A stretch of 64,000 bases of DNA from Selenomonas timonae (lineage in GTDB: Bacteria > Bacillota > Negativicutes > Selenomonadales > Selenomonadaceae). The position numbers were made by a program, and so were the translations under genes. Positions 1 through 64,000 of this stretch are shown one piece after another; within the stretch, counting starts at the first letter, position 1, and each line of letters opens with the position of its first letter. The notes below the pieces were generated by a model, which made no database searches, was not told the DNA's origin, and saw nothing but the letters and a program-made list of their open reading frames with translations. Location of the stretch: positions 310,001-374,000 of the forward strand of contig NZ_CP060204.1 of NCBI RefSeq assembly GCF_014250475.1, given 5' to 3'.

Positions 1-3000
1 AAGCTAAACCTCAGCGGGTGGACATCAAAGCGCGAGGTCATGCCCGTCTACTCGCACGGCAAGCAGTTCATCGCCGGCGAGAACTGGTACGAGGATTTCA
101 AACCGTCGCTGCGCTTCTACGGCTCGATCAAGAATGACGGTGTGAGCGGCTCCTACAGCTTTGACGATGCGAACAAGCTCTCCTTCCGCTTCACGACAGA
201 GCGCGAGAACATGCAGCGGCGCAACAAGGGCGAGCTCTACCCGCTCGGCTCGTTCTTCGAGCCGATGCAGATCTACCAGCGTGACCGCAAGCGCGACACG
301 TACAGCCTCAGCTACGAGGGCCGCATCGGCAAGAATACGGACTATACGCTGAACTACGGCTACGGCAAGCTGCGTGAGGACGACTCAACCATCCTCACCT
401 ACTACAGCAGCGGGCGTGACAAATACTCGGGCAAGAACAGTCTCGCAGGTGTGGACTATCTTGACCACACGCAGACGAACGTCGACCTGCACTTCAACAC
501 CGCCGTAAACGACGCGCACTATCTCAGCTATGGATTCGGCTGGCAAAAGGAGTACGCCGAGGGCTCACGTCTGCGCAATGCACCAAAGAGCTACACGAAA
601 AGGATCAACCCGTGGGACTATGACAAGTCGCTCGCGGTCGAGGACAATACAGCGGGGAAGGATGATGAACCGGACACGTATGTCCACAACTATAAATTCC
701 TCCGCAACGAGAACGGCTTTGTCTGGGACAAGAACGGCGAATACTATGGCTCGGAAAAGCCGCCGATGACGTATGAAGAGGCAAAAGCCTACGCTAAGAG
801 CGGCTTCTCCGATCCTGATTTAGCAGACAAATTCAACGCGTTCAACGATCTCTTGAATGCACAGAACGACTTCAGCGATCCCAAATTCAATAACTTGCCC
901 ATGCTGTATAAATACGCTCCTGCACTGGGGTACTATGGGCTGTTATCATCATCCGGACCGGCCTATAAACAGGACAAAAACATCACATTCAACGGGAAAT
1001 ATTACGGACAGGTGTTCGAGGAGCGCAAAAACCAACTGCTGATCGGCGAAGCAGATCTCACAAAGACCTACGCCTATGTACAGGACAGCTGGCAGATCAC
1101 GCCGAAGACCATCCTCACGCCCATCCTGCGCATCGACCACAGCAACCGCTTCGGCTCGCATGTCACAGCGAATCTCGGCATGACACACATGCTTGCGAAA
1201 CACCGCCGGCTCAAGGCGAACATCGGCACGGGCTACGGCGAGCCGGGGCTCGGCGAGCTGTTCTACAACTGGGAGATGTACGGCGGCACGGGCGCAGACC
1301 ATCTCGGCTGGTACTGGATCGGCAATCCGAACCTGAAACCCGAGAAGTCGCTGAACATCGACCTCGCATTCGAGGGAGAGAACGAACACACCTACGGCAA
1401 GGTCGGTGTGTTCCACAACGAGATCTCGGACTATATGACCCACTACTTCACAGGACAGCTTGTGGACTTCAACTTCCACGGCAAGAGTTTCCGCAACGTC
1501 CCCGACCGCATCTACAGCTTCCGCAACATCGGCAAGGCAAAGCTCACAGGGATCGAGGCAGAGGTTCAACACAAGTTCAGCAAGAACTGGAGCGCAAAAC
1601 TCGGCTATACCTACCTGCATGCCATCAACGCGAGCGATGATGATCTGCCGCACCGCCTGCTCGATCGTCCGACGCATAAATTCGATGTTGGCGTCAACTA
1701 CAAGGACGATGCACACGGCTGGCGTGTGGCGCTCTGGGGCAGCTTCTTCAGCCGGATGCTCGACAGCAACTCCGTTCAAACAGACAATCTGTTTGAAAAG
1801 GACGGCGCGGGCAACTACATTCGCAAGCGCGGCGAGTACCGCGAAAAGAGCTTCGGCATTTGGAATCTCCTCGTCGAGAAGGACATCCGCAAGGACTTCA
1901 CTGTCTACGCAGGGGTGGACAACCTCTTCAACCATCAGGACGACGATCGCGCCTATCATGACCGCACGTTCCGCTTCGGCGTGAATATGAAATTCGACGA
2001 CTTCGGCTCGTTCCTCGGCACGGGGATTCATCGCAACGCGGACGGCGTACTCGTCGATCGGGACGGTGTGCCGCTGAAAAACTTCTACGGAGACGACTTC
2101 TTCCTACACCGCCCCGAGACAGCGACGGACGGCAGGGCAAAGGGCAGCCTCGACTTCTTCGGCGACTACCGTATGCGTACGAGCACCTATCGCGGCTACG
2201 ATCGCGCGGAGATGCGCGAGACGAAGGAGACACAGGCGGATGAAGCGGCGGCACGCAACTACGCTGACCGTCCGGGACACGGCTTCGGGCAGCGTCTGCG
2301 CATCGGTGCGGACTACCGCATTGACGACAAGCTCGGGGTCAAGGCTGTGCTCGCAACGGGCAAGGCGAACGATGCGGCGGATCCCGTAGACGAAAATAAA
2401 GGACTCGGCGGTGTCCACATCGAGCGCGCCGAGGTCACGGGCAGCCCGGGTCACTGGGACTGGACACTGGGGCGCATCCACGAGCCGATGGGCGTGACGG
2501 GCTACTGGTTCGGCAAGGAGTACGACGGCGCACGCGTCCTCTATACAAAGGATCGTACGCAGGTCGCCGCCGGCTTCGGCGACTTCTCCCGCACGACGGG
2601 TGTCTACGACAGTGCCTACAGTCACAAGGAGGAAACAATCATCCGCCGCGCCCCGACGCTGAACGAACTGTTCGGCTACTATACACAGGAGGTACGCGAC
2701 GCAGAGAATCACACACAGCACGTCAGCAGTTCCCCCTATCCCATGGAATACGACCCAAATGCGCCGGCGAACTTCCGCGAGAAGTACAACAATGCGGGCA
2801 AGATTCAGGACGCAAACGGCAACTGGGTGCGCGATCCCGCACTCTCCGATACGCAGATTGCCCAGAAGAAACTGGAAGTCATGCGCGAATTTGTCAGCAT
2901 CCTCAAATCCGTGGATGCGGAACTCCTACGTCGCTCGAATGAAACACCCGGCGGCGGCGGATATGAGAGCAAATGGGAGAAGATCCTCAACGGGGATGGA

Positions 3001-4125
3001 GATCCGAGTACGGCAACCTTCAGGTTTTATAGTAATTTTTACAGTGCTCGTGTCGTTGTGCGGCGCAGCGACGGCGTCGTCCGCGACCTCTATCGCGACA
3101 ACAACTACGATGCACTCAAATATCTAAACCTCTCTCAGGAATCAGGCGTCAGTTCGCCTGTGGACAACCCGAAATACGGCGGCGTTGAGGGTTTGCTCCG
3201 CGAGCAGAATATCCGCACGATGATGGACGACATCCTAAAGGAAGTTGAGGATGCGGGCAGTACCTATGAGACGCAGGACGGACAGACGCTGACACGGGCT
3301 GAAGCAATCGACCGTATGTTCAACGACTTCGTCGGTGAAACTGCGGAATATTTTGACCAGAATATCCCCGGCAATTACGGCGGTTCGATTGGGAGATACA
3401 ACGGCGTATCAAAATTTTTCTCGGCAATGATGGGCAACGAGCGCTTCAATCCGCTCAACGATGCCCCCATCCCGCTCCCCGGCGCCCCCATCGCCTTCCG
3501 GCAGCCCGGCTTCCTGCTGAAACACGATGTCATTCCGAGGATGGAGCGCGCAGCCTTCCTCAAGGTGCGCCATCAGTTCGGCAGCCGCGTCGGCGCGGAG
3601 CTGTGGACACTGCACTCCTTCGGACACGGCATGGATGTGAAGGGCGAGAAACTCCCCATCGCGAATGTCATCGGCATCGGCGCACGCGCAGTCCTCGGAC
3701 CGCGCACGATGTTCTCCTTCGACTACGGCATCAACCGCGCTGCGACGGGACGTTACTTCCACGGCGGCAGGGACAGCTACGGACGCTATACGGGCGGCGG
3801 CTCTGTGCCATACTTCTGGGTCATGCGTCTGGACTTCGGCATCCCCGACATGGATATTCCCGGCAGCTGGGGTGTCTACCTCGACTACAAGAATTTCGAG
3901 CACGGCGCATTCCTCGGCGGCACGGGTGCAGATCTGCCCGACCGCTACCTCGACGGCATCCGCTCCTTCACCACCGGCATTGCCTTCGTCCCCGCGCGCG
4001 ACCTCATGCTTGAGGCGATGTATACCTTCGGTGCCCGCAGCACGCAGATGCGCGACACGCTCTATACGCCCGAGCACTTCCGCCTCGGCGACTACACACG
4101 TATCCAGCTCACCTATCGGTTCTAA
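1..4125 (+). CDS. TonB-dependent receptor barrel fused to an OmpM-like porin barrel (5' partial)
   Basis: The frame is open to the left window edge, so the signal peptide and plug domain lie outside. The first part, to about nt 2000, reads as a TonB-dependent receptor barrel of alternating amphipathic strands with long polar loops, closing with the typical aromatic-ended strand TFRFGVNMKF. The protein does not stop there. After a linker of about 40 residues, a second barrel runs from about nt 2130 to the end. It has features of Negativicute OmpM-type porins (GRIHEPMGVTGYW, PGSWGVYLDYKNF, terminal strand ending in F), interrupted by a polar insert of roughly 250 residues (about nt 2640-3420). 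It should sit in the outer membrane and import a TonB-energised ligand such as a metal chelate; the ligand cannot be read from the sequence. The fusion is seen directly, while the fold of the second half is inferred. Confidence 0.8.
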   Translation, partial: KLNLSGWTSKREVMPVYSHGKQFIAGENWYEDFKPSLRFYGSIKNDGVSGSYSFDDANKLSFRFTTERENMQRRNKGELYPLGSFFEPMQIYQRDRKRDTYSLSYEGRIGKNTDYTLNYGYGKLREDDSTILTYYSSGRDKYSGKNSLAGVDYLDHTQTNVDLHFNTAVNDAHYLSYGFGWQKEYAEGSRLRNAPKSYTKRINPWDYDKSLAVEDNTAGKDDEPDTYVHNYKFLRNENGFVWDKNGEYYGSEKPPMTYEEAKAYAKSGFSDPDLADKFNAFNDLLNAQNDFSDPKFNNLPMLYKYAPALGYYGLLSSSGPAYKQDKNITFNGKYYGQVFEERKNQLLIGEADLTKTYAYVQDSWQITPKTILTPILRIDHSNRFGSHVTANLGMTHMLAKHRRLKANIGTGYGEPGLGELFYNWEMYGGTGADHLGWYWIGNPNLKPEKSLNIDLAFEGENEHTYGKVGVFHNEISDYMTHYFTGQLVDFNFHGKSFRNVPDRIYSFRNIGKAKLTGIEAEVQHKFSKNWSAKLGYTYLHAINASDDDLPHRLLDRPTHKFDVGVNYKDDAHGWRVALWGSFFSRMLDSNSVQTDNLFEKDGAGNYIRKRGEYREKSFGIWNLLVEKDIRKDFTVYAGVDNLFNHQDDDRAYHDRTFRFGVNMKFDDFGSFLGTGIHRNADGVLVDRDGVPLKNFYGDDFFLHRPETATDGRAKGSLDFFGDYRMRTSTYRGYDRAEMRETKETQADEAAARNYADRPGHGFGQRLRIGADYRIDDKLGVKAVLATGKANDAADPVDENKGLGGVHIERAEVTGSPGHWDWTLGRIHEPMGVTGYWFGKEYDGARVLYTKDRTQVAAGFGDFSRTTGVYDSAYSHKEETIIRRAPTLNELFGYYTQEVRDAENHTQHVSSSPYPMEYDPNAPANFREKYNNAGKIQDANGNWVRDPALSDTQIAQKKLEVMREFVSILKSVDAELLRRSNETPGGGGYESKWEKILNGDGDPSTATFRFYSNFYSARVVVRRSDGVVRDLYRDNNYDALKYLNLSQESGVSSPVDNPKYGGVEGLLREQNIRTMMDDILKEVEDAGSTYETQDGQTLTRAEAIDRMFNDFVGETAEYFDQNIPGNYGGSIGRYNGVSKFFSAMMGNERFNPLNDAPIPLPGAPIAFRQPGFLLKHDVIPRMERAAFLKVRHQFGSRVGAELWTLHSFGHGMDVKGEKLPIANVIGIGARAVLGPRTMFSFDYGINRAATGRYFHGGRDSYGRYTGGGSVPYFWVMRLDFGIPDMDIPGSWGVYLDYKNFEHGAFLGGTGADLPDRYLDGIRSFTTGIAFVPARDLMLEAMYTFGARSTQMRDTLYTPEHFRLGDYTRIQLTYRF

Positions 4126-4139
4126 ATTTCCACGCATAC

Positions 4140-4176
4140 AAAAATCCTGCTCCCAAACATCGGGAACAGGATTTTT
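4140..4176 (+). terminator. Intrinsic terminator after the receptor-porin gene
   Basis: Nearly perfect inverted repeat: arms AAAAATCCTGCTCCC and GGGAACAGGATTTTT around a short loop, followed by T-rich sequence, 14 bases after the stop codon. Confidence 0.85.
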
Positions 4177-4453
4177 CGTTTTCCTTTTACGTCCAGAGCA
4201 CCTGCGGTTCTATGATAATTGTTACGGAAGAATGCGGACTGCGATGTTCCAAAGCAAACCCTAGTGGATCAAGCGGGAAAAGTGCGCGGTACGCCCCGGC
4301 GGATTTCGTCATTTAACCGAAGGGCGTTTAGAAATTCGCTGGTATTTAGTATTTGCACGAACGCTTGCGAACGAGGCGTTTGCGTGGAGTATCGCAGTCC
4401 ATAACACTTGACATAGCCCCCTGAAGTGGCGCTCGTGACTTATACGCCTCTCT
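4177..4453. other. Intergenic region, nothing recognised
   Basis: About 280 bases between the receptor terminator and the MATE gene. I see no convincing gene, promoter pair or repeat. A TTGACA at 4408 has no -10 box at a usable distance. The sequence is less GC-rich than its flanks and may be decayed DNA. Confidence 0.4.
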
Positions 4454-5946
4454 ATGATAAAATATCTCATTATGAATAAGATTCTCAGCAAACTTTACGC
4501 ACTCAAACGCCGCGAGCGGATCTACGGCATACGCAACCCACTCACCTACGACTTTCTCCATCACAATATGCACCACCTGCACGTCCTGCTCTTCCACAGT
4601 GCCGATCAGCAGGACTTTACCCGTGGGCCGATCGTTCGGCAGCTGCTCATCTTCATGCTGCCCATCCTGCTCTCGCAGCTGCTCCAACAGTTCTACACCA
4701 TCGCAGATACCGCCCTCGTCGGGCAGGTGCTCGGGGCGCGCGCCCTTGCCGCCGTCGGTACGGCGAGCCTCATCCTCTCCGTCATTGTCAATTTCTTCAT
4801 CGGCTTCTCGGCAGGACTCAGCGTGCTCGTCTCCCATCTCTACGGGGAAAAACAGTATGCGCGTCTGAGCGGGCTCGTACAGAGCATCTTCGTCACCGTG
4901 CTCGCCTTCGCTGTCCTCTTCACGGCTGCGGGCATCGTGTTGACCGAACCGCTGCTCACGGCACTCGCAACGCCCGCCGAGCTGATCCCGATGGCAAGCC
5001 TCTACCTGCGAATCGCGCTGCTCGGTATGCTCGCGCAGCTCCTCTACAATACGGCAAGCGCCATCCTGCGCGCCCTCGGCAACACAACGAGCGCCCTGCA
5101 CTACCTCGCTGCCGCCGTCGTACTCAACATCGCACTCGACATCCTGCTCCTCATCGTCATTCCCTGCGGCATTGCGGGTGCTGCGGCAGCGACCATCATC
5201 GCGCAGTACGCATCGGCACTCCTCGCCCTGCGAAAGCTCCTCCACCTCCACGGTGCATGGCATTTCACCCCGTTCGCCCCTTCTTTCAGCCCGCACACCT
5301 CATGCCCATCCTCGGTACGAGCATTCCTGCGGGCTTGCAGGCGGTCTTTATGAGCATCTCCTCGCTCGTCATTCAGACCTACATCAACAGCTTCGGCTAT
5401 GCGGCGATGGCGGGCATGACCGTCTACGCGCGCATCGAGGGCTTCCTCTACTATCCGCTCTTTGCGTTCGGAATTGCGCTCACGAGCTTCATCGGCCAGA
5501 ATGTCGGCGCGCACGACCTTGCACGTGTACGCGCGGGGCTGCGTGCGAGTCTGCGCCTTGCGGGATTCGGCGCACTCTTTATGGCGCTCATCGCAGGTCT
5601 CGCCGCCCCGACGCTCATCCCGCTCTTCACCGACGATCCCGCTGTCATTGCGAACGCCCTCGACGCCGTCTACTGGACGTTCGCCTTCTACTGGCTCTAT
5701 GGCATCAATCAGGTCTACATCGGCGCGATCAGGGGACTCGGCGACACCCTCACGCCCATGGTCGCCGCGTTCGTGGCCTACTGTCTCTTTCGCGTCGCGT
5801 GGTGCTGGGGTTGGGACACGGTCGGCTTCCACTCCATGCACGTCGTCTACAACGCCTACAACGCGAGTTTCTTCGTCATGGTCGCAGTCCTTCTCTACGG
5901 CTATCGCAAAGCAATGCGCCGCACTGCAGAGCAGATTGGCGCATAG
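4454..5946 (+). pseudogene. MATE family multidrug/Na+ antiporter, interrupted by one frameshift
   Basis: Two overlapping frames together make a full MATE transporter of about 12 membrane segments. The first half (to about 5280) carries FTRGPIVRQLLIFMLPILLS and the family-typical QQFYTIADTALVGQVLG. The second half (from about 5257) carries MPILGTSIPAGLQAVFMSIS and GQNVGAHDLARVRAGLRAS. The join lies near the C4 run at 5277-5280; one more C there would restore a single frame reading FAPFFQPAH. The gene is therefore either a true frameshift mutant or an assembly or sequencing error. The start is uncertain (ATG at 4454, 4472 or 4568), and none has a strong ribosome site. MATE proteins export cationic drugs or metabolites across the inner membrane by Na+/H+ exchange. 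Confidence 0.8.
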
Positions 5947-5992
5947 AAAAAGGCCTTATGATACGCAGCTATTCGTATCATAAGACCTTTTG
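5947..5992. terminator. Bidirectional terminator
   Basis: Long inverted repeat AAAAGGCCTTATGATACG / CGTATCATAAGACCTTTTG with an 8-base loop. It separates the MATE gene from the convergent gene ending at 6001 and can serve both strands. Confidence 0.85.
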
Positions 5993-6000
5993 TGTATTCT

Positions 6001-7101
6001 TCACGGCGTCGCAGGTGTCTCTGCATTCACTGCCCCGCGGCGGATCATGTCGCCGACGCGCAGATCGTAGGTGAGCGCCTGCTTGTGAAGGGTCTCGGCA
6101 CGCGCAAAGTCCTCGGGCATCCCCGTATCCAACCCGCGTACAAAGCTCTCATAGGAGGCAATCGAGGCCTCCGTAGCCGCCTTACGCTGAGCGGCGAGAT
6201 AGGCCGCGCCGCGCGGAACCTCCACCGCGTCCAGCTCACGCTGATACTTTTTCAGAACGGGGATCATATCCTCCTGTAGGAGGCGGATCAGAGCCTTGCG
6301 GCGCTCGATCGTATAGGTACTCCACGCGGTCTCCGTCAGGCTGCGGAACTCGCTCTGTGTCGAGCGGAAGACACCGTTGTAGCGGTCGACGATGGGTCGC
6401 GTCGCCTCGATATAGCGCGAGACATCCGCCGCCGTCGCCGTCTGAACCGCCTCGAGATAGGCGCGGTAGTTCGCCACGCGCACAACCTGCCAGCCCGTAT
6501 CCCCCTTCTCCATGCGCAGCTGCAGGGGGAACTCCAGCCCCGTGCCGCCATCGCGCACCGTAACCGTTGCCACCGATGCGCTCCCGTCGCGCACAATCTC
6601 GCCGAGCGCGAGCAGCTCCGTATCGCGCAGATGACTGCACTCCATCAGGTATTCGAAATCAATGCCGAGCTGCCGCCCCTTCAGCGCGTCCACACCCTCC
6701 GGCTCCATCCACACTTCATGCTCCACAGCATAGGCAATCGTACGCACGAGCCCCTCTGTGACGCTCCCTTTGATTTTCTCATAGAACTTACCGGAGGCGA
6801 TCCGCTCCGACTCCTTGAGGTGCGTATCACGTGCAAAGAGAACATAGGTGAGATCATCGTAGCCCGCATCCGCAACCGCCGCGAGATTCACATGGCGCTC
6901 AAACGATTCCAAATCGTGCTGCGCAACTGCCTCCGCCGCCTGCGCGAGGGCATACTCCGGACGCTGGATGTAGTAGGCAAAGTACCACGCGAGCGCTGCA
7001 ATCATCACGACGATCATCCCCGCAGCGAGGACAAATTTTCGTTGATGCGCCTTGCGGCGACGCGCAAGTCTCACACGCCACGCAAACTCATCCATCGGCA
7101 T
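6001..7101 (-). CDS. Membrane-anchored protein of unknown function (weakly DUF2939-like)
   Basis: 366 aa. The ATG at 7101 is preferred over an upstream TTG at 7128 because GAGGAGG lies 7 bases before it. A basic N-terminus (ARRRKAHQRKF) precedes one membrane helix (about residues 20-43, VLAAGMIVVMIAALAWYFAY). The rest is a long, charged, helical region that should face the periplasm. The stretch EYALAQAAEAVAQHDLESF just after the helix resembles the start of DUF2939 domains, where paired helices count out a residue-level repeat; this is a weak resemblance only. It is transcribed alone from its own promoter (7137-7166). No function can be assigned. Confidence 0.75.
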   Translation of the reverse strand: MPMDEFAWRVRLARRRKAHQRKFVLAAGMIVVMIAALAWYFAYYIQRPEYALAQAAEAVAQHDLESFERHVNLAAVADAGYDDLTYVLFARDTHLKESERIASGKFYEKIKGSVTEGLVRTIAYAVEHEVWMEPEGVDALKGRQLGIDFEYLMECSHLRDTELLALGEIVRDGSASVATVTVRDGGTGLEFPLQLRMEKGDTGWQVVRVANYRAYLEAVQTATAADVSRYIEATRPIVDRYNGVFRSTQSEFRSLTETAWSTYTIERRKALIRLLQEDMIPVLKKYQRELDAVEVPRGAAYLAAQRKAATEASIASYESFVRGLDTGMPEDFARAETLHKQALTYDLRVGDMIRRGAVNAETPATP

Positions 7102-7136
7102 CGCCGCACCTCCTCGCTCAAAATACAAACGCTGTC

Positions 7137-7166
7137 ATTATAGCATTGAACGGCACGACGTTCAAT
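7137..7166 (-). promoter_or_regulatory. Promoter with overlapping palindrome for the gene at 6001-7101
   Basis: On the minus strand TTGAAC and TATAAT are 17 bases apart. A perfect inverted repeat ATTGAACG-GCACGA-CGTTCAAT (7145-7166) covers the -35 box and most of the spacer, as a repressor operator would. No family match is recognised. Confidence 0.6.
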
Positions 7167-7204
7167 CATATGCACCTTGGGATAACGAAAAAGTTATGAA
7201 TATG

Positions 7205-7236
7205 AAAAGACGCACCCGTGCGGATGCGTCTTTTTT
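7205..7236 (-). terminator. Terminator of the biotin operon
   Basis: Stem AAAAGACGCA...TGCGTCTTTTTT, 8 bases past the bioA stop codon and symmetrical enough to act on both strands. Confidence 0.8.
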
Positions 7237-7244
7237 ATGCAATG

Positions 7245-8591
7245 TTATGCGCCGAGGACTTCGTCCATCGAGAGCTTCATACGTTCGATGGCGATTTCGA
7301 GGTCGTCTTTGCCGATGTTCAGCGGCGGGTTGAAGTAGAGCACGTTGCCGAGCGGCCGCAGGAGCAGCCCGTTCTTCAACGCACGGCGATAGATGGCGTA
7401 GCCGAGGCGGCGTGCACTGTCAAAGGGACGCTTCTCCGCACGATCCTCAACGAGCTCGACCGCGTGAATCAGCCCGATGTGGCGAATCTCGCCGACATTC
7501 GGATGTGCGCCGAAGGCATCCGTCATGCGCTCCGTGAGCCACGCCGCCGTTTCCTCGGCGCACTCCAATACATTCTCCTCGTCGAGGATGTCGAGTACGG
7601 CAAGTGCCGCCGCACACCCGAGCGGGTTGCCTGCATACGTATGAGAGTGCATAAACGCCTTGCCCTCGCTCCAATCGGCGTAGAATGCCTCATAGATTTT
7701 TTCTTTCACAACGGTGATCGACATCGGCATATAGCCGCCCGTCAGCCCCTTCGAGAGGCACATGAGGTCGGGGGTAATGCCTGCACGCTCGCACGCAAAG
7801 AGCCGTCCCGTGCGCCCGAACCCCGTCGCAATCTCGTCCGCGATGAGGAGAACGTCGTGCTCGTCACAGAGGGCGCGCAGCTTTCTCAGATACTCCTCGG
7901 GATAGATGCGCATCCCCGCGCTCCCCTGCAGAAGCGGCTCGACGATCATCGCCGCCGTCTCCTTGCCATGCGCGTCGAATGCACGCTCCGCGTGCTCAAT
8001 GCACGCGCAGTCACAGCTCCCGCGCAGCTTCCCATACGGGCAGCGATAGCAGTCGGGTGCCTCGACGTGGATGTTGTCCATCATCATCGGCTTGTACATC
8101 TCGGCGAAGAGATCCATGCTCCCGACCGAGAGTGCGCCGATGGTCTCGCCGTGGTAGCCCTCCGAGAGACACATAAAGCGCGTCTTTTCCGTGCGCCCCG
8201 TCTGCTGGCAGTATTGGAACGCCATCTTGAGCGCTGCCTCGACCGCCGAGGAACCGTTGTCGTTGAAGTGGAACTTCGTGAGCCCCTCGGGCACGAGGTT
8301 CGCCAGCCGCTCGGCGAGTTCGATGGCACCGCGGTGAGAGAAGTTCGCAAAGATGACGTGCTCGAGGCGGTCGAGCTGTGCCTTGATCCGCGCGTTGATC
8401 TTTTCATTTGTATGCCCAAGGAGGTTCGCCCACCACGAACTCACGATGTCGAGATACGAATGCCCGTGCACATCGTAGAGCCATGCCCCCTTTGCATGGT
8501 CGATCACCATCGGCGGCAGCTGCTCATAGTCCTTCATCTGTGCGCACGGATGCCAGATATGGCGGAGATCCCGCTCCTCAATCATCGGCAT
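7245..8591 (-). CDS. bioA: Adenosylmethionine-8-amino-7-oxononanoate aminotransferase
   Basis: 448 aa, the usual BioA length. It converts KAPA to DAPA in the cytoplasm using S-adenosylmethionine as amino donor and PLP as cofactor. The N-terminus has IWHPCAQMKDYEQ, typical of BioA. SSWWANLLGH, DNGSSAVEAALKMA, the PLP-site segment LLIADEIATGFGRTG and the Schiff-base lysine in MCLSKGLTGGYMP follow in order. AGGAG precedes the ATG. It is the last gene of bioY-bioD-bioA, 21 bases after bioD, under BirA control from the operator at 9914-9946. Confidence 0.96.
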   Translation of the reverse strand: MPMIEERDLRHIWHPCAQMKDYEQLPPMVIDHAKGAWLYDVHGHSYLDIVSSWWANLLGHTNEKINARIKAQLDRLEHVIFANFSHRGAIELAERLANLVPEGLTKFHFNDNGSSAVEAALKMAFQYCQQTGRTEKTRFMCLSEGYHGETIGALSVGSMDLFAEMYKPMMMDNIHVEAPDCYRCPYGKLRGSCDCACIEHAERAFDAHGKETAAMIVEPLLQGSAGMRIYPEEYLRKLRALCDEHDVLLIADEIATGFGRTGRLFACERAGITPDLMCLSKGLTGGYMPMSITVVKEKIYEAFYADWSEGKAFMHSHTYAGNPLGCAAALAVLDILDEENVLECAEETAAWLTERMTDAFGAHPNVGEIRHIGLIHAVELVEDRAEKRPFDSARRLGYAIYRRALKNGLLLRPLGNVLYFNPPLNIGKDDLEIAIERMKLSMDEVLGA

Positions 8592-8612
8592 AGCTCTCTC
8601 CTTTTCTCTCCT

Positions 8613-9293
8613 TTACTGATACAGTGCGGCAAGTACATCCGCCGCTATCGGCAGCTCCGCAGCGTCGTGCTCTACACAGGCAAGCACACGCGCCCCCGTC
8701 AGTGTCTCAACCATCGTTACGTTGTCCTCCTGCATTCTGCCGCCCGTCCAGTTGTTGAAGATAAAGCCCACGAGCGGAATACCGCGTATCTTCAAATGCT
8801 CTGCCGTGAGCACAGCCGCATTGATCGTGCCGAGCCCCGCGTCCGCGACGACGAGCGCGGAGAGCCCGAGACGCAGGACGAGATCGTCCAGAATGACGTG
8901 CTCCTCATTGTCCCAGCGCAGGGGGCAGATGATGCCGCCGCTCCCCTCCACCGTCAGATAATCTGTGCGTTCCTTCGCCACATGGTAGTCCTGCTCCACC
9001 TTGTCGAAATCCATCGGGCGTTTCTCGATCTGCGCGGCGAGATGAGGCGATACGGCATCGCGATAGATATAGGAGACGGTGGCATCCTCCGGCGCAAGAC
9101 CCGCAGCGTGCGCCACATGGAGCGCATCGCCCGGCAGGAGCGTCCCGTCAGCGGCGACCTCCGCACCTGAGAGTGCTGCCTTGTAGTAGCCCGCACGCAG
9201 CCCCGCACCCACGAGTTTTTTCACGATCAGTCCCGTGACGTACGTCTTGCCGATGTCCGTGCCCGTACCCGTGATAAATAATGCCTTACCCAT
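8613..9293 (-). CDS. bioD: ATP-dependent dethiobiotin synthetase
   Basis: 226 aa. It closes the ureido ring of DAPA with CO2 and ATP to give dethiobiotin. The P-loop ITGTGTDIGKTYV is at the N-terminus, and VEGSGGIICPL around residue 115 is the family's second signature. An AAAAGGAG site lies upstream of the ATG. It is the middle gene of the bioYDA operon. No bioB, bioF, bioC or bioH is seen in the window, so the remaining steps must be encoded elsewhere or met by uptake. Confidence 0.96.
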   Translation of the reverse strand: MGKALFITGTGTDIGKTYVTGLIVKKLVGAGLRAGYYKAALSGAEVAADGTLLPGDALHVAHAAGLAPEDATVSYIYRDAVSPHLAAQIEKRPMDFDKVEQDYHVAKERTDYLTVEGSGGIICPLRWDNEEHVILDDLVLRLGLSALVVADAGLGTINAAVLTAEHLKIRGIPLVGFIFNNWTGGRMQEDNVTMVETLTGARVLACVEHDAAELPIAADVLAALYQ

Positions 9294-9305
9294 GCTGCGC
9301 TCCTT

Positions 9306-9842
9306 TTACAACCACAGTCCCGCCCGCTGTGTCCGTACGCCGATGTACGCCGCCGCAACACAGAGCAGAAAGTCCGGCAGAACCTGCAGCACGCCGCAGT
9401 ACCAGATCGCCACCCAGAAACCGATCGGCGCATCGATGATGTAGTTCGATGCAAAGTAGAAATACGAGATGCCGAAGACATAGACCACCACCATGCCCAA
9501 AAGACACGCGGTGAGTGCGCGGCGGAAGGTCGGTGCGCCCGTGCGGACAAACGCGCCCGTCACCCAGCCCTGAATGATGAAGCCCACGAGATAGCCGAAC
9601 GTCGGCTGAAGCACATACGAGGGACCGCCACCCGAGGCAAAGACCGGAATCCCGACCAGCCCCATCAGGACGTATGTGCCCACCGCAAGTGCCCCAAGTC
9701 GTGCGCCGAGCATCAGCCCCGCCAGCAGCGTAAAGAGGAACTGGAGCGTGTAGACATCCGTCCCGACGGGGATGCGGACGAATGCGCCGACCGCAACAAG
9801 TGCGATGAATAGCCCGCAAAGGATTATTTCTCGTAGCTTCAT
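9306..9842 (-). CDS. bioY: Biotin transporter substrate-binding subunit BioY
   Basis: 178 aa with six hydrophobic segments. BioY is the S-component of ECF transporters and binds biotin. The family's features are visible: FVRIPVGTDVYTLQFLFTLL, LAGLMLGARLGALAVGTYVL and the GIPVFASGGGPSYVLQPTFG loop. The ATG at 9842 is chosen because the family N-terminus (MKLREIILCGLF) begins there and the promoter lies just upstream; GGAGG is about 12 bases before it. It is the first gene of the operon, linking biotin uptake and synthesis under one BirA operator. Confidence 0.93.
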   Translation of the reverse strand: MKLREIILCGLFIALVAVGAFVRIPVGTDVYTLQFLFTLLAGLMLGARLGALAVGTYVLMGLVGIPVFASGGGPSYVLQPTFGYLVGFIIQGWVTGAFVRTGAPTFRRALTACLLGMVVVYVFGISYFYFASNYIIDAPIGFWVAIWYCGVLQVLPDFLLCVAAAYIGVRTQRAGLWL

Positions 9843-9891
9843 AATGTTCAGATACCTCCAAGCGTATTTATCGGTGAAATAAACTTGCTTT

Positions 9892-9946
9892 ATCATACAC
9901 GTTTCGTATTTTACTGTCAACCAATTTATTTTATTTTGGTTTACGA
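9892..9946 (-). promoter_or_regulatory. bioYDA promoter with BirA operator
   Basis: On the minus strand TTGACA (9915-9920) and TATGAT (9892-9897) are exactly 17 bases apart. The -35 box is inside an interrupted palindrome, CTGTCAACC (9914-9922), 15 bases, GGTTTACGA (9938-9946), matching the BirA operator form TTGTnAACC-N14-16-GGTTnACAA. BirA-biotinyl-AMP would occlude the -35 when biotin is plentiful. Operator identity is inferred from the consensus and from the genes it controls. Confidence 0.88.
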
Positions 9947-9989
9947 ATGTTTTTCGCACAAAAAAAGACAGTACACAGACTGTCTCATG

Positions 9990-9998
9990 TGTTATAAT
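9990..9998 (+). promoter_or_regulatory. Extended -10 promoter of the first small toxin
   Basis: TG-T-TATAAT extended -10 with no good -35. It is followed by a leader with GGTGCTATC...ACGGTCA that is shared with the opposing RNA. The equivalent position at 61879-61884 carries the same kind of box. Confidence 0.6.
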
Positions 9999-10059
9999 AC
10001 AGGTGGTGCTATCTATTCGGTGGACGGTCAATCCAAGCCCGGAAGGGCGGTGGTTGTCT

Positions 10060-10125
10060 ATGAACGAAACGAATGTAACTTTGTTGCTTTTCATCGTTCT
10101 AGTGTTGCTTCTAACAAAAAAGTAA
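10060..10125 (+). CDS. Type I toxin-like membrane peptide, copy 1
   Basis: 21 residues: a short polar start (MNETNVT), an uninterrupted hydrophobic core LLLFIVLVLLLT and a KK end. This is the plan of small membrane toxins of the holin-like (Hol_Tox) type. GGTGG lies about 8 bases before the ATG. A promoter is upstream, and a bidirectional terminator starts at the stop codon. An opposing promoter fires an antisense RNA into the same terminator. A second cassette with the same order is at 61856-62142. Toxicity is inferred from architecture only. Confidence 0.6.
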   Translation: MNETNVTLLLFIVLVLLLTKK

Positions 10126-10206
10126 CCCGCCCCAAGCAGCGAACTTAAGCGGGTTACATATCCCAATATGAGAGGGCTGACCGTTTACACGATAGCACCT
10201 TTTTCT
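10116..10206 (-). ncRNA. Candidate antisense RNA antitoxin, copy 1
   Basis: A strong minus-strand promoter (10213-10241) should start an RNA near 10206 that ends in the hairpin GTAACCCGC...GCGGGTTAC followed by six T. It contains no open frame. It overlaps the toxin mRNA 3' end, and its 5' part repeats the toxin leader motif in the same RNA sense (GGTGCTATC, ACGGTCA), as in known holin-like type I loci. Its ends are inferred. Confidence 0.55.
10122..10157. terminator. Shared bidirectional terminator of toxin cassette 1
   Basis: GTAACCCGC / GCGGGTTAC stem with an 18-base loop. A6 flanks one side, giving T6 after the hairpin on the minus strand. Confidence 0.7.
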
Positions 10207-10212
10207 ATGTGT

Positions 10213-10241
10213 ATTATACAACAGAACACAAATCTTTTCAA
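10213..10241 (-). promoter_or_regulatory. Antisense RNA promoter, copy 1
   Basis: Minus-strand TTGAAA (10236-10241), 17 bases, TATAAT (10213-10218). The -35 box shares bases with the CAAG target duplication of the adjacent MITE. Confidence 0.75.
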
Positions 10242-10242
10242 G

Positions 10243-10403
10243 GGAATCGCTGATAAAATGAAGTCCGTCAGATTGGCACAGATTTTTCTGTCCGATTGAG
10301 GCAGCAAACCGGACGCATAGCAGAGCTATGTGGAGGATTTGCTAACGAAAAGCGGGCAAAAAAGATGCGCTAAGATGACGGTGCTGAATTTATCAGTGCT
10401 TCC
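10243..10403. repeat. MITE-like element, copy A (161 bp)
   Basis: Terminal inverted repeats GGAATCGCTGATAAA and TTTATCAGTGCTTCC flank a non-coding core, and a CAAG duplication lies on both sides (10239-10242 and 10404-10407). A second element of the same length, in opposite orientation, is at 26910-27070. The core holds a conserved hairpin (GCATAGC...GCTATGT). It has no transposase, so it must have been moved in trans. The right end is six bases from the stop codon of the next gene. Confidence 0.85.
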
Positions 10404-10409
10404 CAAGTA

Positions 10410-11717
10410 CTATCGCTTCGTCACGCGCACGCGATCCATCTCCGTGCCGTCGGTCAGGAAGCACGCGATCTCGATCGCATCCCGCGAGACATCCATCGTG
10501 AGATAGTTGTCCGTCTCAGGCTGCGGGAGTGTCACCTCATCAAAGGCATGATCAATCCAGAGATTCGGATAGCGAACATTGCCCGCAACGCCCGTGAGGA
10601 TGTAGAGCGGCCCCTTCGCGTCCGGTGTCTTCTCAAAGCCGTAGATATGCCCACGGTTGCGATACGTATGCAGATGCGCCGTAAAGACAATGTCGATGCC
10701 AAGCTCGTCAAAGACGGGCATCCATACTCGTCCGTTGTCCTCGTCGATGCCCTCCGTGCGCTCTGGCCGCCCATTGATCCGATACTGCAGCACATCCTTG
10801 TGCATGAAGACAATATTCCAGCGCTTCCGATGTGCCTTCAGGTCGCGGCGAATCCACGCGAGCTGCTCCTCGACAAGCCCATCCTTGAACTCCCCGATTT
10901 CCTTCTGCTGGGTACAGAGCACGATATAATGCGCGTCGCCGTAGTCAAAGGAATAGTAGTAACGCTCAAACTCCTTGCTCCCGTTGCGCGGTGTCTTGAA
11001 GTAATGCAGATACGCCTCGGGCAGGCGCACCTTCCAGTCAAGATTGTACGTCTCGTGGTTGCCCATGAGCGGCACCATTGGAATCGAGCGCTGCATTTCC
11101 TTGACCCCGACGAAGAACTCCGTCCACTGCAGCCGATCCTCGCCGTTGTCCACGAGATCCCCCATGCAGGTGAAGAGCTCTGCGTCCGTATTGCGCGCCC
11201 ACGCGAGATGCGCGAGCTGCTTCCAGTCCGCATAGTCCGAGGACTGGGAGTCCGGGAAAATCAGCATTTTATAGTTCTCATCGGCAGTTGGTGTATAGAG
11301 CGGCTGCCAGTCCGTCGCCGCGTCCCCCGCCGTAATGCGGTACTGATACATATGCCCCGGCGTCAGTTGATCGAGCTCCGCCGTGTACTGATAGACCTCG
11401 GTGCCATCGTCGGTAAAGCGTGCATCCTCTGCAGCAATGCGGCGCACATCCTCTGTCCCCTGCAGACGCAGCTCAATCATCTGCTGATCGACGGGCGACG
11501 TCACTTCCCACATGAGGGCGCGTGCGTGCGCATTGTCCGCCGCGACAATCTGCCGCAGGCGCTCGATATAGAATACGCCCGGGAACTGCCGCAGCGCCGT
11601 ATCGCGCACGCCTCGCAGCAGATCGAGCTGCCAGAGCGCGGTCCCTCCCACCGCAAGCACGCCCGTCGCCGTAGCCGCACGAATGAAATTTCGACGATTC
11701 ATCTTCTTATTTTTCAT
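10410..11717 (-). CDS. Tat-exported metallophosphoesterase (purple acid phosphatase-like)
   Basis: 435 aa. The N-terminus has a twin-arginine signal (MNRRNFIRAATATGVLAVGG), so it is exported folded. A beta-rich domain resembling the Fn3-like domain of purple acid phosphatases follows (residues about 55-140, ending VYQYTAELDQLTPGHMYQYR). Then comes a calcineurin-like domain with metal-ligand motifs FPDSQSSD, GDLVDNGED, GNHETYN and FTAHLHTYRN in the expected order. It should hydrolyse phosphate esters in the periplasm with a dinuclear metal centre. The ATG has an AAGGAA site. Its 3' end abuts the MITE. Confidence 0.88.
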   Translation of the reverse strand: MKNKKMNRRNFIRAATATGVLAVGGTALWQLDLLRGVRDTALRQFPGVFYIERLRQIVAADNAHARALMWEVTSPVDQQMIELRLQGTEDVRRIAAEDARFTDDGTEVYQYTAELDQLTPGHMYQYRITAGDAATDWQPLYTPTADENYKMLIFPDSQSSDYADWKQLAHLAWARNTDAELFTCMGDLVDNGEDRLQWTEFFVGVKEMQRSIPMVPLMGNHETYNLDWKVRLPEAYLHYFKTPRNGSKEFERYYYSFDYGDAHYIVLCTQQKEIGEFKDGLVEEQLAWIRRDLKAHRKRWNIVFMHKDVLQYRINGRPERTEGIDEDNGRVWMPVFDELGIDIVFTAHLHTYRNRGHIYGFEKTPDAKGPLYILTGVAGNVRYPNLWIDHAFDEVTLPQPETDNYLTMDVSRDAIEIACFLTDGTEMDRVRVTKR

Positions 11718-11796
11718 AGATCATTCCTTCATACATTTCCACGTCCCCCCATCATAACTCCTGGTGTGGACTCCAAGTCAAGTGTTTTTCATCAGC

Positions 11797-12537
11797 TCAT
11801 GCCGACTGCATATAACAGGAGGAAAGCTCGTCTGCCGTCAGCGTATGTCCATCTGCGCATAGGTCGAGCCAGCGCGTCACATCCACGCAGCTGATCCGCC
11901 CGCCGGGGAGGAACGAGCCCGTATCGCATGCAATGATGTTGTTCGGCAGGAAGAGCGGCACATTGCGGCTCATGTCTCGCCCGCCGATCGCCTGCGTCGG
12001 CGTATGCCCGACAACGACAAGCTCCGCGCCGCGATAGAGATCGAAAAAGTCATCGCGAATCCAGAGCAGATCACTCGATGTCTGCTTCTTGCGCGCGGGA
12101 TGCACGCCCGCATGAACGAAGAGGATGCTCTGCCCGCTGTGCTGCGTGCGGAAATAGAGCGGGCGCGCCTTGACGAATGCAACGAGGGACTCCGACTCCG
12201 CCGTGGGGAGCGCCTCGAGCTGCTGCTGCGTTACCTTGCCCCCGTTCATCAGCCAAATATCCATGGGGTCGAAATCATCAAGCCCATTTGTCTTGATATA
12301 GCCGAGCATCATCGCTTCGTGGTTGCCGCAGAGCGCATGGACATTCGTGTGCCGCTCCACCTGCGCGCACACAAAGCGCAAGACCTCGACGGGAGCAGCA
12401 CCGCGATCGATATAGTCGCCGAGAAAGACCAGCATATCTTCTTTATCGTCGAATGCGATCTGCTTCCAAAGGGAACGCAGCTTTTCCATATGACCGTGAA
12501 TATCGCCCACTGCAAGAATCCGACGAAACGCCATCAT
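11797..12537 (-). CDS. Calcineurin-like serine/threonine protein phosphatase
   Basis: 246 aa cytoplasmic enzyme of the PP1/PP2A-like bacterial group. Metal-ligand motifs are in order: GDIHGHMEKL, FLGDYIDRGAAP, LCGNHEAMM, and the late HAGVHPARK and VVGHTPTQ. It may dephosphorylate proteins or cleave dinucleoside polyphosphates (PrpE/ApaH-like); the sequence does not decide between these. Two adjacent ATGs (12537, 12534) follow AAAGGGGG. It is transcribed away from purB. Confidence 0.88.
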   Translation of the reverse strand: MMAFRRILAVGDIHGHMEKLRSLWKQIAFDDKEDMLVFLGDYIDRGAAPVEVLRFVCAQVERHTNVHALCGNHEAMMLGYIKTNGLDDFDPMDIWLMNGGKVTQQQLEALPTAESESLVAFVKARPLYFRTQHSGQSILFVHAGVHPARKKQTSSDLLWIRDDFFDLYRGAELVVVGHTPTQAIGGRDMSRNVPLFLPNNIIACDTGSFLPGGRISCVDVTRWLDLCADGHTLTADELSSCYMQSA

Positions 12538-12634
12538 CGCCGCCCCCTTTCATTTATCCTATTATACCCTATACTGTCTGAAATGAAAATGATTGTACCG
12601 AACTATTGTGCTTTACACGGACACAAAGCCGTGA

Positions 12635-12663
12635 TTGACAATCCTCGCACACAGAGCTATGAT
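12635..12663 (+). promoter_or_regulatory. Promoter of purB-purA
   Basis: TTGACA, 17 bases, TATGAT, ending 47 bases before the purB start. No obvious purine repressor box was recognised. Confidence 0.85.
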
Positions 12664-12710
12664 AAAGGTGTTGTTTTATGTCTTTCATGCACATGAGCAG
12701 GAGGAAGCAA

Positions 12711-14003
12711 ATGATAGAACGCTATACGCGTCCGGAGATGGGACATCTCTGGTCGATCCAGAACGAGTGGCAGACCATCCTGAACGTGGAGATTGCCGCG
12801 TGCGAGGCGATGGCGGAGCTCGGCGAGATCCCCGCCGCTGCCGTGGAGAACATCAAGGCGAACGCGAAGTTCGATGTCTCACGCATCAACGAGATCGAAA
12901 AGACCACCGACCACGACATCATCGCCTTCCTCACGAATCTTGAGGAGAACGTCGGCGAGGATTCAAAGTACATCCACAAGGGGCTGACCTCGAGCGATGT
13001 CAAGGATACGGCATACTGCGTCATGATGCGCGATGCCGCAGCCATCATCCTCGACGATCTGCGCGCGTTCCGCGAGGTGTTGCGCCGCCGCGCAAAGGAG
13101 TTCCGCCATACGCCCTGCATTGGACGTACACACGGCATCCATGCAGAGCCGATGACATTCGGACTGAAGTTGCTCCTGTGGAGCGCGGAGATCGAGCGCG
13201 ACATCGAACGCCTCACACGCGCGCAGGAGGTCGTCTCCGTCGGCAAGCTCTCGGGCGCAGTCGGCACCTACTCGAATATCGACCCGCGCATCGAGGAGCT
13301 GACGTGCAAGAAGCTCGGCATCACGCCCGTCCGCCTCGCAACGCAGGTCATTCAGCGCGACCGTCACGCCGAGTTCGTCACGACACTCGCCATCATCGCG
13401 GGCACGATGGAGAAGATCGCCACCGAGATCCGCAACCTGCAGCGCACGGACATCCGCGAGGCAGAGGAGTTCTTCAAGGCGGGGCAGAAGGGTTCGTCCG
13501 CGATGCCGCACAAGCGCAACCCGATCAACTGCGAGCGTGTCTCGGGCATGGCACGCCTCGTGCGCGGTAATGCCGTCGCAGCACTCGAGGACATGACACT
13601 CTGGCACGAGCGCGACATCTCGCACTCTTCCGTCGAGCGCGTCATCCTGCCCGATGCAACCATCAACGTGGACTACTGCCTGCACAAGCTGACCGGCATC
13701 GTGGACAAGCTCCTCGTCTACCCCGACGCCATGCTGCACAACATGAACCGCACGGGCGGTCTCATTTACAGTCAGCGCATCCTCACGGCACTCGTGAACA
13801 AGGGAATCCTGCGCCAGACGGCATACGTCTGGGTGCAGCGCAACGCCATGAAGCGCTGGCTCGAGAAGGAAGATTTCCGCACGAATGTCGAAAAGGACGC
13901 CGACATCTCCGCTCATCTCACGAAGGAAGAGATCGACGCCTGTTTCGACTATACCTATTTCCTGCGCCACGTGGATTCCATCTTCGCGCGCTTTGATCTT
14001 TGA
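12711..14003 (+). CDS. purB: Adenylosuccinate lyase
   Basis: 430 aa. It cleaves SAICAR to AICAR and adenylosuccinate to AMP, two steps of purine synthesis. The ATG at 12711 follows AGGAGG by 6 bases and begins the family's MIERYTRPEMG; upstream starts lack this. Fumarase-superfamily features are TSSDVKDTA, GRTHGIHAEPMTFG and the flexible signature loop SSAMPHKRNPINCE. It lies directly upstream of purA (26 bases), so the two enzymes that handle adenylosuccinate are made together. Confidence 0.97.
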   Translation: MIERYTRPEMGHLWSIQNEWQTILNVEIAACEAMAELGEIPAAAVENIKANAKFDVSRINEIEKTTDHDIIAFLTNLEENVGEDSKYIHKGLTSSDVKDTAYCVMMRDAAAIILDDLRAFREVLRRRAKEFRHTPCIGRTHGIHAEPMTFGLKLLLWSAEIERDIERLTRAQEVVSVGKLSGAVGTYSNIDPRIEELTCKKLGITPVRLATQVIQRDRHAEFVTTLAIIAGTMEKIATEIRNLQRTDIREAEEFFKAGQKGSSAMPHKRNPINCERVSGMARLVRGNAVAALEDMTLWHERDISHSSVERVILPDATINVDYCLHKLTGIVDKLLVYPDAMLHNMNRTGGLIYSQRILTALVNKGILRQTAYVWVQRNAMKRWLEKEDFRTNVEKDADISAHLTKEEIDACFDYTYFLRHVDSIFARFDL

Positions 14004-14029
14004 GGGAAAGAATTAAGGGGGACTCAATT

Positions 14030-15316
14030 ATGTCAACCATCGTTATCACGGGAACACAGTGGGGCGACGAGGGCAAAGGGAAGATCGTCGACTACCTCGC
14101 AAGCAAGGCGGACACGGTCGTCCGCTTCCAGGGCGGCTGCAACGCGGGTCATACCGTCGTCGCGGCAGGCGAGGAGTACAAGCTCCGCCTTCTGCCCTCG
14201 GGCATCCTCTACAAGGGCACGCACAACATCATCGCAAACGGCGTTGCGTTCGACCCCGAGGTCTGCCTACAGGAGATGGACGCCATGGCAGCGCGCGGCA
14301 TCGACACGTCGAACATCCGCATCTCCGACCGCGCGCACGTCGTCATGCCCTATCATCGCCTGATGGACGGCATCGGCGACGCGCAGCGCGGCGCTGACAA
14401 AATTGGTACGACGGGACGCGGTATCGGCCCCTGCTACATGGATCGTGACGACCGCATCGGTATCCGTGTCTGCGACCTCATGGAGAAGGACGAGTTCGCA
14501 AAAAAACTTAAAAAGAACCTCGATGTCAAGAACGGCGAGCTTGCCGCCGTCTACTTCCACGAGCCGCTCGACTATGACGAAGTGCTCGCAGAGTACGAGG
14601 GCTATGCCGAGCGTCTGCGTCCGCTCGTCACAGACACGATCCCTCTCGTCAACGAGGAGATCGATGCCGGGCGCAAGGTGCTCTTCGAGGGCGCACAGGC
14701 GACCATGCTCGACATCGACTACGGCACCTATCCCTACGTCACGGCATCCCACCCCATCTCGGGCGGCGTCACCATCGGCGCAGGCGTTGCGCCGAAAAAG
14801 ATCGACAGGGTCGTCGGCGTCGTCAAGGCATACTGCACGCGCGTCGGAGAGGGTCCCTTCCCCACCGAGCAGCTGAACGAGATTGGCGACAAACTACGTG
14901 AGGCGGGGCATGAGTTTGGCACTGTCACGGGGCGTCCGCGCCGCACGGGCTGGCTCGACGCCGTTGTCGTCCGCCACGCAGGGCTGCTCTCCGGCATCGA
15001 CTACATGGCGGTCACGCGCCTCGACATCCTCGACGGCTTCGACGAGATCAAGATCTGCACGGGCTACAAGTACAAGGGACAGCTGCTGAAGGGCGTTCCC
15101 GCGAGCCTCAACGTCCTCGCCGAGGTTGAGCCGGTCTACGAAACGTTCCCTGGCTGGAAGACGGACATCTCCGGCATCCGTAGCTACGAGGAGCTGCCCG
15201 AGAACGCGCGCAAGTACCTCGAGCGCATGGCGGAGGTCACGGGCATCGCCCTCGGCATCATCTCCGTCGGCCCCTCGCGCGAGCAGACCATCATCCTCGA
15301 CAAGGATATGTTCTAA
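14030..15316 (+). CDS. purA: Adenylosuccinate synthetase
   Basis: 428 aa, standard length. It couples IMP and aspartate with GTP to give adenylosuccinate. The start at 14030 follows AAGGGGG by 8 bases. The P-loop-like GDEGKGKIVDYLA is at the N-terminus. NAGHTVV, the IMP-site TTGRGIGPCYMD and the base-recognising TRLDILDG are all present. It is the second gene of purB-purA and ends at a strong terminator. Confidence 0.97.
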   Translation: MSTIVITGTQWGDEGKGKIVDYLASKADTVVRFQGGCNAGHTVVAAGEEYKLRLLPSGILYKGTHNIIANGVAFDPEVCLQEMDAMAARGIDTSNIRISDRAHVVMPYHRLMDGIGDAQRGADKIGTTGRGIGPCYMDRDDRIGIRVCDLMEKDEFAKKLKKNLDVKNGELAAVYFHEPLDYDEVLAEYEGYAERLRPLVTDTIPLVNEEIDAGRKVLFEGAQATMLDIDYGTYPYVTASHPISGGVTIGAGVAPKKIDRVVGVVKAYCTRVGEGPFPTEQLNEIGDKLREAGHEFGTVTGRPRRTGWLDAVVVRHAGLLSGIDYMAVTRLDILDGFDEIKICTGYKYKGQLLKGVPASLNVLAEVEPVYETFPGWKTDISGIRSYEELPENARKYLERMAEVTGIALGIISVGPSREQTIILDKDMF

Positions 15317-15330
15317 AAAATATAAAATTT

Positions 15331-15368
15331 CGGCACGCTGCGTGTTTTGCACACAGCGTGCCGTTTTT
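15331..15368. terminator. Terminator between purA and the convergent glycosylase gene
   Basis: CGGCACGCTG / CAGCGTGCCG stem with T5. It lies between two convergent genes. Confidence 0.88.
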
Positions 15369-15370
15369 GT

Positions 15371-15988
15371 TTATCTATTCTGCTCTGCCACCGTAAACCC
15401 CGCCTCAACGAAAAACTTCCGATATACCTCGGCCTTCTTTTCGAGTTTCATCGGGTAGGCACGCGAGGTGGACGGCAGGCGCGTAACGAGGAGTTCGCGG
15501 TCGCCGCAGCGCGCAGAGATCGTCTCGCCCGTCTTGAAATCCTTTGCCTTTACCTCTGCCTCAAGCAGGGAGAGCAGGATCTCCGTTGCCTTGCCGCCCG
15601 TCGTGCAGATGCGCCGACAGCCCGGGATCTCTGCGAGCACTGCGGGCAGATCGACCTTCTCCACGACCTCGAGGAACGCATCGGAAGCGTTGCCATGCGT
15701 GCGGATCGCGCGGCGCACGGTTGGGCACGAACCGATGCCGCGCTCCGTGAGGAACGCTTTGATCCGCTCCGCATCGAACGCTTTCTCACCCACACGCTGA
15801 AAATGCGCAGCATCGCCAAAGAAGACGAGTCCATAGACACGCCACATATCGTTCTGGAAGTTCGGATAGTGGAACTCCATCGTCCGCTTCTCCGGCGCGG
15901 GCGGGAACGTTCCCATCATCAGTACCGTCGCCTTCGGCGGCAGGAATGGTGGGAACGGACGCAGTTCAATTTCCTGTGTGTCAGTCAT
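15371..15988 (-). CDS. Uracil-DNA glycosylase family protein (MUG-like)
   Basis: 205 aa. TVLMMGTFPPAPEKR near residue 22 resembles the GxxPg active-site loop of mismatch-specific uracil/thymine glycosylases. The late segment LLVTRLPSTSRAYPMKLEKK is close to the second active-site loop of that superfamily (PSxSxA). It would remove deaminated bases from DNA. Family members of this short type are often annotated only as DNA glycosylase family, and substrate choice cannot be read here. GGAGG precedes the ATG. It is a single gene facing purA. Confidence 0.75.
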   Translation of the reverse strand: MTDTQEIELRPFPPFLPPKATVLMMGTFPPAPEKRTMEFHYPNFQNDMWRVYGLVFFGDAAHFQRVGEKAFDAERIKAFLTERGIGSCPTVRRAIRTHGNASDAFLEVVEKVDLPAVLAEIPGCRRICTTGGKATEILLSLLEAEVKAKDFKTGETISARCGDRELLVTRLPSTSRAYPMKLEKKAEVYRKFFVEAGFTVAEQNR

Positions 15989-16031
15989 ACTTCCTCCGTT
16001 CTTCGAGACAAGATGGATGTATCTTAGAGAG

Positions 16032-16064
16032 TTGGTGCGGTGTTCCTAAGTGAACCCGCACCAA
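16032..16064 (-). terminator. Terminator of the YeiH gene
   Basis: Stem TTGGTGCGG...CCGCACCAA, extended by GTTC/GAAC with one bulge, 3 bases beyond the stop codon. Confidence 0.75.
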
Positions 16065-16067
16065 TTA

Positions 16068-17051
16068 TTACAGCAGCCCCAGTGCATGCTGCACGATGAG
16101 CGACGTACCCGCGACCGCAATCCAGCAGACCATGCCAAGCAGGAGCGGGCGCGTCCCGTGCTTGAGGAGGGACGGCAGATCCGTGTTCAGACCGATTGCA
16201 CTCATCGCGAGCACGATGGAGAACTTGCCGAGCATCCCAAGCCCATGCGAAACCTCGGCGGGGAGAATGCCCGTCGTATTCACGATGCACGCGAGCACGA
16301 AGTAGAGCACGAACATCGGGAAGATGCGCTTCAGCGAGAAACCCGCGCCGCTTTGCGCCGCACTGCGCATCATGAGCAGAGCGAAGAACAGGCAGACCGG
16401 CACAATCATCAGCGTGCGCGTCAGCTTCACGATGGTCGCATACGCGCCCGCATCATGGCTGTAGGCATAGCCCGCCGCAACGACCGACGACGTGTCGTTG
16501 ATGGCAGTGCCCGCCCACATGCCGAACCCCGCGTCCGACATTCCCCAACTATGCCCGAGGAACGGGAAGATAAAGACCGCAAGCACGTTGAAGAAAAAAA
16601 TCGTCGCAATCGAGATCACAACATCCCGATCCTTCGCTCCGATCACGGGTGCGACCGCCGCAATCGCCGAGCCGCCGCAGATCGCCGTCCCCGCACCGAC
16701 GAGCGCGGTCATATCGCGATCCATCCCCAGAACCTTTCCCATCAGGAACGCCGCACCGAACGCCGCGAGCAGCGTGAAGATCATGACATAGAGCGACTGC
16801 TCCCCGACCTCGACCACATGAAAGAGATTCATCTCGAAGCCGAGCAGGATGATCGCGTACTGCAAAATCTTCTTGCCCGTGAATTTGATACCACTCTCGG
16901 TCGCCTGCGGCCGCCGTTTCTTCGCAAACAGCATACCGAGCAGAATGCCGAACACGGGACCGCCCACAATCGGAAAGTACAGCCCCAGAATGTACGCCGG
17001 GATTGCAAAGAGCAGGGCGTAGAGGATACCGTCCATATATTCGCGTTTCAT
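16068..17051 (-). CDS. YeiH family putative sulfate/organic anion exporter
   Basis: 327 aa with about ten membrane segments. Family features are GPVFGILLGMLFAKKR, the conserved GAGTAICGGSAIAAVAPVI with its Gly-rich re-entrant stretch, and WAGTAINDTSSVVAAGYAY. YeiH/UPF0324 proteins are inner-membrane carriers; sulfate or sulfonate export has been suggested for some, and the substrate here is unknown. The second ATG (17051) is preferred because GAGAGGG sits 6 bases before it and directly abuts the first. It is a single gene. Confidence 0.85.
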   Translation of the reverse strand: MKREYMDGILYALLFAIPAYILGLYFPIVGGPVFGILLGMLFAKKRRPQATESGIKFTGKKILQYAIILLGFEMNLFHVVEVGEQSLYVMIFTLLAAFGAAFLMGKVLGMDRDMTALVGAGTAICGGSAIAAVAPVIGAKDRDVVISIATIFFFNVLAVFIFPFLGHSWGMSDAGFGMWAGTAINDTSSVVAAGYAYSHDAGAYATIVKLTRTLMIVPVCLFFALLMMRSAAQSGAGFSLKRIFPMFVLYFVLACIVNTTGILPAEVSHGLGMLGKFSIVLAMSAIGLNTDLPSLLKHGTRPLLLGMVCWIAVAGTSLIVQHALGLL

Positions 17052-17120
17052 AAACATCCCTCTCTCAACATATGTGTATTGTTTCTTTTATCTTACACCT
17101 TTTCCCCGCGGAATGCACGA

Positions 17121-17161
17121 AAAATAACAGTCTGCTCTCCTCGTAAGGATCGCAGACTGTC
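17121..17161 (-). terminator. Terminator of the chemoreceptor gene
   Basis: ACAGTCTGC / GCAGACTGT stem, followed on the minus strand by TATTTTTC. Confidence 0.75.
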
Positions 17162-17182
17162 GTATGTTTTCTGTTATGAATC

Positions 17183-19153
17183 TCAGGTCTGGAACTGCTT
17201 CGTGATCTGCTGCAGCTCCCCGGCAATCTCGGACAGGGTACGGGTCGCAGCCGCAATCTCCGACATGGAGGCAGCCTGTTCCTCGGTCACGGCTGAGATG
17301 TTTGATACCTCTTCCTGCATCTTCGTGTCCGCATCGCTCGAGCCGCTGCTGAGCTCCTCGATGGAGTTGACAGCACGCTGATTGTTCTGCTGTACCGACT
17401 GCGCGATCTGTGCGATGTGGTTGATGCTCTCCGAGAGAGACTCAATGTGCGAGGCGATTGCCGTAAACTTCTCACCGGAACGATGGATCTCCTCCACGCT
17501 GTTCTCGACATTCACGGACTGTTCCTCCATTGCACGGAACGTCTTATCCATCTGAACCGCATTCCCATTGAGGAGCTCGGAGATATTCGCCGTTGCTTCC
17601 TTCGACTGCTCGGCGAGTTTCCGCACCTCATCCGCAACGACGGAGAAGCCCTTGCCATGCTCACCGGCACGTGCCGCCTCAATCGCAGCGTTGAGCGCAA
17701 GGAGGTTCGTCTGCTCGGAGATGCTCGTGATCATCTCGACGATGCTCGAGACCTCATGTGCACTCTCCTGCAGGCCGCGCACGGTTTCCGTAACAACGGC
17801 CGCCCCATCCTTCAGTGTATTCATCTTGCTGATCGTATGGTTGAGAATGGCCTGTCCGTCACGTGTCTCCTCCTCCGTCATTTTCGCGGAGGAGACAATC
17901 TCCTTGATGACATCTGCCACCTCGCCGATGCTGGAGGATGCCTCCTGCATCATCGCTGCGGCAGAGACGATCGTCTCACTCTGCGACGTCGAGGTCTCTG
18001 CAATCTGCGCGACGGAGTTTGCGGCAAACTCGGACGCCTGAGCCGCTTCCTGTGTATTCGCCGTCAGATCGGAGGAGGATGCCGCAACTCTTCCTGCCGT
18101 CTCGCTGACCTGCCGTATGAGCTTGCGGAGATTTTCCGTCATATTGCAAAATGCGTTGTGAAGCGTGCCGATCTCATCTGTACGATCCAGAGGCTGTGGT
18201 ACGCTGCGCAGATCCCCGCGTGCAACGTTCGACGCGAACGCCGCGAGATTTTCGACCGGAACGGAGATGAGGCGAGCGATATAGAAGAGGATCGCTGCGA
18301 GCAGAACGAATGCCGCAATCGTGATGCCCACCATGATGCCGAGGAGCTCGGTTGAGGAGGCATACACCTCCGCCTGCGGCACGCACAGAACGAGCACCCA
18401 TCCGGAATCACCGACAGGCACTGAGGCGTAGAAATTATCCGAGCTGTTCGGACTCGATGTGAATACGGGCTTTCCGGAGAGGAATGTCGACGCCAGCGCC
18501 TTTAGGTCGGAATCGTCCACCGAGGAGATATTATTGTCGAGGGAGTACTTGTCATGGTAGATGAAGTTGCCTTCCTTCGAGATCAGGAACGCCTTCCCCG
18601 TTTCGTAAATCTTTGCCTTCGACAGCAGGTCTCTCGCCATATCGAGGTTCAGATCGCAGCCCGCAACGCCGACAAGATTTCCGCCGCTCCGAATCGCCGC
18701 GCTGAAACTGACGACCGGCGTACCGTTGGCCGCCTTATAGACAGCCGACTGACACACCTTCGTCGATTCCGCCGCCTCCTTGTACCAGCCGCGCGAGGTT
18801 GCGTCAAAATCGCTGGGAATATCAAATCCTGCGCCGTCAATGAACGGCTGATCGGGAAACCCGACAAAGAAATCAGACGTTTTGGTTGCAAACTCCTGCG
18901 CCCCCAACATCATCTCATCGTACGAGGCATTCTCCGTCCCCCACAGCCGCGTAACTGTCTCAAGCTGACGGGATTTCGCCTGAAGTGCCGTATTGATATT
19001 GGCAGCATTCACCTCCGCCATCTGAATCATCTCACGCGATGCGACATCCTTGATGCTGTCCGACGCCTTCCAATAAATCGTCCCCAGCAGTATGAGGAAA
19101 ACGAAGATCAGCGGCACGCCGACCAGCATCATAATCTTTGCGCGTAAATTCAT
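17183..19153 (-). CDS. Methyl-accepting chemotaxis protein with dCache_1 sensor
   Basis: 656 aa. The order is a membrane helix (about residues 7-28), a periplasmic double-Cache domain, a second helix (about 278-302, [20 protein letters not shown]), a HAMP region, and a long coiled-coil signalling domain with the hairpin tip [20 protein letters not shown]. The Cache domain contains SRGWYKEA and a later Asp in AGCDLNLDM, consistent with the amino-acid-binding dCache motif, so amino acids are plausible ligands. It works with CheW/CheA at the cell pole, fitting the motile selenomonads. The ATG at 19153 (GGGGG 5 bases before) is preferred over 19165. Confidence 0.92.
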
Positions 19154-19254
19154 GTGAACCCCCATCCTCCCTTATAAGAAAGTCACGTTTATTTTCATAT
19201 ATTTTACATTTTTTGTTCGCCCTTGTCTATATATGCTTTAATTTTTTTTGAGGT

Positions 19255-19620
19255 TTATTCCGCCATGCAATCCGCCCACTCCTTCTCGCGGAACCCCGTG
19301 AGCACACAGTCCTTCGTGATGAGCAGTGGGCGCTTCACGAGCATTCCGTCCGAGGCAAGTACGGCGTACTGCTCCTCCTCCGTCATTGCAGGCAGCTTGT
19401 CCTTCAGCCCAAGCTCGCGGTAGAGCATGCCACTCGTATTGAAGAAACGCTTTAACGGCAGCCCGCTCCGTTCGTGCCACACACGCAGTTCGTCTGCCGT
19501 CGGCTTCTCCGCCTTGATGTCACGCATCGGTGCGTTGCACCCATGCGCACGCAGAAACTTCTCCGCCTTCTGGCAGGTCGAGCACTTCGGATAGCCGATG
19601 AAAAGGATATCCTTATCCAT
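19255..19620 (-). CDS. ArsC/Spx-type thioredoxin-fold protein
   Basis: 121 aa, the size of the ArsC/Spx/YffB family. The active-site pair CSTCQKAEKFL is at residues about 13-16, and the conserved KRPLLITKDCVLTGF is near the C-terminus. Family members reduce arsenate or bind RNA polymerase; the N-terminal CxxC and the GLPLKRFFNTSG loop fit the reductase-like branch better than classical Spx. AGGAGG precedes the ATG. It is a single gene with no ars neighbours, so an arsenic role is not supported by context. Confidence 0.85.
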   Translation of the reverse strand: MDKDILFIGYPKCSTCQKAEKFLRAHGCNAPMRDIKAEKPTADELRVWHERSGLPLKRFFNTSGMLYRELGLKDKLPAMTEEEQYAVLASDGMLVKRPLLITKDCVLTGFREKEWADCMAE

Positions 19621-19699
19621 ATATCATTCCTCCTCGTAAAATCAATGGAATTACTTTCTCCATTATATCCCCTTCCAAAATTTTTTCAAACTTTTTCTT

Positions 19700-19736
19700 T
19701 TTGACCTATTGACTTTTTGACTATTTGAGGTATAAT
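19700..19736 (+). promoter_or_regulatory. hsp20 promoter with four 8-bp direct repeats
   Basis: TTGACT (19709-19714), 16 bases, TATAAT (19731-19736). Four consecutive 8-base units begin at 19700, 19708, 19716 and 19724 with the form TTTGACCT, ATTGACTT, TTTGACTA, TTTGAGGT. They cover the -35 box and spacer. The heptad resembles CtsR half-sites, but the spacing differs (see findings). Confidence 0.6.
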
Positions 19737-19842
19737 AACAATCGAAAGGTGATTTAAACCACCTTCCCAATCAAAAGCAACTGAATGGCATATCGAATAC
19801 CAAACATCGCATATGCCCCAAATCTCTAAGGAGTTGATTACC

Positions 19843-20301
19843 ATGTTTGGACTTGTACCTTTTGCCGGACGCCGTAACCTTTCGCAGCGTGACAGCGCGA
19901 ATCCGTTTGCACTCTTCGACGCAATGCGCGATTCCTTCTTCCACGATGACTTCCCCACTGCGAATTGGGGGGCAAGCTCGTTCAAGGTGGACGTGAAGGA
20001 CAGCGGCGACCATTACGAGCTGACCGCCGATCTGCCGGGCATGACGAAGGAGGACATCGCCCTCCACTACGAGAACGGCTATCTCACGATTGCCGCCTCG
20101 CGCACGGAATCCAACGATGAGAAAGACGATGCAGGGAACTACATCCGCCGTGAGCGTCACACGGGTGAAGTCAGCCGCTCGTTCTACATCGACGGCATCG
20201 ACGACGCAAACATCCACGCAGAGTTCAAGGATGGCGTGCTGCAGGTGAACCTGCCGAAGACAGCGGACACACCCGCACGCAAGCAGATTGAGATTCACTG
20301 A
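19843..20301 (+). CDS. Small heat-shock protein (Hsp20/alpha-crystallin)
   Basis: 152 aa. An ATP-independent cytoplasmic holdase chaperone. The ATG at 19843 follows AAGGAG by 9 bases. The N-terminal arm (NPFALFDAMRDSFF) is typical. The alpha-crystallin domain runs from about residue 40, with VDVKDSGDHYELTADLPGM, RRERHTGEVSRSFYI and the GVLQVNLPK signature (A/G-x-L pattern). The leader of about 100 bases contains two possible hairpins. It stands alone between terminators, as stress genes often do. Confidence 0.94.
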   Translation: MFGLVPFAGRRNLSQRDSANPFALFDAMRDSFFHDDFPTANWGASSFKVDVKDSGDHYELTADLPGMTKEDIALHYENGYLTIAASRTESNDEKDDAGNYIRRERHTGEVSRSFYIDGIDDANIHAEFKDGVLQVNLPKTADTPARKQIEIH

Positions 20302-20327
20302 AGAACAGCGCAATATGCGCACGTAAA

Positions 20328-20372
20328 CGGGGCGTTGTACGAAGCGAAAAACTTCGTACAACGCCCCGATTT
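20328..20372. terminator. Bidirectional terminator between hsp20 and transketolase
   Basis: A 17-bp perfect stem, CGGGGCGTTGTACGAAG / CTTCGTACAACGCCCCG, with ATTTT following. It separates two convergent genes. Confidence 0.9.
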
Positions 20373-20388
20373 TCGTGCAAAAGCAACG

Positions 20389-21321
20389 TTATCCCTTTGC
20401 GTGCAGTACATCCTTGACCGCCGCGGCGATATGTGAGGCACGCAGGCCGTACGCCTCGAGCAGAACATTCGGATCCCCCGACGTTCCAAAGCGGTCACGA
20501 ATCCCGACGTAACGCATTGGTACCGGATACTCCTCCGCGAGTACCTCCGCAACGGCAGAGCCGAGTCCACCGATGATGCTGTGTTCCTCTGCCGTGACGA
20601 CAGCACCCGTTTTTCGGGCGGAATCGACGAGCAGTGTGCGGTCGATCGGCTTGATCGAAGGCATGTTGACAACGCGGATGCGGATGCCCTCCTGCGCAAG
20701 CTCGCGAGCGGCGATCATTGCCTGTTCGACCATGATACCCGTCGCGACGACCGTGCAGTCGCTGCCGTCCGTAACGACCTCGCCCCTGCCGACGACGAAT
20801 TCATAGTCAGGCGCATGGTAGTCCGCCGTGCCGATGCGGCTGATGCGCAAATAGACAGGACCCTCATGAGCAACTGCCGTACGCACCATCGCCTCCGTCT
20901 CGACCGCATCCGAGGAGCAGAGTACTGTCATATTCGGCAGTGCGCGCATAACGGCAATGTCCTCGACCGCCTCATGCGATGCACCGTCATAGCCGACGCT
21001 CACACCCGCATGTGTCCCCACGAGCTTTACGTTCAGCTTCGGATAGGCGACGCTGTTGCGGATCTGGTCGAGTGCCCTGCCCGCGAGAAAGACGGAAAAG
21101 GTCGCCGCGACGGGAATCATCCCACAGGAGGCAAGCCCTGCCGCCGTGCCAATCATATCCTGCTCTGCAATGCCGACATCCACGAACCGCTCGGGACATA
21201 CATCGCGAAACATCAGCACCTTGGTCGCCGAGCCGAGATCCGCATCGAGTACCACAAGGTGCGGATCCTCCGCCATCGTTTGCAGGACACGTCCAAAAAT
21301 CTCGCGCATTGCCGTTCCCAT
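20389..21321 (-). CDS. Transketolase C-terminal subunit
   Basis: 310 aa, the pyrimidine-binding plus C-terminal half of a split transketolase. Features are VVLDADLGSATK, FVDVGIAEQDMIGTAAGLA (the Glu that activates TPP), SVGYDGASHEAVEDIAVMR and the C-terminal EEHSIIGGLGSAVAEVL. It pairs with the N-terminal subunit, whose stop overlaps its ATG by one base (TAATG), ensuring coupled translation. Together they move two-carbon units between pentose phosphates. It is the last gene of the PTS operon, which suggests that the imported sugar enters the pentose phosphate pathway. Confidence 0.93.
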   Translation of the reverse strand: MGTAMREIFGRVLQTMAEDPHLVVLDADLGSATKVLMFRDVCPERFVDVGIAEQDMIGTAAGLASCGMIPVAATFSVFLAGRALDQIRNSVAYPKLNVKLVGTHAGVSVGYDGASHEAVEDIAVMRALPNMTVLCSSDAVETEAMVRTAVAHEGPVYLRISRIGTADYHAPDYEFVVGRGEVVTDGSDCTVVATGIMVEQAMIAARELAQEGIRIRVVNMPSIKPIDRTLLVDSARKTGAVVTAEEHSIIGGLGSAVAEVLAEEYPVPMRYVGIRDRFGTSGDPNVLLEAYGLRASHIAAAVKDVLHAKG

Positions 21322-22139
21322 TACGCCTCACCTCCGAGTTCCCGCAGAGCTGTGCGGTATTCGTCCTCAGACGGCACGCCGCTGTGCCACTTTACCTGAT
21401 TCTCCATGTAGGAGATACCTTTTCCCTTTACCGTATGTGCGACAATCACCGTCGGTACGCCTGCAGTTTCGCGTGCGGCAGCAAATGCGGCGCGAATCGC
21501 CGCGAGATCGTGTCCGTCGATATCAATGACATGCCAGCCAAAGGCGGCAAAACGCGCGCCAATATCCGACAGCCCCGCGACCTCCTCGACTGTTCCGTTG
21601 ATCTGAAGCCCGTTCGCGTCCACAATAGCAACAATGTTATCCAGTGCATAGCGACGCGCCGTCATCGCCGCCTCCCAGATCTGCCCCTCCTCGAGTTCAC
21701 CGTCGCCGAGCAGAACGTAGACACGATAGTCCATCCTCCGCAGCTTTGCGGCAAGTGCCATACCGTTTCCAATGGAGAGCCCCTGTCCGAGCGAGCCGGA
21801 GGACATATCCAGCCCCGGCGTCACCTTCATATCGGGGTGCCCCTGCAAACGTGAACCGTACTGGCGCAGGGTCAGCAGCTCCTCCGCAGGAAAGTATCCG
21901 CGCTCTGCAAGTGCTGCATAGAGCGAGGCACACGCATGTCCCTTCGACAACACGAAACGGTCACGTTCTGCCCAGTTCGGGTCTGCAGGCCGCACACGCA
22001 TCTCATCAAAATACAGCACGGCGAGCAGATCGGCAATCGAAAGTGCACCGCCCGCATGCCCCGTTCCAACCGCATGAATGGATTGGATCGTCGCGCGCCG
22101 GATTTTGCGCGCCGCCTCCTTCAGTTCTTCGAGTTCCAT
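21321..22139 (-). CDS. Transketolase N-terminal subunit
   Basis: 272 aa TPP-binding half. Markers are GTGHAGGALSIADLLAVLYF, SKGHACASLYAALAERG, and the TPP/Mg motif LLGDGELEEGQIWEAAM running to the VDANGLQ segment. The ATG at 22139 is preferred (AAGGAGG 5 bases upstream) over a TTG at 22157. A hairpin terminator lies between it and the PTS IIC gene, so its level may be set by read-through. Confidence 0.93.
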   Translation of the reverse strand: MELEELKEAARKIRRATIQSIHAVGTGHAGGALSIADLLAVLYFDEMRVRPADPNWAERDRFVLSKGHACASLYAALAERGYFPAEELLTLRQYGSRLQGHPDMKVTPGLDMSSGSLGQGLSIGNGMALAAKLRRMDYRVYVLLGDGELEEGQIWEAAMTARRYALDNIVAIVDANGLQINGTVEEVAGLSDIGARFAAFGWHVIDIDGHDLAAIRAAFAAARETAGVPTVIVAHTVKGKGISYMENQVKWHSGVPSEDEYRTALRELGGEA

Positions 22140-22155
22140 CTTTTCCTCCTTGCGC

Positions 22156-22191
22156 AAAACCGCCTTGGCAGACTGCCAAAGCGGTTTTTTT
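22156..22191 (-). terminator. Internal terminator or attenuator between PTS IIC and transketolase
   Basis: AACCGCTTTGGCAG / CTGCCAAGGCGGTT stem followed on the minus strand by only four T. It lies inside an otherwise same-strand gene string, just before the transketolase ribosome site, and probably reduces rather than stops expression. Confidence 0.65.
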
Positions 22192-22202
22192 CATTGGATA
22201 AA

Positions 22203-23477
22203 TTACTTCAGCATATGAATCACATTGCCGAGGATGATGCCGACCGCACCGAAGTCCGCATCACTGAACGTCGTATTGGCAAAGCCGAGGTTGCCGAGAA
22301 CCGGCATGAGGAATACGGGCAGGAATGTGATGAGCAGCCCCTGTGCAAAGGCACCCGCGATACAGCCGCGCAGACCGCCCGTCGCATTGCCGAAGACACC
22401 TGCCGTCGCACCACAGAAGAAATGCGGTACAACGCCCGGCAGAATGATGGGCAGCCCCGGGAAGGACTTATCCGCAAGCAGAAGTACCGCCATGCCCACA
22501 ACACCGCCAACGAAGCTCGATAGGAAGCCGATAAGCACGGCGTTCGGCGCATAGGGATAGACGACCGGACAGTCGATCGCAGGCTTTGCATTCGGCACAA
22601 GTGTCGTTGCGATTCCCGTAAATGCGGGCACGATCTCCGCGAGAATGAGGCGAACACCAGCGAGAATGACGTAGACACCGCCCGCGAACGTGATCGCCTG
22701 AATGAGCGAGAACACGAGGAAGTTCTGCCCGCCGCTCAGCTCCGTCTCCACATACTGCGGGCCACAGGCAAGGGCAACGATGAGGAAGAGAACGAGCATG
22801 ACCAGTGAGACGGCGAGCGAGGAGTCACGCAGGAACGCGAGACTCTGCGGGAAGTTGATGTCCTCTGTCGAGCGCTCCTTGTTCCCGACGAGTGAGCCAA
22901 CCCACGCCGAGAATACATAGCCAAGCGTACTGAAATGGCCAAAACCAACATCATCGCTGCCCGTAATCTTCTTCATCGTCGGATGTGCGATTGCGGGGAA
23001 GAACGCCATGACGAAGCCGAGCAGGATCGAGCCGATTGCCACGAGGGTCACGCCTTCAAACCCACCAACCGTGAGAATAATCCCGATCATACACGCCATG
23101 TAGAGCGTATGATGCCCCGTAAGAAAGATGAATTTCAGCGGCGTAAAGCGCGCGATGAGGATGTTTGCGACCATACCGAATGCCATGATGAGCGCAGTCT
23201 GTGTACCAAACTCCTTCAGAGCCATACCGACAATCGCTTCGTTGTGCGGAACGACACCGTTGATGCCGAATCCGTGCTGAAACATCGTGCCGAAGTGCGT
23301 GAGTGCGGCAACGGCAAGCCCCGCGCCGCCGCCGAGAATCAGAACACCCATGATGGTCTTGATCGAGCCCTTGAGGATATCGGAGAGCCCCTTTTTCTGC
23401 GCAATGAGACCGATCATCGAGACGAGACCGATCAGAACCGCCGGCACGCTTAAAATGTCAAGGATAAAACTCAGCAT
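22203..23477 (-). CDS. PTS sugar transporter subunit IIC (ascorbate/SgaT-UlaA type)
   Basis: 424 aa, about eleven membrane segments. GGGAGLAVAALTHFG, the central GHHTLYMACMIG and the PVVYPYAPNAVLIGFLSS stretch match the SgaT/UlaA permease family, which also serves other unidentified sugars. It transports the sugar while IIB phosphorylates it. AAGGAGG precedes the ATG. The UlaD/E/F enzymes of ascorbate breakdown are absent, and a split transketolase sits downstream, so the substrate may be ascorbate, a pentose or a pentitol. Confidence 0.9.
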   Translation of the reverse strand: MLSFILDILSVPAVLIGLVSMIGLIAQKKGLSDILKGSIKTIMGVLILGGGAGLAVAALTHFGTMFQHGFGINGVVPHNEAIVGMALKEFGTQTALIMAFGMVANILIARFTPLKFIFLTGHHTLYMACMIGIILTVGGFEGVTLVAIGSILLGFVMAFFPAIAHPTMKKITGSDDVGFGHFSTLGYVFSAWVGSLVGNKERSTEDINFPQSLAFLRDSSLAVSLVMLVLFLIVALACGPQYVETELSGGQNFLVFSLIQAITFAGGVYVILAGVRLILAEIVPAFTGIATTLVPNAKPAIDCPVVYPYAPNAVLIGFLSSFVGGVVGMAVLLLADKSFPGLPIILPGVVPHFFCGATAGVFGNATGGLRGCIAGAFAQGLLITFLPVFLMPVLGNLGFANTTFSDADFGAVGIILGNVIHMLK

Positions 23478-23489
23478 GATAATTCCTCC

Positions 23490-23768
23490 TTATCCCTTTA
23501 CCTTGGCGACTGCTTCCGCAATCTTCTCGGCAAGCTCCTTCTTGTCAATCATATTGTTGAGCGAGACAACCTCGCCACCGAGCCCGACGAGCTGTGTAGC
23601 GATATCGCGTGTCCCCACGTAAATATCCGCCTTGATGCCCGCCGCCGACGAGAGATCGCTGTGATTCACCTCTGCCTCCACGCCAATCTCCTGCAGAGCC
23701 TTCTTGATGTTCATCTCGATCATGAAACTGCTGCCGAGACCGCTGCCGCAGCATACCAGAATCTTCAT
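23490..23768 (-). CDS. PTS sugar transporter subunit IIB
   Basis: 92 aa. The phosphorylated cysteine is in ILVCCGSGLGSSFMIEMN at the N-terminus, typical of the ascorbate/galactitol IIB fold. The ATG at 23768 is chosen (AAAGGAG 9 bases upstream), although GTG at 23774 overlaps the IIA stop (GTGA). It passes phosphate from IIA to the incoming sugar at IIC. Confidence 0.9.
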   Translation of the reverse strand: MKILVCCGSGLGSSFMIEMNIKKALQEIGVEAEVNHSDLSSAAGIKADIYVGTRDIATQLVGLGGEVVSLNNMIDKKELAEKIAEAVAKVKG

Positions 23769-23770
23769 TG

Positions 23771-24226
23771 TCACGCACTCCTTTTCTTTTTACCAAACAG
23801 AGCCTCTGCGCTCTCCACACACTTTGCCGCCATCAGCCGCTCCGCCATCCCCTCCGTCATCAGGAACTCTGACAGTGCCTCGAGCATTTCCACATGGCTC
23901 TTGGCATCGGGTGTCGCGAGCGTGATGACGAGTCGCACGGGGTCGTTGTGTTCGCTGCCAAACGCGATCGGCTCGCGCAGCGTCAGAATCGTAAGCCCCA
24001 CCGCCTTCGCCCCCGCCTCCGGTCGGGCGTGTGCAAGCATGATGCCGGGCGCGATAACCATATAGGGTCCCATCTCACGGTGGCTACGCTTGATTGCCTC
24101 CGGATAGGACGGCAGGATCGCGCCGCAAGTGAGCAACGGTGCAGCTCCTCGGTCAATGCACGCCGCCCAATCACGGCACGTCTCCTGCAGCATGATTCCT
24201 CCCGGAGAAATATAATCTCCCAGCAT
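23771..24226 (-). CDS. PTS sugar transporter subunit IIA
   Basis: 151 aa mannitol/fructose-type IIA domain. The active histidine lies in GIMLAHARPEAGAKAVGL. It receives phosphate from HPr and gives it to IIB. AAGGAG sits 7 bases before the ATG and overlaps the regulator's stop, so translation is coupled to the upstream regulator gene. Confidence 0.9.
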   Translation of the reverse strand: MLGDYISPGGIMLQETCRDWAACIDRGAAPLLTCGAILPSYPEAIKRSHREMGPYMVIAPGIMLAHARPEAGAKAVGLTILTLREPIAFGSEHNDPVRLVITLATPDAKSHVEMLEALSEFLMTEGMAERLMAAKCVESAEALFGKKKRSA

Positions 24227-24230
24227 AAAT

Positions 24231-26213
24231 TCACTCCTTCCGCGCTGCTGTGCAGCGACCTATCACGGCTCGAACTTCTTCCGCTGTGCGGCATTTCCGC
24301 AGATACTCCAGCGTTTCCGCATCGCTGAAAATTGTCCAGAGATCGAGCAAAAGCTCAAGATGAGCCTTCTCATCCGGCGTTGCAAAGGCAAAGAGCAGAT
24401 CCGCCTCCGCGCCGTCCCGCTCTGCAAAGGCAACGGGATGTGCCAGCCGGACAAAACTGACGGCAAGCCGCCGCACCCCGTCTGCAGCACGTGCGTGTGG
24501 CATCGCAACCCCTGGGCACACGACGATGTACGCACCGAGCTCCTGCACGCTCTCCACCATCCGCCCGATGTAACACGCATCGACCGCCCCCGCCGCATGG
24601 AGCAGATGCCCCGCAGCATGCACCGCCGCCTCCCAATCAGCCGCCTGTGCATGAAGCTCGATCATCTCCTCCGTGAGGAGGTCAACGAGACGCATACCGC
24701 CCGATATGCGTACTGTATTCCCCTCCATGATGAAGCGGCTGTCATAGAGATATTTCAGCTGCTCCTCGATGATCTCGCTCTCCGCATCCGTCAGGATCGG
24801 TGAGATGCGCAGTACCGTCTTCTCGGGCAGCTGCACGGACACCGTACTGATAACGACATCCACATCGGCAACATCCTCCGGCTTCATGTTGTAGTAAGAA
24901 AGAATGCGTACGATGTGCAGGTTCGGCAGACGGTTGCGGATCGTATTTGCAAGCAAGGTCGCCGTGCCGACACCATTGCCGCAAATGAGCACCACAGGCA
25001 GCTTGCGCGACTTTCGCAGCTTCTTCCGTTCGATCGCAGCACCGAGGTAAAGCGTCAAATAGCCGATCTCATCCTCCGAGAAGCGCAGATTCATCCGCTC
25101 CCCCAGACGTTCCGCTGCGCGCGCAGCAATCAAAAATATGGCACGGTACTGCTCCCGAATGCGTTCGAGAAGCGGATTCGTCAACACAATGCCGACGTGC
25201 GCCCGCTCAAGTGCAGGACGGAGATGTACCGCAAGATTCCGCAGCAGCTCCTCATCGTCTGCATACGTATCATCCAACCAGACCTGTGCATATGCGACAA
25301 ACTCCCGTGCAAGTGCGCGCGCCGTCTCCTGAGTGCGTCCCGGCTCCTCGCGAAAGACGTAGATGCGGCTGTGCAGCAGCTCCTTGACAATGTGCTGGAT
25401 CTCTGCTGCGTGCAGGAATTCCGGCGCATAGCCCGCCATCCCTGCCGCAATCTCCGCAGCCAGAGACTCCGTTGCCTCCCCCTCATTTGACAGAAAATCC
25501 ACGGGACGCCCCTCGGTGATCTGATGCCCCTCGCGCAGCCGCTGCATCTGGACGGCAAGCGCGCAGATCATACGGTTGATCGAGAGATCGCTCCCGAGCA
25601 CGCCGTGTCTGCCCAGGAGGTCGAGGAAGAACGCCGCAATCTCTGCCATTGGAAGGTCATGTGCATAGCGGCGAAACGGAGAGGAGGCTGCATCCGTACG
25701 ATCAAAATGGCGAAAATCATGCTCTTCTTTGGCGAAGATATGGATGAGCATATCGCGCAGCTCCTGCTCTCCCCCGGTCGCTGCAATGCCCGCGCCGCGC
25801 TTTGAGACGTACGCAAGTCCACGCTGCTCGAGCGTTGTCTGAACATCCTTTAGGTCGCTGATGAGGGTGTTGCGGCTGATGGCAAGCTCCTCCGCAAGTC
25901 CATCAATCGAACAGGGCTCATCGCCGAGGAGCGCGAGGATGATGCGGTCACGCCGCTCCTTGCGATCCAGTACCGGCGCGGCAGTCACCGCCTCCTGCAC
26001 CTCCACGCGTTCCAGCCAGATGCCGCGCCGTGCCTGCGAGCGTATGCACAGCCCTTCGCACCGCAGCTCCTCCGTGAGCGCGTCCAGATCGTAGCGTACG
26101 GTTCGGACGGATACCGCAAGCATTCGTGCCAGATTCTCAGCCGTGACGGGTGCGGCTGAGAGGGTAGCGCGCAGAAATTTTGCCAACTGTTTGCGTCGCT
26201 CGTTTCCTTCCAT
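24231..26213 (-). CDS. BglG/LicR-family PRD transcriptional regulator with EIIB and EIIA domains
   Basis: 660 aa. Domains in order: two HTH units (RKQLAKFLRATL and LAEELAISRNTLISDLKDV), two PRD modules (about residues 170-390), a IIB-like domain with Cys in VLICGNGVGTATLL, and a IIA-like domain with His in VAMPHARAADGVR. Such ManR/MtlR/LicR-type proteins are DNA-binding activators whose PRDs are phosphorylated by HPr and by the cognate IIB, so they sense substrate flux and glucose status. It is the first gene of the operon and likely regulates it. The ATG at 26213 follows AAGGAGGT by 6 bases. Confidence 0.92.
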   Translation of the reverse strand: MEGNERRKQLAKFLRATLSAAPVTAENLARMLAVSVRTVRYDLDALTEELRCEGLCIRSQARRGIWLERVEVQEAVTAAPVLDRKERRDRIILALLGDEPCSIDGLAEELAISRNTLISDLKDVQTTLEQRGLAYVSKRGAGIAATGGEQELRDMLIHIFAKEEHDFRHFDRTDAASSPFRRYAHDLPMAEIAAFFLDLLGRHGVLGSDLSINRMICALAVQMQRLREGHQITEGRPVDFLSNEGEATESLAAEIAAGMAGYAPEFLHAAEIQHIVKELLHSRIYVFREEPGRTQETARALAREFVAYAQVWLDDTYADDEELLRNLAVHLRPALERAHVGIVLTNPLLERIREQYRAIFLIAARAAERLGERMNLRFSEDEIGYLTLYLGAAIERKKLRKSRKLPVVLICGNGVGTATLLANTIRNRLPNLHIVRILSYYNMKPEDVADVDVVISTVSVQLPEKTVLRISPILTDAESEIIEEQLKYLYDSRFIMEGNTVRISGGMRLVDLLTEEMIELHAQAADWEAAVHAAGHLLHAAGAVDACYIGRMVESVQELGAYIVVCPGVAMPHARAADGVRRLAVSFVRLAHPVAFAERDGAEADLLFAFATPDEKAHLELLLDLWTIFSDAETLEYLRKCRTAEEVRAVIGRCTAARKE

Positions 26214-26462
26214 ACGCCACCTCCTTCCCGTATTTCCCATTATAGGAGAGATAGAATCCTGCAACAAGAACGAATCTCTGCCGCACAATCCTGCAAATAA
26301 TTGGATAAATGCGGATAATCAACGGATTGAAAATGAACTTATAACCAAGCAGCACAAAAAAATGTATGCTCACACAGAAGAAAAGTTTTATTTTAAAAAA
26401 ATATTCTCATCCTTTGTTTTTGTGGTATACTGTATACAACTGTTGAAAACAGGAGGAATATG

Positions 26463-26906
26463 ATGAAAAGACTCTATGCTGCCTATGGCAGCAATCTGAA
26501 TGTTGCGGCGATGCGGGAGCGATGTCCGAACGCGGTCATCGTCGGTACGGCGCAGCTCGCGGACACTGCTCTGGAGTATCGCGGCAGTCCGCCGCGCGTC
26601 TATCTGACGGTCACAGAGAAAAAGGGCGCGACCACGCCCCTCGGGATCTGGTCGGTGACGGAGAGCGATGAAAAGGCGCTCGACAGCTATGAGATTTTCC
26701 CTGCGCTCTACCGTAAGGAGGTACGGCACGTCCAACTAATGGAGCGGGAGACGGGTGTCATCAAAGACACGGCGGTGTTCCTCTACACGATGGTGGACGG
26801 GATGCCGCTCGGCACGCCTGATGCCGACTACGTCGCCGCTTGCCGCGCAGGGTTTGAAGATTTCGGCTTTGATCCGCACATTCTCGACTGCGCCGCAAGG
26901 AAATAA
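26463..26906 (+). CDS. Gamma-glutamylcyclotransferase family protein
   Basis: 147 aa. The N-terminal YAAYGSNLN carries the YGSN substrate-binding loop, and ALDSYEIFPALYRK carries the catalytic Glu. The enzyme would turn gamma-glutamyl amino acids or amines into 5-oxoproline. AGGAGG precedes the double ATG. A TATACT box lies about 30 bases upstream within a GTATAC repeat. Close downstream, past a MITE, come DUF969/DUF979 and pcp, which also concern pyroglutamate, so a shared role is plausible. Confidence 0.85.
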   Translation: MKRLYAAYGSNLNVAAMRERCPNAVIVGTAQLADTALEYRGSPPRVYLTVTEKKGATTPLGIWSVTESDEKALDSYEIFPALYRKEVRHVQLMERETGVIKDTAVFLYTMVDGMPLGTPDADYVAACRAGFEDFGFDPHILDCAARK

Positions 26907-26909
26907 CTT

Positions 26910-27070
26910 GGAAGCACTGATAAATTCAGCACCGTCATCTTGGTGCATCTTTTTCGCCCTGCCATCGTCGACAAATCCTCCACATAGCTTTGGCTATGCG
27001 TCCGGTTTGTCTCCTTGACTGAACAAAAAATCTACACCAATCTGACAGACCTCATTTTATCAGCGATTCC
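26910..27070. repeat. MITE-like element, copy B (161 bp)
   Basis: Same length as copy A at 10243-10403, with ends GGAAGCACTGATAAA and TTTATCAGCGATTCC, and inverted relative to A. By eye about four-fifths of bases agree, and the ends and the internal CATAGC/GCTATG hairpin are best kept. It begins three bases after the stop codon of the gamma-glutamylcyclotransferase gene. No clean target duplication is left. Confidence 0.85.
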
Positions 27071-27093
27071 AATTTTCACAGGAGGTATCATCT

Positions 27094-27777
27094 ATGCTTG
27101 TTCTATCCGGCATCCTCGTCATGGTGGTGGGGCTCGCACTGCGGTTTAACGCACTGCTGGTCGTCATCGTCGCCGGCTTCGTCACGGGATTTGCCGCAGG
27201 GATGTCCCTGCAGGAGATCGTCACGGTCATCGGCGAAGCATTCATCAAGAACCGCTATATGTCGCTCTTCATCCTCGTGCTGCCCGTCATCGGACTCTCG
27301 GAGCGGTTTGGACTGCGCGAGCGCGCCGAACATCTCATCTCGAAGATCTCTGCCGCAACGGCAGGGCGCATTTTCCTGCTCTATATGCTTGTGCGGCAGG
27401 TCACGGTCGCCCTCGGCATCTCTCTCAGCGGACATCCGACCTTCATCCGCCCGCTGATCTCGCCGATGGGCGAGGCTGCGGCACTCAAGGGACGCAAGGC
27501 ATCGCCCGAGATCCTCGACAAGATCCGCGGCCATGCGGCGACGGCGGAGAACGCGGGCAATTTCTTCGCGCAGAACGTCTTTATCGCGGCGGGCGGGCTG
27601 CTCCTCATCAAAGGAGTGCTCGAGGAACACGGCTACGAGGTGGATCTCGTCACGATGGCACTCTACTGCATTCCAACCGCCGTGGTCGCCTTCCTCTTTG
27701 CGGCGATTCGCTTCCATCTCTTCGATCGGCGCATCGAGCAGGAGATTGCGGCATACAACGAGACGAAGAAAGGCTAA
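27094..27777 (+). CDS. DUF969 family membrane protein
   Basis: 227 aa, five or six membrane segments, with GLALRFNALLVVIVAGFVTGF at the start and a polar LISPMGEAAALKGRKA loop. DUF969 and DUF979 proteins are always paired and are thought to form a transporter; they are often found with pyrrolidone carboxyl peptidase, as here. Import of pyroglutamate or pyroglutamyl peptides is a reasonable guess. AGGAGGT lies before the ATG. The MITE is immediately upstream, so its promoter is either within or before that repeat. Confidence 0.9.
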   Translation: MLVLSGILVMVVGLALRFNALLVVIVAGFVTGFAAGMSLQEIVTVIGEAFIKNRYMSLFILVLPVIGLSERFGLRERAEHLISKISAATAGRIFLLYMLVRQVTVALGISLSGHPTFIRPLISPMGEAAALKGRKASPEILDKIRGHAATAENAGNFFAQNVFIAAGGLLLIKGVLEEHGYEVDLVTMALYCIPTAVVAFLFAAIRFHLFDRRIEQEIAAYNETKKG

Positions 27778-27789
27778 GGAGGGACTGCT

Positions 27790-28650
27790 ATGCTGACACT
27801 CGATCACGTCTATCTCCTCTGCGGGATTTACCTCGTCCTCTTCGGGGTGCTCTCGTTCGGAGACAGCAAAAATCTAAAACGCTTCGGCACGGGTCTGTTC
27901 TGGCTTGTCTACGGCATCACGTTCCTCGGCGGCTCAGCACTCGGCAACGAGAACGCGGGCTGGATGGTCATCCTGATGGCGGTCATTGTCGCTGCAAAAC
28001 AGATGGGACACGGCGACTATCATGAGACCTCCAAGGAGGAAAAAAATGCTTCGGCGCAACAACTCGGCAACCGTCTGCTCATCCCCGTCCTCGCGGTCGG
28101 CGTGATCACGCTGATCCTCGCGGCGACAACGAAGCTCGGTGCACTCGTCTCGTTCGGCATCGCCTCCATTGTCGCCATTGTAATTGCGCTCGCCATCACG
28201 CGTGGCGCACCGCTCCAGACGTTCCATGAGGGGCGTCGCCTCATCGATGCCATCGGCTGGGCTGCGATTCTCTCACAGCTGCTTGCAGCACTTGGCTCGC
28301 TCTTTGCCAAGGCGGGCATCGGCAAGATTGTCTCCGACATCGTGGCAAGTGCCATTCCGACGGACAGTGCACTTGCCGTTGTGATTGCCTACTGTCTCGG
28401 CATGGCAATCTTCACCATCATTATGGGCAATGCGTTCGCTGCATTCGCGGTCATCACGAGCGGCATTGGCATTCCCCTTGTCATCGTCGCGCACGGTGCA
28501 AATCCTCTCATTGTCGCTCCGATTGCGATGCTCGCGGGCTACTGCGGCACGCTCATGACACCGATGGCGGCAAACTTCAACATCGTTCCTGCGGCACTGC
28601 TTGAGATGCAGAGCAAATGTATTTCCTCGGATTCAACGGATAAGAACTGA
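27790..28650 (+). CDS. DUF979 family membrane protein
   Basis: 286 aa, about eight membrane helices. It starts MLTLDHVYLLCGIYLVLFGV and ends with a conserved AGYCGTLMTPMAANFNIVP, the most invariant part of the family. It follows DUF969 by 12 bases with AAGGAGGG as ribosome site. The two are probably one transporter. Confidence 0.9.
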   Translation: MLTLDHVYLLCGIYLVLFGVLSFGDSKNLKRFGTGLFWLVYGITFLGGSALGNENAGWMVILMAVIVAAKQMGHGDYHETSKEEKNASAQQLGNRLLIPVLAVGVITLILAATTKLGALVSFGIASIVAIVIALAITRGAPLQTFHEGRRLIDAIGWAAILSQLLAALGSLFAKAGIGKIVSDIVASAIPTDSALAVVIAYCLGMAIFTIIMGNAFAAFAVITSGIGIPLVIVAHGANPLIVAPIAMLAGYCGTLMTPMAANFNIVPAALLEMQSKCISSDSTDKN

Positions 28651-28687
28651 AAGGGGGCGGCGGCGGTATCCCCGCCGCGAATACGCT

Positions 28688-29308
28688 ATGAAAAAACTTC
28701 TGATCACGGGCTTTCAGCCCTTCGGCGGCGAGACGGTCAACCCTGCGCTGGAGCTGGTCAAGCAGCTCGCCGGCAAGAACATCAACGGCTATGAGGTCGT
28801 TGCGCGTGAAATCCCCGTGGTGCGCTATGAGGCACTCGACGCGGTGCGTTCGGCGGTGGACGAGATCTCGCCCGATGCCGTCATCATCGTCGGGCAGGCG
28901 GGCGGCCGCCCCGACATCACGGTCGAACGCATCGGCATCGACGTCGATGATTTCCGCATCCCCGACAACAAGGGCAATCAGCCCGTGGATGAGCCGGTCG
29001 CGAAGGACGGTCCCATCGCCTACTGGGCGACGCTCCCGATCAAGAAGATGGTCGCCAACATGAAGGCGGCGGGCATCCCCGCAAGCGTCTCAAACTCGGC
29101 GGGCACCTATGTCTGCAACCACCTGCTCTACGGCACGCTCCACCTCCTCGCCACAGCGGGCAAGGCGCACATCCCCGCCGGCTTTGTCCACATCCCCTAC
29201 CTGCCCGAGCAGATGGCTGTGCGCAAGGGGATCGAAAGCCAGTACCCGACGATGGGTGTCGAGACGCTCGTCAAGGGCTTTACGGCGATGATTGAGGCAT
29301 TGGACTGA
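28688..29308 (+). CDS. pcp: Pyrrolidone-carboxylate peptidase (pyroglutamyl peptidase I)
   Basis: 206 aa C15 cysteine peptidase. It removes N-terminal pyroglutamate from peptides in the cytoplasm. Start ATG at 28688 (MKKLLITGFQPFGGE). Catalytic residues are visible: Glu in ITVERIGID, Cys and surroundings in SNSAGTYVCNHLLY, and His in AGFVHIPYLPEQ. A GC-rich hairpin (GCGGCGG/CCGCCGC) sits between DUF979 and this gene and may tune translation. It is operonic with the DUF969/979 pair. Confidence 0.96.
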   Translation: MKKLLITGFQPFGGETVNPALELVKQLAGKNINGYEVVAREIPVVRYEALDAVRSAVDEISPDAVIIVGQAGGRPDITVERIGIDVDDFRIPDNKGNQPVDEPVAKDGPIAYWATLPIKKMVANMKAAGIPASVSNSAGTYVCNHLLYGTLHLLATAGKAHIPAGFVHIPYLPEQMAVRKGIESQYPTMGVETLVKGFTAMIEALD

Positions 29309-29340
29309 CAATACAGCAGTCATCGAAAGGAGAGAGCATC

Positions 29341-30726
29341 ATGAGAACGGAACACGATTTTCTCGGCGACTTGGATGTCCCCGATGATGTCTACTACGGC
29401 GTGCAGACGATGCGCGCCATCGAGAATTTCTACATCACGGGACAGAAGCTCGACCCCGATTTTATCAAAGCACTTGCCACGGTGAAGAAGGCGGCAGCTC
29501 TCGCGAACATGGATACAGGCCGTCTCCCGCACGAGATCGGCGACGTGCTCGTGCAGGCGGCAGACGAGATCATCGCGGGCGGTCTGATCGACCAGTTCCC
29601 CGTCGACCCGATTCAGGGCGGCGCGGGCACATCCGTCAACATGAACATGAACGAGGTGCTCTGCAACCGCGCGCTCGAACTGCGCGGGGAGGCAAAGGGA
29701 CGCTACGATATCATCTCGCCGAACAATCACGCCAATATGGCGCAGTCGACGAACGATGCGTTCCCGACGGGCATCAAGGTCTGTCTTTCGGCAAAGAGCA
29801 CGGTATTCCTCGCCTCGCTCGACCGCCTCGCCACGGAGCTTGAGAAAAAGGCGACCTCGTTCCGCGCCATCCTCAAGATGGGACGCACCCATTTGCAGGA
29901 CGCTGTCCCCATCACACTCGGACAGGAGATGGGCTCATACGCCTCCGCTGTGCGGCGTTCCATGCGCCGCATCCGCTACGTCCAGCGCCACATCCACACA
30001 ATCAACATGGGTGGCACTGCCGTCGGTACGGGGCTGAACGCCGAGCCCGCTTACATCAAGGCGGTCGCCAAACGGCTATCGGAGATCACAGGCGAGCAGT
30101 ACCGTACGTCACAGAACATCATCGATGCGACGAACAACACGGACGCGTTCGCCGATTTTTCCTCCGCGCTCAAGAATGCGGCACTCGTCCTCATCAAGCT
30201 CGCGAATGACTTCCGCCTCATGGCATCGGGGCCGCGCTGCGGGCTGAACGAGCTGCATCTGCCCATGCGGCAGCCGGGCTCGTCGATCATGCCTGGCAAG
30301 GTCAACCCCGTCATCGCCGAGGTGCTCGATCAGGCGTGCTACCAAGTCATCGCGGGCGACCTCGCCGTGACGCTCGGCGTGGAGAACGGACAGTTCGAAC
30401 TGAACGTCATGGAGCCGGTCATGGCGTTCAACATGTTCAACTCGCTGAACTACATCACGCGCGCGGTCGACACCTTCGTCGACAAGCTCCTCATCGATCT
30501 GAAGCCGAACGTCGAGCAGTGCCAGAAGTGGCTCGACAACAGCGTCGGCATCGTGACCGCACTCCTGCCGCACATCGGCTATGAGAAGTCCGCCGAGCTC
30601 GCACGCGAGGCATACACGACGGGCAAGCCCATCCGCGAGATCATCCTCGAGCAGGGCATCCTCTCGAAAAAAGAGCTGGATCACATCCTCTCACCACGTC
30701 AGATGACGCGTCCGGGAATTGCATAG
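29341..30726 (+). CDS. aspA: Aspartate ammonia-lyase
   Basis: 461 aa. It deaminates aspartate to fumarate and ammonia. Fumarase-superfamily motifs: GAGTSVNMNMNEVL, GRTHLQDAVPITLG, and the signature loop with catalytic Ser, GSSIMPGKVNPVIAE. AAAGGAG precedes the ATG, 32 bases after pcp. With the DcuC carrier next door it makes fumarate available for anaerobic respiration, with succinate exported or exchanged. It ends at a terminator. Confidence 0.95.
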   Translation: MRTEHDFLGDLDVPDDVYYGVQTMRAIENFYITGQKLDPDFIKALATVKKAAALANMDTGRLPHEIGDVLVQAADEIIAGGLIDQFPVDPIQGGAGTSVNMNMNEVLCNRALELRGEAKGRYDIISPNNHANMAQSTNDAFPTGIKVCLSAKSTVFLASLDRLATELEKKATSFRAILKMGRTHLQDAVPITLGQEMGSYASAVRRSMRRIRYVQRHIHTINMGGTAVGTGLNAEPAYIKAVAKRLSEITGEQYRTSQNIIDATNNTDAFADFSSALKNAALVLIKLANDFRLMASGPRCGLNELHLPMRQPGSSIMPGKVNPVIAEVLDQACYQVIAGDLAVTLGVENGQFELNVMEPVMAFNMFNSLNYITRAVDTFVDKLLIDLKPNVEQCQKWLDNSVGIVTALLPHIGYEKSAELAREAYTTGKPIREIILEQGILSKKELDHILSPRQMTRPGIA

Positions 30727-30737
30727 CAACTAAACAG

Positions 30738-30767
30738 AGGGAAGTATCGCCGTTGATACTTCCCTTT
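30738..30767 (+). terminator. Terminator after aspA
   Basis: GGGAAGTATC / GATACTTCCC stem with TTTT. Confidence 0.85.
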
Positions 30768-30793
30768 TGTATGAAGGAATTTATTCTTTTTTG

Positions 30794-30816
30794 TCGAAAA
30801 CTTGTATAGTTTTCGA
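30794..30816. promoter_or_regulatory. Perfect inverted repeat upstream of dcuC
   Basis: TCGAAAAC, 7 bases, GTTTTCGA, ending 24 bases before the dcuC start. There is no T-run, so it is more likely an operator than a terminator; its binding protein is unknown. Confidence 0.5.
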
Positions 30817-30839
30817 TTGTTTCAAAGGAGGTCCTTTCA

Positions 30840-32120
30840 TTGGCTATTGCCGGAGGAATTATTGTCATCATCGCCTTTGCCGCGATCATCAAGAAGTATG
30901 AGACGCGCATGGTGCTGCTCGCTGCGGGCTTTCTCATGTGCTTTATCGGCGGTGTCACGGGCAATGCAGTCGCGACGTTCAGCAAGACGATGGTACACGG
31001 TTCACTCGTGCCCGTGATCTGTACGGTCATGGGCTTTTCGTTCGTCATGAAGATCACGACCTGCGACCGCCATCTCGTCGAGTCCATCTCGGGCGTGATT
31101 ACGCGGAGCAAGTTCATCCTCATCCCGCTCGCAACGCTGCTCACATGGTGGATCAACATCGCCATCCCGAGCGCGGCGGGCTGCTCGGCGGCGGTCGGCA
31201 GCATCCTCATCCCAACGCTCATGGCGGCGGGCGTGCATCCCGCAATGGCGGGTGCGGCTGTCCTCGCAGGGACATGGGGCAGCGCCATCAGCCCGGGGCA
31301 GGCGCACAACATCTTCGTCGCGGATCTCGCGCAGACCGACCTCATGACCGTCATCATGGCGCAGGTGCCCGCCGCGATTGTCGCGTCCATCGTCGCTGTT
31401 GTCGCACTGACCATCATTGCAACGATGCGTAAGGAAGGGCCCGACGAGGCACGCCGCCTTGCCTATCATGCACAGCTCGAAAAGGAGGAGGGCGGCAAGG
31501 ACTTCAAGGTCAATCCGCTCTACGCACTCGTCCCCCTCGTTCCTCTCGTCCTGCTCGTCCTCGGCAGCAAGCAGATCGCCGTCCTGCCGCTCACTGATGT
31601 CCCGACGGCGATGATCGTCGGCACGGTGCTCGCCCTCATCGTCACGCGGCAGAATCCGCAGGAGATCACAAAGAAGTTCTTCGACGGCATGGGCGAGGCG
31701 TACGGCGGTGTCATCGGTCTCATCGTCTCTGCGGCGGTCTTTACCGCAGGAATGTCCGCGATGGGGCTCACGGATGCACTCATCGAGGCGATGAAGGGCT
31801 CGGAGTCTATCGCCAAGATTGCGGGCGCGTTCGGCCCATTCATCATCGCCGTCATCTCCGGCTCGGGCGATGCCGCCGCGCTCGCCTTCAACGGTGCGAT
31901 CACACCACAGGCGGCATCATTCGGCATGAGCATCATCGACCTCGGCTCGCTCGCACAGATGGCGGGCTCGATTGGACGCTCCATGTCCCCCGTCGCGGGT
32001 GCGGCACTCGTCTGCGCGGGACTTGCCAAGGTCAGCCCGATGGAGCTGTCGAAGCGCAACGCGCTCCCGATGCTGCTCGCCACGATTACCTTTATGATTG
32101 TTCTCTTCCTCGGAAAGTAG
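30840..32120 (+). CDS. dcuC: Anaerobic C4-dicarboxylate transporter DcuC family
   Basis: 426 aa, about twelve membrane segments. GGIIVIIAFAAIIKKYETRMV, WGSAISPGQAHNIFVADLA and the C-terminal MAGSIGRSMSPVAGAALV are typical of DcuC. It exchanges or exports C4-dicarboxylates such as succinate and fumarate during fermentation. The start is a TTG preceded at 8 bases by AAAGGAGG; no ATG is near. It follows aspA, giving a fumarate-supply pair, and is followed by an M20 peptidase only 6 bases on. Confidence 0.9.
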   Translation: MAIAGGIIVIIAFAAIIKKYETRMVLLAAGFLMCFIGGVTGNAVATFSKTMVHGSLVPVICTVMGFSFVMKITTCDRHLVESISGVITRSKFILIPLATLLTWWINIAIPSAAGCSAAVGSILIPTLMAAGVHPAMAGAAVLAGTWGSAISPGQAHNIFVADLAQTDLMTVIMAQVPAAIVASIVAVVALTIIATMRKEGPDEARRLAYHAQLEKEEGGKDFKVNPLYALVPLVPLVLLVLGSKQIAVLPLTDVPTAMIVGTVLALIVTRQNPQEITKKFFDGMGEAYGGVIGLIVSAAVFTAGMSAMGLTDALIEAMKGSESIAKIAGAFGPFIIAVISGSGDAAALAFNGAITPQAASFGMSIIDLGSLAQMAGSIGRSMSPVAGAALVCAGLAKVSPMELSKRNALPMLLATITFMIVLFLGK

Positions 32121-32126
32121 GCAGCC

Positions 32127-33254
32127 ATGATTGACAAAAAGCGTGTACTGGACGAATTTTTCGAACTGGTTTCCATCCGCTGCTCCACGCTTGACGAGCG
32201 TGAGATCGCCGATCTGCTGACAGCGCGTCTGCGTGACCTCGGTGCGGCGGAGATTCACGAGGACGGCGCGGGCAAGGCACTCGGCGGAAACACGGGCAAT
32301 ATCGTCGCGAACTTCAAGGGCACCGTCGCGGATGTCCCTACCGTCATGCTGACGGCGCACATGGACTGCGTCGAGCCGTGCGCAAATATCAAGCCAATCC
32401 TCAAGGACGGTGTCATTCGCTCCGACGGCACGACCATCCTCGGTGCGGACGACAAGGCAGGTGTGGTCGCCATCCTCGAAACACTGCGCTGTCTGAAGGA
32501 ACATGACATCCCACACGGCAATCTCCAAATTGTATTTACCGTTGCCGAGGAGGGTGGTGTCAACGGCTCGCGCTGCCTCGACGCATCGCTCCTCACCGCC
32601 GATTTTGGCTACACGCTCGACACGCACGGACACGCAGGCACGGCAGCGTTCAAAGCCCCCGGCAAGAATCAGCTTGCCGTGCGCATCGTGGGCAAGGCGG
32701 CGCACGCGGGCATCGACCCCGACGCAGGAAGGAACGCCATCACCGCAGCGGGCAAAGTACTCACCGCCGTTCCGCAGGGACGCATCGACGAGGAGACCAC
32801 CTGCAACGTCGGCAAGATTGAGGGCGGCACGGCGACCAATGTCGTCGCCGAGTTCTGCACGCTGAACTTTGAGACGCGCAGCCGCGACAAGGCGAAGCTG
32901 GACGCACTCACACAGCGCATGGTGGACAGTGTGAACGCAGCCCTCGACGGGACAGGCTGCAGGGCAGAGATCCACATCAAGAAGGACTACGATCCCTACG
33001 AGCTGCCCCCCGACGCGCTCCCCATTCAGTATCTGCGCCGCACCGCAGAGAAGCTCGGCTTCCCCGTTGTGCTTGAGGAGGAGGGCGGCGGCTCGGACGC
33101 GAACCACTTCAACGCCTACGGTGTGCCGACCACCGTCCTCGGCGTCGGCATGACGGACTGCCACACGAAGGAAGAGAGCATCCGCGAGCGCGACCTCTAC
33201 GAGGCGGCAGAGCTCACGCTCGCCATCGTGCGCGAGATTGCAGAAAAAGGATAA
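32127..33254 (+). CDS. M20-family metallopeptidase, PepT-like
   Basis: 375 aa. Zinc-ligand motifs TAHMDCVEP, LGADDKAGVVAIL and FTVAEEGGVNGSR match M20 aminopeptidases/tripeptidases; the dimerisation domain lies between about residues 180 and 290 (GKAAHAGIDPDAGRNAI). GGGSDANHFNAYGVPT at the end supplies the last metal ligand region. It would degrade small peptides in the cytoplasm. It is probably co-transcribed with dcuC. Confidence 0.9.
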   Translation: MIDKKRVLDEFFELVSIRCSTLDEREIADLLTARLRDLGAAEIHEDGAGKALGGNTGNIVANFKGTVADVPTVMLTAHMDCVEPCANIKPILKDGVIRSDGTTILGADDKAGVVAILETLRCLKEHDIPHGNLQIVFTVAEEGGVNGSRCLDASLLTADFGYTLDTHGHAGTAAFKAPGKNQLAVRIVGKAAHAGIDPDAGRNAITAAGKVLTAVPQGRIDEETTCNVGKIEGGTATNVVAEFCTLNFETRSRDKAKLDALTQRMVDSVNAALDGTGCRAEIHIKKDYDPYELPPDALPIQYLRRTAEKLGFPVVLEEEGGGSDANHFNAYGVPTTVLGVGMTDCHTKEESIRERDLYEAAELTLAIVREIAEKG

Positions 33255-33258
33255 AACA

Positions 33259-33304
33259 AACGCTGCTCTACGAGGCTTTGTAGCTTCGTAGAGCAGCGTT
33301 ATTT
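33259..33304 (+). terminator. Terminator after the M20 peptidase
   Basis: AACGCTGCTCTACGA / TCGTAGAGCAGCGTT stem (a few mismatches in the loop part), then ATTTTAT. Confidence 0.85.
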
Positions 33305-33323
33305 TATGCATAGTTTAACACCT

Positions 33324-33353
33324 GTTGCTAACCCTCTCGCTCCATGCTATAAT
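33324..33353 (+). promoter_or_regulatory. Promoter of the tyrosine recombinase
   Basis: TTGCTA, 18 bases, TATAAT with a TG before the -10. Because transcription starts near 33360, an apparent start at 33325 cannot be used. Confidence 0.75.
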
Positions 33354-33387
33354 CACTTCATCGAAGAAAACGAAAGCGGGTGATATT

Positions 33388-34491
33388 TTGGCGGTAAACG
33401 AAAGCTACCGCAGCGGCGGCACAGCACAGCTGGGCGTTCCTGCGCGGCGTGCAGAGAGTACGCCCGGCAATGTGCGGCGCATGGGCGAGGTCGCGGCGAG
33501 CGTGCGGCAGGATGCCATTACACCGGAGTATTTCATCGCCCACTTCTACGAGTATCTCCCGCGCTACATCGCGGGCGGTGCGCCCACGGCGGACACGCGC
33601 GACACCTACGAACTCGCGATTCGCCTGTTCCTCCACTGGTGTATGGAGCAGGGACTTCATCCACTGAACGACGTACACGACTATCAGATCCGCGTCTACA
33701 TGGAGGAGATGCGCACGCGCGGCTACAGCGCGGCGACACTCATGATCAAGGGCGCGGCAATCCGCGCCTTTTACAAGGTCGCAGAACGGCTCTCCTTCAT
33801 CGCCGAGAACCCCTGCGCCGACCTGCAGCTGCGCAATCCGCAGCACCTCGACGAGGACTATAAATACCTCACCGTCGATCAGATCAAGGAGATCTGCGAG
33901 GGACTTGCTGCGGACAAGAACGCCCTGCGCCGCCTCCGCAACCTCCTCATCGTCTACCTCATGGGGGTCGAGGGGCTGCGTGTCGTTGAGGTCATGCGCC
34001 TCTCGGACGAGGACATCGACTGGCAGCGCGGACGTATCGAGATACGGGGCAAGGGACACGCGGGCATCATTTACCCGTGCGAGGAGACCTTTCAGCTCCT
34101 CAAGGCATACATCGAAACACGCGGTGCCATCCCGCCCGAGAAGCGTCTCACGCCGACCATCATCTCCTGCTCACCGAACAATCGAAACGGGCGCATCACG
34201 CGCGTCGGCATCCGCTACGTCATCAACAAGGCGCTCACGGATGCGGGTCTCAAGCAGCCCGGCTACGCCTGCCACCTTTTCCGCCACAGCTGCGGCACGA
34301 ATCTCTATCAGGAGACCAAGGATCTGCGCGTCGTGCAGGAAACCCTGCGCCAGCGCAGCCCCAAAGTCACGGCGAAATACGCCCACGTCCACGACCGCAT
34401 GGAAAACCGTGTCACGCGTGGGATTACGCCGGGGGTGAGTGTAGAGGCGGTGCAGGGAGAATCGACCGCCGCAACAAGAGAAAACAAATGA
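33388..34491 (+). CDS. Stand-alone tyrosine recombinase/integrase (XerC/D-like)
   Basis: 367 aa. The TTG at 33388 is the best start: it lies 35 bases after the -10 box, with a GGGTG site. A disordered N-terminus of about 45 residues precedes a SAM-like core-binding domain (YEYLPRYIAGG...FLHWCMEQGL). The catalytic domain shows Arg in EGLRVVEVMRL, H-x-x-R in CHLFRHSCGTNLYQ and Tyr in KVTAKYAHVHDR. It joins or exchanges DNA at a specific site. No other mobile genes, tRNA or att repeats are nearby, so it may act on a distant site or on chromosome dimers. Confidence 0.88.
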   Translation: MAVNESYRSGGTAQLGVPARRAESTPGNVRRMGEVAASVRQDAITPEYFIAHFYEYLPRYIAGGAPTADTRDTYELAIRLFLHWCMEQGLHPLNDVHDYQIRVYMEEMRTRGYSAATLMIKGAAIRAFYKVAERLSFIAENPCADLQLRNPQHLDEDYKYLTVDQIKEICEGLAADKNALRRLRNLLIVYLMGVEGLRVVEVMRLSDEDIDWQRGRIEIRGKGHAGIIYPCEETFQLLKAYIETRGAIPPEKRLTPTIISCSPNNRNGRITRVGIRYVINKALTDAGLKQPGYACHLFRHSCGTNLYQETKDLRVVQETLRQRSPKVTAKYAHVHDRMENRVTRGITPGVSVEAVQGESTAATRENK

Positions 34492-34494
34492 AAT

Positions 34495-34537
34495 AAAAGC
34501 CCGACGGCGAGAGCATTGCTCCCACCGTCGGGCTTTT
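34495..34537. terminator. Bidirectional terminator
   Basis: AAAAGCCCGACGG / CCGTCGGGCTTTT stem between the convergent integrase and LPS cluster. Confidence 0.88.
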
Positions 34538-34550
34538 CATCTACTGTGCT

Positions 34551-35450
34551 TTATTGCAGAATCTCAGCGACACGTTCCTCAATCTCCCGATCAATCTCAT
34601 CTAGGAATGCGAAGCGCCTCCGATAGACGGCACGCTTACGTGTCGGTACTTCCTCCATCGTCTTGCGCGGGAGTGTGAGCGGCAATTCGTAGAAGCGCTC
34701 ATCCTCCGTCTTCCAACCACCCGCCTCCTCCCAGAATGCGCCGAAGTCGGTCTTCAGCTTACGGTCACGGCGGATGTGATTGTTCGCGTAGTAGCCCGCA
34801 TTCGAGACGGCGAGGATGCGCTGTATGCCGAGCGCACGTGCAACCGCCTGCGTCATGTAGAGAATGAGGTTTTTCGTGCGGAAACGATGGGCACGCTTCG
34901 TCATCTCGCGGACGAAGTCCTGCGCATCCTCGGTATTTGGTCCCTGCATGGCACCGATCACGAGCGTCGGCACATGATCCCGCTGCTCGATCCAAAAGAT
35001 AATCTGGTAGAGTGGCGTCCCATTCACAGCCATAATAACGGAGAGCAGCCCCTCCTTGCGCTGTCCCGGCTCGAGTTTCAGACAGGCAGTCCACTCTATA
35101 TCCGTCTCCGGTGAACGCCAGATCTCGCGTGGACGGTCGAGTGCGAGATCGACAAAATCCGCAGGCTTCAGACGTGCTTCAAGAAAGGCATAATGCTCCT
35201 TGATGAGTGCAATCCGCGTGCGCACGGTCGAACCTGCATAAAAAAAGGCGCGCGTCGCCTGCTCCATGGGAAACGGGTTGCGCTCGTAGACGGCGCGCCG
35301 TGCTCCCGTCTCCTGAAAGAACTCATACAGCTCGCGCAGCTGTTTTCTATGCAGGAGTCCGCGCACCATAAAGACGAGCGCACGGTGGCGCTCGCGTGGA
35401 TTTTCAAACCGATAGGCACGGTGTGCGACAGCGCGAATCTCAGCAAGCAT
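34551..35450 (-). CDS. VirK/YbjX-like DUF535 protein
   Basis: 299 aa. The C-terminal half (IIFWIEQRDHVPTLVIGAMQ, LILYMTQAVARALGIQRIL and VSNAGYYANNHIRRDRKLK) matches DUF535. Such genes often lie with LPS or surface genes; VirK in Shigella aids surface protein localisation, but the biochemical role is unknown. The ATG at 35450 follows TGGAG by 7 bases and is 14 bases after the glycosyltransferase stop. It is the last gene of the LPS cluster. Confidence 0.85.
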   Translation of the reverse strand: MLAEIRAVAHRAYRFENPRERHRALVFMVRGLLHRKQLRELYEFFQETGARRAVYERNPFPMEQATRAFFYAGSTVRTRIALIKEHYAFLEARLKPADFVDLALDRPREIWRSPETDIEWTACLKLEPGQRKEGLLSVIMAVNGTPLYQIIFWIEQRDHVPTLVIGAMQGPNTEDAQDFVREMTKRAHRFRTKNLILYMTQAVARALGIQRILAVSNAGYYANNHIRRDRKLKTDFGAFWEEAGGWKTEDERFYELPLTLPRKTMEEVPTRKRAVYRRRFAFLDEIDREIEERVAEILQ

Positions 35451-35464
35451 AGACGAACTCCATT

Positions 35465-36610
35465 TCAATTTCTCTCTGTAAGGATCGCCGCAATCTGTGC
35501 AACAAATTGCATGGGCGCATAGCAACGTGCGGCAGCTGCCAGCGCTGTATGCCACTGCGGCGCAAGGCTGTCATATTCGTTGATGAAATGCTCCAACGCG
35601 CCGCCAAGCGCCGCAAGGTCGCCGCTCGGAAATGTCACGCCGACAGGGAAGCGCTCGAAGACCTCGGGATTCATATCATCGCTCGTGAGCACAGGTTTCT
35701 GAAAGCCGATCGCCGTGAAGAGCATCGCACCCCAATGATAGCGATAGCGCGGCGCAGAGTACGGCAGGAGAAGCGCATCCACCTCTGCAATCGCGCGCTG
35801 CCACTCTGGGCCGATCAGCCCGCGATGCAGGAAGGTGATGCCCTGCCCCTCGTAGGCTGCAATGATGCGCTCAAACTCTGCCGCATCCTCCTCGTGCATT
35901 GTTGATCCTTGGACAAGGAGGCGCACAGGACGCGTATAGTGCCCTGCGAGGTAGACCTTCAGGAGATCCTCAAGTCTCTTCTCCCTGCGGAACTGCCCGA
36001 AGAAGCCGATGGTGAGCGTATCGTCCGCACCGACAGGCGGACGGAGCTGTACATCTATATCTCGCGGAATGAAGGTCGGCGGAGGAATGAGGCGGACATT
36101 CGCCCGATGCTCTCCGAAAATCGTATCACCAAACGTAAGCACGACAGAGCGGATATTCGAGAACTCTGCCAGCGCATCCGCAGCACCGAGGAATCTCGGA
36201 GCCTCGCTCGGGTTGATTCCATGCTGGATGAACAGCACAGGCACAGGTGAGCGGCGCAGCACGCTCTGACGCAGTGCACGTAGATACCGATAAGTCGATG
36301 TTGGAACGATGAGCGCATCGAATGCCCCTTTCTCCGCTGCCTCATAGAGTGCGCGATACCATCCGAACCGGCGGCGCTCGCGCTGCACAGAGAGAAACAG
36401 CTTCCGGATTCCGCGTGCATTTGTATAGAGGACGGGTGCGCCGGGAAGGTGATACACAGGCACATGATAGTCCATGCCAAAACGAAAGACCTCGGGCACG
36501 TAGAATATGACCTCATGTCCGAGCGCTTTCAGCTCCTCCACAAGAATGCGGTCAAAATCCACCTCATGTCCGCCGGGCGTCATGATGTTTTCAAAGATGG
36601 CAATCTTCAT
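35465..36610 (-). CDS. Glycosyltransferase, GT4-like
   Basis: 381 aa, GT-B fold. The N-terminal domain begins MKIAIFENIMTPGGHEVDFD with the Gly-rich acceptor loop. The C-terminal nucleotide-sugar domain shows LTIGFFGQFRREKRLEDLL and LLPYSAPRYRYHWGAMLFTA, where the usual E-x7-E segment is altered. It probably adds a sugar to LPS core or O-antigen, in keeping with its neighbours. The start at 36610 is favoured over 36622 because the family N-terminus begins there. Confidence 0.8.
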   Translation of the reverse strand: MKIAIFENIMTPGGHEVDFDRILVEELKALGHEVIFYVPEVFRFGMDYHVPVYHLPGAPVLYTNARGIRKLFLSVQRERRRFGWYRALYEAAEKGAFDALIVPTSTYRYLRALRQSVLRRSPVPVLFIQHGINPSEAPRFLGAADALAEFSNIRSVVLTFGDTIFGEHRANVRLIPPPTFIPRDIDVQLRPPVGADDTLTIGFFGQFRREKRLEDLLKVYLAGHYTRPVRLLVQGSTMHEEDAAEFERIIAAYEGQGITFLHRGLIGPEWQRAIAEVDALLLPYSAPRYRYHWGAMLFTAIGFQKPVLTSDDMNPEVFERFPVGVTFPSGDLAALGGALEHFINEYDSLAPQWHTALAAAARCYAPMQFVAQIAAILTERN

Positions 36611-36648
36611 GTATTCACCCACATTGAGTCAATATACTATCGTATCGG

Positions 36649-37854
36649 TTAGCGAGAGAATCTCCGCGCCCCCTCATTCAGCTGCAGCCATTGGAGACAC
36701 AGCCCCATGAGGAGCCAGTGCAGCTTCATCACGGCAGAGTTCCCCATATTGTACTCGGTCAGCCCCTGCAAAATCAGACCAAGGAGAATTGCAGGGATGA
36801 GCAGCGCTGCGATCTCGTGCGTCGCCAACCATGTACGAAAGCCATAGGACAGACACGTCCACCACCAGAAGAGGAGTGCCGCAAGACCAATGATCCCGCA
36901 CTCCGCGAGCATATGCATAACATTGCTGTGTGCATGCTCCAGATAAGGCTCCTTTGCCTCCGGCAGGATATACTGCCCCTGATACGCCTCCTTGAATCCC
37001 GCGAAACCGATTCCGAACACAGGATGATCCGCAAACATATGAGCTGCGCTCGTCCAGAGGAGGAAACGCTCCGAGTTGCTCTGCATCTTCGTATCGCCGA
37101 TCGTTGCAAATCGCGAGGAGAGGGCAGGCGAGGCGGCAAAGATCCCCGCAAAGATGAGTGCGCCGATCGCCGTGCCGACGAGCAGTTTCTTCCTATCACG
37201 GATGAGGAACGCTGCACAAATGAACGTTGCAATCGGAACGGCAAGCCACGCGCCGCGCGTTCCATTGAAGAGGAGCGCCATACAGCCGATCACAAGCGTA
37301 ACTGCCGCCAGAATCCGATAGCGCATATCGAGCCGCCCGCTTAGGAGGAGCAGAACGAGCACGGGGAGCAGCATGGAGAGAAAACCGCCCACTGACATGT
37401 AAATAGAAAACCCCGATGCCCTATAGTTCCCCTGCACAAGCCCCTGAAAAATGACCGCCAAATCATTGATGAAAAACGAGATGCCAACGCACACACCGAT
37501 GAATGCCAGCTGCCGCTTTTCCCAGATCATCAGCATCACAGCGTACAGCGCGAGCATACGATAGCCATAGTAGTCACCAAAGAACCGAAGACTGCGCGAA
37601 ATATCCGTAGAAAAGCATGAGGAGAGGATGACAGCCCCCATCAGGATCAAAAGAGCTATTCCGATGTGTCCGTCCGGCAGTGCATTTTTCCAATCATCGT
37701 GTTTGCGCCAGAGACGGAATAGAACAAGGGCGGTGAGTGTCCCAAGGAAAATATTTGCAATCGCAATCGAGATATTGCTGAATAGTGCAAAACCACAGAG
37801 CAGATAAAATGCCCATGTGTGAATCCGTTCGATGCTGATTTCATTCAGCCGCAT
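36649..37854 (-). CDS. O-antigen ligase/polymerase-like membrane protein
   Basis: 401 aa with about eleven membrane helices. A large periplasmic loop carries EPYLEHAHSNVMHMLAECG, containing the H-x-x-N pattern of the Wzy_C/WaaL family. It should join O-antigen or other polysaccharide to lipid A-core at the outer face of the inner membrane. The ATG at 37854 is chosen (GGAGGG 8 bases upstream). It lies between two glycosyltransferases. Confidence 0.85.
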   Translation of the reverse strand: MRLNEISIERIHTWAFYLLCGFALFSNISIAIANIFLGTLTALVLFRLWRKHDDWKNALPDGHIGIALLILMGAVILSSCFSTDISRSLRFFGDYYGYRMLALYAVMLMIWEKRQLAFIGVCVGISFFINDLAVIFQGLVQGNYRASGFSIYMSVGGFLSMLLPVLVLLLLSGRLDMRYRILAAVTLVIGCMALLFNGTRGAWLAVPIATFICAAFLIRDRKKLLVGTAIGALIFAGIFAASPALSSRFATIGDTKMQSNSERFLLWTSAAHMFADHPVFGIGFAGFKEAYQGQYILPEAKEPYLEHAHSNVMHMLAECGIIGLAALLFWWWTCLSYGFRTWLATHEIAALLIPAILLGLILQGLTEYNMGNSAVMKLHWLLMGLCLQWLQLNEGARRFSR

Positions 37855-37879
37855 AGCCATATCCCTCCAAAACATTTCT

Positions 37880-38647
37880 TCAATCTGCCTCGTTTGTATC
37901 AACGCACGTTTCTTTGCCCAAATAATATAGTTTCACATATTTCACCATCGTATAGAATCCGTGGAACATCCCAAGGATAAATCCGAGCCGTCCGTCGAGA
38001 AAACCGCGTTGAAGGATGTAAAATCGAAAGAACGCAAACGGCGGATCGAGGAGAACCTTTAGGAAGGATGCATGCTTTCCATCGTTGTACTGCCGCTCTG
38101 CCATCAGTGTCGTATACTGGTTGAATTTCTGAAAATAGCGATCCCAGTCTGTATAGGTATAGTGCAGGAGGCTGGCGCGAAGACGCCGCACGGGCAGGCC
38201 GGACACAGGCCGCTCATGCACAAGCCCCTCCCAGCGCACGGAATCGCGCGGAAAGAAGCGGCAGGGATAGTCGGGGCGATGCGCACCGTAGTGCATCTCC
38301 TGACCGAAGGCGACATTGATACGCTTGATTTCGTACGCAGCGCGTGCATCCTCCGTCATCACACGGCGCAGTTCCTCCTCCGCGCCCTCGTTCACACGCT
38401 CATCTGCATCTACATAAAGCACCCAGTCCGCATCCGTCTGCGTGAGAGCAAAGTTACGCTGCCCCGCAAAATCGCCCGCCAAGGGATGTGTAATCACGCG
38501 CGCTCCCGCTGCACGCGCGAGCTCCGCCGTGCGATCCGTACTCTCGTCGTCAATGACGAGAATCTCATCGGCAAACGAGGCGCTCCGAATGCACGCCTCG
38601 ATGTGCCGCTCCTCATTGTGCGTGAGAATGATAACGGCAAGTTTCAC
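37880..38647 (-). CDS. Family 2 glycosyltransferase, LPS core WaaE/LgtF-like
   Basis: 255 aa, GT-A fold. MKLAVIILTHNEERHIEAC, the EILVIDDESTDRT stretch and VLYVDADERVNEGAEEEL (DxD) match the WaaE/KdtX group that transfers glucose to the LPS inner core. YYCR-type HYGAHRPDYPCRFFPRD and the C-terminal LDGRLGFILGMFHGFYTMVKY fit this subfamily. It lies just after the AT-rich ATPase-nuclease insertion (15-base gap). Confidence 0.9.
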   Translation of the reverse strand: MKLAVIILTHNEERHIEACIRSASFADEILVIDDESTDRTAELARAAGARVITHPLAGDFAGQRNFALTQTDADWVLYVDADERVNEGAEEELRRVMTEDARAAYEIKRINVAFGQEMHYGAHRPDYPCRFFPRDSVRWEGLVHERPVSGLPVRRLRASLLHYTYTDWDRYFQKFNQYTTLMAERQYNDGKHASFLKVLLDPPFAFFRFYILQRGFLDGRLGFILGMFHGFYTMVKYVKLYYLGKETCVDTNEAD

Positions 38648-38662
38648 ATGAGCACCTCCGAT

Positions 38663-39331
38663 CTATGTAACGCCTTGTTCCTGTAAATACTGTTCAAACT
38701 CTGACTGATTCATTGTATACACCTGACGAAACAGATAGCCCTTGAAGCGATCCAGACCGAAGAGGATGATGCTCCTTTTCCCCAATGCTCTGAATGCTTT
38801 ATAGATTGCCGTTCGTGATTTCGCGTTTTGAGGGTTCTGCCGCTTCGATGCCTCTTCAAGTTTTGAAAATTGAACACCTTGTCGCTCCAGACCTTTTTTC
38901 GTATGAGGCGTATGATGTTCTTCATCATATTTATCTGCATTATAGACCAGTATATAGTCCATATGCTCCCGTGTATAGGAGATGTTCTGCTTGAAATCCG
39001 GACGACAATACGAAAGATCAAATTTATCATCGAGGAGCAAAAGCAGACTGTCGTACAGCTTGAAAACGATCTCGTTATTTTCGACTGGTCCGATCTTCCC
39101 ATTCTTGAACTCGATGAAAACGACATGGTTGTCATCCAGCCATAGTGCATCATTGGAGCAGGGTGTCTGTGTCAGTTTCGGCAGGTGGTTCTCGACATAC
39201 CAATCTTTCAACCCGTCAAAGTCAAAAACCGTCAACGTGCTGTTGCACATATACTCTTTCTGCGTTTTATCAGAGGAAGTCTCATGTAGCGTGGCACGAT
39301 GTTCTTGCAAATATGAGGGCATTTTGTCCAT
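38663..39331 (-). CDS. Predicted PD-(D/E)XK-type nuclease, partner of the ATPase
   Basis: About 222 aa, no recognised family. The segment CSNDALWLDDNHVVFIEFKN (residues about 58-77) has Asp61 and the E-F-K of the PD-(D/E)XK motif in a predicted strand pair, followed by a helix NEIVFKLYDSLLLL, as in restriction-type nucleases. It overlaps the ATPase stop codon when the TTG at 39340 is used; the ATG at 39331 is shown. The DNA is clearly more AT-rich than the flanking LPS genes, as is the ATPase gene. Nuclease function is inferred from the motif only. Confidence 0.6.
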   Translation of the reverse strand: MDKMPSYLQEHRATLHETSSDKTQKEYMCNSTLTVFDFDGLKDWYVENHLPKLTQTPCSNDALWLDDNHVVFIEFKNGKIGPVENNEIVFKLYDSLLLLLDDKFDLSYCRPDFKQNISYTREHMDYILVYNADKYDEEHHTPHTKKGLERQGVQFSKLEEASKRQNPQNAKSRTAIYKAFRALGKRSIILFGLDRFKGYLFRQVYTMNQSEFEQYLQEQGVT

Positions 39332-39336
39332 AGCCT

Positions 39337-40605
39337 TCAATGCCTCATTTGGAGTTCTGCGCGAAGATTTTCCAATGCCTGTACGGGATTTGACATCTTC
39401 TCATAGATTTTGTCAATTTCATTGGAAACATCACGGAACATGACTTGCTTACCATCATTCTCAGAAAGATAATAATGTGCCTTTTCTCCAATTTCATGTT
39501 TGCATGCATATAACTCAATAGCATCAAGGAAAAAGGGGCTGTGCGTCGTCAGGAGTATTGTCAAATCAAACTCTCGTTGGAGCAGGACAAGGACTTCGGC
39601 ATAACGCATCTGCCATTCAGGATGCAGATGAATTTCCGGCTCATCGAGAATGAGTACTCCCTTTTGATGCAGTGTGCCATTCTCCAACAAACGCTTCAGA
39701 ATGGCAAACGATTTGATGCCGGCTGACCAGTTTTCTACGTTGAGTACACCGTCTTGATCGTCCAGTTCCAAAGCAAAACGCCTTCTCTGACGTACAATGT
39801 TGCCAGGCACAATCTGCTGAAACAGAGAAAGTATTTCAGCAAGTTTCCTTTTGATTTCAAGTCCTTCAATGACACCCGGACGCCCATCTGTTTCCAAATA
39901 TCTGAGCAAGCCTTCTCTCGAGGGATTATTGTCTATCCCGAATTCCGAAAGGCTCACCTGAAAACACTGGTCTATCAGAAAAGGATCATCCACATAAATA
40001 GCGTCTTCAAGCAACTCTATGTCGCTCTTATAATTTTCGCATTCGTTTAACCAAAAGAAAATATCTTTCGATTTTCCTTGCACATATATGGATACACGAG
40101 CCTCGTCATCATCATGGACTGAATTGATCTGTCCTGCAAACATATCAGAAAAGCCATTGCCAACAAGGGATTTTTCTATCTCATCATCAGAAGGAGTCCA
40201 TGCGTTTTCAATCACATCTCTAAGTTCTTGCTTGTTTTCCTCTGATAGCTCTAGCTGTAGTTCTTCCTTGATATTACGGAGCAGAATTTCATACCATGAC
40301 TGTACAGGATTGTCTATTTCATCAAGTCCATGAAATAGAGCAGACCACCGCCCTGTCTCTACGTACCGAAGAAAACGATACTGCTCAACCTCACGCCTAA
40401 ATAAAACAGAAAAAAAGTTTCTTATCACTTCTTTTCTTTCCTCAAGAACCTGCTGAGGCATATTCCGCAACGAATGAAACAGAGTAAACAGAACCTTGCC
40501 AATCGTACTCTTTCCCGTATTATTATCCCCGGCAATGACAGTCAGGCCATCAAAATGAATCTCTGCCTCTTTTATCTTTGCAAAATTCTTCAGTCTCAGC
40601 TTCAT
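39337..40605 (-). CDS. SMC/RecF-like AAA ATPase (AAA_15/AAA_21 type)
   Basis: 422 aa. Walker A GDNNTGKST at 26-34, an ABC-signature-like WSAGIKSF near 293, Walker B VLILDEPEIHLHPEW at about 317-331 and the H-loop LLTTHSPFFLDAIE near 352. The middle (about 50-280) is a helical insert. There is no TOPRIM nuclease domain, unlike OLD proteins. It belongs to the ATPase group found in PtuA, AriA and AbiL-type defence operons, always with a partner nuclease. The partner here is the next gene, overlapping by a few bases. Its low GC, unlike its neighbours, suggests transfer. Confidence 0.85.
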   Translation of the reverse strand: MKLRLKNFAKIKEAEIHFDGLTVIAGDNNTGKSTIGKVLFTLFHSLRNMPQQVLEERKEVIRNFFSVLFRREVEQYRFLRYVETGRWSALFHGLDEIDNPVQSWYEILLRNIKEELQLELSEENKQELRDVIENAWTPSDDEIEKSLVGNGFSDMFAGQINSVHDDDEARVSIYVQGKSKDIFFWLNECENYKSDIELLEDAIYVDDPFLIDQCFQVSLSEFGIDNNPSREGLLRYLETDGRPGVIEGLEIKRKLAEILSLFQQIVPGNIVRQRRRFALELDDQDGVLNVENWSAGIKSFAILKRLLENGTLHQKGVLILDEPEIHLHPEWQMRYAEVLVLLQREFDLTILLTTHSPFFLDAIELYACKHEIGEKAHYYLSENDGKQVMFRDVSNEIDKIYEKMSNPVQALENLRAELQMRH

Positions 40606-40623
40606 TTTATTTCCATCCGTTAT

Positions 40624-41130
40624 CTATGAGGTTTCAATCGTTGCTCTTATAAGCTCGCACAGACTTCCCCCCGTATACCGTACTCCCTTTACCCCCGCAT
40701 TTTCAGCAGCAGCAACATCACTCGCCGCATCGCCAAACATCCACGAGACGGCGGAGTCGATATTGTGCTCTCTGATCGCGCGCAGGATCATGCCGGGGGC
40801 GGGCTTGCGGCAGTCGCAGCTCTTCGCATAGGCAGGGAGCTTTCCCTCTGTATGATGGGGGCAGTAGTAGAATGCGTCGATATGTGCGCCATGCGCGGCA
40901 AGCTCCGCATTCATCCAGTCGTGAAGGCGGTGCATGGCAGCCTCATCATAGTAGCCGCGCGCAATGCCGCTCTGGTTCGTGACGACGATGACGAGATAGC
41001 CGTGTTCATTCGCCCAGCGAATCGCGTCGATTGCTCCCTCGATCCAGACGAATTTCTCAGGCTCGTGGAGGTAGTGCACGTCGACGTTGAGCGTGCCGTC
41101 ACGGTCGAAGAAGATCGCCTTATTCGGCAT
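40624..41130 (-). CDS. gmhB: D-glycero-beta-D-manno-heptose 1,7-bisphosphate 7-phosphatase
   Basis: 168 aa HAD phosphatase. FFDRDGTLNVDVHYLHEPEKF supplies the nucleophile and acid Asp, VTNQSGIARG the second motif, and the zinc loop CPHHTEGKLPAYAKSCDCRKP is typical of GmhB. It removes the 7-phosphate in ADP-heptose synthesis. It overlaps hldD by 11 bases, so the pathway genes are translationally coupled. Confidence 0.95.
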   Translation of the reverse strand: MPNKAIFFDRDGTLNVDVHYLHEPEKFVWIEGAIDAIRWANEHGYLVIVVTNQSGIARGYYDEAAMHRLHDWMNAELAAHGAHIDAFYYCPHHTEGKLPAYAKSCDCRKPAPGMILRAIREHNIDSAVSWMFGDAASDVAAAENAGVKGVRYTGGSLCELIRATIETS

Positions 41131-42091
41131 AGGAGAAGTACCCGCCCGCCGTCAGGAAGTCGCAGTAGTCCTTGACTGCCTCCTCCATCGGCGTGAAGCC
41201 GCCGTCATAGCCCGCCGCAAGGAGCGCAGTCGTATCTGCCTGCGTGTAGTTCTGATACTTGCCGCGCAGCACCTCGGGGAAGTCGCGATAGACGATTTTG
41301 CCCTTGCCGAGCGCAGCAATGACGGCACGCGCCGCCTCGTTGTAGCTGTGCGCGACGCCCGTGCCGCAGTTGTAGACGCCGCTCTCGCCGCCATTTTCGA
41401 AGAAATGGAGGTTGACGCGCACCACGTCGCCGACATAGACAAAGTCACGCCGCTGCTCGCCGTCCTCGAGTCCGTCCGTCCCGCGGAAGAGACGCGCCTC
41501 GCCCGTCTCCATGATCTGATGGTAGAGCTGGTAGAAGATGGATGCCATCTTTCCCTTGTGATGCTCCTGCGGACCGTAGACGTTGAAATATTTCAGCCCG
41601 ACGATGGGGCTGCGCGCCTCGGGAATGACCTGCCGCACATAGCGGTCGAACGCGAGCTTCGAGAATGCATAGGGATTGAGCGCATCCTCGCAGCGTCCGC
41701 CCTCGGTAAAGCCGTGCTTCCCGCCGCCGTAGGTCGAGGCGGAGGAGGCGTAGAAGAACGGGATGCGTGCCCCCATCGCAAAGTGCAGGAGCGCCTTGGA
41801 GTAGGAGTAGTTCACCTTCATCATGTAGTTGACATCATACTCCATCGTATCCGAGCACGCGCCCTCGTGGAAGATTGCGTCGATGTCCGTGCCGTCGAAG
41901 TCCCCCTCCTCGATGAGGTGGAGGAAGTCGTCCTTCTGCTGGTAGTCAATGAAATGCAGCCCGCGCAGGTTCTTGTAGTTCTCGCCGTCTGCAAGATCGT
42001 CGACGATGAGGATGTCCTTGTGCCCGCGCGCATTCAGCGCGTGGACGAGATTGCTGCCGATAAAGCCGGCACCACCGGTAACGATAATCAT
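41120..42091 (-). CDS. hldD: ADP-L-glycero-D-manno-heptose 6-epimerase
   Basis: 323 aa short-chain dehydrogenase-like enzyme. It begins MIIVTGGAGFIGSNLVHAL (NADP site) and carries the catalytic SSASTYGGG and NPYAFSKLAFD (Tyr, Lys) with KYFNVYGPQEHHKGKMASI for substrate. It makes ADP-L,D-heptose for the LPS core. It overlaps rfaE1 by 4 bases (ATGA) at one end and gmhB at the other. Confidence 0.96.
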   Translation of the reverse strand: MIIVTGGAGFIGSNLVHALNARGHKDILIVDDLADGENYKNLRGLHFIDYQQKDDFLHLIEEGDFDGTDIDAIFHEGACSDTMEYDVNYMMKVNYSYSKALLHFAMGARIPFFYASSASTYGGGKHGFTEGGRCEDALNPYAFSKLAFDRYVRQVIPEARSPIVGLKYFNVYGPQEHHKGKMASIFYQLYHQIMETGEARLFRGTDGLEDGEQRRDFVYVGDVVRVNLHFFENGGESGVYNCGTGVAHSYNEAARAVIAALGKGKIVYRDFPEVLRGKYQNYTQADTTALLAAGYDGGFTPMEEAVKDYCDFLTAGGYFSYAE

Positions 42092-43086
42092 GAATTTGCC
42101 CCCTCCTGACGGTCGAGCACCTGCAGCAGTTCTTCCCTGCTCACGGCATACGTTCCGAGTTTCGAGACGACAACGCTCGCCGCCAGATTTGCGAGATATG
42201 CCGCGTCTGCAGGCTTCAGTCCGCCTGCAAGCCCCAGCCCGAACACGGCGATGACCGTATCGCCCGCACCCGAGACATCAAAGACCTCCTGTGCCCGCGT
42301 TGGAACGTGGACAACTTCCTCATTGTGAATGAGGGAAAGCCCCTTCGAGGAGCGCGTAAGGACGACATTGCGAATGCCGAACTTGCGGATGGCATAGCGC
42401 GCCGCCTTTTCGACCTCGAAATCATCATTTTTAATTGGCTCGAGCATGATTTCATTGATCTCTTTGACATTCGGCGTGATGTAGTCGACATCGCGGTACT
42501 TTGCCCACTGCGCCCCCTTCGGGTCGACGATGACGGGCACGCCGTGATCATGCGCCGCGCGGATGATGTGCTGGCACGCAAACTCCGTGCACGCGCCCTT
42601 GCCATAGTCCGAGATGATGACACAGTCCATGCTCTCGTTCAGCTTTTTGTCGATGTAGTCGAGATACTGCTCCGCATACGCGCCGTCAATCGGGCTGGCG
42701 TCCTCGAAGTCGAGGCGGAGCATCTGCTGATGCCCGCCGATGATGCGGATCTTCGTCGTGGTCGGGCGATCCGTATGGACAAGCCCCGCATAGTCAATCC
42801 CGCGCGCGGCGAATTTCTCAAGGAGGCTCTTGCAGTGCGCATCATCGCCGACATAGCCCGCAATGCTCACATTCGTCCCGAGCAGCGCGAGGTTGTGTGC
42901 GACGTTCGCCGCACCGCCGAGGGTCTCGCGCGTCCCCGTCACATGTGTGATCGGCACAGGCGCCTCGGGCGAGATGCGCGTGACCTCGCCCGAGTAATAC
43001 TTATCGAGCATGACATCGCCGACGACGAGAATGTTGCTGCGTACACTCTTCTCCGCAACGGTTGCGCGGATCTTTGCCATATCCAT
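42088..43086 (-). CDS. rfaE1: Heptose 7-phosphate kinase, RfaE domain I (copy 1)
   Basis: 332 aa PfkB kinase. It starts NILVVGDVMLDKYYSGEVTRISPEAPVP-like, with GGAANVAHNLALLG and the catalytic [14 protein letters not shown]. It phosphorylates D-glycero-D-manno-heptose 7-phosphate at C1. TAGGAG is 7 bases before the ATG. A second PfkB gene of the same family is 3 kb upstream (45909-46907), while only one adenylyltransferase half (rfaE2) is present. Confidence 0.93.
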   Translation of the reverse strand: MDMAKIRATVAEKSVRSNILVVGDVMLDKYYSGEVTRISPEAPVPITHVTGTRETLGGAANVAHNLALLGTNVSIAGYVGDDAHCKSLLEKFAARGIDYAGLVHTDRPTTTKIRIIGGHQQMLRLDFEDASPIDGAYAEQYLDYIDKKLNESMDCVIISDYGKGACTEFACQHIIRAAHDHGVPVIVDPKGAQWAKYRDVDYITPNVKEINEIMLEPIKNDDFEVEKAARYAIRKFGIRNVVLTRSSKGLSLIHNEEVVHVPTRAQEVFDVSGAGDTVIAVFGLGLAGGLKPADAAYLANLAASVVVSKLGTYAVSREELLQVLDRQEGANS

Positions 43087-43131
43087 GAGAACGCTCCTAT
43101 CTTTTGTGGAAATCGAAAATCAATGCTTCCC

Positions 43132-44328
43132 TCAATCAAACCCATGGGCTTTGAGCCCTGCGGGCATCACGGGACGAACGACGCGCCCCGCCGCCCCCTT
43201 TGGCGCGAGGACGAATGTACCGTCCACCTGCTCCACTACCCGCGTCTCGAACGCCGTCGGCGGCGCAAGCGCATAGGCGGGCTGCTCCCCGCACTCCGCA
43301 AGCATCTGATCGGCATAGCGGATGATGAGATCGGGCGGCATCCCCTTCATGCACTTCATATGCTCCTCGCCCGTGAGCGGGCATTCGTGAATGCGGCAGG
43401 GATGGCACGGCACGGGCGCGCGCACGGAGATGCTGCGCGCATCGTACGGGTAGAAACCAGGGATGGGCGACGCGCCAAACATGCAGAGGACGGGCACATG
43501 CATCGCAACGCCGACGTGCATAGGACCCGAGTCCGTCGTGATGAAGAGGATGCAGCGCCGCAGGAGCCCTGCGAGAACGCCGAGGCTGACCTTCCCCGTA
43601 AAGATGTGCAGGCGCTCGTTGTCCCGATCCCGCATCTGTGCGCGGCAACGCTCGACAATCTCCACATCCATCGGCCCGCCCATGACAGCAATGTGATAGC
43701 CGCGCGTGAGGTAGGTATCCGCCACCTCGGCAAAGTATTCGTCCACCCACCGCTTCGTCAGCCAGCTTGCGCCGATGTTGAGCGCGATCACCCTGTCCTC
43801 CGGCGCGAAATGCGCCGCCCAGAGGCGCGCCGCTTCCTCCTCTGCCGCAGGGGTGAGCCACATCTCGAGCCCTGCATCCGCAATCTCGTCGATTACGCCC
43901 GCCGCGCGCAGTGCCGCATAGTGCGAGTGAATCTCGTGCATCATCATATGCTGATCGGGACTGACATGGTCAAAGAGGAGCGCGAAGCCGGGCTTTGCAT
44001 AGCCGATGATGTACTTGCCGCCGCTGAGTGCCGCGAGCGCGGAGGCGCGCTCGTTGCGGTGGAGATTGACGACGAGATCGTATTTCTTTTCCCGCAGATG
44101 CCATGCAAAGCGCAGGATGCCGAGGAGGCTGCTGTCTTTCCCCTTCTTGTCGATCAGGAGACATTCGTCGATGTTCCGATTCTCCTGCACGATGTCCGCG
44201 AGTTTCGCGTCCGCGAGCAGGGTAATGCGCGCCTCTGGATAGTTCTGGCGCAGCGTGTGCAGCACGGGCGTCACAAGCATCAGATCGCCGAGGTGCATGA
44301 GGTTGATGACGAGAATGTTTCGGTACAA
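43132..44328 (-). CDS. Family 9 glycosyltransferase (heptosyltransferase-like)
   Basis: 398 aa, GT-B fold of the WaaC/WaaF/WaaQ group. It begins NILVINLMHLGDLMLVTPVL (acceptor domain), and the second domain has VIALNIGASWLTKRW and LFITTDSGPMHVGVA, the ADP-heptose region. The start is probably the TTG at 44328, with GGGAGG 8 bases before; the ORF could be extended but not plausibly. It has a long C-terminal tail with CHPCRIHECP and GEEHMKCMKG cysteines. Its role may be heptosyltransferase II or III. Confidence 0.85.
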   Translation of the reverse strand: MYRNILVINLMHLGDLMLVTPVLHTLRQNYPEARITLLADAKLADIVQENRNIDECLLIDKKGKDSSLLGILRFAWHLREKKYDLVVNLHRNERASALAALSGGKYIIGYAKPGFALLFDHVSPDQHMMMHEIHSHYAALRAAGVIDEIADAGLEMWLTPAAEEEAARLWAAHFAPEDRVIALNIGASWLTKRWVDEYFAEVADTYLTRGYHIAVMGGPMDVEIVERCRAQMRDRDNERLHIFTGKVSLGVLAGLLRRCILFITTDSGPMHVGVAMHVPVLCMFGASPIPGFYPYDARSISVRAPVPCHPCRIHECPLTGEEHMKCMKGMPPDLIIRYADQMLAECGEQPAYALAPPTAFETRVVEQVDGTFVLAPKGAAGRVVRPVMPAGLKAHGFD

Positions 44329-44365
44329 ACTTACAGCCTCCCACAGGCGAATACTGCCCTGCACA

Positions 44366-45388
44366 CTACCGCAAAAGCAGCGGTCTCATTCTTTCCACGA
44401 CCATCTCCGGCGTAATCGCCGCAAGGCAGTCCAGCCCCTTCGGACAGGCGCGCTTCCAGCACGCGCGGCAGGGGCGGTCAACCTCGATCGCGTTCTCCTG
44501 CTGTCCGTATGGGCCGTTGCGGTTCGCGTCCGTCGGCCCCATGAGCATGACAGTCGGCGTGCCGAGCCCCGCCGCAAGGTGGATGGGACCCGTGTCGCCG
44601 CCGAGAACGAGCGCGGCGCGCGTGAAGATGTGTGCGAGCTGCTTGAGATTCGTGCGCCCAACGAGGTTCACTGGCGGGATCTCGCTCGCCGCCATGATGT
44701 CCTGCGCAAGCGTCTCATCGAGGCGCCCGCCGCCAACGAGGACAGGAACGTAATGCGCGCGGTAGAGCCGGTCGGCGAGCACGGCGAAATGCTCCACGGG
44801 CCAGCGCTTGTTCGGCCAGTTCGCACCGATGGCAAAGGCGACAAACGCGCGCCCCTCCTGCACGCCCTCGCGCGCAAGCAAGGTCTCTGCTGCCGCTCGG
44901 TCGCGTTCGGATACGGCAACGGGAAAGCGCACCTCGTCGACCGTGCAGCCAAGTGCACGCGCCACATCCAGATAGCGCTCAACAATGTGCCCCTCTGCGT
45001 GTGCGCCGCGTACGGGGCGGCTCACGAGATGTGCGCCCTCGCGCATATTCGCCGTCCCGACGCGCTGGCGTGCGCCCGCATTCCACACGATTGCCGCCGA
45101 TTTGAACAGTCCCTGCAAGTCGAGCGAGGCGTCATAGCGCCGCGCGCGCAGGCGGCGGCGAAAGGGACCGATCTCGTGCAGGAAGCCGCTGACGCTGCGG
45201 AACTTTGCCTTTTCAAATAGGATGATGTCGTCGATGTAGGGATTGTCCTCGAGGAGCGGATAGGCGGGCTTTTCGACAACCCACGTCAGGTGTGCCTCGG
45301 GGAAGCGCTCCTTGATGGCATAGGAAACGGGCAGGGCATGAATCACATCGCCGATTGCGCTCAGTTTGACAACCAAGATGTTCTTCAT
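44366..45388 (-). CDS. waaC: LPS heptosyltransferase I
   Basis: 340 aa GT9. The N-terminus NILVVKLSAIGDVIHALPV, HLTWVVEKPAYPLL and the segment VAFAIGANWPNKRWPVEHFA match WaaC, which puts the first heptose on Kdo. The C-terminal half has LVLGGDTGPIHLAAGLGTP. The ATG at 45388 is preferred, with GGAGGG 6 bases upstream. It lies beside rfaE2, close to the other heptose genes. Confidence 0.88.
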   Translation of the reverse strand: MKNILVVKLSAIGDVIHALPVSYAIKERFPEAHLTWVVEKPAYPLLEDNPYIDDIILFEKAKFRSVSGFLHEIGPFRRRLRARRYDASLDLQGLFKSAAIVWNAGARQRVGTANMREGAHLVSRPVRGAHAEGHIVERYLDVARALGCTVDEVRFPVAVSERDRAAAETLLAREGVQEGRAFVAFAIGANWPNKRWPVEHFAVLADRLYRAHYVPVLVGGGRLDETLAQDIMAASEIPPVNLVGRTNLKQLAHIFTRAALVLGGDTGPIHLAAGLGTPTVMLMGPTDANRNGPYGQQENAIEVDRPCRACWKRACPKGLDCLAAITPEMVVERMRPLLLR

Positions 45389-45450
45389 GTCCTGCCCTCC
45401 TTTCATCGTCAAAGGTTGGTTCTGGTGCTTGTCCCACGCGAACGCGCCCC

Positions 45451-45915
45451 CTACTTCCGTCCCGCCCGTTCAATAATGTTCGTTGTAGATTTCCCCGCCA
45501 CAAGCGGGATAAAGGCGACCTCGCCACCGTAACGCTCGACAATGCGCGCCTCGGGCAGCGTCTCACGCGTGTAGTCGCCGCCCTTCGCATACACCGCAGG
45601 GCGCACCTTTGCAATCAGCTCCTCCGCCGTATCCTCGCCGAAGATGACGACAGCGTCCACGGATTTCAGCGCACCCACGACCTCCGCACGATCCGCCTCC
45701 ATATTCACGGGGCGCGTCTCGCCCTTCAGACGGCGCACGGATGCGTCGCTGTTCAGCCCGAGGATGAGCACATCGCCGAGAGAGCGCGCTGCCGCGAGAT
45801 AGCGGACGTGTCCCGCGTGCAGGATGTCAAAGCAGCCGTTCGTAAAGACGACGCGCAGCCCCGCCGCGTGCAGTATCGCCGCGTACTCCTCAATCCGCTC
45901 GCTTGGAATCAGCAT
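45451..45915 (-). CDS. rfaE2: D-glycero-beta-D-manno-heptose 1-phosphate adenylyltransferase, RfaE domain II
   Basis: 154 aa nucleotidyltransferase. [19 protein letters not shown] has the HxGH motif, and [20 protein letters not shown] and [11 protein letters not shown] complete the fold. It joins heptose 1-phosphate to AMP. In E. coli it is fused to the kinase as HldE; here it is separate. It overlaps the second rfaE1-like gene by 7 bases. Confidence 0.94.
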
Positions 45916-46907
45916 CGCTCCGCCTCCTTCCCCGCCGTCAGTGCGGCACGCAGTTCCTCGTATGAGACGGTCGCCGTCCCGCGCTTGCGCACGGCAATCC
46001 CCGAGGCGATATTGCTGAGGCGTGCCGCCGTCAACGGGTCAACGCCCGCCCCGAGTGCGAGAATCACAACGGCGACACAGGTATCGCCCGCACCCGACAC
46101 GTCGAAAATCTCGCTGTGGTCGCTCACGGGGATATTCGTCGCCGTGCCGTCCGCGAGGAAGAGTGTCATCCCCTTATCTCCACGCGTGATGAGAACACCG
46201 TCTGCAGAGAGCCGCTGCCGCAGTTCATGCCCCGCCGCACAGATCTCTTCCTCGCAGCACAGCTCCCGTCCCAGTGCTGCTGCCAGCTCCGCATCGTTCT
46301 GCTTGACGTAGCCGATGCCCTCGTAGGAGAGGATGTCATAGCGCGAGTCCACGATACTTGGAATTCCCAACCTGCGCGTCTCCTCGATGACGAGGCGGCG
46401 CACGCGTGCCGTCACAGTTCCCGAGCCGTAGTCCGAGAGCACAACGCCGCGCACACGTGGGAGTAATGCACGAATCTGCGCAAGCACCCCCTCCTCTGTC
46501 TCCTCCGTGAGCGGTGTGTGCCACTCGCGGTCGACACGCACGATTTGCTGACTGACCGTTGCACGTCCGCCCGCGATGATGCGTGTCTTCGTGATCGTCG
46601 GATGCGCCTGCGCGCGCACAAAGCCCTCCGTATGCACGCCATTTTCACCAAGCACGGCGAGGAGGGCACCGCCGCTCACATCCGTGCCACAGACGCCCAC
46701 GGCGTAGGAGAGCCCGCCGAGCGTCGCCGCATTGTTTGCGACATTCGCCGCGCCGCCCGCAACCACACGCTCCTCCCGCTGCTCGAGCACGAGCACGGGT
46801 GCCTCACGCGAGATACGCGCAATCGTGCCGTCGAGATAGACATCCGCCACCATATCCCCGATGATAAGGACAGGGGTATCAGCCATTTGTGTGAGCGCAT
46901 TCACCAT
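45909..46907 (-). CDS. Second PfkB/RfaE domain I-type kinase (paralog)
   Basis: 332 aa. It shows [21 protein letters not shown] and [15 protein letters not shown], the RfaE domain I plan, but is well diverged from the copy at 42088-43086. Its stop overlaps rfaE2, so it and rfaE2 look like a split HldE pair. The ATG at 46907 overlaps the lptD stop and has GGGAG 8 bases upstream. It could be the true heptose kinase with the other paralog for a second sugar, or the reverse. Confidence 0.85.
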
Positions 46908-48427
46908 GGCGTAAACTCCCATTTAACCTTCCACGAATCCTGCTTCGAGCGGTAGCGCAGGATGATCTGCGAACAGTGCAGATCGTGGAACCAGTAGTAG
47001 TCCACATCCGTCCACTTGTGCGGATCGACGGCGTACTTCGTGGCGACACCGATGCGGTTGCGCTCGTCGAGACGGTAACTCAGTCCCGCCTGCAGCACCT
47101 TTGAGTAATCCTCCTGATCGAAGTAAAAGAGCGCATTTTGCTTCGTACTCTTTGTATAGATACCGCCGACGTAGGCGGCAAAGCGATCGTTGAACTTCTT
47201 CGTGAGATAGGCACTCGCGTTAAAGCCCTGGACGCGCGAGCGGTCATAGCTCTCGCGTGTGATGGAGTAGCCCGCCGCGAGATCAAGCCCATAGCCGTGG
47301 AATGGGATCGTATCATGCGCAGCGGAGATGCCGTACTGCCAATGGTTACTGTGAATGCCGCTGCCATACCAGCGCCCATACTCGGAGTAGAGGCGATAAG
47401 TGATCGGGGTGTTTCCAAACCGTTTTCCATAGCTTAGGATCAGGGACGGCTCCTTCTTGACCCAGTCGTCATCCCCGTCGTCAAAGACGCCGTATGTCAA
47501 AAGAGCACTCGCTCCTCCGTTTCCCCATCCGAGATCGTAGTGACTGCGCCAGCCCTTGTTCGTCGTCACGTAGAGGTTTGCGCGCGCCGTCACGCGCGGA
47601 GCAATGTCGTAGTCAAAGACTTGCTCAAGCCAGAAACCGTCGTCACTGTCATAACCCGCCGTCGGAAAGTTACGTTGGATGGGATGCGAGACATCCACCT
47701 CATAGTGCTTCTTCTTGAAAATAACCTTGTTCTTGATCCAGAACTTCACATTCGTCAGCACCATGCGGTCGCCCGGATACAGTTCTGCCACATCCGCGCT
47801 CAGATGATAGTCCGGCTTCTGTGCCGAGCATTTCGTCTGCGTGCCGTCGTAGACCACGATCTTGTCCGGGTAGAACTCGAACCGCTTGCCCGTCATGTAG
47901 TAGCCGCCGACCTTGCCCTTTGCCTCCGCCATCGTGCCTTCGCGTGTCTTGTAGTTGTAGTTGATGCGGTAGCCATCGAGCGTCACGCGTGCCGCGCCCT
48001 CTGTCAGCTGCAGCATATGCGCGCGATCAGGGACGGAGACCTCGCCCGAGACAGTGTTGCCCTCTACATAGTCGCCCTGAAAACGCCGTGCCGCAAGCTG
48101 CACGATGTCCACATGCCCCTTCGCTGTGAAGTCGCCCGTGCGCTCGTCATAGGTCAAATCATCGCCCTCAAACGCAATCGGCGACGGTGCCGTCGCATCC
48201 ACGGGATGACGCAGGTACTTCTCCATCTCCCCCACATCGGCGAGCAGCTTCTTCTGCTCCTCCGTGAGACGATTCGCACGCTCCTCACGCCGCTCGTTCT
48301 CGATGAAATCCAGATGCTGAAAGCCCGTATCCGTGTCCCCGCGATAGGCAGCATGTGCAGCCGGTGGGAGCACGGTACAGACGGTAGTCATAGCGAGTAG
48401 GATGCGCGTTTTTGTAGCCTTGGTCAT
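46901..48427 (-). CDS. lptD: LPS-assembly protein LptD-like (short form)
   Basis: 508 aa, shorter than the about 780 aa of E. coli. A signal peptide (ILLAMTTVCTVLPPAAHA, cleavage near residue 26), an OstA/LptA-like jellyroll domain of repeated strands (about 75-220, DLTYDERTGDFTAKGHVDI), then a C-terminal barrel whose strands alternate with Tyr/Trp-rich turns (about 245-508). It inserts LPS in the outer membrane. It heads the LPS cluster with its own promoter, suggesting that transport and synthesis are co-ordinated. The naming as lptD rests on domain order. Confidence 0.78.
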   Translation of the reverse strand: MTKATKTRILLAMTTVCTVLPPAAHAAYRGDTDTGFQHLDFIENERREERANRLTEEQKKLLADVGEMEKYLRHPVDATAPSPIAFEGDDLTYDERTGDFTAKGHVDIVQLAARRFQGDYVEGNTVSGEVSVPDRAHMLQLTEGAARVTLDGYRINYNYKTREGTMAEAKGKVGGYYMTGKRFEFYPDKIVVYDGTQTKCSAQKPDYHLSADVAELYPGDRMVLTNVKFWIKNKVIFKKKHYEVDVSHPIQRNFPTAGYDSDDGFWLEQVFDYDIAPRVTARANLYVTTNKGWRSHYDLGWGNGGASALLTYGVFDDGDDDWVKKEPSLILSYGKRFGNTPITYRLYSEYGRWYGSGIHSNHWQYGISAAHDTIPFHGYGLDLAAGYSITRESYDRSRVQGFNASAYLTKKFNDRFAAYVGGIYTKSTKQNALFYFDQEDYSKVLQAGLSYRLDERNRIGVATKYAVDPHKWTDVDYYWFHDLHCSQIILRYRSKQDSWKVKWEFTPW

Positions 48428-48469
48428 CGGCGCGTTCTCCTGTCTTTTACAAAGAATTCTGTCGTTCTT

Positions 48470-48498
48470 ATACTACATCATAAACAGAGTTTTCGCAA
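48470..48498 (-). promoter_or_regulatory. Promoter of lptD and the LPS cluster
   Basis: Minus-strand TTGCGA (48493-48498), 17 bases, TAGTAT (48470-48475), ending 43 bases before the lptD start. It could drive a same-strand string down to 34551. Confidence 0.6.
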
Positions 48499-48552
48499 CT
48501 GAAAAGAGCGCATACTCATCGAGGTAAAATTGCAGTCTCATACAAGATAAAT

Positions 48553-48581
48553 TTGACGCAAAAAATTTTTTACTCTATAAT
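48553..48581 (+). promoter_or_regulatory. Promoter of the 48625-50053 gene pair
   Basis: TTGACG, 17 bases, TATAAT. The start of the first gene must lie downstream of about 48588. Confidence 0.8.
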
Positions 48582-48624
48582 GAATCCGAATCACAGAAAA
48601 ATTCGGAAGGGGGCTATCCCACAA

Positions 48625-49035
48625 ATGCAGTGTTTTATGCGCGGCGGAATTCTGCTTGCTGCTCTCGTGTTTTTCACAAGTTTCAACGTGTGTAATGCGG
48701 CAGAGGACATGCGCTTCGTCGACGCGGAGGACGACACGGGCTACTATGTCGATGCAGCGACCGTCGTGCGCGTCTCGGATACGGAGCGCGACGCCGTTGT
48801 TGCTGTCGTGAAGGCGACTGAGAACCGCCGCTATCTGTACCGCACACGCCTCAACCCGCAGGCGGGAACGTACCAATTCGTCTCCGCGCAGGTTGAGATC
48901 TACGATACAAAGGAAGTTCTGCGTACAACGCAGGGCATGGACGTGCCGCAGAAATACACGCCGGCGTCGCCCCTCAGAAGCATCGCGGACTTCATTGAAG
49001 AGCTGCTGACGACAAAACAGCAGCCGCCACGGTAG
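48625..49035 (+). CDS. Small exported protein of unknown function
   Basis: 136 aa. The ATG at 48625 is chosen because earlier in-frame ATGs lie within or before the promoter -10 box; GAAGGGGG is 11 bases upstream. A signal peptide (GGILLAALVFFTSFNVCNA, cut after about residue 24) is followed by a mature part of beta-rich short repeats (DTGYYVDAATVVRVS and YLYRTRLNPQAGTYQFV) seen in several Negativicute secreted proteins. No family name. It is paired with the next gene 13 bases on and with the lptD cluster on the other side. Confidence 0.7.
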   Translation: MQCFMRGGILLAALVFFTSFNVCNAAEDMRFVDAEDDTGYYVDAATVVRVSDTERDAVVAVVKATENRRYLYRTRLNPQAGTYQFVSAQVEIYDTKEVLRTTQGMDVPQKYTPASPLRSIADFIEELLTTKQQPPR

Positions 49036-49048
49036 GAGGAGATCATTC

Positions 49049-50053
49049 ATGCAGCAGAAAATCTGTGCACTCGTGCTGACCTTCGTGCTCGCGCTCACGT
49101 CTTTCGGCACGGCGCTCGCGGCCGAGCCGCCCAACGCCGTCCAGTCCAAGCTCGCACTCATCGAGCAGGACACCTACGGACAGGAGCAGACGGGCGCGCT
49201 GATCGACCGCATCAACCGCCTTGAGCGCGACTATGACGGCAAGCACCGCTCGGGCAGCCTGATGGCGCGCATCGACGCCATCTACGACGAGGTCTATACG
49301 AACAGCACAACGCCGTCCGTCCTCATGAACCTCAACGCGATTGAGTGGAACATCAACCACGAGACGAGTCTGCGCCCCGTGCAGGAACGCGTGAGCGAGA
49401 TGGAGGTCGCACTGCTCGGCAAGACCGCCGAGGGCACGTTCCAAAAGCGGATCTCCACCCTCTCCGAGGCATCCTTCGGCACGAAGGAGATCCCCGTCAC
49501 GCCCGTCTCCGTTCCCGCGAACACCCTCGTCAAGGTCGCACTCGTGACCCCCGTCAACGCGAAGAACCTGAAGGTTGGCGACACGATCGAGTATCAGGTT
49601 GCGGAGGACGTCTTCGTCGGCGATACACTCGTCTTCACAAAGGGCTCGCGCGGCGAGGGCACGGTCACGAAGGTAAAGCAGGCAAAGAACTTCGGGCGCA
49701 ACGCGCAGGTTGACATCGACTTCAAAAACACGAAGGCGCTCGACGGCACCTACGTCACGACCTTCATCGGCGAAGAGGCGAAGAAGGAAATGCAGCATCT
49801 CGCCATGGCTGCGGGTGCATCGCTCGCGGGCATCGCCGTCCTCGGGCCTCTCGGTGTTGTCGCGGGTGCATTCGTCCACGGTAAGAACATCGACCTCCCC
49901 GCAGGCACCGAGCTCTACATCCAGACGCAGACCGACACCACCGTCTACGGCGTCCAGACCACCTACGACAGCGCTGCGCCGTTCCAGGCTGCGGCAGCAA
50001 CCTCCTCGCATAGCGAGAACAACGACACGAGCGTCTACAACGATAACGTGTAA
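49049..50053 (+). CDS. Exported protein of unknown function with coiled-coil and SH3-like segments
   Basis: 334 aa with a clear signal peptide (ALVLTFVLALTSFGTALA). Residues about 30-140 form helices with a repeating EQDTYGQEQTGALIDRINRL pattern. Residues 150-260 are beta-rich (NTLVKVALVTPVNAKNLKVG). A glycine-rich hydrophobic segment (MAAGASLAGIAVLGPLGVVA) follows and may insert in a membrane. It is not a named family. AGGAG precedes the ATG, and the gene ends at a terminator. It may act at the cell envelope, next to the lptD cluster. Confidence 0.75.
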   Translation: MQQKICALVLTFVLALTSFGTALAAEPPNAVQSKLALIEQDTYGQEQTGALIDRINRLERDYDGKHRSGSLMARIDAIYDEVYTNSTTPSVLMNLNAIEWNINHETSLRPVQERVSEMEVALLGKTAEGTFQKRISTLSEASFGTKEIPVTPVSVPANTLVKVALVTPVNAKNLKVGDTIEYQVAEDVFVGDTLVFTKGSRGEGTVTKVKQAKNFGRNAQVDIDFKNTKALDGTYVTTFIGEEAKKEMQHLAMAAGASLAGIAVLGPLGVVAGAFVHGKNIDLPAGTELYIQTQTDTTVYGVQTTYDSAAPFQAAAATSSHSENNDTSVYNDNV

Positions 50054-50059
50054 CGCATA

Positions 50060-50090
50060 CAAAAAGCTCACGCACAGCGTGAGCTTTTTG
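50060..50090. terminator. Bidirectional terminator
   Basis: AAAAAGCTCACGC / GCGTGAGCTTTTTG stem between two convergent genes. Confidence 0.88.
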
Positions 50091-50105
50091 TATGTGGTCA
50101 ATCAA

Positions 50106-50576
50106 TCAGCGGACGAAGAAGGCCGCCAGCTTCATATTCTCATCGTACGTAAGACGGTAGACAACGGCAGTCGCCTTGTAGCCCACGGCGAGCTCGCAGA
50201 TGACATACCACTTGTCGCCCTCCTTGCCCGCCGTCATAAGAGGCTTGCCAACGCCGGCACGCGCGCCCCACTTCGGCGCGTACTCCGCCTTTGCACCAGA
50301 GATCTGCTCCGCCGTCAGATGCGGACGCAGCTCCGTAGTCGCCTCCGCCTGCAGACCGGTCACATCGTCCTTTTCAAAGCGTGCAATCGTCGCCATCACG
50401 TGCTGCTCGACCACCTGCACGTCAAACGGCGTCTTCTCTGCCGCCTGTTCCTGCGTCTGCTCCTGCTCGGCAGCAGGAGTCGCATTTTCCTCGGCGTATG
50501 CGGCAGGTGCTGCAAAGAATGCTCCGCCGGCAACGAGCGTAGCGGCAAGCATACGGGAAAGTGTACGGAATTTCAT
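50106..50576 (-). CDS. Exported DUF3887-like protein
   Basis: 156 aa. A signal peptide (MLAATLVAGGAFFAAPAAYA) and a Glu/Gln-rich linker are followed by a single domain from residue 50, with KDDVTGLQAEATTELRPHL and VICELAVGYKATAVVYRLTY, resembling DUF3887 (NTF2-like). No catalytic residues are apparent. It follows the methyltransferase gene by 25 bases on the same strand. Confidence 0.65.
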   Translation of the reverse strand: MKFRTLSRMLAATLVAGGAFFAAPAAYAEENATPAAEQEQTQEQAAEKTPFDVQVVEQHVMATIARFEKDDVTGLQAEATTELRPHLTAEQISGAKAEYAPKWGARAGVGKPLMTAGKEGDKWYVICELAVGYKATAVVYRLTYDENMKLAAFFVR

Positions 50577-50601
50577 AAAAACCTCCTATGTCAATCGAAA
50601 C

Positions 50602-51294
50602 TTACTTAATGCAGGAGAAGCACGCGAGCGATTCCACGCACTCGACCTCCACCTCGCGGAAAAGAGCACGCAGACGCGCCTCGAGTCCCGTCTTCGTATC
50701 ATATGGCGGCGTGAAGAAGCCCATGCGCGTGTAGAGATGTTTCACAACGAACTCTGTGCGCGGATTCCCGCCGAGGACGAACACGGAGCCCGTCAGCCGT
50801 CCGCCGGGACGCAGGACGCGATGCACCTCGCTCCACGCCGCCGTCTTGTCCGGGAACGCATGAAATCCGTTGATCGAGACCGCCGCATCGAAGAAATCAT
50901 CCTCGAACGTCAGCTGTCCGACGTCGCCCTCCACGAAGGCGACATTATGGATGCCGATTGCATCCGCACGCGCGCGCGCCGCCGCGAGCATCGCGGGCGA
51001 GTAGTCGAGGCAGGTGATGTCTGCGTTCGGCAGCTCCGCATACACGGGCAGCGAGAGACATCCCGTCCCCACCGGCACCTCGAGCAGCCGTCCCTCAAAG
51101 CCCTCATGCGCCGCACGCAGCGCAAGACCGACGTAGCGGCTCACACCGTTTCTGTCCAATCCCCACACGAGCCGCGAGACGAACTTCCCCGACCACGTCG
51201 AGTACGTCATCATGCCATCGTACAGACTCGCGAGGCGCCCCACCGAGTGATACGCCCCCCTGATCTTCTCATACCGCCGCAGTTCCTCGTCCAT
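50602..51294 (-). CDS. Class I SAM-dependent methyltransferase
   Basis: 230 aa. The SAM site LLEVPVGTGCLSLPVYAELP (motif I, with Glu-x-Pro in place of D-x-G), motif II ITCLDYSPAMLAAARARA, VAFVEGDVGQLTFEDDFFD and HRVLRPGGRLTGS are in order. The substrate is unknown; the shape fits small-molecule methyltransferases of the UbiE/Methyltransf_11 type. The ATG at 51294 follows AAAGGA by 7 bases. It is co-directional with the DUF3887 gene. Confidence 0.86.
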   Translation of the reverse strand: MDEELRRYEKIRGAYHSVGRLASLYDGMMTYSTWSGKFVSRLVWGLDRNGVSRYVGLALRAAHEGFEGRLLEVPVGTGCLSLPVYAELPNADITCLDYSPAMLAAARARADAIGIHNVAFVEGDVGQLTFEDDFFDAAVSINGFHAFPDKTAAWSEVHRVLRPGGRLTGSVFVLGGNPRTEFVVKHLYTRMGFFTPPYDTKTGLEARLRALFREVEVECVESLACFSCIK

Positions 51295-51430
51295 CGTGAC
51301 ATCCTTTCTCATCATTATCGCCATTCATTCTAGCATAAAACGCGCACGTGTTCAAATCCTCTCTCTATGGACACACTCCCGTTTCAGTGGTAAAATTTAG
51401 GAAATTACGTCAAACGAAAGGGAGATCATC

Positions 51431-52480
51431 ATGCAGCAGCGTACCTATATCACAGTCCTGCTTGCGGCAGCTCTCGCTGCGGCGGGCTGCGGCACTGAGC
51501 AGGTGCAGGAGACACCTGCGCCCCTCGTGCGGACGATGACGGTGGGCGATGCCGCCCGATCAGAGGCGGGCTATACGGGCGCCGTGCGCGGACGCTACGA
51601 GACGCGGCTCGCCTTTCAGGTCGGCGGCCAGATTCTCTCACGCAATGTAAATATGGGTGCGCACGTCCGCGCGGGAGATGTGCTCATGGTCATCGACGCA
51701 CGCGACGTGCAGCAGCAGGCGAACGCGACAAATGCCAGTGTCTCCTCTGCACAAGCACAGCTGCAGCTCGCGCAGACAAATCTCAAACGCTACGAGGAAC
51801 TGTACGCCGCACAGGCAATCTCAGAGGCGATGCTCGACCAGTACCGCACGAATGCGCGCGCCGCCGAGGCAGCGTATCGGCAGGCAGTCGCGCAGAACGC
51901 CGCGAGCAGCAACGCACTCGGCTACACGAACCTCATCGCGGGCGCGGACGGCGTGATCTCGAACATCACCGCCGAGGAGGGGCAGATCGTTGCGGCGGGG
52001 CAGACCGTCATGATGCTCACGCAGGATGGCGAGCGCGAGGTTGAGATCGCCGTCCCCGAGAGCCAGCTCTCCGAGATCGTCATCGGCATGCCCGCTGCCG
52101 TCTCCCTCTGGGCGAATAACGCCGCACTCACGGGCTATGTCCGCGAGCTCTCTCCTGCGCCCGACACCGTGAGCCGCACCTACGCCGCGCGCATCGCGCT
52201 CACAGATGCGCCCGCCGATCTCCCGCTTGGCATGACGGCGCGCGTCTTCCTCGGCGAGGATGCGGCAAAAGGCGCGGTCATCCCCCTCTCTGCGCTCTAT
52301 CAGACGAGTGATACGGCCGGGGTCTACGTTGTTGAGGACGGCACGGCGCGTCTCGTCCCCGTCACCGTCACAGAGTTTCATAACAGCGACGCCGTTGTCA
52401 CGGGACTCCCGCGCGGCGCAGTCATCGTGACGGCGGGCGTTCACCAACTCCACGACGGAGAGAAGGTGCGGACGAAATGA
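51431..52480 (+). CDS. RND efflux membrane fusion lipoprotein
   Basis: 349 aa. The lipobox LAAALAAAGCGTEQ marks a lipoprotein (Cys about 20). The barrel-sandwich hybrid parts (FQVGGQILSRNVNMGAHVRAG and LIAGADGVISNITAEEGQIV) flank an alpha-hairpin of about 90 residues, then a beta-barrel domain and C-terminal lid. It bridges the RND pump to an outer-membrane channel in the periplasm. Its stop overlaps the pump start by 4 bases (ATGA). Confidence 0.93.
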   Translation: MQQRTYITVLLAAALAAAGCGTEQVQETPAPLVRTMTVGDAARSEAGYTGAVRGRYETRLAFQVGGQILSRNVNMGAHVRAGDVLMVIDARDVQQQANATNASVSSAQAQLQLAQTNLKRYEELYAAQAISEAMLDQYRTNARAAEAAYRQAVAQNAASSNALGYTNLIAGADGVISNITAEEGQIVAAGQTVMMLTQDGEREVEIAVPESQLSEIVIGMPAAVSLWANNAALTGYVRELSPAPDTVSRTYAARIALTDAPADLPLGMTARVFLGEDAAKGAVIPLSALYQTSDTAGVYVVEDGTARLVPVTVTEFHNSDAVVTGLPRGAVIVTAGVHQLHDGEKVRTK

Positions 52481-55400
52481 GGAATCTCACAGAGCTTTCC
52501 CTGCGCCACCGCGCCCTTGTCTGGTATTTCATCATTTTCTTTACCATTGGCGGGGTCTTCGCATACAACGCACTCGGCCGCATGGAGGACCCAGCCTTCA
52601 CCATCCGTCAGATGGTTGTTACCGCCGCATGGCCGGGCGCGACTGCCGAGGAGATGCAGGAGCAGGTCACGGACAAACTCGAGCGACGCTTTCAGGATAC
52701 GCCGGGACTCAAGGACATCAAGAGCGAGACGCGCGCGGGGCAGACCATCATCTACATCCAGCTGCGCTCCGACATTGACGACAGCCTCATCCGCCCAACG
52801 TGGCGCGACGTGCGGAATTTCGGCGAGGACATCAAAAGCGAACTCCCCGACGGCGTCTATGGCCCCTACTACAATGACCGATTCGACGATGTGTACGGTT
52901 CGATCTACGCTATCACAGGCGCGGACTACTCCTATGAGGAACTGCGCGCCATGGCGGAGGCGGCGCGCCGCCGCATCCTCACCGTCCCGAGCGTGCAGAA
53001 GGTCATCCTCCTCGGCGTACAGCCCGAGCGTATCTACGTCGAGATCTCCCTCGCGCGTCTGGCGCAGCTCGGTATCCCGCCGACCGCGATCACGGACGCG
53101 CTCCATACGCAGGACACAATGACGACGAGCGGTACGGTCGAGACGGAGACGGACACCGTGCAGCTGCGCGCCTCGGGCGTATTTGAGAGCCTTGAGGACA
53201 TCCGCGCGCTTCCGATTGCCGCAAATGGAAACGTCTTCCGCCTCGGCGATATTGCCACCGTCAAGCGGCGCACGGCCACCCCGCCCGAGCCGATGATGTT
53301 CTACAACGGCGCGCCCGCTATCGGCATCGCCGTCTCCATGGAGGACGGCGGCAACATCCTCGCGCTCGGCAGCAACCTCGCTGCACTCACCGACGAAATA
53401 CGGCAGGATCTCCCGCTCGGCATGGAGCTGAACGAGGTATCGAACCAGCCCGCCGTCGTGCAGCACTCCATCCACGATTTCGTCGAGACACTCGCACTCG
53501 CAATCATCATCGTGCTCGCCGTCAGCTTCCTCTCGCTCGGTTTTCGCACCGGGCTCGTTGTCGCGGGCTGCATCCCGCTCGTCCTTGCGGGCACATTCGT
53601 CGCCATGTATATGCTTGGCATCGACCTGCACAAGGTCTCCCTCGGCGCGCTCATCATCGCGCTCGGTCTCCTCGTGGACGATGCCATCATCGCCGTCGAG
53701 ATGATGAGCGTCCAGCTCGAGCGCGGCATGGAGCGTTTTGACGCTGCGTGCTACGCCTTTACCCAGACGGCGAAACCCATGCTCACGGGCACGCTCATCA
53801 CCTGCGCGGGCTTCATCCCCGTTGTATTCTCAAAGGGCATGGCGAGCGAGTTCTGCCGCAGTCTCTTCCCCGTCATCGGCATCGCGCTCGTCCTCAGCTG
53901 GATCGTCTCCGTCATGGTTGCGCCGCTCTTCGGCTACTATCTGATCCGTGTGAAAAAGGGCGCGGAAGCTGCGCACGATCCCTACAGCAGCCCCTTCTAC
54001 CAACGCTTTCGGCGCGTGCTCACACTCTTTCTCAGTCACCGCGCCGCCGTCCTCATCGGTACGGTGCTCCTCTTCGCGGCATCCATCGCCGCATTTCCGC
54101 ACATCAAGCAGACCTTCTTCCCGCCCTCGCTGCGCCCCGAGCTCCTCGTTGAGCTGACCCTGCCGCAGGGCGCATCCATCGCCGCAACGGAGCGCGAGGC
54201 AAAGGTGCTCTCCGACATCCTCGACGCCCACAGCGACAAGATTGCAAACTATGCCGCGTACGTCGGGCGCACCTCGCCACGCTTTGTCCTGCCCGTCAAT
54301 GTCAAAGCCGACGCGGACAACCGCGCCCAATTCGTCATCACAGCGAACGGTACCAAGGAGCGCGAGGAGCTTGCCGCACTCATTGCAGGGGCACAGCTGA
54401 ACGAACTCTCGGGCGTGCGCGTCGCCACACAGTACATCCAGACAGGGCCGCCCGCCGACTTCCCCGTCATGCTGCGTGTCTCTGCCTCCACAACGGACGA
54501 GGTGCGCCGTATCGCAGAGCAGGTCGCAGCGATTGCCGCAGACGATCCCGCCACGACGAACATCCATCTCGACTGGACGGAGAAATCCAAGGCGGTGCAG
54601 ATCGACTTTGATAAGGCAAAGCTGAAGCTCTACGGCATCAGCGCGCACGATGTCAAGCAGATGCTCTACACCGAGCTGACGGGCGCACAGGCGGCAGAGT
54701 TCTACACGGGCGACCGCACGATCGGCATCGTCCTGCGCCTCGCGGACGAAGACCGCACGAATCTCGAGCGGCTCGGCGAGCTGCCGATTGCAACGCAGGG
54801 CGGCTACGTCCCGCTCGCCCAGATCGCACACCTCTCCTATGCGGCGGAGGACGGACTCATCAAGCGGCGCAACCTATTGCCCACCATCATGGTGCAGGGC
54901 GATGTCGTGCGCGGCGAGGGCAACGACGCGACGCAGCGCATCTACCGCGCGACGGAGGAGCTGCGCGCCTCCCTGCCCGCAGGGGCGAGCATTACTCCCG
55001 CAGGCGCGCTTGAGGACTCGGCGGAGGCGATGCGCTACCTCGTGCAGCCCGTGCCCGCCATGGTCTTTATCATCATGACCCTCCTCATGCTGCAGGTCGG
55101 CACAATGGGCAAGATGGCGCTCACCCTCCTCACCGCCCCGCTCGGACTGATCGGCGTAGCGCTCGCGATGCTCCTCACCGACTCCGCGCTTGGCTTCGTC
55201 GCTTACCTCGGCGTCCTCGCCCTCTTTGGCATGATCATCCGCAACTCCGTCATCCTCATCGACCAGATCAAAAAACATGAGGATGCGGGCGAGAAGCCCC
55301 TCGACGCCATCATCGACTCGGCAGTCCTGCGCTTTCGCCCGATCATGCTCACCGCCGCCGCCGCCATCCTCGGCATGCTCCCCCTCATGCGCAGCGTCTT

Positions 55401-55512
55401 CTGGGGACCAATGGCGGTCGCCATCGCGGGCGGCCTCATCGTCGCAACGGTACTCACCCTCTTGGTGCTGCCTGTCATGTATGCAGTCGCGTATCGTGTG
55501 AAGGGTGAATAG
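52477..55512 (+). CDS. RND family efflux permease (AcrB-like)
   Basis: 1011 aa, twelve membrane helices with two large periplasmic loops (about residues 35-330 and 550-860). LSLRHRALVWYFIIFF opens it, and TAAWPGATAEEMQEQVTDKL and LGALIIALGLLVDDAIIAVE match the RND motif with the Asp pair of the proton relay (helix 4). The repeat is clear in the C-terminal half (LFGMIIRNSVILIDQIKKHE). It works with the preceding fusion protein to expel drugs, bile-like molecules or metabolites. No outer-membrane factor gene lies next to it. Confidence 0.95.
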   Translation: MRNLTELSLRHRALVWYFIIFFTIGGVFAYNALGRMEDPAFTIRQMVVTAAWPGATAEEMQEQVTDKLERRFQDTPGLKDIKSETRAGQTIIYIQLRSDIDDSLIRPTWRDVRNFGEDIKSELPDGVYGPYYNDRFDDVYGSIYAITGADYSYEELRAMAEAARRRILTVPSVQKVILLGVQPERIYVEISLARLAQLGIPPTAITDALHTQDTMTTSGTVETETDTVQLRASGVFESLEDIRALPIAANGNVFRLGDIATVKRRTATPPEPMMFYNGAPAIGIAVSMEDGGNILALGSNLAALTDEIRQDLPLGMELNEVSNQPAVVQHSIHDFVETLALAIIIVLAVSFLSLGFRTGLVVAGCIPLVLAGTFVAMYMLGIDLHKVSLGALIIALGLLVDDAIIAVEMMSVQLERGMERFDAACYAFTQTAKPMLTGTLITCAGFIPVVFSKGMASEFCRSLFPVIGIALVLSWIVSVMVAPLFGYYLIRVKKGAEAAHDPYSSPFYQRFRRVLTLFLSHRAAVLIGTVLLFAASIAAFPHIKQTFFPPSLRPELLVELTLPQGASIAATEREAKVLSDILDAHSDKIANYAAYVGRTSPRFVLPVNVKADADNRAQFVITANGTKEREELAALIAGAQLNELSGVRVATQYIQTGPPADFPVMLRVSASTTDEVRRIAEQVAAIAADDPATTNIHLDWTEKSKAVQIDFDKAKLKLYGISAHDVKQMLYTELTGAQAAEFYTGDRTIGIVLRLADEDRTNLERLGELPIATQGGYVPLAQIAHLSYAAEDGLIKRRNLLPTIMVQGDVVRGEGNDATQRIYRATEELRASLPAGASITPAGALEDSAEAMRYLVQPVPAMVFIIMTLLMLQVGTMGKMALTLLTAPLGLIGVALAMLLTDSALGFVAYLGVLALFGMIIRNSVILIDQIKKHEDAGEKPLDAIIDSAVLRFRPIMLTAAAAILGMLPLMRSVFWGPMAVAIAGGLIVATVLTLLVLPVMYAVAYRVKGE

Positions 55513-55555
55513 AAGAGCCGCACTATGCAGGCGGCGTAGGCGTCCCGCTGCACAT

Positions 55556-55587
55556 AAAAGCCGCCCGACGAAATGTCGGGCGGCTTT
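55556..55587. terminator. Bidirectional terminator after the RND operon
   Basis: AAAGCCGCCCGACG / TGTCGGGCGGCTTT stem, in the interval between convergent genes. Confidence 0.86.
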
Positions 55588-55597
55588 CGTATGCCCC

Positions 55598-56233
55598 TCA
55601 CGGACTCTCATACGGGTAAACTGCGAGCGCGTCGTCCTTGTACTCGCCGATGTAGACATCCTTCAGCTCGTACCCTGCCGCGCGCAGTTCGCCGTTCAGC
55701 CAGACGCGATCCTTTTCGATGAGTTCGAGGATGTCCTCATCCAGCTGTCCGTCGAGGATGAGCGGATAGCGGGCGTTCTGTTCGCCGTACTGGATGACGG
55801 TGAGCTGTCCGTTTGGTTCGAGTACGGCGCGCTTTACGTCCTTTACGAAGTAGACCCCCGCCATGCGGAGTTTCAGCATGATATCGTGCGCGAGGAGTCC
55901 GTGTCGCATGCACTCCTCGACCATGAGTTTGCCGCGCTCGATGAGGACGGCGGGACGCCCGTCGACGAAGCCCTTGACCACGGCACTGTTCGACTTCAGA
56001 TATTTCAGGATCAGCACGAGCATCGTCCACGCGATGAGGACGAGCAGGAAGTCGGGGATCGAGATGCTGTTGTTGTAGATGACGCCGCCGATGATGCCGC
56101 CGAGCACATAGTTCTGCACCTGATCGGTCGCGGAGTTCGGCGCAAGGTTGCCCTTGCCGAGGAGGTTGATCTGCACGATGAGACAGAGGAGACCGAGCGC
56201 GAGCTTTGCAAGCATGAGCGAGTAGATGAGCAT
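55598..56233 (-). CDS. DUF421 (YetF-like) membrane protein
   Basis: 211 aa, three N-terminal membrane helices, then a cytoplasmic domain in which VVKGFVDGRPAVLIERGKLM opens the conserved two-strand module. The family (YetF/YcaP) lacks a firm function. AAGGAGG is before the ATG at 56233. It follows the DUF3290 gene by one base, the usual pairing. Confidence 0.9.
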   Translation of the reverse strand: MLIYSLMLAKLALGLLCLIVQINLLGKGNLAPNSATDQVQNYVLGGIIGGVIYNNSISIPDFLLVLIAWTMLVLILKYLKSNSAVVKGFVDGRPAVLIERGKLMVEECMRHGLLAHDIMLKLRMAGVYFVKDVKRAVLEPNGQLTVIQYGEQNARYPLILDGQLDEDILELIEKDRVWLNGELRAAGYELKDVYIGEYKDDALAVYPYESP

Positions 56234-56234
56234 G

Positions 56235-56687
56235 TCAGTCCTCCTTGTCCACAATCTTCACGTCACGATACAGGAGATGTGTTCGTTCGTACTGGAACGC
56301 GGTGAAGTCCGCATTGAATGTCACGGCGTAGAACGCCCCCTGCACATCGACGAGCATCCCCTGCTTCAGATAGGTGGAGTTCGTGCGGATCTGTGTCACC
56401 GGCACGTTCAGATCCTCGCTGAGACTATGGAGGAAGGTCACCATGCGCGAAGTCTGCTCGTGGTCGCTCTGCGCCGCATTGTAGCTGTTCCACTGCACGC
56501 CGCCGAGGAATGCGACGGCAAGGAAGAGGATGACGATGAGATCACGGTCACGCGTGACGAGCCGTCTGCGCAGATGTTTGACGCTCATGACGAAGAGTGC
56601 TGCGAGCGCGAGGAATGACAGGACGTACCACAGGGTATCGTTAAACTGGCTGTGCGCTGTGATGTAGTCATATGTATAGAATGACAA
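56235..56687 (-). CDS. DUF3290 membrane protein
   Basis: 150 aa with two N-terminal helices (LWYVLSFLALAALFVM, LIVILFLAVAFLGGV), then a mixed C-terminal domain. A TTG start at 56687 with GGAGG about 8 bases upstream is the best. DUF3290 and DUF421 genes go together in many Firmicutes and likely form one membrane complex. Confidence 0.85.
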   Translation of the reverse strand: MSFYTYDYITAHSQFNDTLWYVLSFLALAALFVMSVKHLRRRLVTRDRDLIVILFLAVAFLGGVQWNSYNAAQSDHEQTSRMVTFLHSLSEDLNVPVTQIRTNSTYLKQGMLVDVQGAFYAVTFNADFTAFQYERTHLLYRDVKIVDKED

Positions 56688-56806
56688 AGAAACACCTCCA
56701 AACGCTCACAGATTACTACGTCGGGAGGTGTTCGTCAACAACACCCGCAAAAAGATTTTTCATCCCCATGTATTCATTACCCGCAGTATATTTCGTCTAT
56801 ATTTTC

Positions 56807-56815
56807 TGTTATAAT
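56807..56815 (+). promoter_or_regulatory. Extended -10 promoter for korDABC
   Basis: TGTTATAAT about 90 bases before korD, with no good -35. Confidence 0.55.
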
Positions 56816-56905
56816 GATGAAATCATCCGACGGCAACGAACGGATGGAGCTAGAAAATCTGTGTATATGGGATGTGTTTCCGCATCCCGGCGGGAGTTGA
56901 ACGCC

Positions 56906-57100
56906 ATGAAAGGTGAGCTGTTTATCAAGGAGAAGCGGTGCAAGGGCTGCGGCATCTGCGCTGCGTTCTGCCCGAAGAAGGTGCTCGAGGTGAGCCTCCT
57001 CGGCAAGATCACGCCTGTCCGTCCTGATGATTGTATCGCGTGCGGGCAGTGCGAGATGCGCTGTCCCGATTTTGCGATATTCGTGGAACGGAGGGCGTGA
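56906..57100 (+). CDS. korD: 2-oxoacid:ferredoxin oxidoreductase delta subunit (ferredoxin)
   Basis: 64 aa with two 4Fe-4S motifs, CKGCGICAAFCPKKVLE and CIACGQCEMRCPDFAI. It relays electrons from the TPP subunit to external ferredoxin. The ATG at 56906 gives a normal-sized delta subunit; GGGAG lies 9 bases upstream. First gene of korDABC. Confidence 0.93.
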   Translation: MKGELFIKEKRCKGCGICAAFCPKKVLEVSLLGKITPVRPDDCIACGQCEMRCPDFAIFVERRA

Positions 57101-57101
57101 T

Positions 57102-58253
57102 ATGGCTGAGACGAGAGCGCGGCTCATGCAGGGCAACGAGGCGGTCGCCGAGGGCGCGATTGCCGCAGGTGTGACGTTCTTCGCGGGCTATCCAATCACG
57201 CCGTCGACGGAGATTGCAGAGCAAATGGCAAAAATGCTGCCGAAGATTGGCGGCACGTTTCTCCAGATGGAGGACGAGATCGGGGCGATGGGTGCCATCC
57301 TCGGCGCATCGCTCGCGGGCGCAAAGGTGATGGACGCGACGAGTGGCCCCGGTTTCTCGCTGAAACAGGAGCTGATCGGCTATGCGGCGTGCGCAGAGAT
57401 TCCCTGCGTCGTGGTGAATGTGCAGCGCGTCGGTCCCTCGACGGGACAGCCGACGGCACCGTCGCAGGGCGATGTCATGCAGGTGCGCTGGGGCACGCAC
57501 GGCGACCATCCGATCATTGCGCTCTCGCCGTGGAGCGTGCGCGAGTCGTTCGATATGGCGGTGATGTCGGTGAACTACGCGGAGCGCTTCCGCTCGCCCG
57601 TCATCCTTCTGACGGATGAGATTGTGGGACATCTGCGCGAGAATGTCGTCCTCCCCTCCGCTGACGAACTCGATATCTATCCGCGCCGTCTGCCGAACAA
57701 GACACGCGCCGAGGGGTATCAGCCCTTTGCCGTGGGCGAGGATCTCGTGCCCGATGTGGCGCGCTTCGGCGATGGCTACCGCATCCATGTGACGGGACTG
57801 CTCCACGACGAGACGGGCTTCCCCTCGGGCAGCCCCGTGGTGACGGAGACAATGCTCCACCGTCTACATGAAAAGATCAACCGCGTGGGCGAGGAGATCA
57901 TCCACACAGAGGAGTACTTCATGGAGGATGTGGAGTTCGCCGTCGTCAGCTACGGCGGCACCGCGCGCACGGCGTACGAGGCGGTACGCGAGGCACGCGC
58001 GGAGGGCATCCGCGTCGGCTTCCTGCGCCTCAAGACCATCTGGCCGTTCGCGGATGCAGCGATCGGACGGCTCGCAGATCGCGTGAAGAAGATCCTTGTC
58101 GCGGAGCTGAACTACGGTCAACTCGTGGGCGAAGTCACGCGCGCGGCGCATGGCACGCCCGTCCGCCCCTGTCTCAAATACAATATGCTGGACTTCACCC
58201 CGCAGGAGATTGCGGCGGCAATCCGCGAAATGAGCGAGGAGGGGCGGGCATGA
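57102..58253 (+). CDS. korA: 2-oxoglutarate:ferredoxin oxidoreductase alpha subunit
   Basis: 383 aa. MQGNEAVAEGAIAAGVTFFA and the GYPITPSTEIAE signature mark this pyrimidine-binding subunit; SGPGFSLKQELIGYA and GPSTGQPTAPSQGD are typical of 2-oxoglutarate (KorA) and 2-oxoisovalerate enzymes. It acts with korB to decarboxylate a 2-oxoacid to its acyl-CoA. One base separates it from the korD stop. Confidence 0.93.
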   Translation: MAETRARLMQGNEAVAEGAIAAGVTFFAGYPITPSTEIAEQMAKMLPKIGGTFLQMEDEIGAMGAILGASLAGAKVMDATSGPGFSLKQELIGYAACAEIPCVVVNVQRVGPSTGQPTAPSQGDVMQVRWGTHGDHPIIALSPWSVRESFDMAVMSVNYAERFRSPVILLTDEIVGHLRENVVLPSADELDIYPRRLPNKTRAEGYQPFAVGEDLVPDVARFGDGYRIHVTGLLHDETGFPSGSPVVTETMLHRLHEKINRVGEEIIHTEEYFMEDVEFAVVSYGGTARTAYEAVREARAEGIRVGFLRLKTIWPFADAAIGRLADRVKKILVAELNYGQLVGEVTRAAHGTPVRPCLKYNMLDFTPQEIAAAIREMSEEGRA

Positions 58254-59101
58254 GCACGGATATGAACACACACGTGGAGATCGACCGCGGCTTCGAGCAG
58301 TTCTTCCGTCAGAACCGCCTCCCCCATCTCTGGTGTCCGGGCTGCGGCAACGGCACGGCGCTCAAGTGCATCGCGCAGGCAATCGAGGGTGCGGAAGGAT
58401 TCACACAGGACAATACCGTCATTGTCTCGGGCATCGGCTGCTCCTCACGTGGCTCAGGCTACATGGATTTCGACACAGTACATACAGCGCACGGACGTGC
58501 GATTCCATTTGCAACAGGAATCAAGCTCGCACGTCCCGAGCTGAACGTCATTGTCATTACGGGAGATGGCGATTGTACTGCCATCGGTGGTAATCACTTC
58601 CTGCACGGCTGCCGCCGCAACGTCGATCTGACGGTCATTCTCTTCAATAACAATATCTACGGCATGACGGGCGGGCAGTCCTCGCCGACCACGCCGCCGG
58701 GCAAGAACACGACGACCGCGCCCTATGGCACGATCGACCGCCCGCTTGACGCGTGCCGCATCGCCGAGGCGGCGGGCGCAACCTATGTCGCACGCTCGAC
58801 CGCATTCCACGTCAAGCATCTCACGCAGATGATTGCGGGCGGGCTTGCCGACCATGGCTTTGCCCTCATCGAGGCGATGGTGCACTGCCCGACTGCCTAC
58901 GGGCGCAAAAACAAGATGGGCTCACCCGCCGCAATGCTCGAATGGATGCGCGACGCCGCCGTCATGAAGACGGCGTGGGACAAGCTGCCGCCCGAGAAAC
59001 GCACGCCCGAGAAATTCCCCATCGGGCTTCTCTATGCGTGCGAGGGCGAGGAGTACGGCAAGGCGAACGCTGAGATCCAGCGGCGCGCGGGAGGGCTGTG
59101 A
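58250..59101 (+). CDS. korB: 2-oxoglutarate:ferredoxin oxidoreductase beta subunit
   Basis: 283 aa TPP-binding subunit. HLWCPGCGNGTALKC opens it, IGCSSRGSGYMDFDTVHTAH and the GDGDCTAIGGNHFLHGCRRN TPP motif follow, then NNNIYGMTGGQSSPTTP. ATG and the korA stop overlap by 4 bases. The direction of the reaction in a fermenter is likely reductive or to make succinyl-CoA. Confidence 0.94.
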   Translation: MSTDMNTHVEIDRGFEQFFRQNRLPHLWCPGCGNGTALKCIAQAIEGAEGFTQDNTVIVSGIGCSSRGSGYMDFDTVHTAHGRAIPFATGIKLARPELNVIVITGDGDCTAIGGNHFLHGCRRNVDLTVILFNNNIYGMTGGQSSPTTPPGKNTTTAPYGTIDRPLDACRIAEAAGATYVARSTAFHVKHLTQMIAGGLADHGFALIEAMVHCPTAYGRKNKMGSPAAMLEWMRDAAVMKTAWDKLPPEKRTPEKFPIGLLYACEGEEYGKANAEIQRRAGGL

Positions 59102-59102
59102 T

Positions 59103-59633
59103 ATGCAGAAGGAACTTCGTCTCTCAGGTTCGGGTGGGCAGGGTGTCATCACTGCCGCCATCATCTTTGCCGAGGCGGCGACCGCGTGCGGCATGAACGT
59201 CGCACAGTCGCAGTCCTACGGCCCCGAGGCGCGCGGCGGCGCATCGCGCTCGGAGGTCATCGTCAGCGACGATGTGATCTACCATCCACACGTCGAGCAT
59301 CCCGACATCGTGCTCGCGATGACACAGGCAGCGGCGGACAAATATGCGGGCGACCTCGATTCCGAAAAGGGCATCCTGATCGTCGACAGCGAGTTGGTTC
59401 CGAACGTCCCACAGGCGGCACACGTCGTCGCTGTGCCCATCACGACGCTCGCGATTGAGAAGATCGGCAAGGCACTCTTTGCGAACATCGTCGCCCTCGG
59501 CGCAATCACGCGCGTCTCCGGGCTCGTCCCGCTCGACGCCGTCAAGACCGCCGTCGCAAGCCGTGTCCCGCCGCACACCGTCGACGCGAATATGCAGGCG
59601 CTCATGGTCGGCTACGAGGCGGCAAAGAACTAA
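59103..59633 (+). CDS. korC: 2-oxoglutarate:ferredoxin oxidoreductase gamma subunit
   Basis: 176 aa. LRLSGSGGQGVITAAIIFAE and QSYGPEARGGASRSEVIVSD are signature segments of the gamma subunit. It completes the korDABC tetramer. The gene ends at a strong hairpin terminator that also runs into the remnant gene downstream. Confidence 0.93.
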   Translation: MQKELRLSGSGGQGVITAAIIFAEAATACGMNVAQSQSYGPEARGGASRSEVIVSDDVIYHPHVEHPDIVLAMTQAAADKYAGDLDSEKGILIVDSELVPNVPQAAHVVAVPITTLAIEKIGKALFANIVALGAITRVSGLVPLDAVKTAVASRVPPHTVDANMQALMVGYEAAKN

Positions 59634-59639
59634 ACAGCC

Positions 59640-59672
59640 AAAAACCTCTCGCAAGTACGCGGGAGGTTTTTT
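59640..59672 (+). terminator. Terminator of korDABC
   Basis: AAAAACCTCTCGC / CGCGGGAGGTTTTTT stem; the T-run merges with the first codons left of the truncated oxidoreductase gene. Confidence 0.85.
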
Positions 59673-60176
59673 AGGAAGCGATGGCTGGAGGAACTGGGCA
59701 AACAGCCCGATCGCTATACGATCCACAGGCTTTCCGCGTGCTATCCAGACGGTCGGATTGACGTAGAACAGGAGCATCGGCTCGTCGAGGCACACGGCAG
59801 TCTGATTTTCCAGTTCCCAATCTATTGGTTCTCCTGCCCGCCGCTGCTGAAAACATGGCTCGACGAGGTGCTGACGCACGGCTGGGCGTATGGAAGAAAC
59901 GGCGGGGATAAATTGGAGGGGCGCAAGGTCGCGCTCGCGGTCACGACGGGCGTGCGCGCGGAGGATTACAACATCGACGGACGATACCACTATACGCTCG
60001 CGCAGCTGCTCGCCCCGTTTGAGACCACACTGCGATACTACTGCCGTGCCGACTATCGGCCGTTCTTCGCCTTTTACGGTGCGGAGTGCGTGCCGGGCGA
60101 GGAGTATCACTCGGGCGCAGAGGAGATCGAACAAAGTGCGCGAGACTATGTTCGCTTTGCAGAGGCGCTATCGTGA
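59670..60176 (+). pseudogene. NAD(P)H oxidoreductase (flavodoxin-fold, KefG/MdaB type), N-terminus missing
   Basis: The frame from the korC stop to 60176 reads as a family member from about residue 20 on: KRWLEELGKQPDRYTIH, then LIFQFPIYWFSCPPLLKTWL, then EVLTHGWAYGRNGG. The usual N-terminal strand with the FMN-phosphate loop is absent, and no ATG, GTG or TTG precedes the conserved part except a GTG at 59868, well inside. The korC terminator sits where the start should be. It is probably a deletion relic. The HxlR regulator lies convergent and overlaps its 3' end by 9 bases. Confidence 0.78.
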
Positions 60177-60524
60177 CGCAGGAACATCACCCCTGTGGCG
60201 CTCGCCCCAATCGCACATGTTGTGAAGAATCGGAATAAGAGAGCGTCCGCGTTCCGTGAGCATATACTCCACCTTGGGCGGCACTTGCGGATACTCTTTC
60301 CGCACAACAAGACCGTCCGCCGCGAGTTCCTTCAACATGACGGAAAGGGTCTTATACGAGATTCCCTCGATGCGGCGATAGATCGCATTGTGACGAAGCA
60401 CGCCACATTCTGTGAGCAGATAGAGGATCGCCATCTTGTATTTGCCGCCGATGAGCGACAGCGTGTAGTGAAATCCCGTCCGCGTGATCTCCGTCCCCTG
60501 CGGGACACAGCTGCCATGTTCCAT
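60168..60524 (-). CDS. HxlR family winged-helix transcriptional regulator
   Basis: 118 aa. HYTLSLIGGKYKMAILYLLT and FNELKR-like HNAIYRRIEGISYKTLSVML match HxlR, followed by EYPQVPPKVEYMLTERGRSL, the wing. The Cys in TECGV and the N-terminal Cys may sense redox or electrophiles. It should control a reductase gene nearby, here the truncated oxidoreductase, so it may be losing its target. The ATG at 60524 follows GGTGGG. Confidence 0.9.
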   Translation of the reverse strand: MEHGSCVPQGTEITRTGFHYTLSLIGGKYKMAILYLLTECGVLRHNAIYRRIEGISYKTLSVMLKELAADGLVVRKEYPQVPPKVEYMLTERGRSLIPILHNMCDWGERHRGDVPASR

Positions 60525-60549
60525 ATATCCCACCAATCACATACACATC

Positions 60550-60589
60550 AGAAGAGCCGCCCTCTATCGGTCATACAGGCGGCTCTTCT
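60550..60589 (-). terminator. Hairpin, probable terminator of ldh
   Basis: GAAGAGCCGCC / GGCGGCTCTTC stem; on the minus strand only a short T run follows. Confidence 0.6.
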
Positions 60590-60643
60590 CATTTCGTTTC
60601 AACTATTCCTATTATAGGATGGCACAGTCTGTCCGTCAAGCGC

Positions 60644-61603
60644 TCACTTCACCCCGGCACCATCGAGCGCGGCGCGGACGCTCTTCTGTGCACGTACGAG
60701 TTTCTCCATCTCGTCCTCGGGCAGATGTACCTCGAGGGAGCGTACAATACCGTCCTGCGAGATCATGCGCGGGATGGAGAGCGCCACGTCCCGCATGCCA
60801 TACTCGCCATTCATAACGGCAGCACAGGGCAGAATTGTATGCTCGTTGTAGAGGATCGCTTTGATGAAGCGGCAGGCAACCATCGCGATGCCCGTATTCG
60901 TAAAGCCCTTGAGGTTGATAACATCGTACGCGGTCTGGATGAGCCCCTGCTCGACCTCTTTGCGGCTCAATTTGTTCTTAAAGTGAAAGTACTCGTCGAG
61001 ATGGTCGATGCCAAGCCCCGCGCAGTTGACCGTCGACCATGCGACAAAGGCGTCGTTGCCGTGCTCCCCGAGCACGTAGCCGTGGATGTTCTTCGGATCC
61101 ATATCGTAGTGCTCGGCGAGAATGTAGCGGAAGCGGTAGGTCTCAAGCATCGTGCCCGTGCCGAGGATCTTCTCGCGCGGGTAGTCGAACTCCGTCGATA
61201 CGACGTAGGTCGCGACATCGAGCGGGTTCGTAATCATGATGATCATGGCTTCCTTCGTGTATTTCACAATCTCAGAGAAGATGGAGCGCATGATCTTCGT
61301 ATTTGTGCTCGCGAGCTTTAGGCGGTCAGGCGTCTCACCGGGCAGGATCGAAGGACCCGCCGTGATGACGATGAATGCCGCGTCCCGGCAGTCCTCATAG
61401 GTGCCTGTATGAACTTTGATATTGGTGCTGTACGGCGAGGACATGGCGTGACTTGTGTCGAGCGCCTCGCCACGCGCGCGATCCATATCGAGATCGATAA
61501 GTGCGATCTCCGATGCGAGCTGAAAATCCGTGATCTTGTTGAGCACGGCGGAGCCGACATTGCTGGTTCCGATGATGACGACTTTTCCCCTGTTGACTGA
61601 CAT
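60644..61603 (-). CDS. ldh: L-lactate dehydrogenase family protein
   Basis: 319 aa. KVVIIGTSNVGSAVLNKI binds NAD, GEHGNDAFVAWSTV holds the catalytic His, and NPLDVATYV is conserved. The substrate loop reads AGPSILPGETPDRLKL: the position of the specificity Gln of lactate dehydrogenases is an Ile and there is a two-residue insert before the Arg, reminiscent of 2-hydroxyisocaproate dehydrogenases. It reduces pyruvate or a larger 2-oxoacid with NADH. The ATG at 61603 follows GGGAGG. It has its own promoter and a leader of about 150 bases. Confidence 0.88.
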   Translation of the reverse strand: MSVNRGKVVIIGTSNVGSAVLNKITDFQLASEIALIDLDMDRARGEALDTSHAMSSPYSTNIKVHTGTYEDCRDAAFIVITAGPSILPGETPDRLKLASTNTKIMRSIFSEIVKYTKEAMIIMITNPLDVATYVVSTEFDYPREKILGTGTMLETYRFRYILAEHYDMDPKNIHGYVLGEHGNDAFVAWSTVNCAGLGIDHLDEYFHFKNKLSRKEVEQGLIQTAYDVINLKGFTNTGIAMVACRFIKAILYNEHTILPCAAVMNGEYGMRDVALSIPRMISQDGIVRSLEVHLPEDEMEKLVRAQKSVRAALDGAGVK

Positions 61604-61755
61604 GGTAAAACCTCCCAAAAATGCAAAAAAGTCCGAACGCATAGATATGCGCTTGGACGCTATGGACTCATGACGAACTGCGTGGAAACCAGCCGTTTCA
61701 TGGTGGATTGCACTTCTTTTCAGTAGGACATTGCCGCAGGATTTCCTGCGCCATC

Positions 61756-61784
61756 ATAGTAGCACCACAGGGAATCATTGTCAA
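61756..61784 (-). promoter_or_regulatory. Promoter of ldh
   Basis: Minus-strand TTGACA (61779-61784), 17 bases, TACTAT (61756-61761). The rest of the 61604-61945 interval holds the ldh leader and the divergent toxin promoter; no gene is seen in it. Confidence 0.7.
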
Positions 61785-61855
61785 TGGATTTTTGACGGAG
61801 TTTGACGTGTATACAAGATGGTTTTTATTGTCGATGGGTCAATGTGAAACGACAG

Positions 61856-61884
61856 TTCACAGACAAATATTTTCGTGCTATAAT
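61856..61884 (+). promoter_or_regulatory. Promoter of the second small toxin
   Basis: TTCACA, 17 bases, TATAAT with TG one base before (extended -10). Its leader GGTGTTG...CGGTTAGTC is echoed on the opposing RNA. Confidence 0.75.
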
Positions 61885-61945
61885 GCACGCAGGTGTTGTC
61901 AACAGCGGTAGGCGGTTAGTCTCCTCAAGAGAGGAGGCGATACTT

Positions 61946-62014
61946 GTGACTCTGTACGATTTTCTGTCGTTCATCTTTCTTGTAACGATCTGTATCGTAG
62001 CCTTGAGACCATAA
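61946..62014 (+). CDS. Type I toxin-like membrane peptide, copy 2
   Basis: 22 residues, MTLYDFLSFIFLVTICIVAL then RP; a single predicted membrane helix. The opening MTLYD resembles the MTVYE start of holin-like toxins. The GTG start follows GAGGAGG by 8 bases. The cassette has the same order as copy 1 at 9990-10241: promoter, leader, tiny peptide, bidirectional hairpin and opposing promoter. Function is inferred from architecture. Confidence 0.68.
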   Translation: MTLYDFLSFIFLVTICIVALRP

Positions 62015-62107
62015 GAAGACCCGCCTGCAGTCACCAACTCTAGGCGGGTTTCTTATAACCATTTCTTAGATTACGGGGCTGACCGTTTACCGGCAACACC
62101 TTTTTCT
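62012..62107 (-). ncRNA. Candidate antisense RNA antitoxin, copy 2
   Basis: A promoter at 62114-62142 should start an RNA near 62107 running to the hairpin at 62014-62054. It contains GGTGTTGCCGGTAAACGGTC, near the toxin leader in sequence, and 3' complementarity to the toxin message. Its first 40 bases match copy 1's antisense RNA closely. Confidence 0.58.
62014..62054. terminator. Shared bidirectional terminator of toxin cassette 2
   Basis: AGAAGACCCGCCT / AGGCGGGTTTCTT stem, immediately after the toxin stop codon. Confidence 0.7.
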
Positions 62108-62113
62108 CTGTTT

Positions 62114-62142
62114 ATTATACAATTTCCGTGTATTTCCGTCAA
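62114..62142 (-). promoter_or_regulatory. Antisense RNA promoter, copy 2
   Basis: Minus-strand TTGACG (62137-62142), 17 bases, TATAAT (62114-62119). The -35 box overlaps the last codons of the phosphorylase gene. Confidence 0.78.
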
Positions 62143-62987
62143 CCCTTATCCGACTCTGCATTGTAGACATCCTTGAGCAGTGTCTCTTTGCGCAGGCTGC
62201 GGCATTCGCACGCGCTCTCCTCGGCGGGGACGCTGCGGATGGTGGCGAGCAGGATGTCGCCGATCATGGGCGCATCGTCGTAGAAAATCTGTGAGAGTGT
62301 ATCGTGCGACCACGGGCGGATACCCTCGCCATAGTTGACGACGAAGTACAGCCCCGCATAGCACGCGCCGATCTCACGTGCGAGATAGACCTCGGGTGCA
62401 AGGCTCTGCCCGACGATGTCCGCGTGCCCCTTCAGCATGGCGATCTCGGCGGGACTCTCGAAATGCCGCCCATCTGTGACGGCGTAGATGCCTCGGTCAA
62501 AGATGCGCCCCGTATAGCGTTTCTTTGTCTCCGCAACGAGCGTCGTGCGAAGTTCCGAGCAGAGTGCGTCGCGCATCACGAGCAGATAGCGTCCGTCGAG
62601 CATGACATCCTTGCGTACGGAGAGGTCGAGATAGTCGTTGGGGATGAGGAAGTCACGCGGATCGAGCAGGGGATTCACAGTCCCCACGCCGCCCTCGGAA
62701 AGGATGCGCCGCACGCCCGCGTCTCGCAGCACCCAGAACACCTGCCGCGATGCGTCCGCGCGCGTCACACCGCTGCGCCAGCCGTGCATACGACAGGTCA
62801 GCACGCGCCGCCCCGCGACGGAGAACAGGCGGAATGCGGGACTCTCGCCGTACGGTGTCGCAAAGTGCAGCCCATCTGCGAGGATCTCCACATCGTCCGC
62901 CATCGAGGCACGCGGGAAGTCGCTCGACAGCGTCCCCGAGCCGCCGATGATGGCATATCCCGCCGCAGGAACCTGTTGCTCTGCCAT
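62139..62987 (-). CDS. MTAP-family nucleoside phosphorylase, candidate futalosine-pathway enzyme
   Basis: 282 aa. YAIIGGSGTLSSDF, the EGGVGTVNPLLDPRDF segment, VTDGRHFESPAEIAML and DIVGQSLAPEVYLAREIGAC follow the 5'-methylthioadenosine phosphorylase plan. Its ATG lies one base after the mqnC stop, with GGAGG upstream. In this context it probably cleaves the 6-amino-6-deoxyfutalosine/futalosine nucleoside for menaquinone synthesis rather than (or as well as) methylthioadenosine. The assignment to the pathway is inferred from position. Confidence 0.8.
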   Translation of the reverse strand: MAEQQVPAAGYAIIGGSGTLSSDFPRASMADDVEILADGLHFATPYGESPAFRLFSVAGRRVLTCRMHGWRSGVTRADASRQVFWVLRDAGVRRILSEGGVGTVNPLLDPRDFLIPNDYLDLSVRKDVMLDGRYLLVMRDALCSELRTTLVAETKKRYTGRIFDRGIYAVTDGRHFESPAEIAMLKGHADIVGQSLAPEVYLAREIGACYAGLYFVVNYGEGIRPWSHDTLSQIFYDDAPMIGDILLATIRSVPAEESACECRSLRKETLLKDVYNAESDKG

Positions 62988-62988
62988 G

Positions 62989-64000
62989 CTAAAACCTCCG
63001 TATCACGCGGTAGCGCGTGTCGCGCTGCGCCGGCTCTCTGCCCGCACCGCGTATCAGATCAATCATCTTCTTAATCGACATATTGTACCGCGTTCCCGCC
63101 GCACGCACGACATTCTCCTCAAGCATGATACTCCCAAGATCGTCCGCGCCAAAGCCGAGCGTCAGCTGTCCGATGCGCTCTCCCTGCGTGACCCACGATC
63201 CCTGGATATGCGCGACATTGTCCATGTAGAGACGCGTGACGGCAAGCGTCCGCATATAGTCCCAGCTCGAAGTCTTTTCCCCGCCGAGTGCGGTATTGCC
63301 CGGCTGAAATGTCCACGTGATGAACGCGCGGAAGCCGCCCGTCTCCTCCTGAAGCCGCCGGATATGCTCCATATGCTCCACGCGCTCCGCCATCGTCTCG
63401 CCAAAACCAATCACCATCGTCGCCGTCGACTCCATCCCAATCTTGTGCGCCGTCCGCATCACACGCAGCCAATCCTCGGTCATGATCTTCTTCGGTGCGA
63501 TGAGCCTTCGCACGCGGTCGACGAGGATCTCCGCACCGCCGCCGGGGAGCGAGGCAAGCCCCGCATCCTGCAGCCGCCGCAGCGTGTCCTCAATCGTAAT
63601 GCCCTCCTTTTCGGCAAAGTACAGAATCTCCGTCGCCGTAAAGGAGTGGATCACGATGGAAGGATAGCGATCGCGGATCGCACGCAGCATATTCTCATAG
63701 TAGGAAAGCGGCAGATCGGGATGAATGCCGCCCTGGATCATGACCTGCGTGCCGCCCGCTGCCGCCGTCTCGCCGACCTTCGCGAGAATCTCCTCCATCG
63801 GCAGGAGGTAGCCATCCTCCGCGCCCACCTTTGTATAGAACGCACAGAAACGGCATTCGTTCACGCAGATATTCGTGTAGTTGATGTTGCGGTCAACGAT
63901 GAACGTCACCGTATCGCCGAACCGCCGCCGCCGCTCCGCGTCCGCCGCGCGTCCGAGGTCGATGGGGTCGCCGCTCGTGAGGAGGTCTGCCGCCTCCCGC
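62989..64000 (-). CDS. mqnC: Cyclic dehypoxanthinyl futalosine synthase (5' partial)
   Basis: The frame is open to the right window edge, so the N-terminus is missing (about 337 codons seen). Radical SAM enzyme: the cluster motif CVNECRFCAFYTKVG follows VDRNINYTNI. QVMIQGGIHPDLPLSYYENM, LASLPGGGAEILVDRVRR and FQPGNTALGGE are MqnC-specific. It closes the ring of dehypoxanthine futalosine in menaquinone synthesis, which gives the quinone used for fumarate respiration. Translation probably couples to the phosphorylase gene. Confidence 0.95.
   Translation of the reverse strand, partial: REAADLLTSGDPIDLGRAADAERRRRFGDTVTFIVDRNINYTNICVNECRFCAFYTKVGAEDGYLLPMEEILAKVGETAAAGGTQVMIQGGIHPDLPLSYYENMLRAIRDRYPSIVIHSFTATEILYFAEKEGITIEDTLRRLQDAGLASLPGGGAEILVDRVRRLIAPKKIMTEDWLRVMRTAHKIGMESTATMVIGFGETMAERVEHMEHIRRLQEETGGFRAFITWTFQPGNTALGGEKTSSWDYMRTLAVTRLYMDNVAHIQGSWVTQGERIGQLTLGFGADDLGSIMLEENVVRAAGTRYNMSIKKMIDLIRGAGREPAQRDTRYRVIRRF

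Follow-up and report, generated by a model that had tools for sequence, protein, structure and literature searches.

The first 4,125 nt of the window (the whole 64,000-nt stretch of DNA analysed here, G000:C1:310001-374000 of a complete, single-contig chromosome of 2.35 Mb) were found to be the 3' part of a gene for a 1588-aa protein, in which a TonB-dependent receptor is followed within one chain by a second barrel derived from the OmpM porins. Positions 1-4125 form a single open frame on the + strand, as do all the features located below. In the flanking chromosome sequence, the ATG of this gene lies at G000:C1:309359, 642 bp upstream of the window. It is preceded by AAAGGAG and, about 70 bp upstream, by a promoter-like TAGACA-16-TATAAT (11 of 12 matches, with TG before the second hexamer), and the protein has an evident signal peptide at its N-terminus. 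The plug, the signal peptide and a poly-G tract are all encoded upstream of the window, within G000:C1:309359-310000. The gene follows metNIQ; an inverted repeat resembling a terminator was seen by eye between metQ and the fusion gene, and the terminator scan gave it no score. A search for carriage of the fusion on plasmids gave no match.

The original prediction, one continuous frame joining two barrels, was borne out by the 1588-aa frame and by independent orthologs. A stop or frameshift was looked for near nt 2000-2130, and neither is present at window positions 1990-2155; the junction is likewise unbroken in orthologs from five independent genomes (S. noxia, S. infelix, Selenomonas F0473, FOBRC6, and G141). 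Several relatives of the fusion in draft genomes are frameshifted, which could suggest gene decay or an artefact of assembly or annotation. However, the genome is complete in a single contig, the identical architecture occurs in dozens of genomes, and purifying selection acts throughout. This explanation was therefore rejected as extremely improbable, the orthologs and their low dN/dS already refuting it.

Residues ~60-879 make up a complete TonB-dependent receptor with a plug, a predicted 22-strand barrel, and a closing strand. The 3' part of this half (residues ~215-879) occupies window positions 1..1995, as assigned from Pfam, the model of the S. noxia ortholog, and the match to CirA and BtuB. 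The Pfam Plug domain (PF07715) was matched by residues 60-164 (77.7 bits, profile positions 6-107 of 107) and TonB_dep_Rec_b-barrel (PF00593) by residues 402-856, and a TADIHVDA-like stretch after the signal peptide, likewise encoded upstream of the window, marks a candidate TonB-box region. The receptor barrel had been expected to close with a typical terminal strand near nt 2000, and the beta-signal-like strand RFGVNMKF (1972..1995, residues 872-879) does end at nt 1995; its pattern, [RK]xGxNxKF, recurs in most of the 53 full-length relatives compared. The receptor half was modelled from the S. noxia ortholog, which carries the same fusion, as the 5' end of the gene falls outside the window. 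The model has 22 barrel strands and is of moderate confidence (mean pLDDT 70, pTM 0.70). It matched a CirA model with Z 36.6 and the crystal structures of PirA, BtuB, and Cir over the whole length with Z 32.0-34.2, the alignment extending to the C-terminal end of CirA and BtuB, or close to it. CirA/FepA-type receptors thus share the plug, the 22-strand barrel, and the closing strand with the fusion protein, but only the latter continues into a second barrel. By sequence, the receptor half is nearest to CirA/FepA/BtuB and not to known heme receptors; the NCBIfam receptor models that match it all do so far below their cut-offs, and therefore no ligand name could be given.

The chain extends ~709 residues beyond the first closing strand. 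After a linker, the second barrel runs from residue ~933 (window 2155) to a terminal ...LTYRF at 4122. Strands S1-S7, with a conserved GR...L3...DG segment, are encoded at 2155..2658, and strands S8-S16, with the terminal F and the stop codon, at 3514..4125; both assignments rest on the model, the OmpM1 match, and profile comparison. All 53 full-length relatives also terminate again in an aromatic-F type strand. Pfam gave only a sub-threshold Porin_5 match for the C-terminal half and no SLH domain in the fusion protein, and a search of PDB sequences with this half alone returned chance matches only. The structural model (mean pLDDT 70, i.e., moderate confidence; pTM 0.58) had as its best PDB match OmpM1 of V. 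parvula (Z 24.9, rmsd 2.6-2.7; Foldseek E 5.8e-12); the 284-286 aligned residues, spread over model residues 57-716, covered the whole OmpM1 barrel, and general porins ranked after it (Z about 20). Profile-profile comparison with the SLH/OmpM porins of Negativicutes matched the last strands (prob 98, E 1.9e-13), and when the insert described below was omitted, hhalign aligned the porin half to them end to end (prob 98-99). The structure match and the profile comparison agree with the earlier view of a strand-rich, OmpM-type second half ending in F. OmpM1 itself is a trimeric porin of 16 strands (PMC10628300). The second barrel shares with OmpM1 (PDB 8BYM/8BYS/8BYT) the 16-strand barrel, the L3 segment, and the C-terminal strands; nevertheless, it is an OmpM-derived barrel and not an OmpM, because the SLH domain and stalk are absent and the TonB receptor occupies their position. 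A further difference is an added loop insert of ~285 aa. When each half was modelled alone, each was predicted as a closed barrel, and the predictions thus support two separately closed barrels in one chain, as had been proposed.

The linker between the halves, foreseen as short, is 53 aa long (1996..2154), hydrophilic, and by topology periplasmic. Its length varies from 37 to 72 aa in relatives, and among Selenomonas orthologs its dN/dS is 0.00-0.07, indicating purifying selection. Since it contains no hydrophobic segment, a second half that was started separately would be expected to have no signal peptide. On the other hand, the chain might be made as one and then cut in the linker to release two independent outer-membrane proteins. 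The hydrophilic character and variable length of the linker would suit such cleavage, as would the internal closing strand, which still looks like an ordinary barrel terminus; in contrast, the low dN/dS of the linker and the absence of stand-alone genes of either half's subfamily make cleavage improbable. Considering these two observations together, physical linkage of the halves seems to matter.

The distribution of the two halves was investigated in 252 Negativicutes genomes. The N-half profile (E <= 1e-60) identified 65 full-length copies, distributed over 38 genomes; for 63 of these copies, the open frame spanned at least 1556 aa. Strong matches of the C-half profile were confined to long frames in the same 38 genomes and in one fragmentary assembly (G313), and 400-600-aa stand-alone porins scored weakly (under 65 bits). 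No strong stand-alone member of either half's subfamily, as would be expected of homologs with a single half, was thus found with either profile in the 252 genomes. The fusion occurs in four families, namely the window's own, a Sporomusa-like family, the Megasphaera family, and the Veillonella family. M. cerevisiae has over a dozen fusion loci, and fusion paralogs differ by > 50% in sequence. Across 53 proteins, N-half and C-half distances are correlated (r = 0.91). Because of this correlation and the lack of stand-alone halves, the sequences indicate one ancient fusion that has been passed on undivided and in some cases amplified. The architecture had been regarded as unusual; the fusion is real, but it represents a conserved Negativicutes family rather than an oddity.

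The largest feature of the porin half is a polar, helix-rich, and variable insert of ~285 aa (about 2659-3513, residues ~1101-1385), somewhat longer than the ~250 residues first estimated and 212-389 aa long in relatives. Profile alignment, in the 16-strand reading, sets it between S7 and S8, i.e., in extracellular loop L4, and across all relatives it is essentially unconserved. A mosaic stretch was detected at about window 2653-3468. Outside the insert, identity to S. infelix, F0473, and FOBRC6 was 96-100% (dS 0.17-0.30), whereas the insert itself was only 67% identical (dS 1.4-1.5, with 15 gap columns). The reverse was seen with S. noxia, where dS was 0.47-0.88 for the rest of the protein and 0.27 for the insert, which was 93% identical. 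Exchange of the insert between species as a cassette is strongly supported by these comparisons, and the contrast in identity and dS suggests recombination of a surface-exposed, diversified domain.

An extracellular position in L4 is likely from the models but not proven, because two further strands flank the insert in the DSSP assignment of the porin-half model; if these lie in the membrane, the barrel would count 18 long strands, and the insert, following the 8th of them, would be in the periplasm. There it might act as a ligand-receiving domain. We consider this arrangement unlikely, since the closest fold is the 16-strand OmpM1, the profile alignment sets the insert between S7 and S8, and its exchange as a cassette and its strong variation are features typical of a surface loop. 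In line with the original idea of by-product release, the second barrel could also function as a diffusion porin in partnership with the receptor, letting small products or by-products pass or co-importing small solutes. In favour of this, the porin barrel is conserved together with its L3 segment (GR...DG), and the closest structure, OmpM1, has been proven to be a nutrient channel (PMC10628300). However, no open lumen was evident, the main feature of this half is the variable, exchanged insert and not the pore, and general diffusion in Veillonella is already supplied by OmpM paralogues (PMC10628300), so that such a function also seems unlikely. The variability of the insert speaks for display at the surface and not for release.

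The gene contains a G8 tract (G000:C1:309464-309471) immediately behind the signal peptide, 105 bp downstream of the start codon. The corresponding tracts in relatives range from G8 to G13, while many relatives, including those in Veillonella, have no poly-G tract. The window copy (G8) is in the ON frame. Among 17 genes with a tract of at least 8 and a readable 5' end, 8 were in frame with the signal peptide, whereas a one-base change would be required in the other 9; the frame reading of one locus, L075, was also checked by eye. In 824 kb of fetched loci, 16 of the 19 distinct G/C runs of at least 8 were located at the starts of fusion genes. The out-of-frame copies suggest phase variation, and expression is probably phase-variable through slippage in the tract, with the reservation that the differences are between species and copies and that homopolymer errors are possible in those genomes that are drafts. 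In Neisseria, the TonB-dependent heme-type receptors HmbR and HpuAB are switched by in-frame poly-G tracts (PMC3786947). The fusion genes resemble these in carrying in-frame poly-G tracts, but their slippage is deduced from comparisons only.

The neighbourhoods of the fusion genes bear on the ligand. At two Veillonella loci (L121 and L122), one or two fusion genes are situated between an AraC-type regulator and ExbB-ExbD-TonB-flavodoxin-HutW, and the Veillonella HutW scored 489 bits against a cut-off of 400. A similar linkage to HutW, flavodoxin, and TonB-ExbBD exists in G300 and G270, and an IsdE-like heme ABC binding protein adjoins the fusion copy in G296. Overall, relatives in heme operons were seen in Veillonella, in a Sporomusa-type genome, and in Megasphaera. 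HutW/HmuW and the flavodoxin HmuF carry out anaerobic heme degradation, and Fig. 1 of PMC10404700 depicts hmu operons of Veillonella that include a TonB-dependent heme receptor. The gene order given there for Veillonella HmuR (ExbB/D, TonB, HmuF, and HmuW) matches that of the fusion loci; G320 also carries the fusion at an hmu-type locus. Judged by gene order, the Veillonella HmuR genes and the Veillonella fusion genes are very probably the same, and a porin is not mentioned in the description of the heme receptor in the searched text of PMC10404700. HutW was above the cut-off in all 38 genomes with the fusion versus 55 of the 214 others (Fisher p about 1e-19, confounded by shared ancestry).

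Gene context thus supports heme as the ligand in part of the family. In the window's genome, HutW and a flavodoxin lie side by side at ~231 kb, ~78 kb from the fusion gene, with no receptor beside them. The window copy lies outside any heme operon, the linkage to heme genes being found in the Veillonella, G300, G270, and G296 relatives; because it follows metNIQ instead, its heme role is an extrapolation, though one that we think somewhat favoured. No heme-ligating residue was identified in the receptor half; the window protein has a candidate heme-axial histidine between FRAP-like and NPNL motifs, but this was not conserved and was set aside. The receptor might also import another ligand, such as a siderophore, cobalamin, or a metal chelate, and the heme operons would then concern some paralogs only. 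This is a real if lesser possibility, given that the closest solved relatives are CirA, FepA-type receptors, and BtuB, that the window copy stands after metNIQ, and that paralogs have diverged so far. Nevertheless, the direct operon linkage to HutW, flavodoxin, and TonB-ExbBD in Veillonella, G300, and G270, the presence of HutW in every genome with the fusion, and the IsdE-like heme ABC system beside the G296 copy all argue for heme.

Based on these results, we moderately favour a single-chain, two-barrel outer-membrane receptor of heme type, which presents a variable capture loop on its second barrel and whose expression is probably phase-variable. The N-terminal CirA/FepA-type half would import an iron compound, most likely heme or the heme of a hemoprotein, powered by TonB-ExbBD. 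Past its closing strand, a periplasmic linker of ~50 aa would lead to the 16-strand OmpM-derived barrel, which would have lost the SLH tether and stalk and whose main role would be that of a scaffold anchored in the membrane, perhaps as a trimer as in OmpM. The exchangeable L4 domain of ~285 aa may be displayed outside as a built-in co-receptor that catches the ligand or its carrier near the receptor mouth and then hands it over, in analogy to the separate surface component of two-part Neisseria systems, e.g., HpuAB. Poly-G slippage after the signal peptide would switch expression. The fusion, its two barrel families, its conservation, the differences in tract and frame, and the exchange of the insert are shown or strongly supported. 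More speculatively, the family could represent a class of heme-piracy receptors, so far confined to diderm Firmicutes, in which an energised 22-strand importer works as a unit with an OmpM-derived barrel; a six-barrel complex of three chains might then form round an OmpM-like trimer, phase-variable by poly-G and with three swappable capture domains.

In Neisseria HpuAB, the second surface component is a separate protein, namely a lipoprotein, whereas in the fusion it is a joined porin barrel. To our knowledge, the outer-membrane structures solved so far contain a single barrel per chain. Multi-barrel outer-membrane proteins are reportedly the subject of Solan et al. 2021 in PNAS; in the literature searched, which did not extend to the list in that work, no report was found of a fusion of a TonB receptor with an OmpM porin or of its phase variation. 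Multi-barrel proteins are a known predicted class. GfcD, a multi-barrel protein of capsule export (12 + 13 strands, PMC11494523), also has two predicted barrels per chain, but the fusion consists of an energised receptor and an OmpM porin.

Through this family, tens of naturally occurring two-barrel proteins are available from oral and gut bacteria that can be cultured. Tandem-barrel assembly becomes testable in them, because the internal closing signal must be read in the middle of the chain by the BAM machinery. Moreover, the findings suggest a heme uptake route of diderm Firmicutes in the mouth and gut, in which the capture domain is exchanged between species and expression is probably switching.

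Within the fusion gene, which joins a TonB-dependent receptor to an OmpM-type porin barrel, the second barrel carries a mosaic insert (window 2653-3468) that has been exchanged among Selenomonas species, while the remainder of the gene has not.

Two Megasphaera cerevisiae copies of the fusion (L044:3956-7097 and L041:6-2908) were without most of the receptor barrel, and their plug end lies near the second barrel; they may be recombinants, products of decay or assembly faults. In other copies (L063, L077, L082 and L134), the receptor half was frameshifted near residues 230-360 or 500-540, distant from the poly-G tract. DUF3793 genes (L003:5531-6124 and L132:1701-2255) were found close to fusion genes belonging to one subgroup, and met-type ABC genes lay close to both; this neighborhood occurred in Selenomonas and one genome of the Megasphaera family. 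Elsewhere in the S. timonae genome, the gene for the anaerobic heme degradation enzyme HutW/ChuW adjoins a flavodoxin gene (L139:8924-11073; chromosome ~230.9-233.1 kb), and no receptor gene adjoins this pair.

The poly-G tract of the fusion gene, a G8 tract located immediately 3' of its signal peptide (G000:C1:309464-309471, equal to L003:9464-9471), sits 530 bp upstream of the window. In the fusion genes of relatives its length ranged from G8 to G13, and frames both in (ON) and out (OFF) of register with the signal peptide occurred. The tract is a candidate phase-variation switch.
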